IMG/VR virus record: IMGVR_UViG_3300000651_000002
Location: 1 to 35,484 of that record
From: a virus
DNA: 35,484 nt
Reading direction: 5' to 3' (one strand)
Below the pieces are notes generated by a model. It was not told the origin of the DNA, made no database searches, and saw only the letters and a program-made list of their open reading frames with translations. Made by a program: the position numbers and the translations under genes. Shown piece by piece: positions 1 through 35,484 of this stretch (the stretch's first letter is position 1; the number at the start of each line of letters is the position of its first letter).

Positions 1-45
1 GCCGCCCGCCGGCGAGCCCTCTGAATGGCAGGAGAAGATGTGGGT
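1..45. repeat. Terminal direct repeat (contig circularisation overlap), left copy
   Basis: These 45 bases are identical to the last 45 bases of the window (35440-35484). The gene entering at the right end continues in the same frame after position 45. This is what a circular or circularly permuted phage genome looks like after assembly. It is short for a biological terminal repeat and is more likely an assembler overlap. Confidence 0.95.
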
Positions 46-286
46 CGGTGCGGGTCCGGTCACGGGTCTCGGTAGTCCGGGAGAGCCACTGCTGCAAACG
101 CTGGCGCGGCGCATTGCGTACACGGCATACCAGATGGGCACTACGCCCGATGCAGTGTTACGAGCTTACGTCCGCAAGGAGATCCCGCTGCTCTCTCTTG
201 GCGCAATCGGGCTTGGAGGTGGAACTCTTTCCAGCTTGCTCGATTCGCCTCCGTCTGATGCCGGATCGCAGCGTGGGCCAGAGTAG
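2..286 (+). CDS. 3' end of last virion/ejection-region protein (continues from 34556)
   Basis: This is the C-terminal part of the gene that begins at 34556 and crosses the circular junction. Counting the 45-base overlap once, the whole gene encodes 389 aa. The segment reads PPAGEPSEWQEKMWVG onward, matching the reading frame at the right end. It ends in a glycine- and leucine-rich stretch (IGLGGGTLSSLL), possibly a hydrophobic helix, and stops at TAG 284-286. It has no recognised domain. Its position after the gp16-like gene suggests a virion or ejection-associated protein. The leftward ORF at 141-437 converges on it and overlaps its 3' end. Confidence 0.85.
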   Translation, partial: PPAGEPSEWQEKMWVGAGPVTGLGSPGEPLLQTLARRIAYTAYQMGTTPDAVLRAYVRKEIPLLSLGAIGLGGGTLSSLLDSPPSDAGSQRGPE

Positions 287-437
287 TCGAATCGCTTTCT
301 GACAGGTTGACGGGTCGGCCAAGGTTGTCAGTGATGGACTCGAAGTCCACGTACTGAACCGGCTGACCCTCGTCCTGGTCGTAGAATTCGTACTCCACGC
401 GCAGGGTCTGTCCGCGCAGTTTGTAGAGCATCAACAT
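141..437 (-). CDS. Small hypothetical protein (98 aa), putatively operator-controlled
   Basis: The product is not recognised. The N-terminal half (MLMLYKLRGQTLRVEYEFYD onward) has alternating hydrophobic and charged residues that suggest a small beta-rich fold. The C-terminal third overlaps the 3' end of the convergent virion gene, so the true gene may be shorter or of marginal coding status. There is no Shine-Dalgarno before ATG 435-437. A TATACT-like -10 (448-453, complement) lies so close that the mRNA would be almost leaderless. A perfect palindrome sits just upstream (461-479). Confidence 0.55.
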   Translation of the reverse strand: MLMLYKLRGQTLRVEYEFYDQDEGQPVQYVDFESITDNLGRPVNLSESDSTTLAHAAIRHQTEANRASWKEFHLQARLRQERAAGSPCGRKLVTLHRA

Positions 438-447
438 GGGCGCATCG

Positions 448-479
448 AGTATAGCTGCTTGTACTGCATTTTGCAGTAC
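448..479 (-). promoter_or_regulatory. Leftward promoter with palindromic operator
   Basis: On the minus strand a TATACT -10 box (448-453) lies about ten bases before the ATG at 437. A perfect 8+3+8 palindrome, GTACTGCA TTT TGCAGTAC (461-479), covers where a -35 element would be. The geometry is that of a repressible, nearly leaderless promoter. The binding protein is unknown, and I did not find the same palindrome elsewhere in the window by eye. Confidence 0.5.
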
Positions 480-536
480 CGGAACTTCTAAACTACTTCG
501 AGCAATGAGATGTGTTTCAGCGTGTGAAGAGTTGCC

Positions 537-953
537 TCAGTTAGTACCAGAACGCTTTGCGTTGCTCGGCCAAGCCATCACGAGCACCCAAAAGAACACA
601 AACATCATCGCCCATGGGCCGCTAAGTACCGTAAGTACCATCCAGATGCTATAGCCCCACATAAAAACGACCGCTGCGGCAAAAGCGATGGCTAGTCCGA
701 TTATTGCGATCAACAGCAGTTTTGTAATGACCCATGCGAAAACTCTCGCCAAGCAATCGTGCAAGACATCGCCAGACTTCACCAAGACATCGCCAGACTT
801 CACGATTGCGAACGGCAGGATGGCGGTAAGAAGTCCTGCCCACTCTAAATGTCCTGTTGTAAAGAAAACGAGCGCAACGGGCGTTAGAACAAGCGCTCCG
901 AAGATAAGGGTGCCGATAACCATCCATCGGGGAGCGTACAGAGAACTGAACAC
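537..953 (-). CDS. Integral membrane protein, about four TM helices
   Basis: This 138-aa protein has strongly hydrophobic stretches at about residues 12-32, 38-52, 70-95 and 100-127. It is therefore a small polytopic inner-membrane protein. Between the second and third helices a heptapeptide VKSGDVL occurs twice in a row, from a 21-bp tandem duplication. The GTG start shares its G with the TAG stop of the upstream gene (953-1261), so the two are likely translationally coupled. Function is unknown. A superinfection-exclusion or lysis-accessory role is possible for a leftward accessory membrane gene but is not shown by the sequence. Confidence 0.65.
   Translation of the reverse strand: MFSSLYAPRWMVIGTLIFGALVLTPVALVFFTTGHLEWAGLLTAILPFAIVKSGDVLVKSGDVLHDCLARVFAWVITKLLLIAIIGLAIAFAAAVVFMWGYSIWMVLTVLSGPWAMMFVFFWVLVMAWPSNAKRSGTN
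762..803. repeat. 21-bp perfect tandem duplication inside the membrane-protein gene
   Basis: Two adjacent identical 21-bp units (762-782 and 783-803) encode, on the minus strand, a duplicated seven-residue block (VKSGDVL twice). The length is a multiple of three, so the frame is kept. It looks like a recent replication-slippage event. Confidence 0.9.
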
Positions 954-1261
954 TACCGGGATCCTCGATTATCGGGCCGCTCTCCTCTCGGATACGGGTA
1001 ACTCACAGCAACAGGCACAGTATTGAGCCTGCGGATGAGGTCTCTGGCTAAATCAGCCGGGGGCCTCGCCCAACCGATTCGCCGGTATTCAGCAATTACT
1101 CGTTCACCGTTCTCGCGGTTGAACTCGACACTCAGGTACTCTCCGTCCTTCTCGAAACCAAAGGCTCGCGGGCAGCGGAGCTTGCGCTCTGCCCAGGCTG
1201 CGAGCTTTCTCTTGCGGTCGGCTTCTTTGGCGCGTGCTTTGAACTCCGCTGATTGTGCCAT
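953..1261 (-). CDS. Small basic protein, paralogue of the 1409-1639 product
   Basis: This 102-aa protein has a charged, Ala/Lys/Arg-rich N-terminus (about residues 1-30). It is followed by a conserved core with the pattern F-E-K-D-G-E-Y-L-S-V-E-F and then NGERV..YR.IGW..PPAD. The same core occurs in the neighbouring gene at 1409-1639, so the two are tandem paralogues. The core looks like a small beta-sheet domain followed by a helix. The family is not recognised. Start ATG 1259-1261 has no clear SD. The upstream region carries one copy of a 62-64 bp repeat also found upstream of the paralogue. Confidence 0.65.
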   Translation of the reverse strand: MAQSAEFKARAKEADRKRKLAAWAERKLRCPRAFGFEKDGEYLSVEFNRENGERVIAEYRRIGWARPPADLARDLIRRLNTVPVAVSYPYPRGERPDNRGSR

Positions 1262-1302
1262 AGAGCAACTGGACGCGGCTCAGACCGGCCTGCGTTTCTC
1301 CC

Positions 1303-1366
1303 TGTAGTTCCAGACCTTCAGTCCCAAAATACTCGAGACCGCGCGGTGGCACCTTCGGCCTATGCC
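1303..1366. repeat. Upstream-region direct repeat, copy 1
   Basis: This 64-bp copy matches 1694-1755 almost perfectly. It differs by a GC insertion at about 1341-1344 and one T/C change. It lies about 40 bp upstream of the leftward gene starting at 1261. The other copy lies about 55 bp upstream of the paralogous gene starting at 1639. Gene and upstream region were therefore duplicated together, and the repeat may hold the promoter or operator. It contains an XhoI-type palindrome CTCGAG. Confidence 0.9.
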
Positions 1367-1408
1367 TCTGCGCGACGGTTGCGTTGCAGAAGATTATGTC
1401 TGATCAGG

Positions 1409-1639
1409 CTAAGTACGAGGGTGGGACAAACCCACAATAGGGTGTCTCATCCGCCGGTCAAAGTCGGCAGCTACATCAGCCGGGGGTAGTTCCCAGCCAA
1501 TCAGCCGGTATGAGCCCGCGACACGTTCTCCGTTGTCGCGGGTAAATTCAACCGACACGTACAGCCCGTCTTCTTCAAACTCGTAAGCGATCGGCTTGCG
1601 AGCGGCTCGTTCCTCTTTGCTTAGTGGGCTCTTTGCCAC
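1409..1639 (-). CDS. Small protein, paralogue of the 953-1261 product
   Basis: This 76-aa protein has a short basic N-terminus (MAKSPLSKEERAARK) followed by the core shared with the upstream paralogue: FEEDGLYVSVEF, NGERV.GSYR.IGWE.PPAD. It starts at GTG 1637-1639 behind a good SD (GGAGG about 8 nt away). Function is unknown. Conservation of the core with divergence of the tails suggests the core is the functional part. Confidence 0.7.
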   Translation of the reverse strand: MAKSPLSKEERAARKPIAYEFEEDGLYVSVEFTRDNGERVAGSYRLIGWELPPADVAADFDRRMRHPIVGLSHPRT

Positions 1640-1664
1640 TGAGACACCTCCGATTCAATTCATG

Positions 1665-1694
1665 ACGCCTGCCTGAGAGCAGGCGTTCCTTTTT
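1665..1694 (+). terminator. Hairpin with T-run, possible rightward terminator
   Basis: A perfect 8-bp stem ACGCCTGC / GCAGGCGT with a six-base loop (1665-1686) is followed by TCCTTTTTG. Read rightward it resembles an intrinsic terminator insulating the recombinase gene at 1798 from upstream transcription. Read leftward it falls in the 5' leader of the gene starting at 1639. Confidence 0.45.
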
Positions 1695-1755
1695 GTAGTT
1701 CCAGACCTTCAGTCCCAAAATACTCGAGACCGCGGTGGCACCTCCGGCCTATGCC
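1694..1755. repeat. Upstream-region direct repeat, copy 2
   Basis: Second copy of the repeat at 1303-1366 (62 bp). It lies upstream of the leftward gene starting at 1639 and immediately before the rightward recombinase gene. Confidence 0.9.
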
Positions 1756-1797
1756 CGGCGCCCGGTACTCCAGATCTATCTCACAAGGCAAACTCCT

Positions 1798-2460
1798 ATG
1801 GCAATCGATATCAGCCAGCTCAGCGCAGAAGACCAGGCGCAGCTCAGCGCAATTCTGGGTAAACTGCCTGGCATGGCAGCGGCGACGAAGAAGAAGCGGG
1901 CGAAGCGCCCGGTTGTAGTTGAAAAGATCAAGTACCTGACGGAGGCGCAGACGGCTGCGCTCTTCAAAGCCATTAAGAGCCCACGCGACACCGCGATCTT
2001 CCGCCTGGGCTATCACCGTGGGCTGCGTGCGACCGAAGTCGGCATGATCCAGCTCAGCGACGTGAATCTGCGCGACTGCCGGATCCGGTTTGCCCGGTTA
2101 AAGGGCTCGATCGGCGGCGAGTATCACCTCACCTCGATCGAAGAGCGGAGCCTGCGTGCGTGGCTGAAGATCAGGGGCGAGGAGCCCGGCCCGCTGTTTC
2201 CCTCGCGCCAGGGCACTCCGATATCGCAGCAGATGCTTGACGTGCTGATGAAGAAATACAGCGCGGCAGCGGGCATACCTGACGAGCTGGCGCACTTCCA
2301 CTCGTTGAAGCATTCCTGTGCTACCCATTTACTCCGCAGAGGCGAGCCAAGGGAAGCGGTGCGTGACCACATGGGGCACAGGAGCGCAGCTTCGACAGAT
2401 GTCTACTGTAAGTTCACGGGGCAGGAGGCTCGCGATCGCAGGCTCCGCGACTGGCATTGA
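1798..2460 (+). CDS. Compact tyrosine recombinase (220 aa)
   Basis: This is a site-specific tyrosine recombinase with an unusually short N-terminal part. The catalytic domain covers residues 45-215, with R77 (GLRATEVG), the beta-hairpin K102 (RLKGS), H168-x-x-K171 (HSLKH), H194 (MGHRS) and the nucleophile Y203 (DVYCKF). Position Arg-II is Lys, a variant I recall from some phage-type integrases. The first 40 residues are polar and lysine-rich and do not look like a full core-binding domain. ATG 1798 was chosen over upstream GTG 1735 because the extra residues would be coded by the duplicated repeat. It converges on the large integrase with a terminator between them. It could be a second integrase, a multimer resolvase or a regulatory recombinase. 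Confidence 0.85.
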   Translation: MAIDISQLSAEDQAQLSAILGKLPGMAAATKKKRAKRPVVVEKIKYLTEAQTAALFKAIKSPRDTAIFRLGYHRGLRATEVGMIQLSDVNLRDCRIRFARLKGSIGGEYHLTSIEERSLRAWLKIRGEEPGPLFPSRQGTPISQQMLDVLMKKYSAAAGIPDELAHFHSLKHSCATHLLRRGEPREAVRDHMGHRSAASTDVYCKFTGQEARDRRLRDWH

Positions 2461-2488
2461 TCTGAGGGGCATCAAAAGAAACGTAAAA

Positions 2489-2519
2489 GGCCGGACGCTG
2501 CAAAGGTGTCCGGCTTTTT
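2489..2519 (+). terminator. Intrinsic terminator between the two convergent recombinase genes
   Basis: A perfect stem GCCGGAC / GTCCGGC (2490-2496 / 2508-2514) is followed by TTTTT. An AAAA run precedes the stem, so it may also work weakly leftward. It ends the rightward recombinase transcript at 2460. Confidence 0.85.
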
Positions 2520-2524
2520 GCTTT

Positions 2525-3523
2525 TCAGCTCGCGAGGATCACATCGACAAGAGCAGACTGAGCGTTGCGCTTAGCTGGCGTCATTCGGCCTACCCCGTAT
2601 ACATCCATTGTTGTACTGATGTGCGCGTGCCGCATCAGCTCTTTCATGATGCCTATCGGTGTACCAATCTCATCGAGCCAGCGGCGGTAAGAATGGCGGA
2701 AGGCGTGCCATCCCAAAGGTCTGGTAAGTCCCGCTGCGACTCCAGCGGGGTGCAGGTGCTTTTGACAGATCGAGTCCTGATGGTAGGGCCGACCGGTTAC
2801 CGGGCTTGGGAATACCCAGTTTCCCGGCGATCTTGGGCACGTCTTACGGTAAGCAATGAGCGCTTGTGCGAGAGCGGGCGCGACCGGAACGAGATCTTCG
2901 GAGCTTTCAGTCTTCGTTTCTGCGACACGTCCGGAGCAGGAAGCACGCTCGATCGTGAGTGTTTGCAGAGAGAAATCGAAATCATCCCACTGCAACGCAA
3001 CTACCTCCGACGCACGTAATCCTAGTAGACCGGAGAGCAGCGACATGGTACGGTATGGCTCTATGAGATTCGCGAGCACGCGATGAAACTCTGTCTGTGT
3101 CAGGAGGTGCGGACGATGTCTTCGGCGACATCCACCTCTGACCCGTGCGAGCGTTACGGGATTGTGACTGGCGAGTTCCCACCGTACAGCAAAGCTGAAA
3201 AGCGAGTGCATGAGGCTCCTGCGGTGAGCTCGGGTCTTGGGCGAGCATTCCAGCTCGGCAAGCCAGAGTTCGATATCGGGCGTCCTGATGGCGCTGACCG
3301 GAAGATTGCCCCAGCGCGGCCCGATCCACTTGCGGAGCATCGATTCATAGGCTACGCGAGTACTGTGATGATCGGGCATTTCGTAGTTGCGAAACCGATC
3401 GATGATACTGGAAAAGGTCGTATCCCCCGGCGGCTTGTCTGTGTTCCAAATTGCAGTGGACGGCGTCTGAGGGAGAGTGTACGTATTGAGTTTTGCAGCG
3501 GGGTAGGGGACAGTTGGGCTCAT
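2525..3523 (-). CDS. int: Phage integrase (tyrosine recombinase), start codon inside attP
   Basis: This 332-aa integrase has a core-binding SAM-like domain at about residues 35-130 and a catalytic domain at 138-325. The catalytic residues are R170 (LGLRASEV), a candidate Lys near 204, H273-x-x-R276 (HAFRHS), H299 (MRHA) and Y309 (DVYG). It should catalyse integration into and excision from a host tRNA-fMet gene. The only usable start is ATG 3521-3523: there is no ATG, GTG or TTG between it and Met49, which would cut into the core-binding domain, and an in-frame TGA lies just upstream. This ATG is the complement of the CAU anticodon of the attP tRNA remnant, and no SD precedes it. The sequence style resembles integrases common in Acidobacteriota; that is recollection, not a search result. 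Confidence 0.93.
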   Translation of the reverse strand: MSPTVPYPAAKLNTYTLPQTPSTAIWNTDKPPGDTTFSSIIDRFRNYEMPDHHSTRVAYESMLRKWIGPRWGNLPVSAIRTPDIELWLAELECSPKTRAHRRSLMHSLFSFAVRWELASHNPVTLARVRGGCRRRHRPHLLTQTEFHRVLANLIEPYRTMSLLSGLLGLRASEVVALQWDDFDFSLQTLTIERASCSGRVAETKTESSEDLVPVAPALAQALIAYRKTCPRSPGNWVFPSPVTGRPYHQDSICQKHLHPAGVAAGLTRPLGWHAFRHSYRRWLDEIGTPIGIMKELMRHAHISTTMDVYGVGRMTPAKRNAQSALVDVILAS

Positions 3524-3563
3524 AACCCAAAGGTCGAAGGTTCAAATCCTTCCCCCGCAACCA
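3513..3563 (+). other. attP: attP core: 3' fragment of an initiator tRNA-fMet(CAU)
   Basis: The segment folds as the 3' two-thirds of a tRNA. It has an anticodon arm TTGGG-CTCATAA-CCCAA, variable loop AGGTC, T arm GAAGG-TTCAAAT-CCTTC, acceptor 3' strand CCCCGCA, then A-CCA. Three consecutive G:C pairs beside a CAU loop are the hallmark of initiator tRNA. The 5' acceptor strand and D arm are missing: only about eight bases separate a GCGGGGT-like string from the anticodon stem. It is therefore not a working tRNA but an attachment core that rebuilds the host tRNA 3' end on integration. It abuts and overlaps int. Confidence 0.88.
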
Positions 3564-3581
3564 GACAGGTTTTATGAGTTT

Positions 3582-3712
3582 CCGGAGGGCTCGGCCCTGC
3601 CGGGATGTAGAGAGCGGCGTCGAATCAGTCACTCAGCAGAAACTGCTTTCCCTGCTGCCTGACCGAGGGGACCGGAGTGGCTTCCAAACCTTTGGGTCAT
3701 ACGCCGCTCTCT
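3582..3712 (+). ncRNA. Candidate structured RNA beside attP
   Basis: Several nested inverted repeats occur in 130 bases. A hairpin at 3582-3603 has CCGG-AGGGC, loop TCG, GCCCT-G-CCGG. A perfect 12-bp outer helix pairs AGAGAGCGGCGT (3609-3620) with ACGCCGCTCTCT (3701-3712), followed by TTTC. Inside it, GTCA/CAGCAG (3628-3639) pairs with CTGCTG/TGAC (3552 equivalents at 3652-3663). The sense with a trailing U-run is rightward. On the other strand it would be the leader of int. No known RNA family was recognised. Confidence 0.45.
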
Positions 3713-4051
3713 TTTCAAACCAGCCAAGAAGTACTTCCTAATTCTGCAACGTCTGGTCGGAAACTTCCTAGTAAGCCTGCCAAAGATGGCCCATTTACAA
3801 TTGGGCCGCTAAATTTTTTCCGTTTGCCATTAAAATGACAAGGACGTGACTGCTACAAAGCAGTCGCGCTGAAGTGCCTGGATCTTAAATCAATGGTCCG
3901 GCTGTGGGCTTTGGAAGAGCCCACAGCGGTCTGAAGTTCTGGAAACAGCCTGTGGAAAGCAGAGGCGTACATGCATTATATCCGCGTATCAGCGGCTTTA
4001 TTCTCCTTTTCTTCTTTAATCGATCTGAAGGCTGGTTGGTGAGGTCGAACC
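3713..4051 (+). promoter_or_regulatory. Gene-free leader of the replication operon with three hairpins
   Basis: No convincing gene is seen here. The region holds GGCCCA...TGGGCC followed by TTTTTT (3788-3819, terminator-like), GACTGCT-ACAA-AGCAGTC (3848-3865) and a very strong 10-bp stem GCTGTGGGCT / AGCCCACAGC with a seven-base loop (3901-3927). Two copies of ACTTCCTA lie at about 3732 and 3770. The early rightward promoter for the initiator gene at 4052 should be here, but no single -35/-10 pair stands out. The hairpins may be transcription-control or origin-accessory structures. Confidence 0.5.
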
Positions 4052-5482
4052 ATGGCATCACCAGCGACAGCACCACGCGACAAGACTGTCCGTTCGCAGG
4101 ACAGCAAAAACAGCAAGCTGATGAAAAAGATCGGAGCCCCCAGTGGCTACGATCCGATGCCGCCGGACCAGCACAACTGGCCAATAAAGCAGCGCAAGCA
4201 GGGTAAGATCACCGACGGTGAGATCAAGCTCTGGAGCTGGGTGATAGACGGGACGTTGCATCATGTCCCGGGCCGAGACCGCTCAGACTATGTCGTTGAT
4301 GAGCACGGGAGGGAGAAGCACCTCGACGAGGCGTGTGACTTCTACGGCTGGGATTACGCAAACGGCAGGCGAAATAAACGCCGACTGGAGGCTCGGGGTG
4401 TGATTCGGTCCGGTACGAAATCTGAGGGTTCCAAGCGGATCTATATAACTGGTAAAGTGTTGCCAGTGAATGACTTAGAGACGGTGTTAGAGGCCGATGA
4501 AGAGGAGCGAAACAATGGCGAAGAGAGTCAGTACGGACCTTTTCCCGAATTCGTCACTCGTCAGTTGAAGAAGCTCACGAAGCAGAAGCGGCGGGCGTTC
4601 CTTAAGCGGTGGGAGGAGACCTCTGCCCAAGTGAAGCAGTTGCAGGCCGACGTGATGGAAGCTGCGCGAACCATTGCTGAGCAAATCGAAGATAACACAT
4701 TTGCTGAATTTGGGATCCGAAATATTCGCATCGTTCGGCGGGATGAGAAGCGCAAGGCAAAGGACGACCAAAGGAAGGCGCGTCTGCAACCTCTGATCAG
4801 AGAGATCGAAAAGTTTGTACAGACCTCTTTCAACTTCGAAGCAGAGGTCTGTACAGAGACGAAAAACGTACCTGTACAGACCTCTGCATCCTTATTGAAT
4901 AAGACAGAGAACTACCAGAGAGGGGCTCACCCTTCGTCGTCGTCGTCTGCGACGGTCCCTCATGGCACTTCTGTTTCAGAGATAGAAGCCGCCGCCGCCG
5001 CCTTTCCTGCTACCGAAGACCTTCCTTCAGGGGAGAGAAGCCAGGCGGCGGCTACTCGCTCACCTTCTCAAACCCAAAACGAACCGGCGGTCGTCCGGAA
5101 ACCGTCTCCAAAGCAAGCAGCCGAGGTCCTGGTCCAGATGCTGGCAGAAAGCCATCGGACTGTTGAGCCTCCGGGTAGTATCAGAGCAGCCAGGGAACAG
5201 GCAGAGGCAGTGCTTGCCCATGCGCCTGACATCGAGGTCAAGTGCGCTGAGATCCGCGCCAGTCACACCCAGTGCAAGGAGTTATGGACAGCGAAACGCG
5301 CAAACAACCCGGCAACCTTCGTTCCCCAGCTCTGGCGCTGGTTCCAAGACGGGGATTATCTGCATCCGCCATCTCAGGAAGCAATAGCGACAGCGAGCCT
5401 TCCGGCGAACGGGCACAAGAAGAAGAAAGAACCGGACTGGCTGGAGAGGGAGAGGCGGATTGCGAACGGAGAGACCGTATGA
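4052..5482 (+). CDS. Replication initiator-like protein (winged helix; lambda O-type role)
   Basis: This 476-aa protein has an N-terminal domain (about residues 50-135) that reads like a winged helix used by phage initiators: a helix-rich start (ITDGEIKLWSWVID), a recognition-helix-like segment rich in Arg/Asn, and a wing ending GSKRIYITG. It is followed by a charged coiled-coil region (about 160-250), a low-complexity Ser/Ala linker (about 285-360) and a basic C-terminus. Three 13-15 bp iterons lie inside the gene (4816-4887), as the lambda origin lies inside gene O, which supports an origin-binding role. The start has an SD (GAGGT). It overlaps the next gene by ATGA. The family assignment is inference from layout and fold pattern. 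Confidence 0.7.
   Translation: MASPATAPRDKTVRSQDSKNSKLMKKIGAPSGYDPMPPDQHNWPIKQRKQGKITDGEIKLWSWVIDGTLHHVPGRDRSDYVVDEHGREKHLDEACDFYGWDYANGRRNKRRLEARGVIRSGTKSEGSKRIYITGKVLPVNDLETVLEADEEERNNGEESQYGPFPEFVTRQLKKLTKQKRRAFLKRWEETSAQVKQLQADVMEAARTIAEQIEDNTFAEFGIRNIRIVRRDEKRKAKDDQRKARLQPLIREIEKFVQTSFNFEAEVCTETKNVPVQTSASLLNKTENYQRGAHPSSSSSATVPHGTSVSEIEAAAAAFPATEDLPSGERSQAAATRSPSQTQNEPAVVRKPSPKQAAEVLVQMLAESHRTVEPPGSIRAAREQAEAVLAHAPDIEVKCAEIRASHTQCKELWTAKRANNPATFVPQLWRWFQDGDYLHPPSQEAIATASLPANGHKKKKEPDWLERERRIANGETV
4816..4887. other. ori: Putative replication origin: three iterons inside the initiator gene
   Basis: TGTACAGACCTCT (4816-4828) and its perfect inverted copy AGAGGTCTGTACA (4843-4855) flank 14 bases. 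A third copy TGTACAGACCTCTGC lies at 4873-4887 in the first orientation, and copies 2 and 3 share the longer form GCAGAGGTCTGTACA. A degenerate copy (AGACCTCTGC) occurs at 4617-4626. Repeats of this kind inside a replication gene are typical iteron origins. Confidence 0.65.
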
Positions 5483-5952
5483 TCTCCGAGGCGATCGTGT
5501 CGCAGCAGATTGTGCGGCTGAGTATTCTGCGCGGGGAGAAGAGTGAAGCTGCGATAGCTGAAGTAAAGCAAGTCTATCGCGAAGCTGCCAAGAACCCTGC
5601 CCACGCAACCCGAATGACGAACTGGATCATTCGGCACCTGGACTTCTTTCCGGTTCCGAGAGAGGTCTTTACTGCCGCGTCTGAGGAGTATCGTGCAGAG
5701 GAATCGGCGCAACCGGACAAGCACTGCAAGGCGTGCGGCGGGACCGGCTTTGAGCAAGCGTGGCAACTGGTGACGTATCACGCTAATCCTGACGGCAGCG
5801 CGTTCAAACAAGTAGACGTGATCAGGGATCCTGAAGTAGCCGCCGATCTTCGCGCAAAAGTGGACGGGAAGACGCAGTTTTTGTACCCGTGTGTGGATCA
5901 GCGAGGCTGCACCAAATGCGGTCGGAACGCAGCTCTCAAGCAGCCTGCGTAG
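5479..5952 (+). CDS. Small replication-operon protein with Cys motifs (possible helicase-loader type)
   Basis: This 157-aa protein is translationally coupled to the initiator (ATGA overlap). The N-terminal 75 residues are helical, with a pattern RMTNWIIRHLDFFPVPREVF that recalls the N-domain of phage helicase loader/inhibitor proteins. The C-terminal half has a CKACGGTGF knuckle (C83, C86) and a second cluster C138, C144, C147, so a zinc-binding module is likely. Its place directly after an O-like initiator is where helicase loaders usually sit. The function is therefore suggested by context, not proven. Confidence 0.65.
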   Translation: MISEAIVSQQIVRLSILRGEKSEAAIAEVKQVYREAAKNPAHATRMTNWIIRHLDFFPVPREVFTAASEEYRAEESAQPDKHCKACGGTGFEQAWQLVTYHANPDGSAFKQVDVIRDPEVAADLRAKVDGKTQFLYPCVDQRGCTKCGRNAALKQPA

Positions 5953-5961
5953 GATTGACCT

Positions 5962-6009
5962 ATGACCACTGAGGAGCGTGGCATGATTCCGGAAGGAGTG
6001 CCTTCGTGA
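5962..6009 (+). CDS. 15-codon ORF leading into the TIR gene
   Basis: MTTEERGMIPEGVPS ends in a TGA that overlaps the GTG start of the TIR gene. Its first six residues and 16 of 17 bases match the start of the small gene at 6656. It is either the stump of a gene interrupted by the TIR insertion or a coupling leader peptide. An SD (GGAAGGAG) for the TIR gene lies inside it. Confidence 0.45.
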   Translation: MTTEERGMIPEGVPS

Positions 6010-6650
6010 GAATCTTCATCAGTTGGTCTGGCCAGCAGAGCCGGAATTTCGCCGAGGAGCTGAAGCCGTGGCTGGAGCAGGTCCTTCCCGGAACAGACGT
6101 GTGGTTGTCGAGCGAGGATATTGACAAAGGCACGATCTGGTTCACCGAGATCATCGGGGAGTTGCAGCAATGCAATTGCGGGGTGATCTGCATCACGCGG
6201 GAGAATCATCTCGCGCCGTGGATTCATTTCGAGGCGGGCGGGATGGTGACCGGCCTAGGAAAAACTCACGTCGCCACTATTCTGCTTGACCTTGACCATC
6301 ACGACCTCGTTCAGCCGCTGAATCAGTTCAACGGCCTGCGCCTGAATCGCGAAGGTGCGTGGCACCTCGTGAAGTCTTTCAATAAAATTTCAGATCGCCC
6401 CATCAAGGATCGCGTGCTGGAGCGCACGTTCGAAAAGTTCTGGCCCGATCTGGAAGAGGCCTTCAAGCTGCAATTTCCGCAGTCGTACGAGACCGCCCGG
6501 ACTATCGTGCAACCCGTGCATATCGCGCCGAAACCGACCGAGACGGTTCTTGGACCGCCTTCCGTGCCGTCCGGGAAACTCCGGCGGCGCAAGCCGGATG
6601 ACGAGCGCGAAACGCCGACCCTTTTCAATGGCGTTCTCGATGAGGAGTAA
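6006..6650 (+). CDS. TIR-domain protein (putative NAD-consuming effector)
   Basis: This 214-aa protein has a TIR_2-type domain at residues 1-155. It starts with FISWSG (4-9), followed by SSEDIDKG (35-42), GVICITREN (59-67) and the segment APWIHFEAGG, in which E76 is at the catalytic glutamate position of bacterial TIR NADases and cyclases. The C-terminal 55 residues are polar and probably disordered. No sensor domain (STING, SAVED, SLOG, Argonaute) is fused or adjacent. It starts at GTG 6006 behind a strong SD. Family members act in cell suicide or signalling during phage infection. In a temperate phage it is best read as cargo against competing phages, or less likely as a host-NAD manipulator. 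A 17-bp duplicated sequence flanks the gene. Confidence 0.85.
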   Translation: MRIFISWSGQQSRNFAEELKPWLEQVLPGTDVWLSSEDIDKGTIWFTEIIGELQQCNCGVICITRENHLAPWIHFEAGGMVTGLGKTHVATILLDLDHHDLVQPLNQFNGLRLNREGAWHLVKSFNKISDRPIKDRVLERTFEKFWPDLEEAFKLQFPQSYETARTIVQPVHIAPKPTETVLGPPSVPSGKLRRRKPDDERETPTLFNGVLDEE

Positions 6651-6655
6651 CGCGC

Positions 6656-6781
6656 ATGACCACTGAGGAACGAGAACAGCAGGAGCGTGAATCGTGCCCA
6701 GCTTGCCAACAGAAGCGTCTCCACACTCCAGAGGACTGGCAGTATCATCCAGGCAGCTCGAAGAGCCCTGAGGCCAGCTAA
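6656..6781 (+). CDS. 41-aa protein with CPAC motif
   Basis: The product begins MTTEEREQQERESCPACQQK and ends in a short polar tail. It has one CxxC pair and is probably a small metal-binding or redox-active microprotein. It starts six bases after the TIR stop. Its first 17 bases repeat 5962-5978, which suggests it is the intact version of the locus into which the TIR gene was placed. Function is unknown. Confidence 0.6.
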   Translation: MTTEEREQQERESCPACQQKRLHTPEDWQYHPGSSKSPEAS

Positions 6782-6873
6782 TGCGATATCTGAGGTGGGT
6801 TTGGTGCGTAGTCTGGCATCCACGCACCGATGTAGGTTGGTGCCCGCTATGCAGGCGGCTGCGGTTCAGGTAG
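6781..6873 (+). CDS. 30-aa Trp/Cys-rich ORF
   Basis: It starts at ATG 6781 in a TAATG overlap with the previous stop and ends at TAG 6871-6873. It encodes MRYLRWVWCVVWHP..., with five Trp and a CPLC motif. The overlap and the CxxC motif argue it may be translated. The shortness and absence of an SD argue against. It is the last ORF before the rightward terminator. Confidence 0.35.
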   Translation: MRYLRWVWCVVWHPRTDVGWCPLCRRLRFR

Positions 6874-6876
6874 CGG

Positions 6877-7371
6877 TCACGATAGCGCGATCGGGGCGAG
6901 AGTCCATAGAATCCAGGTGAGGGCTACAGCGAGCAGTGCGTAGACCCAGTGAATGACATATGTGCGAAGGGAGGCCTTGTGGGCCTCCCTTTTTTGTTGG
7001 AACTCAGTGTTTAGATCGGCGACCAACTTCGGCAGATCCAGTGCGTGATACTCTGCCCACATACGTTCTGGTGTCAATGCGTGATATGCGTCCGTGGCGA
7101 GACGGTGGCACCAGGCGCAGAGCGGGATCGTGGATCGGTTTGGAGACTTGGCCCCGATCCCGCTCTTCCCCAATACCGTCGTATGGGCGGCTTCCGACTT
7201 ACCTTTAGCTCCCTCGCAGCAGACGCAGGGGAGGGAACGGATCCAGTTCATGTACGAACTCTCAGACGGTTGCCGGGAGTTCGTCTTCGATCGAGGCGAC
7301 AAGGGAGTCTTGCGCTTCAGCGGTGCGCCACGCTTCAGCGGCGTCTTGCGCTTGAGAGGCGTGCGCTTCAT
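6877..7371 (-). CDS. HNH-like nuclease with C-terminal membrane helix
   Basis: This 164-aa protein has a basic N-terminus with repeated PLKR units (residues 5-24). An HNH/zinc-type core follows, with C49-V-C51-C52, H63 (EAAHT), IPLCAWCHR (C85, C88, H89) and H97 (DAYHAL). The spacing resembles the Ref/DUF968-like HNH proteins of phages. Unusually, residues 137-160 form a hydrophobic segment (VYALLAVALTWILWTL) ending just before the stop, which would anchor the protein to the membrane. The rightward operon's terminator lies inside this gene just before that segment. It is the last gene of the leftward eight-gene chain (ATGA overlap at 7368-7371). Confidence 0.75.
   Translation of the reverse strand: MKRTPLKRKTPLKRGAPLKRKTPLSPRSKTNSRQPSESSYMNWIRSLPCVCCEGAKGKSEAAHTTVLGKSGIGAKSPNRSTIPLCAWCHRLATDAYHALTPERMWAEYHALDLPKLVADLNTEFQQKREAHKASLRTYVIHWVYALLAVALTWILWTLAPIALS
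6968..6995 (+). terminator. Intrinsic terminator of the replication/TIR operon
   Basis: A 9-bp perfect stem AGGGAGGCC / GGCCTCCCT with loop TTGTG (6968-6990) runs into TTTTT. It is oriented to stop rightward transcription from the initiator/TIR operon. It lies inside the coding region of the convergent HNH-like gene, just upstream of the codons for its membrane helix. Confidence 0.9.
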
Positions 7372-7559
7372 CGCATGTCCTCCACGTCCAGCCAGATTGA
7401 GCTGGTGCCGATGTCATCGAGGTCGATACCAACGACGCGATAGGTGCGGCCATTGACCATCACGTACACGTTGCGCTGGTTTGCGTCACGCACGAGGTTG
7501 AGGCGTTTGGCGAGCTGTTCGCCGTCAAGTGTCTCGCGGTAGTCGTAAGGTGTGGTCAT
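7368..7559 (-). CDS. 63-aa hypothetical protein
   Basis: It begins MTTPYDYRETLDGEQLAKRL. The C-terminal half (NVYVMVNGRTYRVVGIDLDD) looks like a small beta-rich domain. ATG 7559 was chosen because it overlaps the upstream stop as ATGA; a longer form from 7586 would run into the upstream gene. The protein is not recognised. It is part of the leftward small-gene operon. Confidence 0.6.
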   Translation of the reverse strand: MTTPYDYRETLDGEQLAKRLNLVRDANQRNVYVMVNGRTYRVVGIDLDDIGTSSIWLDVEDMR

Positions 7560-7879
7560 TTCTTTCCTACCTCTCCGAGAACCCACTCAAGGGCATTGAT
7601 CTGCGCCCGCAGGAGAGGCGTCGTCCGGTAGTAGTTCTCTTCGAACTCCTTTTCCTTCGGACCATGCCAGTAGGCCGGAACCAGTGCGTGCCCGTCAACG
7701 ACCTCGATCTTGCCTGCTGCGACGGCATCTGCGACATCCTCGTGCCATAACCGGCGCAGCTCATCGTGGAGGTTGTTGTCGCGGGCCTTGACTTCAGCCC
7801 GCAGGCTTTTAAGTCTGGCTCGGATCTCTTTAGGGCTGCGGACGTGGTTGGTGTCCGCAGGCGATACATCTGTGTTCAT
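7556..7879 (-). CDS. 107-aa hypothetical helical protein
   Basis: The N-terminal half is charged and helical (about residues 15-55, PKEIRARLKSLRAEVKARDN). The centre (HALVPAYWHGPKEKEFEENY) and the end (LLRAQINALEWVLGEV) suggest a compact alpha fold. ATGA overlaps join it to both neighbours. No family was recognised. Confidence 0.65.
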   Translation of the reverse strand: MNTDVSPADTNHVRSPKEIRARLKSLRAEVKARDNNLHDELRRLWHEDVADAVAAGKIEVVDGHALVPAYWHGPKEKEFEENYYRTTPLLRAQINALEWVLGEVGKK

Positions 7880-8067
7880 TTGGAAGTTCCTTCGACTTTC
7901 TTGAGGATGGTTAGTGTGATCGGTCCATCGACGGACTTTTGTCCACGGCTCTTGTACGCCTTCTGAGCCATAGCATTGAGGCTTTGCCAGTCGATCTCGA
8001 CTGAGTATGTAGCGAGAGGCTTGCCGTCGCGATCGCGGAGCAAGCCTGAGAAGTAGCGGTCGTTCAT
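7876..8067 (-). CDS. 63-aa hypothetical protein
   Basis: It starts at ATG 8067 behind a strong SD (GAAAGGAAG) and reads MNDRYFSGLLRDRDGKPLAT. An in-frame ATG at 8091 is less likely because it would overlap the upstream gene further and place the SD inside the coding sequence. Length and charge suggest a small soluble protein. Function is unknown. Confidence 0.65.
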   Translation of the reverse strand: MNDRYFSGLLRDRDGKPLATYSVEIDWQSLNAMAQKAYKSRGQKSVDGPITLTILKKVEGTSK

Positions 8068-8276
8068 CGGGACTTCCTTTCTGCGGTCCACTGCCAGTCT
8101 TCTTCTGCGTTAGCGGTTGCGCTCCGGTTCAGTCTGTCGGCTACGACCTCTGCTTCGGTCAGATCGAAGGTTTGCGCGAAGCATTTACTGGCAGTCCAGA
8201 ACGGGGCGTATGGGGATTGGTACACCCGATAGAACTCCTTCGGGTGCTTGCCGGATACAACGTAGTTGTCGCTCAT
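8064..8276 (-). CDS. 70-aa hypothetical protein
   Basis: It starts at ATG 8276 (MSDNYVVSGKHPKEFYRVYQ). An SD (AAGGAGA) lies about 11 bases before it, inside the end of the upstream gene. Aromatic-rich N-terminal half, helical acidic C-terminal half (LTEAEVVADRLN). ATGA overlaps join it to both neighbours. The family is not recognised. Confidence 0.65.
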   Translation of the reverse strand: MSDNYVVSGKHPKEFYRVYQSPYAPFWTASKCFAQTFDLTEAEVVADRLNRSATANAEEDWQWTAERKSR

Positions 8277-8410
8277 TTGCTTGCTTGTCTCCTTTTCCAT
8301 TGGCTGTAAAACTTGTTCACTGCTGACTTGCTATGGCCCCAGCAACGGGCCTTAAAGGGAAGTGCCGGGTGTTTGCAACCCGGCACCTCGCAACGCTTCT
8401 GATCAGGCAT
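8273..8410 (-). CDS. 45-aa Cys/His microprotein (possible zinc knuckle)
   Basis: MPDQKRCEVPGCKHPALPFK continues to a CWGH motif and a basic tail. C7, C12, C28 and H31 form a plausible C-x4-C...C-x2-H zinc site, followed by a Lys/Arg-rich C-terminus suited to nucleic-acid binding. It overlaps the upstream stop by 8 bases and the downstream start by ATGA. Identification rests on these overlaps and the motif. Confidence 0.6.
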   Translation of the reverse strand: MPDQKRCEVPGCKHPALPFKARCWGHSKSAVNKFYSQWKRRQASK

Positions 8411-8657
8411 TTCCCTTCTTTCTGCTGCGTCTTGGGCGAGAGCCGCCCATGACGTAGCTGTAGAGGTTCTGGTTGTTGTGATGGGCCTGCACTGCGTAGT
8501 CGCAGGCCTGTTGGATTGTGGCCTCTGACCAGCCGCGTGTGATCGCCTGGTCTACGGGGCCGATTCGGCGCAGGATCTCTGCGCGGACGGCTTCATCGGT
8601 TTCGCTCACGTGGAGCCTGGCGACGAAGAACTCGATGTCTCCCTTCGGGATCTCCAT
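8403..8657 (-). CDS. 84-aa hypothetical protein
   Basis: It reads MEIPKGDIEFFVARLHVSET, then a helical middle (EAVRAEILRRIG, ATIQQACDYAVQAHHNNQ) and a basic tail (RPRRSRKKGNA). It is predominantly alpha-helical and ends in a cluster of Arg/Lys. SD AGGAG precedes the start. The stop of the upstream gene overlaps the start (TAATG). No recognised domain. Confidence 0.7.
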   Translation of the reverse strand: MEIPKGDIEFFVARLHVSETDEAVRAEILRRIGPVDQAITRGWSEATIQQACDYAVQAHHNNQNLYSYVMGGSRPRRSRKKGNA

Positions 8658-8830
8658 TAGAGTTGCTCCTTTGGTTCAGCGGGCACGGGCTCGGTGTAGC
8701 GAGCCCATGCTTTGAAGTTTTGGTTGCGGAGGTTATTGACGCGCCGCATTGCCTCTGCGGAGTCGTCAACGGTGGATGCGAGGGTAACGCTGTTAGGGTC
8801 GTCTGTTATCTGGACGAAGATTTCGAACAT
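8657..8830 (-). CDS. 57-aa hypothetical protein, first gene of the leftward operon
   Basis: It reads MFEIFVQITDDPNSVTLAST, then a helical segment DDSAEAMRRVNNLRNQNFKA. A beta-alpha pattern in this size suggests a small soluble protein. It is the promoter-proximal gene of the leftward chain. Its SD-like AAGGAG lies inside the palindromic operator at 8845-8867, so binding of a repressor or mRNA folding could also affect translation. Confidence 0.6.
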   Translation of the reverse strand: MFEIFVQITDDPNSVTLASTVDDSAEAMRRVNNLRNQNFKAWARYTEPVPAEPKEQL

Positions 8831-8920
8831 GTCTCGATCTTACTCCTTGCTTATCCGGTAAGCAAGGTCTAAAATCAACTCAGAAAGATCGGGCCGTGCT
8901 TAGCGGGTAAGCTAGTACTA
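8831..8920. promoter_or_regulatory. Divergent control region with two related operators
   Basis: Operator 1 is a perfect palindrome CCTTGCTTA-TCCGG-TAAGCAAGG (8845-8867). Operator 2 is GCTTA-GCGGG-TAAGC (8898-8912) with partial extension on both sides. They share GCTTA-N5-TAAGC, with C/G-rich centres. Operator 1 overlaps a leftward TTGATT...ATAAGC promoter candidate. Operator 2 ends 8 bases before the rightward ATG at 8921, which has no SD. This is the layout of a lysis/lysogeny or early/late switch, but no classical repressor gene adjoins it. Confidence 0.7.
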
Positions 8921-9133
8921 ATGGCCAGAAAGGTTGATCCAGTGAAGGAATACTTGAGTCGCATCGGAGCTGAAGGCGGAAAGGCTCGTGCGGAGAACCT
9001 GACGGACGAGGCGATATCGGAGATCGCGAGCAAGGGAGGAGAAGCCAGGGCCAGGAAGTTGTCTAAAGCCAGACGGCTTGAGATTGCGAAGAAGGCATCG
9101 GCCGCTGCGGCCGCGAAGAGGAACGCGCAATGA
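8921..9133 (+). CDS. Small basic GG-A-rich protein (70 aa)
   Basis: It contains two similar units, GAEGGKARAENLTDEAISEI and KGGEARARKLSKARRLEIAK, followed by an Ala/Lys/Arg tail. The repeated GG-x-A-R-A pattern recalls small KGG-type and histone-like bacterial proteins, so nucleic-acid binding is possible. It starts without SD right after operator 2, so expression is probably controlled directly by the switch region and possibly leaderless. Its stop overlaps the next start (ATGA). Confidence 0.65.
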   Translation: MARKVDPVKEYLSRIGAEGGKARAENLTDEAISEIASKGGEARARKLSKARRLEIAKKASAAAAAKRNAQ

Positions 9134-9432
9134 CAAAGAAGGAGGTGGAATCAGCGATCAGTAATCACGCGGACTGGATCGAGCATCTGGCAGGCCGGAT
9201 GGACGAGCTGGCCGCACAGATGGCCCGAACCGATGCACAACTGGCGCGGACTGATGCCCAGATTGCTCGGACTCAGACTCAGATCGAAGAGACGAACAGA
9301 GCGCTCAAAGAGTCAGGCGAATCGGTCGATCGACGGCTGAAAGAGCTGGGGGAAGCGACTGACAAGCGAATCGGTGATCTGGTATTAGCGATCAGCAAGC
9401 TGTTGCCGGGAGCGAAGCATGACACACCCTGA
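9130..9432 (+). CDS. Coiled-coil protein (100 aa)
   Basis: Nearly the whole sequence is predicted coiled coil. It has repeated seven-residue units ARTDAQL / ARTDAQI / ARTQTQI (about residues 33-54), then a Lys/Glu-rich helix (SVDRRLKELGEATDKRIGDL) and a short hydrophobic end. It is likely an oligomerising scaffold or DNA-associated accessory protein. Overlaps join it to both neighbours. Confidence 0.65.
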   Translation: MTKKEVESAISNHADWIEHLAGRMDELAAQMARTDAQLARTDAQIARTQTQIEETNRALKESGESVDRRLKELGEATDKRIGDLVLAISKLLPGAKHDTP

Positions 9433-9703
9433 CGACAACCTGATGGAACGGTTCATCGCAGAGATGACCGAAGCGGAACGGGACGATCCGTCTGTGGAAA
9501 TGAGCTTCAACCCGTCATCGCTGTTCTATCTGGTGGCGAATCTCCAGTTAGCGCTGAGGCACCCGCAGAATGACGGTGCGGCGGCTGAGTTCGCACGTCT
9601 GGTGTGCAGCAGGATCGAGGAGCACTTCCAGGCCAGGGGCTACGCCGCAATGTGCGAGATGATCCGGCGCGGCTGGACTGTCGAACCGGAGCGCGTGCAG
9701 TGA
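9419..9703 (+). CDS. 94-aa hypothetical helical protein
   Basis: It reads MTHPDDNLMERFIAEMTEAE, then a helical core (SSLFYLVANLQLALRHPQND) and an end GYAAMCEMIRRGW. It is all-alpha and acidic at the N-terminus. It overlaps the coiled-coil gene by 14 bases and the next gene by GTGA. No family was recognised. Confidence 0.65.
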   Translation: MTHPDDNLMERFIAEMTEAERDDPSVEMSFNPSSLFYLVANLQLALRHPQNDGAAAEFARLVCSRIEEHFQARGYAAMCEMIRRGWTVEPERVQ

Positions 9704-9975
9704 GGAAGCTACGGGTGTTCCGAGACGACCACGTTCATGTGATGGCGGAACGCTGCCAGACGTGCATATTCCGTCCCGGCAATCTGATGAGCCTCAGACG
9801 GGGCCGGGTCAGGCAGATGGTGGACGATGCAACCAGACTCAATAGCTGCATCGTCTGCCATGACACCAGCGATACGAAAGAGCCTGCTGTATGCCGTGGC
9901 TTCTTCGAGCTGCATCCGACGGCAGCGTTGCGGATTGCGGAGCTGCTTGGCCGGATCCGGTTCCAGAAACCCTGA
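9700..9975 (+). CDS. Cys-rich CIFRPGN-motif protein (91 aa)
   Basis: The start is GTG 9700, overlapping the upstream TGA. The sequence contains C-QTCIFRPGNLM, a helix RRGRVRQMVDDATRL, then IVCHDT and AVCRGFFEL. Five Cys and one His (CxxC, CHD, VCRGF) suggest a zinc or iron-sulfur site. The CxxCIFRPGN...CHDT...CRGF layout recalls a small conserved family of actinobacteriophages and their hosts. That is recollection, and the role is unknown. Confidence 0.7.
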   Translation: MRKLRVFRDDHVHVMAERCQTCIFRPGNLMSLRRGRVRQMVDDATRLNSCIVCHDTSDTKEPAVCRGFFELHPTAALRIAELLGRIRFQKP

Positions 9976-10130
9976 GTTGTGCAGTGACTTGGAAAGCGTT
10001 ATCGGTATCACATCAGGTATGTGGTGCCGATGACGCGGACGGGCCTGGACCGGATCCGGTTACAGGTGAGTCGTAATAAATCGAGAGCTGCCCCCGTTGA
10101 ACTATCAACCCTGAAGTTTCAAGCCCGCCT

Positions 10131-10173
10131 AAATTTCGCAAAAACCCTCGTAAATTCGCCAAAAAACACTCGT
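10131..10173. repeat. Two imperfect tandem 21-22 bp A-rich repeats
   Basis: AAATTTCGCAAAAACCCTCG(T) at 10131-10151 is followed directly by AAATTCGCCAAAAAACACTC(GT) at 10152-10173. They lie just before the LuxR-type gene, in a 197-bp gap with no convincing gene. Phased A-tracts may bend DNA, and the pair could be a binding site for the adjacent regulator. Confidence 0.55.
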
Positions 10174-10505
10174 TGACGGGCTACAGAGTTGCGGCCCTGA
10201 GAAGGCATACTTTTTCTTTGGACAACGAAGTAGTGTTCGCCGACTCCGACTTAAAGCTCTCGAAGGGAATGTTCCGTCGTACGGATCTGGAAAGCAGCAC
10301 ACCGGCACCGGCCTTAACCAAAAGACAATCAGCGGTCCTCATCGAGCTGGTCAAAGACCAGAGCATGACCGATGCGGCGAAAACGCTGGACATCAGCGTA
10401 AACACCGTTGACCGGCACAAGGCAAGGCTCTTCAGCATTGCCGACGCAAAGACCCGTGTCGGCCTTGTGCGCTGGGCAATCAGGACCGGCCAGGTGGCCG
10501 CGTGA
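10173..10505 (+). CDS. LuxR/NarL-type HTH regulator (110 aa)
   Basis: The C-terminal 65 residues form a LuxR-type helix-turn-helix. ALTKRQSAVLIELVKD is followed by MTDAAKTLDISVNTVDRHKA, where the second helix carries the typical NTVDRH recognition motif. There is no receiver or ligand-binding domain, so it is a minimal DNA-binding protein. The start is uncertain: TTG 10173 gives 110 aa, while ATG 10269 would still keep the whole HTH domain. It is likely a regulator of the phage's own rightward operon. GTGA overlap with the next gene. Confidence 0.7.
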   Translation: MTGYRVAALRRHTFSLDNEVVFADSDLKLSKGMFRRTDLESSTPAPALTKRQSAVLIELVKDQSMTDAAKTLDISVNTVDRHKARLFSIADAKTRVGLVRWAIRTGQVAA

Positions 10506-10909
10506 CGAAGTCTGAGAGGTCCGCGATCGTAGACGAATTCGGAGAGCTGGCCCGGCAACTGGCGCAGGCGAAGCCTCTGCGCGATCGCTACGACCGGCTG
10601 AGCAAAGAGATTCAGTCCTGGTATGAGGACAAGCCTGCTGACGAATCCTTTGTCGCAGAGGGCTCGCGGTACACGGTTCAGGTGTCGGCCCGGCAAACGG
10701 AGCGGACGGTCCACAACAAGCCCTGGCTTTGCAACTGGATGGGTCTGGAACGCTTCCTCGATCACGCCACGATCGGCCTGAGGTCCATCGACAGCCTTGT
10801 CCCGAAGGTCTGGCATGGAGAATTCATCACCGAGGCGCAGACGGGTCGCCGGTCACTGACGCCGGTCGCAGCTCGCGCAGCGGCTCCACAGAAAAAAATC
10901 GCGGCTTGA
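10502..10909 (+). CDS. 135-aa hypothetical phage protein
   Basis: It starts at GTG 10502. It has a helical N-terminal half (AIVDEFGELARQLAQAKPLR), then a beta segment (RYTVQVSARQTERTV), a helix around GLERFLDHATI and a basic Ala-rich tail. It looks like a conserved phage accessory protein of the kind found in regulator and recombination regions, but I cannot name the family. Confidence 0.65.
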   Translation: MTKSERSAIVDEFGELARQLAQAKPLRDRYDRLSKEIQSWYEDKPADESFVAEGSRYTVQVSARQTERTVHNKPWLCNWMGLERFLDHATIGLRSIDSLVPKVWHGEFITEAQTGRRSLTPVAARAAAPQKKIAA

Positions 10910-10918
10910 GGTTAATGA

Positions 10919-11290
10919 ATGAGCCTCGCGCCGGTATACTCGATCAGCAACAGTCGCGTCCTGCCCGTTTCGCACGAGGGAGAGGTGATCTCTCGCGTGG
11001 ACGACCGGCGAGCACGCGAACTCCTGAAAGCACGCAAAGTCGTACCGATCTGGTCGGATCGCTCGATCACGGGCTTGGCACTCATCGACACAGACGAGCC
11101 GGTCTCACCGGCAATGACGGGTACGACACCTCCATGCATCAACGGGCTCCGGTGGCCGACGCGGTTCGGCTACCCAATGCGACCTTCGTCGCAATCGATC
11201 CAGACAGTCTGGCAACTGCCGGTGACCCGGAGACGCAATGTGCTGACGCTACCAGAGCGCGTTACCTACGATCTCTTGTGCGCGGCCTGA
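10919..11290 (+). CDS. 123-aa hypothetical protein
   Basis: The first 70 residues are convincing: MSLAPVYSISNSRVLPVSHE, then a basic helix RVDDRRARELLKARKVVPIW. The last 50 overlap, in another frame, with the sigma-like gene starting at 11134, so the true C-terminus could be either the full stop at 11290 or functionally earlier. An in-frame NGLRWPTRFGYPMR segment supports at least part of the tail. Function is unknown. Confidence 0.6.
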   Translation: MSLAPVYSISNSRVLPVSHEGEVISRVDDRRARELLKARKVVPIWSDRSITGLALIDTDEPVSPAMTGTTPPCINGLRWPTRFGYPMRPSSQSIQTVWQLPVTRRRNVLTLPERVTYDLLCAA

Positions 11291-11466
11291 CGAGGCCTCA
11301 TTACGCGGTTGTAACGCTGATGTACGTGGACGGATACAGTCAGGCGCAGATTGCCGAAGCTTTAAAGATCAGCCCGGCGGCTGTATCGAAGATGCACGCA
11401 AGAGCCCTCGATCGGCTCCGCAAAGGCCTGGCCTTGATGGGAGTCGAAAAGCTGGGGGATCTGTGA
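11134..11466 (+). CDS. Sigma-70 region-4-like regulator (110 aa)
   Basis: The C-terminal half (about residues 38-105) reads like sigma region 4: ARYLRSLVRGLTRPHYAVVT, then YVDGYSQAQIAEALKIS and an HTH ending PAAVSKMHARALDRLRKGL. No region 2 is present, so it is not a full sigma factor. It could bind the -35 element or act as a phage regulator. The start is uncertain: ATG 11134 is used because the first helix of the domain already lies upstream of the alternative GTG 11278. GTGA overlap with the next gene. Confidence 0.65.
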   Translation: MHQRAPVADAVRLPNATFVAIDPDSLATAGDPETQCADATRARYLRSLVRGLTRPHYAVVTLMYVDGYSQAQIAEALKISPAAVSKMHARALDRLRKGLALMGVEKLGDL

Positions 11467-11942
11467 GCGAGGATATTGCGGGGGCCGCGTATTTAGGCCT
11501 CGAAGACTGTGTGGAGTGCGATGGCACCGGCAAGCGGGATAAGACGCTTTGCGGCTGCGTGTATCGTGCGATCTTCCGGCAATGCTGGGCCGCATTTCAC
11601 TCGAAGGTGACCGGCGTAAAGCAGACCGGCGGAAGCTGGGGCAGGCCGGGCGAAGAGTTCTGTGCGGATTTCATCTCCGTTGTGCGACGTTCGCTGGACG
11701 CGGACGACGCAAAGTTGTTTAAAGGGTATTTCTTATTGGGCGCGAATTGGCAGTTGGTCGCCCGAAAGCTTGGGCTTTCGAAGAGCCGGTTTTGGTATGG
11801 GGTTCGCAGGATCGAGAAGATCGGCGGCAAGGCCCTCGCTGAAGCTGAGCCGTATCCACTGCATCCAGTCCGAGGGTATTTTGAATGTCGTCGCCCAGTG
11901 TCGAATCACTCTTCAACCGTCCGCTCGCCATTGCTGCACTGA
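11463..11942 (+). CDS. Zn-finger plus HTH protein, candidate late-gene regulator
   Basis: This 159-aa protein has an N-terminal CVECDGTGKRD...CGC cluster (residues 16-32), a DnaJ-like zinc knuckle. It then has a helical domain with EEFCADFISVVRRSLD and LLGANWQLVARKLGLSKS, FWYGVRRIEK, and a conserved-looking close EPYPLHPVRGYF. This order recalls small phage proteins found just before late operons that resemble sigma-like or Q-type regulators. It is the last regulator before the membrane protein and the only operon pointing to the late genes, so a late-activator role is a reasonable inference. Confidence 0.65.
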   Translation: MSEDIAGAAYLGLEDCVECDGTGKRDKTLCGCVYRAIFRQCWAAFHSKVTGVKQTGGSWGRPGEEFCADFISVVRRSLDADDAKLFKGYFLLGANWQLVARKLGLSKSRFWYGVRRIEKIGGKALAEAEPYPLHPVRGYFECRRPVSNHSSTVRSPLLH

Positions 11943-12172
11943 CTTTGCTCGGCAGCGTTGGCGGGTCGATGATCAAAGACCGGCTCCAGTCCGAGAGCAC
12001 CTCATCGGCCAATGCGGTCAGGATCGCTCAGGTGGAGAGGCAGCTCGCGGACACGGTCAGGGAACGGGAGTTCAACCAGTTCATGTCCGAGGTGATGCGC
12101 CGGTTGGATTCGATCGAAAATCGAGTTGGTGATTATCGCGAGATACGGCAGGGTTCCACGGCTCGCAAGTGA
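11885..12172 (+). CDS. Membrane-anchored coiled-coil protein (95 aa), possible lysis accessory
   Basis: An N-terminal hydrophobic segment (about residues 14-30, AIAALTLLGSVGGSMI) is followed by a charged coiled coil (about 42-85, QVERQLADTVREREFNQFMS...). The topology resembles spanin- or XhlA-like accessory proteins, but no signature was recognised. The gene overlaps the end of the regulator gene. It is the last gene of the rightward regulator operon. Confidence 0.6.
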   Translation: MSSPSVESLFNRPLAIAALTLLGSVGGSMIKDRLQSESTSSANAVRIAQVERQLADTVREREFNQFMSEVMRRLDSIENRVGDYREIRQGSTARK

Positions 12173-12294
12173 TTGATTCGTCGTTCTGAGGCGGCTTCGA
12201 GTTGGTGAGTATAGCCAAAGTCACCAGGTCAAATTGCAGCCGTTTTGTGCAGTTTTCCACGGGGAATCTTACACGCAGTCGGCCCGCAGGCGCG

Positions 12295-12477
12295 GCTGCA
12301 CACTCCAGTTTTGGGCAGCATAAAAAAGGCGCGGCGTACCGCACTCGGTTGGCAGCTAATAATGCGGCATCCAGGCCTGGGCCGGCGCTGCACACTCCAG
12401 TTTTGGGCAGCATAAAAAAGGCGCGGCGTACCGCACTCGGTTGGCAGCTAATAATGCGGCATCCAGGCCTGGGCCGG
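12295..12477. repeat. Perfect 92-bp tandem duplication
   Basis: Bases 12295-12385 and 12387-12477 are identical (period 92). Each unit contains, on the minus strand, the last codons and stop of the gene at 12448-12633. It also contains a small GCGG-TACG-CCGC hairpin followed by GCCTTTTTT, a terminator-like element. The gene end and its terminator have therefore been copied once. Bases 12173-12294 show no gene. Confidence 0.95.
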
Positions 12478-12633
12478 GACATAGGTTTCGGAGCTGTTGA
12501 AGAAGAACTTGCTGATTCGGTCGTCAGGGCAGACCAGCCAGACGAACGCGGGCGGCAGGCCTCCGTTGATGACCGGCACTTCGACTTTGCCGGTGGATCC
12601 GTCAGGCCAGCGGACATCGTAGAGCCGGATCAT
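12448..12633 (-). CDS. 61-aa hypothetical protein
   Basis: It reads MIRLYDVRWPDGSTGKVEVP, then PPAFVWLVCPDDRI and an aromatic-rich end. The beta-strand-like pattern suggests a small single-domain protein. Its last ten codons lie in the duplicated 92-bp unit. It overlaps the upstream gene's stop by ATGA. The family is not recognised. Confidence 0.6.
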   Translation of the reverse strand: MIRLYDVRWPDGSTGKVEVPVINGGLPPAFVWLVCPDDRISKFFFNSSETYVPAQAWMPHY

Positions 12634-12791
12634 GGGTAAAGCGCGGGCAACCAGTCGTCGTCATGTTCGTCGTCGTCCGGGTCGTCGTCCGGGTCATTGT
12701 CATGGCAGGCGCAGGCGCAGTCTTTAGCCGACTGGCACTTGGAGTGGTCTCCAGCGAGGCAGGCACCGGAGATGATGTCAGGTTCTGTCAT
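12630..12791 (-). CDS. 53-aa Cys/His and Asp-rich microprotein
   Basis: The N-terminal half carries C-LAGDHSKC and CACACH, a likely zinc-binding cluster (C11, H16, C19, C25, C27, C29, H30). The second half is an Asp-rich repeat (DPDDDPDDDEHDDDW). ATGA overlaps connect it to both neighbours. The CxxxxHxxC...CxCxCH pattern is seen in small actinobacterial and phage proteins (recollection). The role is unknown. Confidence 0.6.
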   Translation of the reverse strand: MTEPDIISGACLAGDHSKCQSAKDCACACHDNDPDDDPDDDEHDDDWLPALYP

Positions 12792-13018
12792 TGCAGGATA
12801 TTGAGCCGGTAGCTGCCGTCGTCAAGGCGCAGGAGCATTGGCGCTCGTTCCGGGTTGTTGTGGGTCATCTCGCGGGCGATGACGTCCATCATGTCCTGAC
12901 AAGAGCACCCGTTGCAGACGCGGAAATCAAGCAGTGTTCTGTGTGCCTCGATCTGTAAGGGATCGCCGAAGCGGAGCTTATTGGTTGTCAGGAGTTCCCA
13001 GGCGAAGTCCAGTGTCAT
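12788..13018 (-). CDS. 76-aa hypothetical protein with CxxCxC motif
   Basis: MTLDFAWELLTTNKLRFGDP is followed by a central FRVCNGCSCQDMMDVI with three closely spaced Cys and a polar C-terminus. ATG 13018 was chosen over TTG 13024. The Cys cluster suggests metal binding. It is coupled to the following gene by ATGA. Confidence 0.6.
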   Translation of the reverse strand: MTLDFAWELLTTNKLRFGDPLQIEAHRTLLDFRVCNGCSCQDMMDVIAREMTHNNPERAPMLLRLDDGSYRLNILQ

Positions 13019-13030
13019 TTTCAAACGAGT

Positions 13031-13297
13031 TTAACTTGGCTGGTCGGCTGATGGATCCCAGCGCACTATCATTTCGAGCAGTTTATCGGTATTAGTCTTC
13101 TGCCAGTCGCAGAGCGCGAGAGAGGCTTTGTGGATCAGGTCTACGAGTGATCTGGCATGGAGCATGACCACGATGGGCTCACGGTCAGGATGCTCTTTGG
13201 CTGCTTTGGCGTTGAGGACGAGCCGAAAGCAGTGGAACTCTGATGGGTCTGTGATCTCGACCTGAATGTTGGGATTGCCTTCTGTGTTCTCTGGCAC
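13031..13297 (-). CDS. 88-aa hypothetical protein
   Basis: MPENTEGNPNIQVEITDPSE, then FHCFRLVLNAKAAKEHPDRE and a helical C-terminus with DLIHKASLALCDW. An alpha/beta pattern suggests a folded protein. It is the first gene of the short leftward group 13297-12448. It starts 43 bp from the divergent small gene at 13341. Confidence 0.6.
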   Translation of the reverse strand: MPENTEGNPNIQVEITDPSEFHCFRLVLNAKAAKEHPDREPIVVMLHARSLVDLIHKASLALCDWQKTNTDKLLEMIVRWDPSADQPS

Positions 13298-13340
13298 GTG
13301 GATCAGCGTATCTCAGCGACTTTCCGAAATGCTTTACACG

Positions 13341-13550
13341 ATGAAGATCAAACGCACCAGTCATCACGTCAGGGTTCACTGCACGCGACTGAACTGCAAG
13401 AACACGATTGGCCTGCCGAAGTATGAGCACGCTGAGAGGGACGTAGAGCAACTGGCGCTGATTATGGGATGGACGCCGTATGGTCTGTGTGACGTACACG
13501 CAGAGTCGAATGCGCGGCGGCGAGAGCGGGCCAGGCAGCTCGTTCAGTGA
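13341..13550 (+). CDS. 69-aa Zn-finger-like protein
   Basis: MKIKRTSHHVRVHCTRLNCK, then a middle helix (AERDVEQLALIMGW) and LCDVHAESNARRRERARQ. C14, C19, C50 and H53 form a C-x4-C...C-x2-H site with an Arg-rich tail. It is the only rightward gene between leftward neighbours and overlaps the end of the 13544-13897 gene by 7 bp. An in-frame ATG at 13329 is an alternative start. Confidence 0.55.
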   Translation: MKIKRTSHHVRVHCTRLNCKNTIGLPKYEHAERDVEQLALIMGWTPYGLCDVHAESNARRRERARQLVQ

Positions 13551-13897
13551 GTGCTCTGAGACTTGGTATGCGGGGTTTCGAGGATGAACGTCCCGTGGGA
13601 CTGGCGTATCAGGCGGCATAGCTCATCGATGCCCTTCCACTGTGCGGATGCCTTCAGCTCTCCCAGTTCGCCGTCAGTCATCTTGCGGAGTTTGACGAAG
13701 TCATCGAAGGTAGCGATCGCTCCGCACTCATCGCAGATGGTGATAGCGCCGGGCGCGGGCAGATCGTGAGGGTTCTGCATCATGGCGGATGTCGAATAGA
13801 TCGGAACGTGGCAGTACGGGCAGTGATCGCTGATGCTCGTCCGCTCGCCCAGCGGGACGACGCCGAAACTGATCGCCAGATTGATGCCTTTGCTCAT
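13544..13897 (-). CDS. 117-aa zinc-ribbon protein
   Basis: It carries two CxxC pairs 31 residues apart, CPYCHVPI (C26, C29) and ICDECGAI (C55, C58), making a zinc ribbon. An all-helical C-terminal part follows (FVKLRKMTDGELGELKASAQ). A similar layout with a Gly/Pro-rich loop between CxxC pairs occurs in small acidobacterial phage proteins (recollection). It starts at ATG 13897 next to a gene-free, structured segment. Confidence 0.65.
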   Translation of the reverse strand: MSKGINLAISFGVVPLGERTSISDHCPYCHVPIYSTSAMMQNPHDLPAPGAITICDECGAIATFDDFVKLRKMTDGELGELKASAQWKGIDELCRLIRQSHGTFILETPHTKSQSTH

Positions 13898-14005
13898 GGG
13901 AGAAGCTTACGACCGACTTGGAAGGATTGCAACGCCAAAGAGGCCCGTTAAAGGTTGTACTGCCTGAGCTGTTTATCCCGGCTGATGGTCTGACTGAGGC
14001 GATAT

Positions 14006-14116
14006 GGGCGCGAGATTGTGCAGCAAGTTCTCACTACAACCTCTACCGAGGCAGCTCTCTGAACGCTGCCCCGTCCTTTGTGATTCCCTCATCCTTTCGG
14101 TAAATTTCTCGCGCCC
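14006..14116 (-). ncRNA. Candidate structured RNA with three nested stems
   Basis: An outer perfect 10-bp helix pairs GGGCGCGAGA (14006-14015) with TCTCGCGCCC (14107-14116). Inside it TACCGA (14044-14049) pairs with TCGGTA (14097-14102), and directly against that GGCAGC (14050-14055) pairs with GCTGCC (14065-14070). The stems are properly nested. The region lies in a 247-bp gene-free gap upstream of the leftward gene at 13897, so it may be a leader or an independent RNA. Strand is uncertain. Confidence 0.5.
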
Positions 14117-14144
14117 GACTGACATTTTGCCACGGGCTTGAGAC

Positions 14145-14465
14145 TTAGTTTCGGAGGGATAGATCGTCGCGACGTATCGGTCGGTTTAGCAGCCGGGCAA
14201 AGTTTGAGCGTTCCATATCGTGGATCTCGTCCATCATCTTTTTCTGCTTTTCCAGGAACTGTGCGAACTGCCGGTGAGACCGGCGCTTGTAAAAGAACAG
14301 GTCGATTACGCTGCCGACGAGGACGACGACGCTGACTGTTGAGTTGATAGCGGCCAGCGCAGTGAGCCAGTTGGCACTGCTGTGGGTAGCGATTGCGTGG
14401 GCTGTAGCGCCCGCCATGATTCCCCAGGCGAACGTGGCGAGCCGTTCTTTGAGGAAGTTTTTCAC
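14145..14465 (-). CDS. Two-TM membrane protein, holin candidate (106 aa)
   Basis: Two hydrophobic helices (about residues 12-29 and 33-57, ending FFY) are followed by a charged cytoplasmic helix rich in Lys/Arg (SHRQFAQFLEKQKKMMDEIH). Size and topology fit class II holins, but membrane proteins of this shape have many roles. It starts at GTG 14465 immediately after the upstream TAA. The leftward orientation away from the late operon weakens the holin idea. Confidence 0.55.
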   Translation of the reverse strand: MKNFLKERLATFAWGIMAGATAHAIATHSSANWLTALAAINSTVSVVVLVGSVIDLFFYKRRSHRQFAQFLEKQKKMMDEIHDMERSNFARLLNRPIRRDDLSLRN

Positions 14466-14855
14466 TTAAGCGACGAGTGCGGGCTGTTTGTGGTGGGTGC
14501 GCTTTGCGGTGGCCTTGTTGGCGGCTTGTCGCCTTTTCTGGGCTTCTGAGAGCTTCCTGCGCGTTTCTGCCGAGATGACCCGCTTCTTTGTTGACTTGGC
14601 CGTAGCTTTGGTTGTTGCGCGGTTTGGAACTGCGGTTGTCTGGCCTTCCGTCATGAACTCCTGCCCGCCGATGGCCTGCCCTGCGGGCGTTGTGAGCCAG
14701 GCGAAGAGCTGAGTCCGCAGCGTATCGAGGCCGGTCTGCACGTTGCCGATTTGATAGGTCAGGTTGTCAATGCTGGCCTGTACCGCGAAGAGTGACTGCT
14801 GCAACTGCTGCCCGTAAGTGATGGTGGCGTTTGTACCGCCGGTCTGATTCTCCAT
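14466..14855 (-). CDS. 129-aa protein with basic NUMOD3-like tail
   Basis: Residues 1-60 are helical (YGQQLQQSLFAVQASIDNLT). The middle is low complexity. The C-terminus contains KRVISAETRRKLSEAQKRRQ, which matches the SxETRxKLSEAxKRR pattern of NUMOD3 DNA-binding motifs, followed by Ala/Lys/Thr histone-like repeats. It probably binds DNA. ATG 14855 was chosen. It diverges from the terminase operon. Confidence 0.65.
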   Translation of the reverse strand: MENQTGGTNATITYGQQLQQSLFAVQASIDNLTYQIGNVQTGLDTLRTQLFAWLTTPAGQAIGGQEFMTEGQTTAVPNRATTKATAKSTKKRVISAETRRKLSEAQKRRQAANKATAKRTHHKQPALVA

Positions 14856-15016
14856 GCAGACAGCGTAACCGATTCCTATGATTCTCGATTGCGCCGGTCG
14901 GCCCATGCGGCGCTCGATCGGCTTTCTGCCCCGATTGATCCGCGTTGAGCGGACTGCTGCGCCGCAATTAGACCTGGTCTCGACTGACCGCATAGACACC
15001 GAAGAGAACGACTCAT

Positions 15017-15601
15017 TTGAAGAATGCAACTCCGAAGCAGGCCGCGTTTCTGTCGGCCTATGCAGAGCTAGGGAACGTAACGGCGGCAGCGGCAGCGGCG
15101 AACATCGCCCGGTCGTCTCACCACAACTGGATGGACGATCCGAAGTACGCGGAGGCTTTTGCTGAAGCGCATGAGGAAGCGTGCGACCGGCTGGAGACAG
15201 AGGCCCGGCGCAGGGCAATAGAAGGCGTAGAAGAGCCCGTCATTCACAAGGGAGAGCTTTGCTACGTCACTGACCGGCAAAGCCGCCAGAAGCGCGTACT
15301 GACGGTAAAGAAGCTCAGCGACACGCTTTTGATCTTCCTGCTTAAAGGCGCGAGACCGGACAAATATCGCGACAACTCGAAGATTGAGCACTCGGGCGCG
15401 GTGAACGGCTTTATACGGACCAAGGTAGACCTTTCGAACCTGACTGATGAGCAACTCTCTACTCTCGAATCAATCGCCCGCGCAGCTACTGGACCTTCAG
15501 GCGATCGAAGCCGAGAAGATACGCCGGTCACGCCGGAAGATGGACCGCTTCTTCGCGTTGGAGGGACCGTACCGGAGGGAGCTGTACCCGAAGCACCTTG
15601 A
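15017..15601 (+). CDS. terS: Terminase small subunit
   Basis: This 194-aa protein has an N-terminal HTH (about residues 5-45): KQAAFLSAYAELGNVTAAAA, then a second helix with HHNWMDDPKYAEAF. The central oligomerisation helices follow. The segment IEGVEEPVIHKGE...LLIFLLKGARPDKYRD is typical of phage TerS. It recognises pac and loads the large subunit. It starts at TTG 15017. The last 52 codons overlap the TerL ATPase gene in another frame. First gene of the virion operon. Confidence 0.85.
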   Translation: MKNATPKQAAFLSAYAELGNVTAAAAAANIARSSHHNWMDDPKYAEAFAEAHEEACDRLETEARRRAIEGVEEPVIHKGELCYVTDRQSRQKRVLTVKKLSDTLLIFLLKGARPDKYRDNSKIEHSGAVNGFIRTKVDLSNLTDEQLSTLESIARAATGPSGDRSREDTPVTPEDGPLLRVGGTVPEGAVPEAP

Positions 15602-16160
15602 GCTGTTTGCTGCCGGTGCGAAGCATCGAGAGCGGTGCTTTATGGCTGCGAATCGTGTCGGCAAGACTGAGGCCGGTGCGTATGAGACTGCGCTTCATCT
15701 GACCGGCGCATACCCGGACTGGTGGCCCGGCAAGCGATTCGACCGTGGCATTAAAGCCTGGGCCGCTGGGGATACGAGCAAGAGTGTACGCGAGATCGTG
15801 CAGGAGAAGCTTCTGGGCAAGCCGGGGCAGCTCGGCACGGGGATGATACCGGGCGACTCGATCGTACACACCACGGCAAAGGCAGGCGTATCTGGCGCGA
15901 TCGACACCGTATGGGTACGGCACGCATCCGGCGAGAATTCGCACCTTGTGCTGAAGAGCTATGACCAGCGGCGCGAATCGTTCCAGGGATCGGAGCAGTC
16001 GTTCATCTGGCTTGACGAAGAGAGCCCTCTGGACATTTACACGGAATGCCTGCTGCGAACGATGACTACCGGCGGATTGATTCTGCTTACATTCACACCG
16101 TTGCAAGGTCTCTCCGAGGTTGTCCTTTCGTTCATGCCGGAACTACAGATTACGCAATGA
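15447..16160 (+). CDS. terL-N: Terminase large subunit, ATPase half (split gene)
   Basis: This 237-aa protein holds the packaging motor ATPase domain only. It has Walker A AANRVGKT (67-74), Walker B FIWLDEE (186-192, catalytic E191/E192) and the coupling motif TFTPLQG (215-221). The protein ends at TGA 16158-16160, just past the coupling motif where the linker to the nuclease domain should begin. The nuclease half is a separate cistron at 16365-17108, in the same frame. Together the two halves are 484 aa, a normal TerL length. The next ORF starts in an ATGA overlap. Confidence 0.9.
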   Translation: MSNSLLSNQSPAQLLDLQAIEAEKIRRSRRKMDRFFALEGPYRRELYPKHLELFAAGAKHRERCFMAANRVGKTEAGAYETALHLTGAYPDWWPGKRFDRGIKAWAAGDTSKSVREIVQEKLLGKPGQLGTGMIPGDSIVHTTAKAGVSGAIDTVWVRHASGENSHLVLKSYDQRRESFQGSEQSFIWLDEESPLDIYTECLLRTMTTGGLILLTFTPLQGLSEVVLSFMPELQITQ

Positions 16161-16372
16161 GTCACGCAACGCGAGCATACAAAGAATCGAAGCGCAGGCA
16201 GGCGCAGGAAGCACGCAAGCTTAACCGGATGGAAGACCGCATTCGCTGGTGCGCTGCGCGTATCGGCAACGATGCGGAGCTGGACACTCTGCTTGCCGGT
16301 GCGAGCGCAATCGAACGAGCGGCAATGATTGACCGGCTACGGCCATATCTGCGGTTCACACCGGGTGAGTAA
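16157..16372 (+). CDS. 71-aa ORF inserted between the two TerL halves
   Basis: It reads MSHATRAYKESKRRQAQEAR, then a helical body (GNDAELDTLLAGASAIERAA) ending RPYLRFTPGE. The charge-balanced helical composition and its exact ATGA and GTGAGTAA overlaps with the flanking TerL cistrons indicate real translation. It has no nuclease, intron or intein motif. Its type recalls small hypothetical proteins near phage packaging genes. It may help the two TerL halves assemble, or simply be an inserted gene. Confidence 0.75.
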   Translation: MSHATRAYKESKRRQAQEARKLNRMEDRIRWCAARIGNDAELDTLLAGASAIERAAMIDRLRPYLRFTPGE

Positions 16373-17108
16373 GTATCTCGTTTCGGCGACGTGGGACGAT
16401 TGCCCGCACTTGTCGCAAGAGGTCAAAGACGAGTTATGGCGATCGATACCGCCTCATCAGAGAGACGCTCGATCGCGGGGAGTTCCTGCCCTGGGATCGG
16501 GCGCTGTATACCCGGTCCCAGAGTCCGAGATAGTTGTTGGCGATTTCCCGATACCAGACCATTACCGGCGTTCCTACGGGCTAGACGTTGGGTGGAACCG
16601 GACGGCAGCAATCTTCGCCGCCGACGACCTGGACAGCGGGACAACGTATCTCTACAGCGAATACTATCGCGGGGAAGCTGAGCCCGTCGTCCACGCGCAG
16701 GCCATCAAGGCCAGGGGGAGCTGGATTCCGGGGGTCATTGACCCGGCTGCGCGTGGACGCGGGCAAGCTGATGGCACGCGACTGCTCCAAATGTACATCG
16801 ATCTCGGGCTCGATCTGACGATCGCCGACAACAGCGTTGAGGCCGGTCTGTACGAGGTATGGGGAGCACTGAGCAGTGGCCGGTTAAAGGTGTTCCGATC
16901 GCTCACAAACTGGCTCAGCGAGTTCCGTTTGTATCGCAGGGATGAGAAGGGCCGGATCGTCAAAGAGCGCGACCACTTGATGGACTGCACCCGTTACCGG
17001 CACATGAGTGGCAGAGAGATAGCGATAGCAAAGCCGAAGCCGAAGGATCCGAATGCATGGGCTCCGACAGATGGCACGTTCGGCGATTCAGGAGGGTGGA
17101 TGTCATGA
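16365..17108 (+). CDS. terL-C: Terminase large subunit, nuclease half (split gene)
   Basis: This 247-aa protein starts at GTG 16365 inside the stop of the 71-aa ORF. It opens with SKYLVSATWDDCPHLS, the segment that normally follows the ATPase domain by a short linker. The RNase H-like nuclease fold shows LDVGWN (D74), VIDPAARG (D126) and DHLMDCTR (D203/D207) as metal-binding acid candidates. It should cut concatemers to headful length. There is no strong SD, so translation likely depends on coupling. An upstream TTG (16329) in the same frame is a less likely start. Confidence 0.9.
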   Translation: MSKYLVSATWDDCPHLSQEVKDELWRSIPPHQRDARSRGVPALGSGAVYPVPESEIVVGDFPIPDHYRRSYGLDVGWNRTAAIFAADDLDSGTTYLYSEYYRGEAEPVVHAQAIKARGSWIPGVIDPAARGRGQADGTRLLQMYIDLGLDLTIADNSVEAGLYEVWGALSSGRLKVFRSLTNWLSEFRLYRRDEKGRIVKERDHLMDCTRYRHMSGREIAIAKPKPKDPNAWAPTDGTFGDSGGWMS

Positions 17109-17326
17109 AAAACGTATTGAACAAACTTGGACAGAAGACGACGATTGCTGGTATTGCATCGCTGGTGGGCATTGGTCTCGCGGCTTATGGCAATCCTGCG
17201 ATTCTGGCGAATCCGCAGATGATCGCAACGATCGTGACCAGCGTTGGGCTCATTGCAGCCGCCGACGACAAGCCAAAGACACAAGCACCGAATGCAGCCG
17301 CCGACGCGAATGAAACAAAGCACTGA
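17105..17326 (+). CDS. 73-aa membrane protein between terminase and portal
   Basis: MKNVLNKLGQKTTIAGIASL continues to two hydrophobic helices (about residues 12-29 and 38-52) and a polar Lys/Ala tail. It starts in an ATGA overlap with TerL-C. Two-helix small membrane proteins of this type are sometimes holins. Its unusual place inside the packaging block could mean a holin moved from its usual site, but no lysin is nearby. It overlaps the portal start. Confidence 0.6.
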   Translation: MKNVLNKLGQKTTIAGIASLVGIGLAAYGNPAILANPQMIATIVTSVGLIAAADDKPKTQAPNAAADANETKH

Positions 17327-19451
17327 TCAGGACATCCTCGATCTCGCTCATAAACGCTTCCGCATTGCGGCTGACGCGGAGTCACGCATACGCGAGGTTG
17401 CGCTTGAGGACTGGCGTTTTCGCGCCGGTGACCAGTGGCCGGAAGAGGTACGCAAACAGCGCGAACTGGACCGGCGACCGTGCCTGACGATCAACAGATT
17501 GCCCGCGTTTTTGCGGCAAATTACGAACGAACAGCGGCAGAACCGGCCTGCGATCCAGGTGGATCCGGTTGACGACCAGGGCGACGTAGAGACAGCCGAA
17601 ATCGAGCAAGGACTCATCAGACACATCGAGATGAACTCGAATGCTGATGTCGCTTATGACTCCGCATTTGAGCACATGGCGACCGGCGGATTCGGCTACC
17701 TTCGCGTCATCACCGATTACGTTGATGATCAGTCGTTTGACCAGGAAATCCTCATCAAACGGGTGAAGAATCCGTTCTCGGTGTACTTCGATCCGCATGT
17801 GCAGGAGGCCGACGGCAGCGATGCCCGCTACTGCTTCATCGTTGACGACATGCCGGTCGATGAATACAAAGCTCAGTATGGCGACAGCGAGCTGGCCGGT
17901 TGGGAGACGTACTCTGCGCTGGGCGATCGTGGCGTCACTGACTGGATCTCGGAAGAGACGATCCGCATAGCTGAGTACATGTACGTCGAAACGAAGACAC
18001 GTACGTTGTGCCTGATGCCGGATGGTCAGACTCTCTTTGAAGACGAGTACGAAGGCTCGAAAGAGCAGGCAGTAAAGTGCCGCGAAGTACAGCAAAAGGT
18101 CATCAACTGGTGCAAGATTAACGGCACCGAGATTCTCGAAAAGAAGAGCTGGCCGGGCAAGTGGATCCCGGTCGTTCCGGTATACGGCGACGAGATCATC
18201 CTCGACGGAGAGCGCCAGTTAATCAGCATGATCCGCTATGCGAAGGACGCGCAAAGGGCCTACAACTACTGGTCATCGAGCGAGACCGAGACCATCGCAC
18301 TGGCTCCGCGAGCGCCGTTTATCGGCGTAGAGGGACAGTTCGAGGGACATGAGACGAAGTGGCGTGACGCGAACAGTCGCAACTTCCCTTACCTCGAATA
18401 CAAACAGAAACTGATCGGTGGACAGCCTGCGCCGCCGCCCATGCGTCAGGTCTATGAGCCGCCGATTCAGGCCATATCAATGGCCCGTATGCAGGCTGCG
18501 GACGATCTGAAGGCGACGATGGGTATGTTCGATGCATCGCTGGGAGCGCAGGGGAATGAGACATCGGGTAAGGCCATTCTGGCACGGCAACGGGAAGGCG
18601 ATGTCGCCAATTTCCATCTGATCGATAACTTGTCCCGTGCGATGAAGCATCTGGGCCGGATACTGCTGGATCTGATCCCGAAGATCTATGACACCGCAAG
18701 GGTCATACGGATTATCGGGCTCGATGAAGAGCAGAAGACCGTACGGATCAATCAGCCATCCGGTGACGTTGACGACGAGGGTCTGGAGAAGATCTACGAT
18801 CTCAGCGTTGGCAAGTACGACGTATCGGTCACGGTCGGCCCGTCATTCGCATCGAAGCGGCAGGAAGCTGCGGAATCGATGATGCAGTTGACGCAGAGTT
18901 ATCCGGCGCTGATGCAAGTTGCCGGTGACCTGATGGTCCGAAACATGGACTGGCCGGGCGCTGAGGAGATCTCGCAACGGTTGAAGATGCTCTTACCGCC
19001 TGAGATCAAACAGCAGGAAGACCAGCAGGGACAGCCGCAACAGCAGATCCCGCCAGCGGTGCTTCAGCAGTTCATGAGTCAAAACGAGCAGTTGACGGCA
19101 GCGTTGAATGAAGCGCACAAATTGCTCGAAACCAAAATGATGGAGCTTCAGAGCAGAGAGCGCATCGAGTCGATGCGTATCCAGGCCGATCTGCTCAAGA
19201 CGGAGGCCCAGCTCGGCGCTAAGGATTCGATCGCTCAGCTCCAACTGGAGTTGCAGCATATCAATCAATGGCAACAGCGACTGGATGCTCAGCAGGCTTC
19301 GTATATGCAGCAAATGCAGAGCGAAGCTCAGCGTGCTCATGAAAGCCAGATGAGTGCTCAGCAGGCGCAACAGCAACAGGCAGCGGCTCAACAGCAAGCT
19401 GCCTTAGCGCCGCCTCCGCAGCAGCAGTCATCAATGCCCGAAGCTGCATAA
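17310..19451 (+). CDS. P22-type portal protein
   Basis: This 713-aa protein matches the length of the P22 portal (about 725 aa). The N-terminal region MKQSTDQDILDLAHKRFRIA, then DWRFRAGDQWPEEVRKQRE and PCLTINRLPAFLRQITNEQR, is characteristic of P22-like portals. The stem and wing follow, with GMFDASLGAQGNETSGKAIL. The C-terminal 140 residues are a Gln-rich helical barrel-like region. It forms the dodecameric ring through which DNA enters and leaves. ATG 17310 was chosen over TTG 17244, which overlaps the upstream gene extensively. Confidence 0.93.
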   Translation: MKQSTDQDILDLAHKRFRIAADAESRIREVALEDWRFRAGDQWPEEVRKQRELDRRPCLTINRLPAFLRQITNEQRQNRPAIQVDPVDDQGDVETAEIEQGLIRHIEMNSNADVAYDSAFEHMATGGFGYLRVITDYVDDQSFDQEILIKRVKNPFSVYFDPHVQEADGSDARYCFIVDDMPVDEYKAQYGDSELAGWETYSALGDRGVTDWISEETIRIAEYMYVETKTRTLCLMPDGQTLFEDEYEGSKEQAVKCREVQQKVINWCKINGTEILEKKSWPGKWIPVVPVYGDEIILDGERQLISMIRYAKDAQRAYNYWSSSETETIALAPRAPFIGVEGQFEGHETKWRDANSRNFPYLEYKQKLIGGQPAPPPMRQVYEPPIQAISMARMQAADDLKATMGMFDASLGAQGNETSGKAILARQREGDVANFHLIDNLSRAMKHLGRILLDLIPKIYDTARVIRIIGLDEEQKTVRINQPSGDVDDEGLEKIYDLSVGKYDVSVTVGPSFASKRQEAAESMMQLTQSYPALMQVAGDLMVRNMDWPGAEEISQRLKMLLPPEIKQQEDQQGQPQQQIPPAVLQQFMSQNEQLTAALNEAHKLLETKMMELQSRERIESMRIQADLLKTEAQLGAKDSIAQLQLELQHINQWQQRLDAQQASYMQQMQSEAQRAHESQMSAQQAQQQQAAAQQQAALAPPPQQQSSMPEAA

Positions 19452-19527
19452 CCCCCCAACGACTTTGTAGTGCGGCGTAGCGGCCCGCCTCATAGACCGC
19501 GAATCCACAAATCCATTCGGAGATCGA

Positions 19528-20385
19528 ATGTCATACGAAGGGTTCACCACAGAAGAGGTGAACGAAGAGATACCAGTGTCTTCAGACGTTGAAGACGCTG
19601 GTGCTGAATCATCCGAGGTAGCTGAAGAGCAGCCAGAAAGTGCCGATGACTCGGAAACATCGGGAGAAGAAGACCAGGATCAGCAGGAGGAAGATAAGCC
19701 TCGCAAGCCTCGTAAAGGCGGCTTTCAGCGGCGTATCGACCAACTGACAGAGCAGAAACGGTATCTGGAGACCGTTGTTGAGAGGTTGGTGGGTGGACAG
19801 CCCGCTGCGCCGCAACAACAGCAACAGACACCGCAAGTAGCGCAGGGCAGGCCGAATGCCGCCAACTACTCCGATTACGACAAGTACATCGAGGATCTCG
19901 GACGCTGGGGCGCGGAACAACGCCTGGCGGAAGAGAGACAGAAGCAAGTCGAATCGAGCCAGCGGGCAGAGCAACAGCGTGCGAACGAGACGTGGATATC
20001 ACGGCAGGCGGAAGCACGCAAAGAGATAAAGGACTACGACGACGTCATCGCTGATGCGGATGATGTCCCGATGTCGCACGCAATGCGTGCCGCGATCGTG
20101 GAGTCCGAAGTTGGTCCGAAGCTCGCCTATCACCTCGCGAAGAATCCTGCTGTAGCTGAGCGCATAGCTTCGTTACCGCCCGCAGCGGCCAACCGGGAGT
20201 TGGGCCGTTTAGAGGCAGCACTGATCACTCGTAGTCCGAAGACCGCAACCACTCCCGTATCCAAGGCACCGGAGCCTATTCGTCCGATCGGTTCAAAGAC
20301 CGGCGGCTCACCCAAGCGATCGTTGCGCGAAGTCACTGACTTCAGCGAGTACGAGAAGCGGCGCAGAGCGGGCGAACGGGTCTGA
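19528..20385 (+). CDS. Scaffolding protein (P22 gp8-like)
   Basis: This 285-aa protein has a highly acidic N-terminus (residues 1-55, many Glu/Asp/Ser). A coiled region follows (RRIDQLTEQKRYLETVVERL), then a Gln-rich segment and a basic C-terminus (RSLREVTDFSEYEKRRRAGE) as used by P22 scaffold to bind coat. It directs procapsid assembly and leaves before packaging. It sits between portal and coat as in P22. Confidence 0.85.
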   Translation: MSYEGFTTEEVNEEIPVSSDVEDAGAESSEVAEEQPESADDSETSGEEDQDQQEEDKPRKPRKGGFQRRIDQLTEQKRYLETVVERLVGGQPAAPQQQQQTPQVAQGRPNAANYSDYDKYIEDLGRWGAEQRLAEERQKQVESSQRAEQQRANETWISRQAEARKEIKDYDDVIADADDVPMSHAMRAAIVESEVGPKLAYHLAKNPAVAERIASLPPAAANRELGRLEAALITRSPKTATTPVSKAPEPIRPIGSKTGGSPKRSLREVTDFSEYEKRRRAGERV

Positions 20386-20422
20386 TTTCTCCGGTTCCTG
20401 ACCAATTCAAGGAACCACACAA

Positions 20423-21628
20423 ATGGCTAATTCACTTTTAACTCCTACCGTAATCGCCAACGAACTGTTGATGCGATTCAAAAACAACCTGGCTTTCGCT
20501 TCGGCTTGCTCACATGAGTATGACGATCGCTTCGACAAGATTGGCGATACGTACAACCTTCGAGTGCCTGCGCGTTTTGTTGCGAACAACGGCTCAGACA
20601 TCACTTCCGCAATTCAGGACGTCACTGAACTCAGCAAGCCTCTGCAAATCAATCAGCAGAAGAACGTCGCGTTCCAGTTCTCATCGAAGGATCTGACGCT
20701 GACGATCGATCGCTTTGCAGATCGCTACCTGAACTCGGCGGCAGTATCTCTGGCGAACATCTTCGAGACCGACGGTCTGACGCTCGCTTACCAGAAGTCA
20801 ACCAACTTCGTTGGAGCACCCGGCACGACGCCCAACACGGCAACTGTCATCCTCCAGGCCGGTCAGAAGCTCGATGAGAGCGCATGTCCGGTTGACGGCC
20901 AGCGCAGCCTGATCATCAATCCTGCCGCGCAGGCCTCGATGGTTGACACCCTGAAGGGTCTCTTCCAGAACAGCTCTGCAATCAGCAAGCAGTACAGCAC
21001 GGGCCGCATGGGTACAGCTCTCGGCTTCGACTGGATGATGTCTCAGAACGTCAGGTCTTTGACCGTTGGAACCTGGGGCGGCACGCCTGTTACCGCTGGC
21101 GCATCGCTCGAAGGCGACACCACGGTTGCTATCTCTGGTCTCGGCGCATCGGGCACGATCTCGGCTGGTGACAAGTTCACCATCGCTGGTGTGTTTGCAG
21201 TCAACCCGGTATCCGGTGACGTTCTGCCTTCATTGCAGACGTTCACTGTCCTTACCGCTGCCACTGCTTCGGCTGGTGCGGTTACTGTCCAGGTCTCTCC
21301 TGAGATTCGGGCCGCTAACCTGGGCCGCAAGACGGTGTCTGCTCTGCCCGCTGGCGGCGCGACGATTACCCGTCTGACCGGCACACCCGGCACTGCCTAT
21401 GCACAGAACATCGCAGTGCATAAGGAAGCGTTCTGCTACGCGACCGTGCCGCTGGAACTCCCGAAGAGCACGCACTTCGGTTCACGCGCAATCGACAAGG
21501 ATACGGGTCTCTCCATCCGTATCGTTTCGCAGTACAGCATCCTCACCGATGTCTTCATCACTCGCTGCGACATTGCGTATGGTTGGGCTGCAAAGCGACC
21601 GGAATGGTCCACAGTAATTACCGGATAA
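20423..21628 (+). CDS. Major capsid protein (P22 coat-like)
   Basis: This 401-aa protein has a HK97-type fold expected from synteny. The N-arm starts MANSLLTPTVIANELLMRFK, followed by SACSHEYDDRFDKIGDTYNL. A beta-rich insertion lies at about residues 225-330 (GTISAGDKFTIAGVFAVNPV...), at the place of the P22 coat I-domain. The end (IVSQYSILTDVFITRCDIAY) is typical of this family. It forms the T=7 shell. An SD (AAGGAA) precedes it and an intrinsic terminator follows. Confidence 0.93.
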   Translation: MANSLLTPTVIANELLMRFKNNLAFASACSHEYDDRFDKIGDTYNLRVPARFVANNGSDITSAIQDVTELSKPLQINQQKNVAFQFSSKDLTLTIDRFADRYLNSAAVSLANIFETDGLTLAYQKSTNFVGAPGTTPNTATVILQAGQKLDESACPVDGQRSLIINPAAQASMVDTLKGLFQNSSAISKQYSTGRMGTALGFDWMMSQNVRSLTVGTWGGTPVTAGASLEGDTTVAISGLGASGTISAGDKFTIAGVFAVNPVSGDVLPSLQTFTVLTAATASAGAVTVQVSPEIRAANLGRKTVSALPAGGATITRLTGTPGTAYAQNIAVHKEAFCYATVPLELPKSTHFGSRAIDKDTGLSIRIVSQYSILTDVFITRCDIAYGWAAKRPEWSTVITG

Positions 21629-21655
21629 CTCGGTAACTCAGCTCAATTCACTCCT

Positions 21656-21685
21656 GAGGGGCGGCTCATCTGCCCCTCTTTTTTT
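21656..21685 (+). terminator. Intrinsic terminator after the capsid gene
   Basis: The stem GAGGGGC / GCCCCTC (21656-21662 / 21672-21678) is followed by TTTTTTT. It probably lowers transcription into the tail genes relative to capsid genes, a common dosage device. Confidence 0.92.
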
Positions 21686-21707
21686 ACCTCGCAGCGGACT
21701 AAATCAA

Positions 21708-21872
21708 ATGACATTCAGGGAACACCCAAAGTGGCTGTATCACGCCACAAATGCGCCCATTGTGGCGGCAGATCCCGGAGAAGAAGAGACATTGCGTGCG
21801 GATGGTTACCGCTCTGCCCAGGAGCATTTCGATGCAGTCAATAAGGGCAAAAAGAAGGCAAAAGCCAGATGA
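21708..21872 (+). CDS. 54-aa hypothetical structural-region protein
   Basis: MTFREHPKWLYHATNAPIVA, then an acidic segment and a C-terminal Lys-rich tail (KGKKKAKAR). PKWLYH-type small proteins are common beside phage connector genes (recollection). The stop overlaps the gp4-like start as ATGA. It is probably an accessory connector or stabilising protein. Confidence 0.7.
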   Translation: MTFREHPKWLYHATNAPIVAADPGEEETLRADGYRSAQEHFDAVNKGKKKAKAR

Positions 21873-22531
21873 CATTTCAGGAAATCATAAACGGGGCGCT
21901 TCGGTCCCTTGGAGTTATTGCGTCTGGTGAATCGCCAGCTACCGAAGAGAGCGCCGATGCGCTGACTGCGCTCAACGACATGATCGCCTCATGGAGCGCG
22001 ATCGGCCTCCCGATCTACTTCGTTTCGAAGGACACCGTGGCGCTGACCGGCGCAGCGAGCTATACGCTGCCGACTCGGCCAACACGCATCAAGAGCGCCG
22101 CTGTACTTGCGACGAACGGCACAAACATGTCGGTGCCTGTAGTGGCTGCGGAAGACTGGGCCGGTGTACCGGACAAGACTCGCACCGGCATCTTCGCGGA
22201 AGCACTGTATTGCGATTTCGCGTATCCCACACCGTCTGTCTATCTCACGCCGAAACCGACTACCGGCACGTTGGAGCTTTATTGCTATCACCCGTTGCCT
22301 TCGACTAATGCTCTGACCGACACGGTCACGCTGCCTCCCGGCTATCAGCGGGCGCTTCGGTTCAACCTCGCGGTTGATCTCGCAGGCGAGTATGGCCGCA
22401 CTGCGTCACCGGAGCTTCTCAGCGCCGCTGGGGAGAGCAAAGCGGCGATTACCGGCCTGAACGCTCTTGTGCTTGGCGAGCAGACTCCAGCGGCACCGGC
22501 ACAACCGGCACCGATGCCTCAGGCGGCATAA
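21869..22531 (+). CDS. gp4-like tail accessory factor / packaged-DNA stabilisation, copy 1
   Basis: This 220-aa protein begins with the conserved pattern FQEIINGALRSLGVIASGES, PATEESADALTALNDMIASW, then YTLPTRP and DKTRTGIFAEALY. In P22 gp4 binds below the portal, retains DNA and starts tail assembly. The C-terminus is Pro/Ala-rich and probably disordered. It is a paralogue of the next gene, an unusual duplication. Confidence 0.85.
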   Translation: MTFQEIINGALRSLGVIASGESPATEESADALTALNDMIASWSAIGLPIYFVSKDTVALTGAASYTLPTRPTRIKSAAVLATNGTNMSVPVVAAEDWAGVPDKTRTGIFAEALYCDFAYPTPSVYLTPKPTTGTLELYCYHPLPSTNALTDTVTLPPGYQRALRFNLAVDLAGEYGRTASPELLSAAGESKAAITGLNALVLGEQTPAAPAQPAPMPQAA

Positions 22532-22534
22532 CCG

Positions 22535-23251
22535 ATGGCACTCACGGTACTCGACGTAATCAAAGGATCGCTGCGTGCGATTGGGCAACTGGGGCCTGGG
22601 CGATCGCCCGGTCCATCAGAGACTGCTGACGCAATCGTTGTGCTCAATCGGATGCTCGATGCCTGGTCGGCGCAGCGTCTGCAAGTCTACGCGGTAACGC
22701 GCAGCGTACAGACACTGACGCCCGCCAAGGCTGCGTACACGATTGGACCGGATGTCACCGCTGACTTCAACGCTCCGAGGCCTGCGCGGCTCGAAGATGC
22801 GCGGATCATCAGTGGTGGCGGCGGAACGATTGAGCGTGGTCTTGAGATTCTGACGCCTGCCCGCTGGGCGGCGATCCCGCTCAAGACTCTCAGCGGTTTG
22901 CCAAGCAAGATCTACTACGAGACCTCGATTCCGCTGGGAACGCTGCGCTTGTGGCCGGTCCCGGTGTCTGCGGATTCGCTGGTCCTCTACACATGGCAGA
23001 CGCTTCCCCAGGTAGTCGCCGGGACGGACAACCTGGTGATCCCGCCCGCCTATCACGAAGCGCTGATGTACAACCTCGCGATTCGTCTCGGGACCGAATG
23101 GGGCAAGCCTGCGCGGCAGGATCTGCTCGAACTCGCAGCGGAATCGCTGGCTGTTCTTAAGAGCTTCAATGCTCCGACGTATGAGGCGACGGTTGATTCC
23201 GCGCTTCTCGGGCGACGTGTGTTCGACATCATGACGGGGGATTACAGGTAA
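22535..23251 (+). CDS. gp4-like tail accessory factor, copy 2
   Basis: This 238-aa protein has the same pattern as copy 1: VLDVIKGSLRAIGQLGPGRS, PSETADAIVVLNRMLDAWSA, YTIGPDV, and a helical end with DLLELAAESLAVLKSFNAPT. It starts four bases after copy 1 stops. Two gp4-like proteins in a row may form a hetero-oligomeric collar or act at different steps. Confidence 0.85.
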   Translation: MALTVLDVIKGSLRAIGQLGPGRSPGPSETADAIVVLNRMLDAWSAQRLQVYAVTRSVQTLTPAKAAYTIGPDVTADFNAPRPARLEDARIISGGGGTIERGLEILTPARWAAIPLKTLSGLPSKIYYETSIPLGTLRLWPVPVSADSLVLYTWQTLPQVVAGTDNLVIPPAYHEALMYNLAIRLGTEWGKPARQDLLELAAESLAVLKSFNAPTYEATVDSALLGRRVFDIMTGDYR

Positions 23252-23253
23252 TC

Positions 23254-24693
23254 ATGTCTAAGCTGCCGGGGTTCGGAGGGGGCGCATACACACTGCAATC
23301 GGTTGATGCGGACGCGCAGACTTGCGTGAATCTGTATCCCGAAGCGGATGAATCGGGGCAGGGCAAAGGATCGCCGGTCCTTGTCCTGAAGCCCGGTTTA
23401 TCGCTGTTTGCGACGTTGCCTTCCGGCCCGGTACGCGGTTTGTGGGTTGGGGAGAACCGGCTGTTTGCTGCCGGTGGATCGACGCTGTATGAAGTGTCTG
23501 CCGGTGGAGGCGTAACGTCTCGCGGCAACATTGGCAGCGACGGTCGGATGGTGCAGATGTTCCCGAATGGCGACCAGTTGGGCGTCATCAGTGCCGGTGC
23601 GTTCTGGCTGGACAACGGGTCGTCTGTGGTTCAGCCCAACTTCCGGCCTCCAAACGCCTCGCAGCTCGTCACTGCGATGCAGGGCACGTATCTCGACTCG
23701 TACTTCGTCGTCATCGATCAACCATCCGGTGCCGACAGTGCGAGTGTGCGCCGGTTCCGGTGGAGCACTCCGCTGGACGGCACCCAATGGGATCTGTTGC
23801 AGGCAGCGGCGAAGGAAGGCTACCCGGATGAACTGATCGGCATGTTATCCGATCATGAGGATCTGTGGTTGTTCGGCTCGCAGACGACTGAAGTCTGGAG
23901 ATCCAACTACAGTGCCAAGCCAGAGGACGCACCGTGGGAGCGGGATCCCGGCGCATTTATCCATTACGGGCTCGCTGCGGAGTTCGCAGCGAATCGGATA
24001 GGTCAGGGCATCATCTGGCTTTCCGGCGATCCCAGAGGGCACGCACGGGCCTTTTACGCGCAGGGTTATCAGCCGACTCGCGTCTCGACGCACGCGATCG
24101 AAGAAGAGTGGGCAACGTACGGCACGCGAGCTGATGCGGAGTCGTTCGCTTACAGCGACAACGGGCATGATTTCTGGCAGTTGACGTTCCCCAGCGCAAA
24201 CCGGACCTGGGTCTATGACCTGACGACGAAGCTCTGGCACCGGCGCGGGTATTGGAACGGTTCGTCTCTCGATCGCGATCGTGCCCGATGCCACGGCTAC
24301 TGCTTTGGCAAGCATCTGGTCGGCGACTATGCGAACGGCAATATCTATGTGATGTCGCAGCAGACGTACACCGACAACGGCACGCCTATTCACTGGGAAC
24401 GTGCGGTTCCGCATGTGACCGGCGAGGAGAAGCGCATCTTCCATAGCCGCATGGAGCTGGCTATGGAGAAAGGGACCGGCGCGACCGTCACCCTCGACTG
24501 GTCGAATGATGGCGGGCATAGCTGGAATACGGCCCGTAACGCGACTACCGGCTCTTCAGGCTTGTACAGGACTCGCGTCGTATGGCGCAGGCTCGGACAC
24601 GCCCGCGATCGCGTGTATCGCTTTAGCGGCACAACCAGCAGCAAGACCGTGCTCGTTGATGCGTTCATCGAGGCGCAGGCAGGAAGCAACTAA
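23254..24693 (+). CDS. gp10-like packaged-DNA stabilisation protein
   Basis: This 479-aa protein matches P22 gp10 in length (472 aa) and start: MSKLPGFGGGAYTLQSVDAD, then CVNLYPEAD and LKPGLSLFATLPSGPVRGLW. The rest is beta-propeller-like, with repeated Gly-Trp/Asn strands (EDLWLFGSQTTEVWRSNYSA). It plugs the tail below gp4. Confidence 0.92.
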   Translation: MSKLPGFGGGAYTLQSVDADAQTCVNLYPEADESGQGKGSPVLVLKPGLSLFATLPSGPVRGLWVGENRLFAAGGSTLYEVSAGGGVTSRGNIGSDGRMVQMFPNGDQLGVISAGAFWLDNGSSVVQPNFRPPNASQLVTAMQGTYLDSYFVVIDQPSGADSASVRRFRWSTPLDGTQWDLLQAAAKEGYPDELIGMLSDHEDLWLFGSQTTEVWRSNYSAKPEDAPWERDPGAFIHYGLAAEFAANRIGQGIIWLSGDPRGHARAFYAQGYQPTRVSTHAIEEEWATYGTRADAESFAYSDNGHDFWQLTFPSANRTWVYDLTTKLWHRRGYWNGSSLDRDRARCHGYCFGKHLVGDYANGNIYVMSQQTYTDNGTPIHWERAVPHVTGEEKRIFHSRMELAMEKGTGATVTLDWSNDGGHSWNTARNATTGSSGLYRTRVVWRRLGHARDRVYRFSGTTSSKTVLVDAFIEAQAGSN

Positions 24694-24695
24694 AA

Positions 24696-26273
24696 ATGGC
24701 CGGTAATCAGAAGACCCGGATCCCTGCGGTCCCTATCCGCACTCCGCTGACCGATGAGAACGGCAATCTGACGAGACCGTGGATGGTGTTCTTCGAACGC
24801 CTCTGGCCCCAACCGGGGAGCGGAGACGTGCCGGGCGCGGGCAGTGCCAAGGGGCCTGCCGCGATCGGGTGGGATGTGCAGGACTCGACGCCGGGCACTG
24901 ATATTTCGGACCCGGTGATTGTTCCCTCGCCGATGCGGATCGCAGCCTGCAAGGTCAGGATCAAAACATCGGACGCCAGCAACGCTTTCGAATTTGACAT
25001 TAAGCTCGGTGGCGTGTCGATCTTCACTTCGCACCCGATCGTTGCGGCGGGCACAAGCACTCGCACTGTGCAGGACTTCACGTCACTGCTCTCGACGGTA
25101 GATCTGGCGACGGACGACGACCTCACGCTGGACATCGTCTCCGGTGGCAACTGGCAAGTTGCGATTTATCTGCCTGCCGGGCCGGGCGACGGCATCACCA
25201 GTGCGCTGACCACTAAAGGCGACATCTGGGTTTACTCGACCACTGACGATCGTTTGCCGGTCGGCGTTGACGGTCAGGTGCTCAGTGCGGACAGCACTCA
25301 GGGCACCGGCCTGAAATGGGTGAATGGCGGCGGGACCGGCACGGTCACGCATACGACTGGTGCGCTGACTGCGGACTTGCCGATGTTCGGCGCGGGCGCA
25401 GCGGATGCGAAAGTTGGGACGAAGTCAGGAACAACCAATCAGGTGGCGACGGTCTCAGGATCGCTGACTGCCGGTCACTTCCTGACGGTTGACTCCAGCG
25501 GCAATGTGGTGGACGGTGGATCGGCACCCGGTTCCGGTGGCGGATCCGGCACGGTCACTTCTGTCGGCCTCTCGATGCCTTCGGAGTTCAGCGTGTCCGG
25601 TACGCCGGTCACGACTTCAGGGACGCTGGCCGTATCGAAAGCGAATCAGTCCGCGAGCACGGTGTTTGCCGGGCCGACGAGCGGCTCAGCGGCTCCGACG
25701 TTCCGCGCACTGGTTGCTGCGGACATTCCGGCGATCGCGGAGAGCGGTGTTACCGGCCTTGTGTCCGATCTCGCTGCGAAGGCACCTCTGGCCTCGCCGA
25801 CATTTACCGGCACGCCCGCAGCTCCGACTGCGACTGCCGGAACGAACACCACGCAGCTCGCGACTACTGCGTTTGTGCAGGCTGCGGTCGCTGCCGGTGG
25901 AGGTGGAGGCACTTCGAGTGCAGCCGGTGTTATCGGGATTGTGATTGACGGAGGCTCGGCCAGTCCGACGACGGGCAGCAAGGGCTTTGTCCAAAGCCCG
26001 TACAACGGCACGATAACCGGCTGGACGCTGATTGGTGATGCTTCGGGATCGGCGCAGATCACGGTCAAGAAGTCCACGTACAGTGCGTTTCCGACGACTT
26101 CATCGATAGTCGCATCGGCCCCCCCGGCTCTATCGAGCGCCCAGAAGAATACATCGACAACGCTGACCGGCTGGACGACAACCGTCGCAACCGGAGACAT
26201 CTTCGAGTTCAATCTCGACAGCGTTACGACGTGCAAGCGACTGATCCTCGAACTGAACATAACGAAGAGCTAA
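24696..26273 (+). CDS. Tail fibre/collar protein
   Basis: The 525-aa N-terminal segment RTPLTDENGNLTRPWMVFFE is a common phage attachment segment. Collagen-like Gly/Ser/Thr repeats follow (GSGTVTSVGLSMPSEFSVSG, TVFAGPTSGSAAPTFRALVA), then SPTFTGTPAAPTATAGTNTT...ATTAFVQAAVAA, a tail-fibre repeat. The C-terminal 120 residues form a separate beta-rich receptor-contacting domain. It sits in the place of the tail needle gp26. Confidence 0.8.
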   Translation: MAGNQKTRIPAVPIRTPLTDENGNLTRPWMVFFERLWPQPGSGDVPGAGSAKGPAAIGWDVQDSTPGTDISDPVIVPSPMRIAACKVRIKTSDASNAFEFDIKLGGVSIFTSHPIVAAGTSTRTVQDFTSLLSTVDLATDDDLTLDIVSGGNWQVAIYLPAGPGDGITSALTTKGDIWVYSTTDDRLPVGVDGQVLSADSTQGTGLKWVNGGGTGTVTHTTGALTADLPMFGAGAADAKVGTKSGTTNQVATVSGSLTAGHFLTVDSSGNVVDGGSAPGSGGGSGTVTSVGLSMPSEFSVSGTPVTTSGTLAVSKANQSASTVFAGPTSGSAAPTFRALVAADIPAIAESGVTGLVSDLAAKAPLASPTFTGTPAAPTATAGTNTTQLATTAFVQAAVAAGGGGGTSSAAGVIGIVIDGGSASPTTGSKGFVQSPYNGTITGWTLIGDASGSAQITVKKSTYSAFPTTSSIVASAPPALSSAQKNTSTTLTGWTTTVATGDIFEFNLDSVTTCKRLILELNITKS

Positions 26274-26277
26274 TTTC

Positions 26278-27396
26278 ATGGCGACATACACAACCAACGC
26301 ACCATTAGACAACTCCACTCTCGCCAATTTCATGGCATGGTCTCAGGCGATATCGACCGGATTCTCTACGCTGGGATGGATACAGACCGGCGACACCGGG
26401 CAAGTGGTCTGGACGGCGACGGTCCTTACTCTGACTCAGGTGACGGTGGGAACGAGCGCAGTGTATTCGTACTCCAGTTACACCGGCCCAGCTCCGCGAG
26501 TGGGCATGTCGGTGATCATCACCGGCTTTACGAATGCTGCAAACAATGTGACGGCAACACTCACGGCAGTGTCTGGCGGCGCATCCGGCACAGTGACGGT
26601 CGCCAAGGTTTCGCAAGTTAACGAAACGCACGCTGGATCGGCAACCACGACGGCAATTGCTGCCGTACCAGCGGCCACCTATGTGTATGAGATCTGGAAG
26701 GCAAACGATTCCCAGGCATCGACGCTCCCGATTTACGTGAAGATCGGCTATGGCTCCTCCACGTCATTTCCAGGGTTGCAGTTCACGGTCGGCACCGGGT
26801 CGAACGGCACCGGAACAATCACAAACATCCTGAGCGGATTCAGTGCCTTTGGAGGGACCACATCTAACCAGGGCGCTACCACGTACCCCTGCTATTTCTC
26901 GGGTGATGCGGGCGAGTTTCGCATGTCGCTGTGGGTGACATTAGCCAATTCAAACTGTCAGGTGTTCTTTGCGGTCGAAAGATCCAAAGACGGCAGCGGA
27001 AACAAAACCTCTGCGTATTTTACAGCGATCGCGTTTGGTGCTTCAATGGGTATACGCCAGCAGTCATGCGATAGTCCGACTACGTTCCCTCCTTACGATA
27101 ACTGGACTACAGCGGTTACTACCAGTAGCGGTAACCGCGCCACTGGATTCTACAACGGCACGGTGGCCGCGTTTCCTTTCTTTCCACTACTAGGCACGCT
27201 CGGGAATCCCATGCTGGGGATCATGGCGTGCGTTGCTGGAGACGTAACCGACAACACGACGGTAACCGTTGCCAGTATGTACGGCTCCACGCACACGTAC
27301 TTGGTGTCGAAAGGCGGCGGGAACATCTACTTCGCAGGCGCAGCACGCGCCAACAACAACAGTACCCCCTGCGCCATTCTCATGAGGTACGAGTAG
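26278..27396 (+). CDS. Putative tail/receptor-associated protein
   Basis: This 372-aa Ser/Thr/Gly-rich beta protein begins MATYTTNAPLDNSTLANFMA and carries repeated VTVTL/TATLTAV-type strands. A C-terminal domain is rich in aromatic and Asn residues (FFAVERSKDGSGNKTSAYFT). It resembles structural proteins in the tail region of podoviruses but shows no named domain. It is tightly spaced with neighbours. Confidence 0.65.
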   Translation: MATYTTNAPLDNSTLANFMAWSQAISTGFSTLGWIQTGDTGQVVWTATVLTLTQVTVGTSAVYSYSSYTGPAPRVGMSVIITGFTNAANNVTATLTAVSGGASGTVTVAKVSQVNETHAGSATTTAIAAVPAATYVYEIWKANDSQASTLPIYVKIGYGSSTSFPGLQFTVGTGSNGTGTITNILSGFSAFGGTTSNQGATTYPCYFSGDAGEFRMSLWVTLANSNCQVFFAVERSKDGSGNKTSAYFTAIAFGASMGIRQQSCDSPTTFPPYDNWTTAVTTSSGNRATGFYNGTVAAFPFFPLLGTLGNPMLGIMACVAGDVTDNTTVTVASMYGSTHTYLVSKGGGNIYFAGAARANNNSTPCAILMRYE

Positions 27397-27828
27397 GTGC
27401 CCGCACCGTATACAGCGTTGACCTACGGGGATCCGCCGGTCGGCAATCCCGTGATCACCACGTACAACGTCGTCTATCAGGACTACCCCTGGTGGCTGGG
27501 CACGACGATCTTCGGGCCGGGAACGCAGTATAACGCTTACTCGCAGAGCTTCAGCGCCGGTGGCTTGTGTCCGCAGACGATGACGGTGCAGAGCGGTGCA
27601 TTGCCGACGGGTCTGGCGTTGACTGACGTGGGAACCATTCCCGGCGAGTTGTTTCAGATTGCAGGGACTCCGTCTGTTGCGGGTACGTTCACCTTCACTT
27701 TGAGAGCGAGCAATACGACGTACAGATCCGGGGATGCCATGTACTTCTCAAACTATATGGACCGGCAATTCTCGATTACGATTGCTCCTGCCAATCTGGG
27801 CGGCGGCTGCTACACGTTCGTTTCCTGA
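27397..27828 (+). CDS. Ig-like (putative He_PIG) domain protein
   Basis: This 143-aa protein starts at GTG 27397 directly after the previous stop. Its core is MTVQSGALPTGLALTDVG, then FQIAGTPSVAGTFTFTLRAS, matching the He_PIG putative Ig fold consensus. It probably decorates the tail or helps bind host surfaces. A good SD (GAGGGG) for the next gene lies after its stop. Confidence 0.65.
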   Translation: MPAPYTALTYGDPPVGNPVITTYNVVYQDYPWWLGTTIFGPGTQYNAYSQSFSAGGLCPQTMTVQSGALPTGLALTDVGTIPGELFQIAGTPSVAGTFTFTLRASNTTYRSGDAMYFSNYMDRQFSITIAPANLGGGCYTFVS

Positions 27829-27837
27829 GGGGATGAC

Positions 27838-29112
27838 ATGTCAGGGGTATTGATTGCCGGGGGCTATCAGAGTCCGAATGAATTTTCAGGGAATCCAAAT
27901 CAGGCGTATCGCTTTGATGCGACGACCTTGTATGTGTTCGGACAGCCCGGCAACGCAGATGTGGACGATCACCAGAACATCCGCGCATTTCGCAGCACTG
28001 ATAATGGCGCGAGCTGGTCGGCTGTAGACACCGCGCATGAACCGATATCAACGAGAGGTGTGTCTTATGGCCTCGTTCGATCGGGGAACATTGTCTACGT
28101 CTCTCACGTTGCTGCATACTCTGACCCGGACGCCATTCAAAGCGGCGTTGTCAAGATAACGCCGTTTAACATGTCTGCCGGGACATGGGGCAGTGTCAGT
28201 GCTGACGGGCCTGTTATCAGCAGGCATCCTCGCTACCTTCTGCCTGCGTATGCGCGGCTGACTATGCCGCAATTTCTCGCGGCACGCCCTGGTGGCGAGC
28301 TGGTGCTCATCTACTGGAACGACTATTCGGTAACTGCCGCCTGGCGATACGTCAGGTTCAGTGGCGGCACATGGTCAAGTCCCGTAGTGATTTCTGATCT
28401 GACGACAAACGTATGGCCGAATGGTGTCGTCTCGGACAGTAGCGGCAATGTTCATATGGTGTGTTCGGACACCAGCGGCACAGTGCTGTATCTGGTCCTC
28501 AAGGCTGATAACACCTTTGTGGCGATACAGACGGTCGCCACGCAGACGATCACGCCGTCTCAGCCTCAGGCATGGTTTCAGGGTGCCGCGCAAATCGCTT
28601 CCACTCCGATCTTTGCTGACGGACTCGTTCATTTCGCGTTCGGCATTGTTACCTCCGCAGCCAGCGTCTACATTGACGCTTACGCGGCAACGCTCGCTCT
28701 GAAGCACGCTTCAGCGAATCCGGCAACGTTTGCCGTGACTGTGGATGCGATCGCCGGTACGAATGTGTTTTTCCGCAATACCCCACGCGATAAACCGATT
28801 TCGATCAACAGCACCGGGACGGGCACATACGACGTTTATTACGTCGTCAGTGATTACGAGATGTACAGGTCGTCCTGGAATGGTTCGGCCTGGTCGTCGC
28901 CCGCATCGTCGTTTGTGGATACGGACGAGCTGGGCGAGCTGTTGATGATTTACAGCGGCGCGGACGGTGTGGAAGTTGTGGGAGTCCGTCCAAACTTTGT
29001 CGGCACTCTCGATCTTGTGTACCTCACGGCAGCGACTGCCCGGCTCGTCAACCACTCGTTCTTCGGCGTCATCGGGGCCGGGATTGGCCGGAACACCAGC
29101 TTCGCTTTCTAG
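27838..29112 (+). CDS. BNR/Asp-box sialidase-like tail protein
   Basis: This 424-aa protein has a beta-propeller with the Asp-box RSTDNGASWSAVD (S-x-D-x-G-x-x-W) at about residue 50-60. Repeated GGTWSSPVVIS and SGNVHMVCSD strands follow. Sialidase-like propellers in phage tails act as receptor-binding or polysaccharide-modifying units. I could not confirm a catalytic Arg triad, so enzymatic activity is open. It precedes the gp14-like gene. Confidence 0.65.
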   Translation: MSGVLIAGGYQSPNEFSGNPNQAYRFDATTLYVFGQPGNADVDDHQNIRAFRSTDNGASWSAVDTAHEPISTRGVSYGLVRSGNIVYVSHVAAYSDPDAIQSGVVKITPFNMSAGTWGSVSADGPVISRHPRYLLPAYARLTMPQFLAARPGGELVLIYWNDYSVTAAWRYVRFSGGTWSSPVVISDLTTNVWPNGVVSDSSGNVHMVCSDTSGTVLYLVLKADNTFVAIQTVATQTITPSQPQAWFQGAAQIASTPIFADGLVHFAFGIVTSAASVYIDAYAATLALKHASANPATFAVTVDAIAGTNVFFRNTPRDKPISINSTGTGTYDVYYVVSDYEMYRSSWNGSAWSSPASSFVDTDELGELLMIYSGADGVEVVGVRPNFVGTLDLVYLTAATARLVNHSFFGVIGAGIGRNTSFAF

Positions 29113-29124
29113 CTAGAAACACCC

Positions 29125-29598
29125 ATGCAATTTGAGAAGACGGGAGATCTGCGCTTAGTGCGTTCGATCATCACACACCCGAAGATATGGCCTCACGTCT
29201 CGGACGATTTCTCGCCTAAACCTGAGGATTACGAGCCCTCTGACGGGGCCGGTATCTGGTATGTGCTTGCTCGCGATCGCGACGAGCTGCTTGGGTTGTG
29301 GCTTGTCGTCTGGCACTCGCCGGTCTTAGCCGAGATACATACGTGCCTGCTGCCCTCTGCGTGGGGCCAGCGGGCGAAGACAGCCGCACGGGAAGCGGTC
29401 CAGTGGCTCTTCGACAACTCTGGTGTCGAACGAGTTTTCACGCAAGTGCCAGAGACAAACAGGTTGGCGCAACGGTTCGCTGTTGCCGCTGGTATGGCGC
29501 AATTCGGGCGCAATCCGAAAGCTTTTAAGAAAAACGGACAACTTACAGACCTCATTTTGCTGGGTCTGTCCAGAGGAGAAACAATATGCCAGCAGTAG
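29125..29598 (+). CDS. GNAT-fold protein (P22 gp14-like)
   Basis: This 157-aa protein has a GNAT acetyltransferase fold: EIHTCLLPSAWGQRAKTAAR, then VQWLFDNSGVERVFTQVPET and NRLAQRFAVAAGMAQFGRNP, which match the acetyl-CoA-binding beta4-alpha3 and alpha4 pattern. P22 gp14, located before the ejection proteins, is a similar small protein. It could be an assembly factor rather than an enzyme. It overlaps the next gene by 13 bp. Confidence 0.8.
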   Translation: MQFEKTGDLRLVRSIITHPKIWPHVSDDFSPKPEDYEPSDGAGIWYVLARDRDELLGLWLVVWHSPVLAEIHTCLLPSAWGQRAKTAAREAVQWLFDNSGVERVFTQVPETNRLAQRFAVAAGMAQFGRNPKAFKKNGQLTDLILLGLSRGETICQQ

Positions 29599-30743
29599 CA
29601 ATCCCGGCAGCGATAAGCGCGGGCAGCTCGATCGTGAGCGGCGCAATGGGTTCGAGTGCTGCGAAGAACGCAGCCAAGACAATGGCGAACGGAGCGAATC
29701 AGGCCGGTCAGATGGTGCAGGACGCAGCGGACAAGTATGCTCCGCAGCTCGTGAATGCCGGTATTCTGTCCGGTGATCAGGTTCGCAGTGCGACCGGCGA
29801 AGCAGCCGACGATGTGGTGAACAACGCCTATAACACGGGAGGTTCCGTCATCGATGCGGGCAAGCAGGCCGCTGCCGGTGTGAACACTGCCGCTGCGACC
29901 GGCAACGATTTATACAAGAGCCTGTACAACGACTTCACGGGTACCAATCAGGACTTCATCAACAACCAGCTCCGTCCGTATCAGCAGGCCGGGCAGGACG
30001 CGACTCAGAAGATGTCTGATCTCGCGGACTCGAAGTTCACGTTCTCGCAGGACGATCCTTCGTATCAATGGCGGCTTCAGCAGGGCATGGATGCTCTGCT
30101 CAAGAACAAGGCACTGCACGGGTCATTGCAGAGCGGTGGCGCAGTGATGGCCGCAAACAACTACGCTCAGGGTGCCGCGTCTCAGGAGTATCAGGCCGCG
30201 TTTAACAGGTTTCAGACGGACAGAACAAACCGTGGGAGCCTCTTGCAGAACCTCGCGTCCAACGGTCTCACGGCAAACAATCAGAATCTCGCTGCGAACA
30301 ACCAGCAATTGCAGGCCAACACTCTCTATGGTCAGGGTGTGAACCAAAACAACATGGATGCCGCGAAGTACTCGGGCAACATGCAAGTCGATACGGGCAA
30401 GTTCAATGCGAACCTCACCAACAACGCTCATCAGTGGGCTGGTGATCAGCGCATCAATTCTGAAAAGTATGCCGGTGATCAGTACGTCCAGGGTGTTACC
30501 AATGGAGCCAAATTGCAGACGAATGCGGCTCAGTATCGCGGTGACGCCACGATGCACGCGGCGGATGCGACGGCAGCGGGCCAGCTCGGTTCAGGCCGGG
30601 CATGGAGCCAGACGATCTCGAATCTCGGCTCGATCGGCGCAGGCGCGGCTGGAAAGTGGGCCAGCAATAAGTGGGGCAGCAAATCGATAGGGGCCGGTTC
30701 CGGTGGCATCCGAGACAGCAACGGCAACTATATCGGCGAGTAA
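29586..30743 (+). CDS. gp7-like DNA-ejection protein
   Basis: This 385-aa protein starts MPAVAIPAAISAGSSIVSGA, with a hydrophobic N-terminus of Ala/Gly-zipper type. It then has FSQDDPSYQWRLQQGMDALL and the Asn/Gln-rich QNLAANNQQLQANTLYGQGV. The segment PSYQWRLQQGMDAL...GSLQSGGA is a signature of phage DNA-transfer proteins. It is carried in the head and injected first to form the ejection channel. An SD (AGGAG) precedes it. Confidence 0.85.
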   Translation: MPAVAIPAAISAGSSIVSGAMGSSAAKNAAKTMANGANQAGQMVQDAADKYAPQLVNAGILSGDQVRSATGEAADDVVNNAYNTGGSVIDAGKQAAAGVNTAAATGNDLYKSLYNDFTGTNQDFINNQLRPYQQAGQDATQKMSDLADSKFTFSQDDPSYQWRLQQGMDALLKNKALHGSLQSGGAVMAANNYAQGAASQEYQAAFNRFQTDRTNRGSLLQNLASNGLTANNQNLAANNQQLQANTLYGQGVNQNNMDAAKYSGNMQVDTGKFNANLTNNAHQWAGDQRINSEKYAGDQYVQGVTNGAKLQTNAAQYRGDATMHAADATAAGQLGSGRAWSQTISNLGSIGAGAAGKWASNKWGSKSIGAGSGGIRDSNGNYIGE

Positions 30744-30758
30744 GGGAGCCAGAGAACA

Positions 30759-32180
30759 ATGCCTATTCATCCAGAAATGATCATCCAGGCCTTGCAGGAC
30801 TGGCCTCAGGCGAAAACGCCGAATCAGATTGAGACGGAGCAGTTGACGCTCGCCGATCTAAGAAACACAAACAAGATGTCTGATCTCCAGCTCAGGACTG
30901 CTCTCAAAAACGAGCAGGAGCAGGATCAGATGCGTGCGTTGTTTAAGGGCAACCCGGATCTCGAAAGCGCGATTGGCAAGGCTTATGCCATCAATCCCAC
31001 TGCTGCCTCAGCGATGTCGAAGACGTTGCTGGAAAGCAAGAAAGCGTCACAAGAGCTGTACAAGATGACTCTTGAGAATCGCCTCCTGAAGGCGAAAGAC
31101 ATGGCGCGTATTCTCGGGACCGTCAAAGACGACAGCACGCTTCAGGTAGCCGTGAGGGATGCGGTCGCCGCCGGTCATTTGACACCGGAGCAGGGGCAAC
31201 AGCTCGCATCGACGCCATACAGCCCTGAGGTTGCGTCATGGGTCGATCAGAAGTTACGTGAATCGCTCGATGGTGCCCAGCAACTCGAACAGCAGAGGAA
31301 AGACTGGGAGTTCGCGAAACTGAAAGAGGACCGGCCCGACGAGAAAAGGAAGCTTCGCGGTGAAGCTGACAAAGCGGAAATGGATGCCGAGGCTGCTGCT
31401 TTCGGACTTGTCCCTCGAACGATGCCGACGGATCCGCAGGCTTATGCCGCGTGGCGAGCGCAGCAGAGGCCTGAGGTACAGGCGCAGTTGCCGACGGTCT
31501 ATTCACCGGCAGCGGTTGAGATCGCTCAGCGGCTCGGCATGACTGCGGACCAGCAAGTTGCTGCTTCGGATCGTACGAAGACCCGCGAACAGGCAGAGCG
31601 ATTCCACAAAGACCAGCTTGGTATTCAGCGGGGAATGCTTGGTGTCGCTCAGAGCAACTCTGCCGAGACTCGGCGTTACCACAATGAAGAGCTGGCTGCA
31701 AACGCGGGCAAGAACGCTCAGAACTACAGCAAACAGATTGTGGAGCTGGGGAATCTCGAAGACGCGGTAAAGCTGTACAAGGACGAACTCGACAAGACGG
31801 GGCCGACGTTCAGAACGGCATCTCCTGAAGGTCTGAAGCTGAAGACTGCGTTCACAAATCTTCAGATGCAGTTGAAGAACCTGTATGAGCTGGGTGCGAT
31901 CACTGGTCCCGATATGGCGCTGTTGAACAGTGCCATTACGGATCCGGCGTCATTGCAGGCCAACTGGGCCGGGACGAAGGCTCTCGATGACCAGCTCCAG
32001 ATGTTCAACAGCGTGATGAAGCGTTCGAAGGCGAATTTGCAAGCCGCGTACAACAAGGCGAACGCTCAGGACAGCGCGACCTCTGCTGCGAAAGCTGCAT
32101 TGGGGAGTCTGTCCAATCAGCAGTTGCTGAACATGCTGATGTCAGGGGGAGGCAACAATGCCGGAACCCCAAACCAGTAG
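30759..32180 (+). CDS. gp20-like DNA-ejection protein
   Basis: This 473-aa protein equals P22 gp20 in length (471). It is all-helical and Gln/Ala-rich, with long charged coiled regions (TLENRLLKAKDMARILGTVK, QLEQQRKDWEFAKLKEDRPD) and a helical C-terminus. It lies between gp7-like and gp16-like genes as in P22 and overlaps the latter by 23 bp. Function is inferred from position and composition. Confidence 0.75.
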   Translation: MPIHPEMIIQALQDWPQAKTPNQIETEQLTLADLRNTNKMSDLQLRTALKNEQEQDQMRALFKGNPDLESAIGKAYAINPTAASAMSKTLLESKKASQELYKMTLENRLLKAKDMARILGTVKDDSTLQVAVRDAVAAGHLTPEQGQQLASTPYSPEVASWVDQKLRESLDGAQQLEQQRKDWEFAKLKEDRPDEKRKLRGEADKAEMDAEAAAFGLVPRTMPTDPQAYAAWRAQQRPEVQAQLPTVYSPAAVEIAQRLGMTADQQVAASDRTKTREQAERFHKDQLGIQRGMLGVAQSNSAETRRYHNEELAANAGKNAQNYSKQIVELGNLEDAVKLYKDELDKTGPTFRTASPEGLKLKTAFTNLQMQLKNLYELGAITGPDMALLNSAITDPASLQANWAGTKALDDQLQMFNSVMKRSKANLQAAYNKANAQDSATSAAKAALGSLSNQQLLNMLMSGGGNNAGTPNQ

Positions 32181-34575
32181 TCTGACGCCGCAACAGACCG
32201 AGATTCTGCAAGAGCTGCAACGACGTCGCAGCACATTGAATGTCGCGCAGACGGCGGCGCTCGATGAGCTGATTAAGCGCAGCGCAGGGAGCACTCCGGT
32301 TGTGAACTCGACGGTTCGCGACGACAGCGGGCGTGAGCTTAAGTCTGAGGATCCCGGCGGATATTGGCAAGGCATGTGGGACGAGTTGCCAAATCTGAAA
32401 CAGGCGTTATTCGGGATGGCCGGTGCAATGGCGCAACCCCTGGACACGCTGGGCAATCTCAGCGAGCGCCAATGGGATCAGTTGCGGCAGGCCGATAAAG
32501 CAGTGGAGGCGGGCGACTACCCCAGAGCGATCCAACATGCGATTGGCTTTGGAATTCCCGTGCTCGGGCCGGGCATGTCCGACATCGTAGAGGATGGCCG
32601 GACCAACGGGTTGCGTCATGCGATGGGCCGGGCGATGACGTTTGGCCTGATGAATGCGCTGCCCGAAGCGGGCAACCGGTTCACCGGGAAACCTCTGGTG
32701 AGAGGAGCAACTGTTGTGCCCGGCACCGAGAATCCAAACGCGGTCTCAGAGGCGGCATATCAGTATCTCGAATCGAAGGGTGTGCCAATCCCTGCCGGTC
32801 GCAGGACCGGCAACAAATTCCTGATGACGACGCAGGAAGCTGGCGAGAACACCTTCGGCGGCTCGCGTATCGCTCAGAGGACCGAGGCGCAGCAGGCGGC
32901 TGCGTTGCAGGCGGAAGCTGCCCGTCTCGCGAATCAGGCGCATCCGACTCCGATGACTCCGCAGAGTGCCGGTGAGGATGTGACGCGGGCGCTCGGCGCG
33001 AATTCGAAAGCGATTCAGCAGGGTCTGGAGACAGACGCTGCCGATCTCGCTAACCGGGCGCATCCGCAGCCGGTTGTCCCGTTGCAGGCCGGGCAGGATC
33101 TGCGCGAGGCTGCGGAGGCCAAGGTAACGGGTCTGGCGCAGCAGGCCGATGCGGCGTATAAGCCGTTTCATGATGCGGCGCGGGATCCGCGCAACGCTCG
33201 CAAGGTTGTGGTCGCTACAGACGAACACGCGAAGCCGATCTTCGAGCAGATGAATATGCCGGTGTGGATCGGCACCTTGCAGAACCAGATCAGGCCGCTC
33301 GTTCGCGAGTGGGAGATGCTTGTCGAACCGGCGAAGCGTAACGCCTCGCGTGGATTCACCGCAATGGAGAGCATCCTCAACTGGGACAAAGGGCAGTGGA
33401 TGCCTGCGGACCTCGCAGAGAAAGCTCTGGGCGGATTGAAGGATCTCGTTCGATCGGGCAAGTACGAGAGCAAAGGCGGCGCAGAGTTTGCAAAAGCTAT
33501 GCGCGATGAGAATCAGGGAGTCGCCGGTCTGGCTGTTTCTGAGTTGCAGAACCAGATTGACGCGGCAGCGACCAAGGCCGGGCCGGATGCAGTCAACGGG
33601 CTCAAGGCCGGTCGCCAGCTCACGGCACAACGTTACGATCTGGCCGACAACGTCGTGAACAAAATGGCGCAGGAGCCGGTGCAGGGCTACGGGCAGATGG
33701 TCTATGCCGGTGATTCCGGTATCGGCTATTCGGGCCGGGTAGGGCAGGAGTTGCCTGCGGAGATGCCGAAGGTCGGCCGGGCTTTCTTTGACGGCCTGCG
33801 CGACGTGATCGACGCGAAAGGCTGGAAAGCGGCCAAAGCGAAGTGGGATGCGCTGGGCGACGAAACGAAGCGGATGCTCTTCCGGGATCCTGCTTTGCGC
33901 GGCGACATCGACGCCTTCTTTCACCAGGGCACAGAGTTCGCGGACACCGACATCATGAAAGAGGTCTCGCATGAGCCGGTTGCGGTCTTCAACAAACTGA
34001 CCGGGCCAAAAGATGCACAGATCAACTTCATCAACCGCGTAAACGATATCGCTCCGCAGGAGCTGCCGAAGGTTGGACGGGCTTATCTCGAAGGTATGTT
34101 CGATCGCGCAGCCGCTGAAGGCGGATGGTCGCACGCGAAGAGTCTGTTCAATGAGTGGGAGAAGCTGGGCGACGAAACGAAGAAGTTGTTGTTCCCGAAT
34201 CCCATGCATCGGGCCGATCTCGACAAGTTCTTTCTTGCGACGAAGACGCTTGCTGAGCCCATGAATCCGTCCAGAACGGCTATGACGCTGGTGACGATGC
34301 ATGAGGGCGAGATGTGGCTGACAGCGGTTCCTACGGCCACTGCGCTTGCGGGATCGGGCCATGTGGTTGGAGCTGGTCTGACGATGCTTCCGCCGACAGC
34401 GATCTCGCTGGCCGGTTGGCAAGTGACCAAGTTATTGCACTCGCCTGCGGGCGTAAAGTTGCTCAGGGATGGCATGAGGATGCCGGTGGGCAAAACTGCC
34501 TACGCCGCTCCGATGGCAGCGAAGATTCTCGAAATTGCCAATGGAGGCGACGACAATGCCAGACAGACTAAGTGA
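32158..34575 (+). CDS. gp16-like large ejection protein
   Basis: This 805-aa protein is longer than P22 gp16 (609). It is helical with two internal duplications: LANQAHPTPM.PQSAGEDV (about 256-280) / LANRAHPQPV.PLQAGQDL (about 297-320), and LGDETKRMLFRDPALRGDID (about 570) / LGDETKKLLFPNPMHRADLD (about 670). A Gly/Ala-rich hydrophobic segment near the C-terminus (HVVGAGLTMLPPTAISLAG) may insert in the membrane. It probably forms the inner-membrane part of the ejection channel. Its start carries an SD (GGGAGG). Confidence 0.8.
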   Translation: MPEPQTSSLTPQQTEILQELQRRRSTLNVAQTAALDELIKRSAGSTPVVNSTVRDDSGRELKSEDPGGYWQGMWDELPNLKQALFGMAGAMAQPLDTLGNLSERQWDQLRQADKAVEAGDYPRAIQHAIGFGIPVLGPGMSDIVEDGRTNGLRHAMGRAMTFGLMNALPEAGNRFTGKPLVRGATVVPGTENPNAVSEAAYQYLESKGVPIPAGRRTGNKFLMTTQEAGENTFGGSRIAQRTEAQQAAALQAEAARLANQAHPTPMTPQSAGEDVTRALGANSKAIQQGLETDAADLANRAHPQPVVPLQAGQDLREAAEAKVTGLAQQADAAYKPFHDAARDPRNARKVVVATDEHAKPIFEQMNMPVWIGTLQNQIRPLVREWEMLVEPAKRNASRGFTAMESILNWDKGQWMPADLAEKALGGLKDLVRSGKYESKGGAEFAKAMRDENQGVAGLAVSELQNQIDAAATKAGPDAVNGLKAGRQLTAQRYDLADNVVNKMAQEPVQGYGQMVYAGDSGIGYSGRVGQELPAEMPKVGRAFFDGLRDVIDAKGWKAAKAKWDALGDETKRMLFRDPALRGDIDAFFHQGTEFADTDIMKEVSHEPVAVFNKLTGPKDAQINFINRVNDIAPQELPKVGRAYLEGMFDRAAAEGGWSHAKSLFNEWEKLGDETKKLLFPNPMHRADLDKFFLATKTLAEPMNPSRTAMTLVTMHEGEMWLTAVPTATALAGSGHVVGAGLTMLPPTAISLAGWQVTKLLHSPAGVKLLRDGMRMPVGKTAYAAPMAAKILEIANGGDDNARQTK

Positions 34576-35484
34576 TCTATTGCGTTCGGCAGCGTTGCCT
34601 CCGGGGCACTTCCTGTATGCGAAGCCGAAGCCGGTCTATGGCAGCTCGCGGATTCTGGACGATGACGGCAACGTGATCTATGACCAGAGGGCCGCTGATG
34701 AGTATGCCCGTGTTTCCGGCCTCGACGGCATGGGGATAATCGATCCGGTGACGCATGACATCGCGCCGCTGACGCCTCCGGGTATGTTTATTGGTGCGCT
34801 TGGCCGGGTCGGCGAGGAGATCGCGAAGGATCCCTGGTCGCTCCGCAGCTATGCAAACGCGGCTCACGCCTTTCAGGAGATGGGTGGCGTCGATCCGATG
34901 CTGCACACCAGTCTGGCGTCTGTCGGCGCGGCCAAAAAAGGCTCGCGTGCGTTGCCGCTGGGTGCGGGGATGGAGCTGAACGGGGAGAACGTCCTTGAGA
35001 TCGCCCGCCGGTTGAATGCCGGTGAGGGAACCTCGTACGGGCAATGGGTGAAAGAGAATCCTGAGGCCGGTGGGACGCTCTTTGATCTCGCGAACGCGCA
35101 GCCCGCTGGGGTATTTCCGCCGGGACAGATTCCCCGGTATGAACCGGCGCGAGGCGTGCCGGATCGCATCGTCGAAGCCTTCAAGAACCCACGGGTGCGG
35201 AAGCAGCTCAATGAATGGGTCAGTGCCGGTATGGAGAAGATGCCGGATTCCTGGTATCGAACCAGGCCGCTCTTTGATGAGTTCGTCAAGGAGTGGGGGC
35301 CGGAACGTGCTCCGATCGAGATGCAGAAGACGTTGCAGGATATTGCTGCGACATCGACCAGCGCAAAGGTTCCTGACAACCTGAAGATCGCGAGCCTGTA
35401 CAGCTACCTCGAAGGGCAGGGTCTGCCCGTCCCTGACAAGCCGCCCGCCGGCGAGCCCTCTGAATGGCAGGAGAAGATGTGGGT
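34556..35484 (+). CDS. 5' part of last virion-region gene (389 aa across the junction)
   Basis: It starts at ATG 34556 behind GGAGG, overlapping the gp16-like gene by 20 bp. It runs off the window end and continues at position 46 in the same frame to TAG 284-286. Sequence: MPDRLSDLLRSAALPPGHFL, then DPVTHDIAPLTPPGMFIGAL and PLGAGMELNGENVLEIARRL. It is not recognised; there is no lysozyme or spike signature. Its position suggests an additional ejected or tail-associated protein. Confidence 0.85.
   Translation, partial: MPDRLSDLLRSAALPPGHFLYAKPKPVYGSSRILDDDGNVIYDQRAADEYARVSGLDGMGIIDPVTHDIAPLTPPGMFIGALGRVGEEIAKDPWSLRSYANAAHAFQEMGGVDPMLHTSLASVGAAKKGSRALPLGAGMELNGENVLEIARRLNAGEGTSYGQWVKENPEAGGTLFDLANAQPAGVFPPGQIPRYEPARGVPDRIVEAFKNPRVRKQLNEWVSAGMEKMPDSWYRTRPLFDEFVKEWGPERAPIEMQKTLQDIAATSTSAKVPDNLKIASLYSYLEGQGLPVPDKPPAGEPSEWQEKMW
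35440..35484. repeat. Terminal direct repeat, right copy
   Basis: Identical to 1-45; see that entry. Removing one copy gives a circular genome of 35,439 bp. Confidence 0.95.

Follow-up and report, generated by a model that had tools for sequence, protein, structure and literature searches.

The question raised by this locus is whether a large terminase (TerL) encoded in two pieces, with a small gene between them, amounts to a new packaging motor of three parts or to a motor gene that has been broken. The DNA analyzed, hereafter the window, is the whole stretch of 35,484 nucleotides of the virus record IMGVR_UViG_3300000651_000002. The features of the region are the following:

15017-15601, + strand: TerS (small terminase); PHROG terminase small subunit, 4e-35
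15447-16160, + strand: TerL-N, 237 aa; ASCE ATPase core, placed by Pfam, PHROG, and motif positions
16157-16160, + strand: ATGA overlap of the TerL-N stop and the small ORF start, read from the sequence
16157-16372, + strand: small ORF, 71 aa; helical, putative packaging-cassette passenger gene, judged from profile, neighbours, and model
16365-16372, + strand: GTGAGTAA overlap of the TerL-C start and the small ORF stop, read from the sequence
16365-17108, + strand: TerL-C, GTG start, 247 aa; end of the ATPase domain and RNase H-like nuclease
17244-19451, + strand: P22-like portal; Pfam P22_portal, 4e-197; ORF taken from the first possible start

The gene order was TerS, TerL-N, the 71-aa ORF, TerL-C, a short ORF, and the P22-like portal. 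The split of TerL is a real observation: an earlier note on this DNA had described two pieces with a 71-codon ORF between them and ATGA and GTGAGTAA overlaps, and the ORFs lie exactly at these positions. That note also had the two halves in the same frame, and this was seen in the sequence, with two in-frame TGA stops separating them. The gap between the halves is 204 nt, and the ORF list of the window holds no second TerL ORF. This TerL of the P22-like (Terminase_6) kind is thus two cistrons in the window and not a single polypeptide. The terS and terL ORFs overlap at 15447-15601 by 155 nt, versus 56 nt in EBPR podovirus 1.

Concerning the rest of the genome, a 45-bp direct repeat at positions 1-45 and 35440-35484 marks the contig as a complete circular assembly of ~35.4 kb. 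Two adjacent tyrosine recombinases were found (1735-2460, + strand; 2525-3523, − strand), and an Rfam tRNA match at 3497-3560 overlaps the start of the second; this is probably the attachment site of a temperate phage. A phage-borne TIR-domain protein of defence type is encoded at 6006-6650 on the + strand (Pfam TIR_2, 7e-10; PADLOC TIR-TM, 1e-45).

We located the cut with respect to the domains of TerL. TerL-N matched Pfam PF03237 (Terminase_6N; 4e-18, profile positions 1-148), the PHROG terminase large subunit (4e-15), and phrog_31467 (4.5e-63), and it contains a Walker A motif (NRVGKTE), a Walker B motif (FIWLDEE), and a coupling motif (TFTP); the PF03237 match and the motifs identify the ASCE ATPase of a P22-like/Terminase_6 TerL. 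The RNase H-like nuclease was recognized in TerL-C by the match to PF17289 (Terminase_6C; 3e-9) and by acidic residues that align with D308, D360, and D441 of a fused relative (L001). The tail of Terminase_6N (profile 164-214) fell in TerL-C, not in TerL-N. A structure model of L001 (pLDDT 88.9) was then compared with solved structures. The ATPase domain of P74-26 spanned residues ~27 to 276-290 of the model, and the nuclease domains of SPP1, G20c, P74-26, and Sf6 began at residues 277-280; on the same numbering the window cut corresponds to residues ~230-240 and the coupling motif, before the cut, to 212-217. The nuclease structure of P22 gp2 (4dkw) aligned to another fused relative (L058) from its LGVGAIYPL motif onward, and the matching motif lies ~43 residues into the window TerL-C. 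Considering the end of Terminase_6N found in TerL-C and the structural comparison of the L001 model, the cut is within the ATPase domain, past the coupling motif and ~45 residues short of the nuclease domain. It separates the ASCE core from the last strand and lid helices, so that TerL-C comprises these last ~45 ATPase residues plus the nuclease. The earlier note had placed the motifs and the nuclease well; its division into ATPase and nuclease cistrons is imprecise because the cut falls inside the ATPase domain, whose end is also held by TerL-C.

To see the state of the gene in relatives, both TerL halves were searched by tblastn over 157 viral loci. Most relatives carry an uninterrupted TerL, and many have the N and C parts out of frame with each other or divided by stops; once near-copies were removed, 36 of the 121 nonredundant TerL loci were split at the junction of the window. 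Splits were also present in bacteria-assigned contigs (L177, L178, L179). On both FastTree and IQ-TREE phylogenies the split state required 15 parsimony changes, versus ~31 with shuffled labels, and strong branches forced no fewer than 10 of the 15. Relatives with a fused TerL lacking the insert, which the earlier note had proposed to look for, were found even among the nearest ones: the strongly supported tree partner of the window (L091) is fused, and the fused TerL of L001 is 71% identical to that of the window. Two complementary ORFs stand where the nearest relatives have one, as in genes in pieces, and the window split is an event of its own among fused relatives.

The geometry of the splits was also recurrent. 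In most of them the C cistron begins at one same residue, [M/V]-S-[K/R]. In splits without an insert the overlap of N with C is often 1 or 4 nt. An insert ORF, when present, usually has an overlap of 4 nt with the N stop and of 4 or 8 nt with the C start. The 4-nt overlap at the N stop of the window recurs in many independent splits, the 8-nt geometry of its C start is that of endonuclease-insert loci (L040, L045, L107, L113), and its 4/8 pattern is shared with the endonuclease inserts of L040 and L113. Almost all the compared loci, like the window, are metagenome assemblies, and a frameshift error could be hidden in some of the splits that lack an insert; the precise ATGA and TAATG overlaps argue against such errors.

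With respect to conservation, the window TerL retains 92 of the 94 residues that are invariant among 27 fused relatives. The same residues were kept on average at 89.5 positions in the 36 splits and at 88.4 in the 58 other fused TerLs, and given these similar counts the halves look as constrained as an intact TerL. We infer that they re-form a working motor.

What occupies the gap differs among relatives. Pfam recognized endonuclease VII-like genes (L113, L022), HNH (L040), HNH_3 with AP2 (L082, L102), and T5orf172 (L045). In Podoviridae sp. ct2G2228 the gap contains a 46-aa ORF that resembles by eye the C-terminus of AP2-HNH proteins, with no Pfam match, and is apparently a remnant of such an endonuclease. 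Other split loci have unrelated small ORFs in the gap or an empty gap. Some empty-gap loci cluster with endonuclease loci (L136 with L113 and L107; L103 with L082 and L102; L089 with L045), a mixing consistent with endonucleases having been gained and lost while the split persisted, in which the sequence of events is not ordered. The insert of L064 has a relative that sits after the fused terL of L084. In another clade a 66-aa family (NPAVRDNLLKMVTEKGI...) occupies the same TerL gap (L154:4804-5004, L147:1357-1557, L146, L153, L133), in some cases duplicated or joined by two more genes. In the Xanthobacteraceae contig L179 (3908-6841) the TerL halves are ~1.4 kb apart, with several ORFs between them, of which one is membrane-protein-like and another has 264 aa. 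The window gap holds no homing endonuclease, its insert being of another family without Pfam match, and no endonuclease remnant was recognizable in the window. For this reason the origin of its break is judged from the relatives, which point to an endonuclease as the most likely one.

A key aspect is the nature of the 71-aa protein. The ORF had no Pfam match, and a direct protein search of phage records, a check proposed in the earlier note, was empty as well; profile and pattern scans did reveal a family. Its members lie in loci of the phage group of the window (L157, L004, L058, L162, L070, L040), with less certain ones in L043, L024, and L115. A profile made without the window and L157 recovered the window ORF at E = 2e-12, and the best E of the reversed-sequence control, with a four-seed profile, was 0.16. 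Since the family evolves fast, few members were recovered by the DNA-pattern scans and its distribution is under-sampled. The relatives are found between terL and portal (L070, L040, L024), ahead of the portal (L162, L157), or directly ahead of terS (L058, L115), and in several loci they adjoin an intact fused TerL (L058, L070, L024). L004 is ambiguous: its contig has a TerL N part but lacks the C part, and the family member lies 1.7 kb downstream of the N part. Longer members (L162:3567-4199, L024:2064-2645) have a cysteine-rich, zinc-finger-like C-terminal part. The structure model of the 71-aa protein consists of three helices (pLDDT 87), and the fold search with it gave no match. The homologues are separate small genes. 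The ORF belongs to a small, fast-evolving packaging-cassette family and is neither a TerL segment nor an endonuclease. Taking into account the relatives beside intact terL, the window ORF is therefore a cassette gene sitting inside terL.

Taken as a whole, we consider it likely that this is a TerL in pieces, reassembled noncovalently, at a hot spot that endonucleases probably opened, with a passenger gene of the cassette in the gap. The earlier note had instead proposed a translationally coupled motor of three cistrons, possibly with a bridging peptide. In a rival reading of this kind the 71-aa protein would be a genuine third subunit, bridging or regulating the TerL halves, and the motor would be obligately three-part. 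Translational coupling would yield co-production, the protein is helical with a model of fair confidence, and its relatives are mostly near terminase or portal genes. However, these relatives are free-standing genes that accompany fused TerLs (L058, L070, L024) and precede terS or the portal, and bridging a cut is therefore not what they are needed for; the gene is missing from most split TerLs, their gap being empty or filled with unrelated genes; and the model found no fold match. We regard an obligate third subunit as improbable. A passenger gene may have been co-opted, and it is doubtful that co-option went as far as a subunit that docks the separate lid-nuclease fragment to the ATPase core and so gives a three-part motor. 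A more serious alternative, although still unlikely, is that homing endonucleases played no part and that duplication-deletion or illegitimate recombination brought the cassette gene from downstream into terL. Same-clade relatives of the 71-aa gene (L070) and of the L064 insert (L084) follow a fused terL, and both would therefore be local genes displaced into terL; the window itself has no endonuclease. On the other hand, the window and its endonuclease-bearing relatives are cut at one and the same residue, and the 8-nt overlap geometry of the window matches that of endonuclease inserts.

Another reading takes the 204 nt as a group I intron, small and self-splicing, or as an intein, whose removal would restore one TerL; terL is spliced in other phages (ICP1, PMC10448857; Jug phages, PMC12363816), and TerL-N and TerL-C share a frame. 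Against it, Rfam gave no match in 15400-17200 at E ≤ 5 and only the tRNA over the window at gathering score, the RNA was no more structured than its shuffles (z −0.6), the insert encodes a protein with free-standing relatives, and each half has a stop and a start of its own, with overlaps common to splits of very different insert length. Splicing is consequently very improbable, and the Rfam, RNA folding, and Pfam searches agree with the earlier note that the insert has no intron, intein, or homing-endonuclease features. No boundary repeats of note, as of a mobile element, were found around the insert. Ribosome bypassing of the T4 gene 60 type was judged unlikely, the gap being 204 nt that code for a conserved protein. 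In a single metagenomic contig one could suspect a mistake of assembly or sequencing, or a terL pseudogene in decay, and yet this is hardly credible: the invariant residues retained, together with the same coupled split in many relatives, show that it is not chance or decay; the ORF of the insert is intact and conserved, and its overlaps are precise; the architecture repeats in independent assemblies, in the bacteria-assigned contigs (L177, L178, L179), and in a GenBank phage record; and the window is a complete circular assembly by its 45-bp end repeat, with no second TerL ORF in its list.

In the TerL in pieces that we propose, a P22-like (Terminase_6) enzyme would be translated from one mRNA, with coupled reinitiation probably taking place at ATGA and then at GTGAGTAA. 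Three products would result: a polypeptide with the ATPase core, the 71-aa protein, and a polypeptide with the lid and the nuclease. The two TerL polypeptides would join noncovalently into a normal packaging motor. The break lies at a hot spot past the coupling motif, where TerL has split repeatedly among relatives, and free-standing genes for homing endonucleases, since decayed or replaced, most likely opened it. The 71-aa gene would be native to the packaging cassette and have moved into the gap, and its product probably acts alone.

The locus is, then, most likely a break in the motor gene that recurs and is tolerated, not a new motor of three parts. Packaging motors are treated as single-chain ATPase-nuclease machines in which force passes from core to lid to nuclease; in the window that chain is broken between core and lid, with both parts conserved and ~10 or more origins, which suggests that the core-lid connection need not be covalent. 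This bears directly on models of force transmission. A fission hot spot of this kind may also be missed by annotation pipelines and can mislead TerL-based phage phylogeny. In the open-access literature we found no prior report of a recurrent core-lid split of TerL, and the phrase "split terminase" is almost absent there.

Among known systems, the TerL of P22 (gp2) is ~35% identical to both window halves and goes with the same portal type; unlike in the window, it is a single chain of 499 aa. Interrupted terL genes are known in phage ICP1, where RNA splicing restores the frame (PMC10448857), and in the Jug phages, whose spliced introns average ~206 nt (PMC12363816); both have endonucleases nearby, and the window differs in giving no intron signal. 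The earlier note had considered a three-cistron, coupled motor with a possible bridging peptide to be new; TerLs in two pieces were themselves already known. In the Arthrobacter cluster AY phages TerL is encoded in two consecutive overlapping genes, and one of them, BillyTP, forms plaques (PMC11920828). BillyTP has a TerL of another family (PF20441 nuclease), nothing between the genes, and an annotated cut between the ATPase and nuclease domains (359 + 198 aa). Podoviridae sp. ct2G2228 (MW202785), annotated in GenBank as two "large terminase" CDS, has the TerL family and the junction of the window with 4-nt overlaps on both sides; its insert is the 46-aa AP2-HNH remnant-like ORF in place of the 71-aa protein. 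The kind of split is ordinary, since genes in pieces are known. In the NrdA of the Aeromonas phage Aeh1 (mobE insertion) and the T4 gp39/gp60 topoisomerase (mobA), as in the window, an essential phage enzyme is made of two polypeptides, and there the cut was made by insertion of a free-standing endonuclease. For Aeh1 NrdA it is established that the insertion leaves a working split enzyme, and overlapping start and stop codons suggesting coupling have been described for such endonuclease genes (PMC2988022). The window differs from these two in that the gene is terL and the gap holds a non-nuclease gene; what is unusual is the position and the recurrence, the break having arisen in this TerL family many times at one site.
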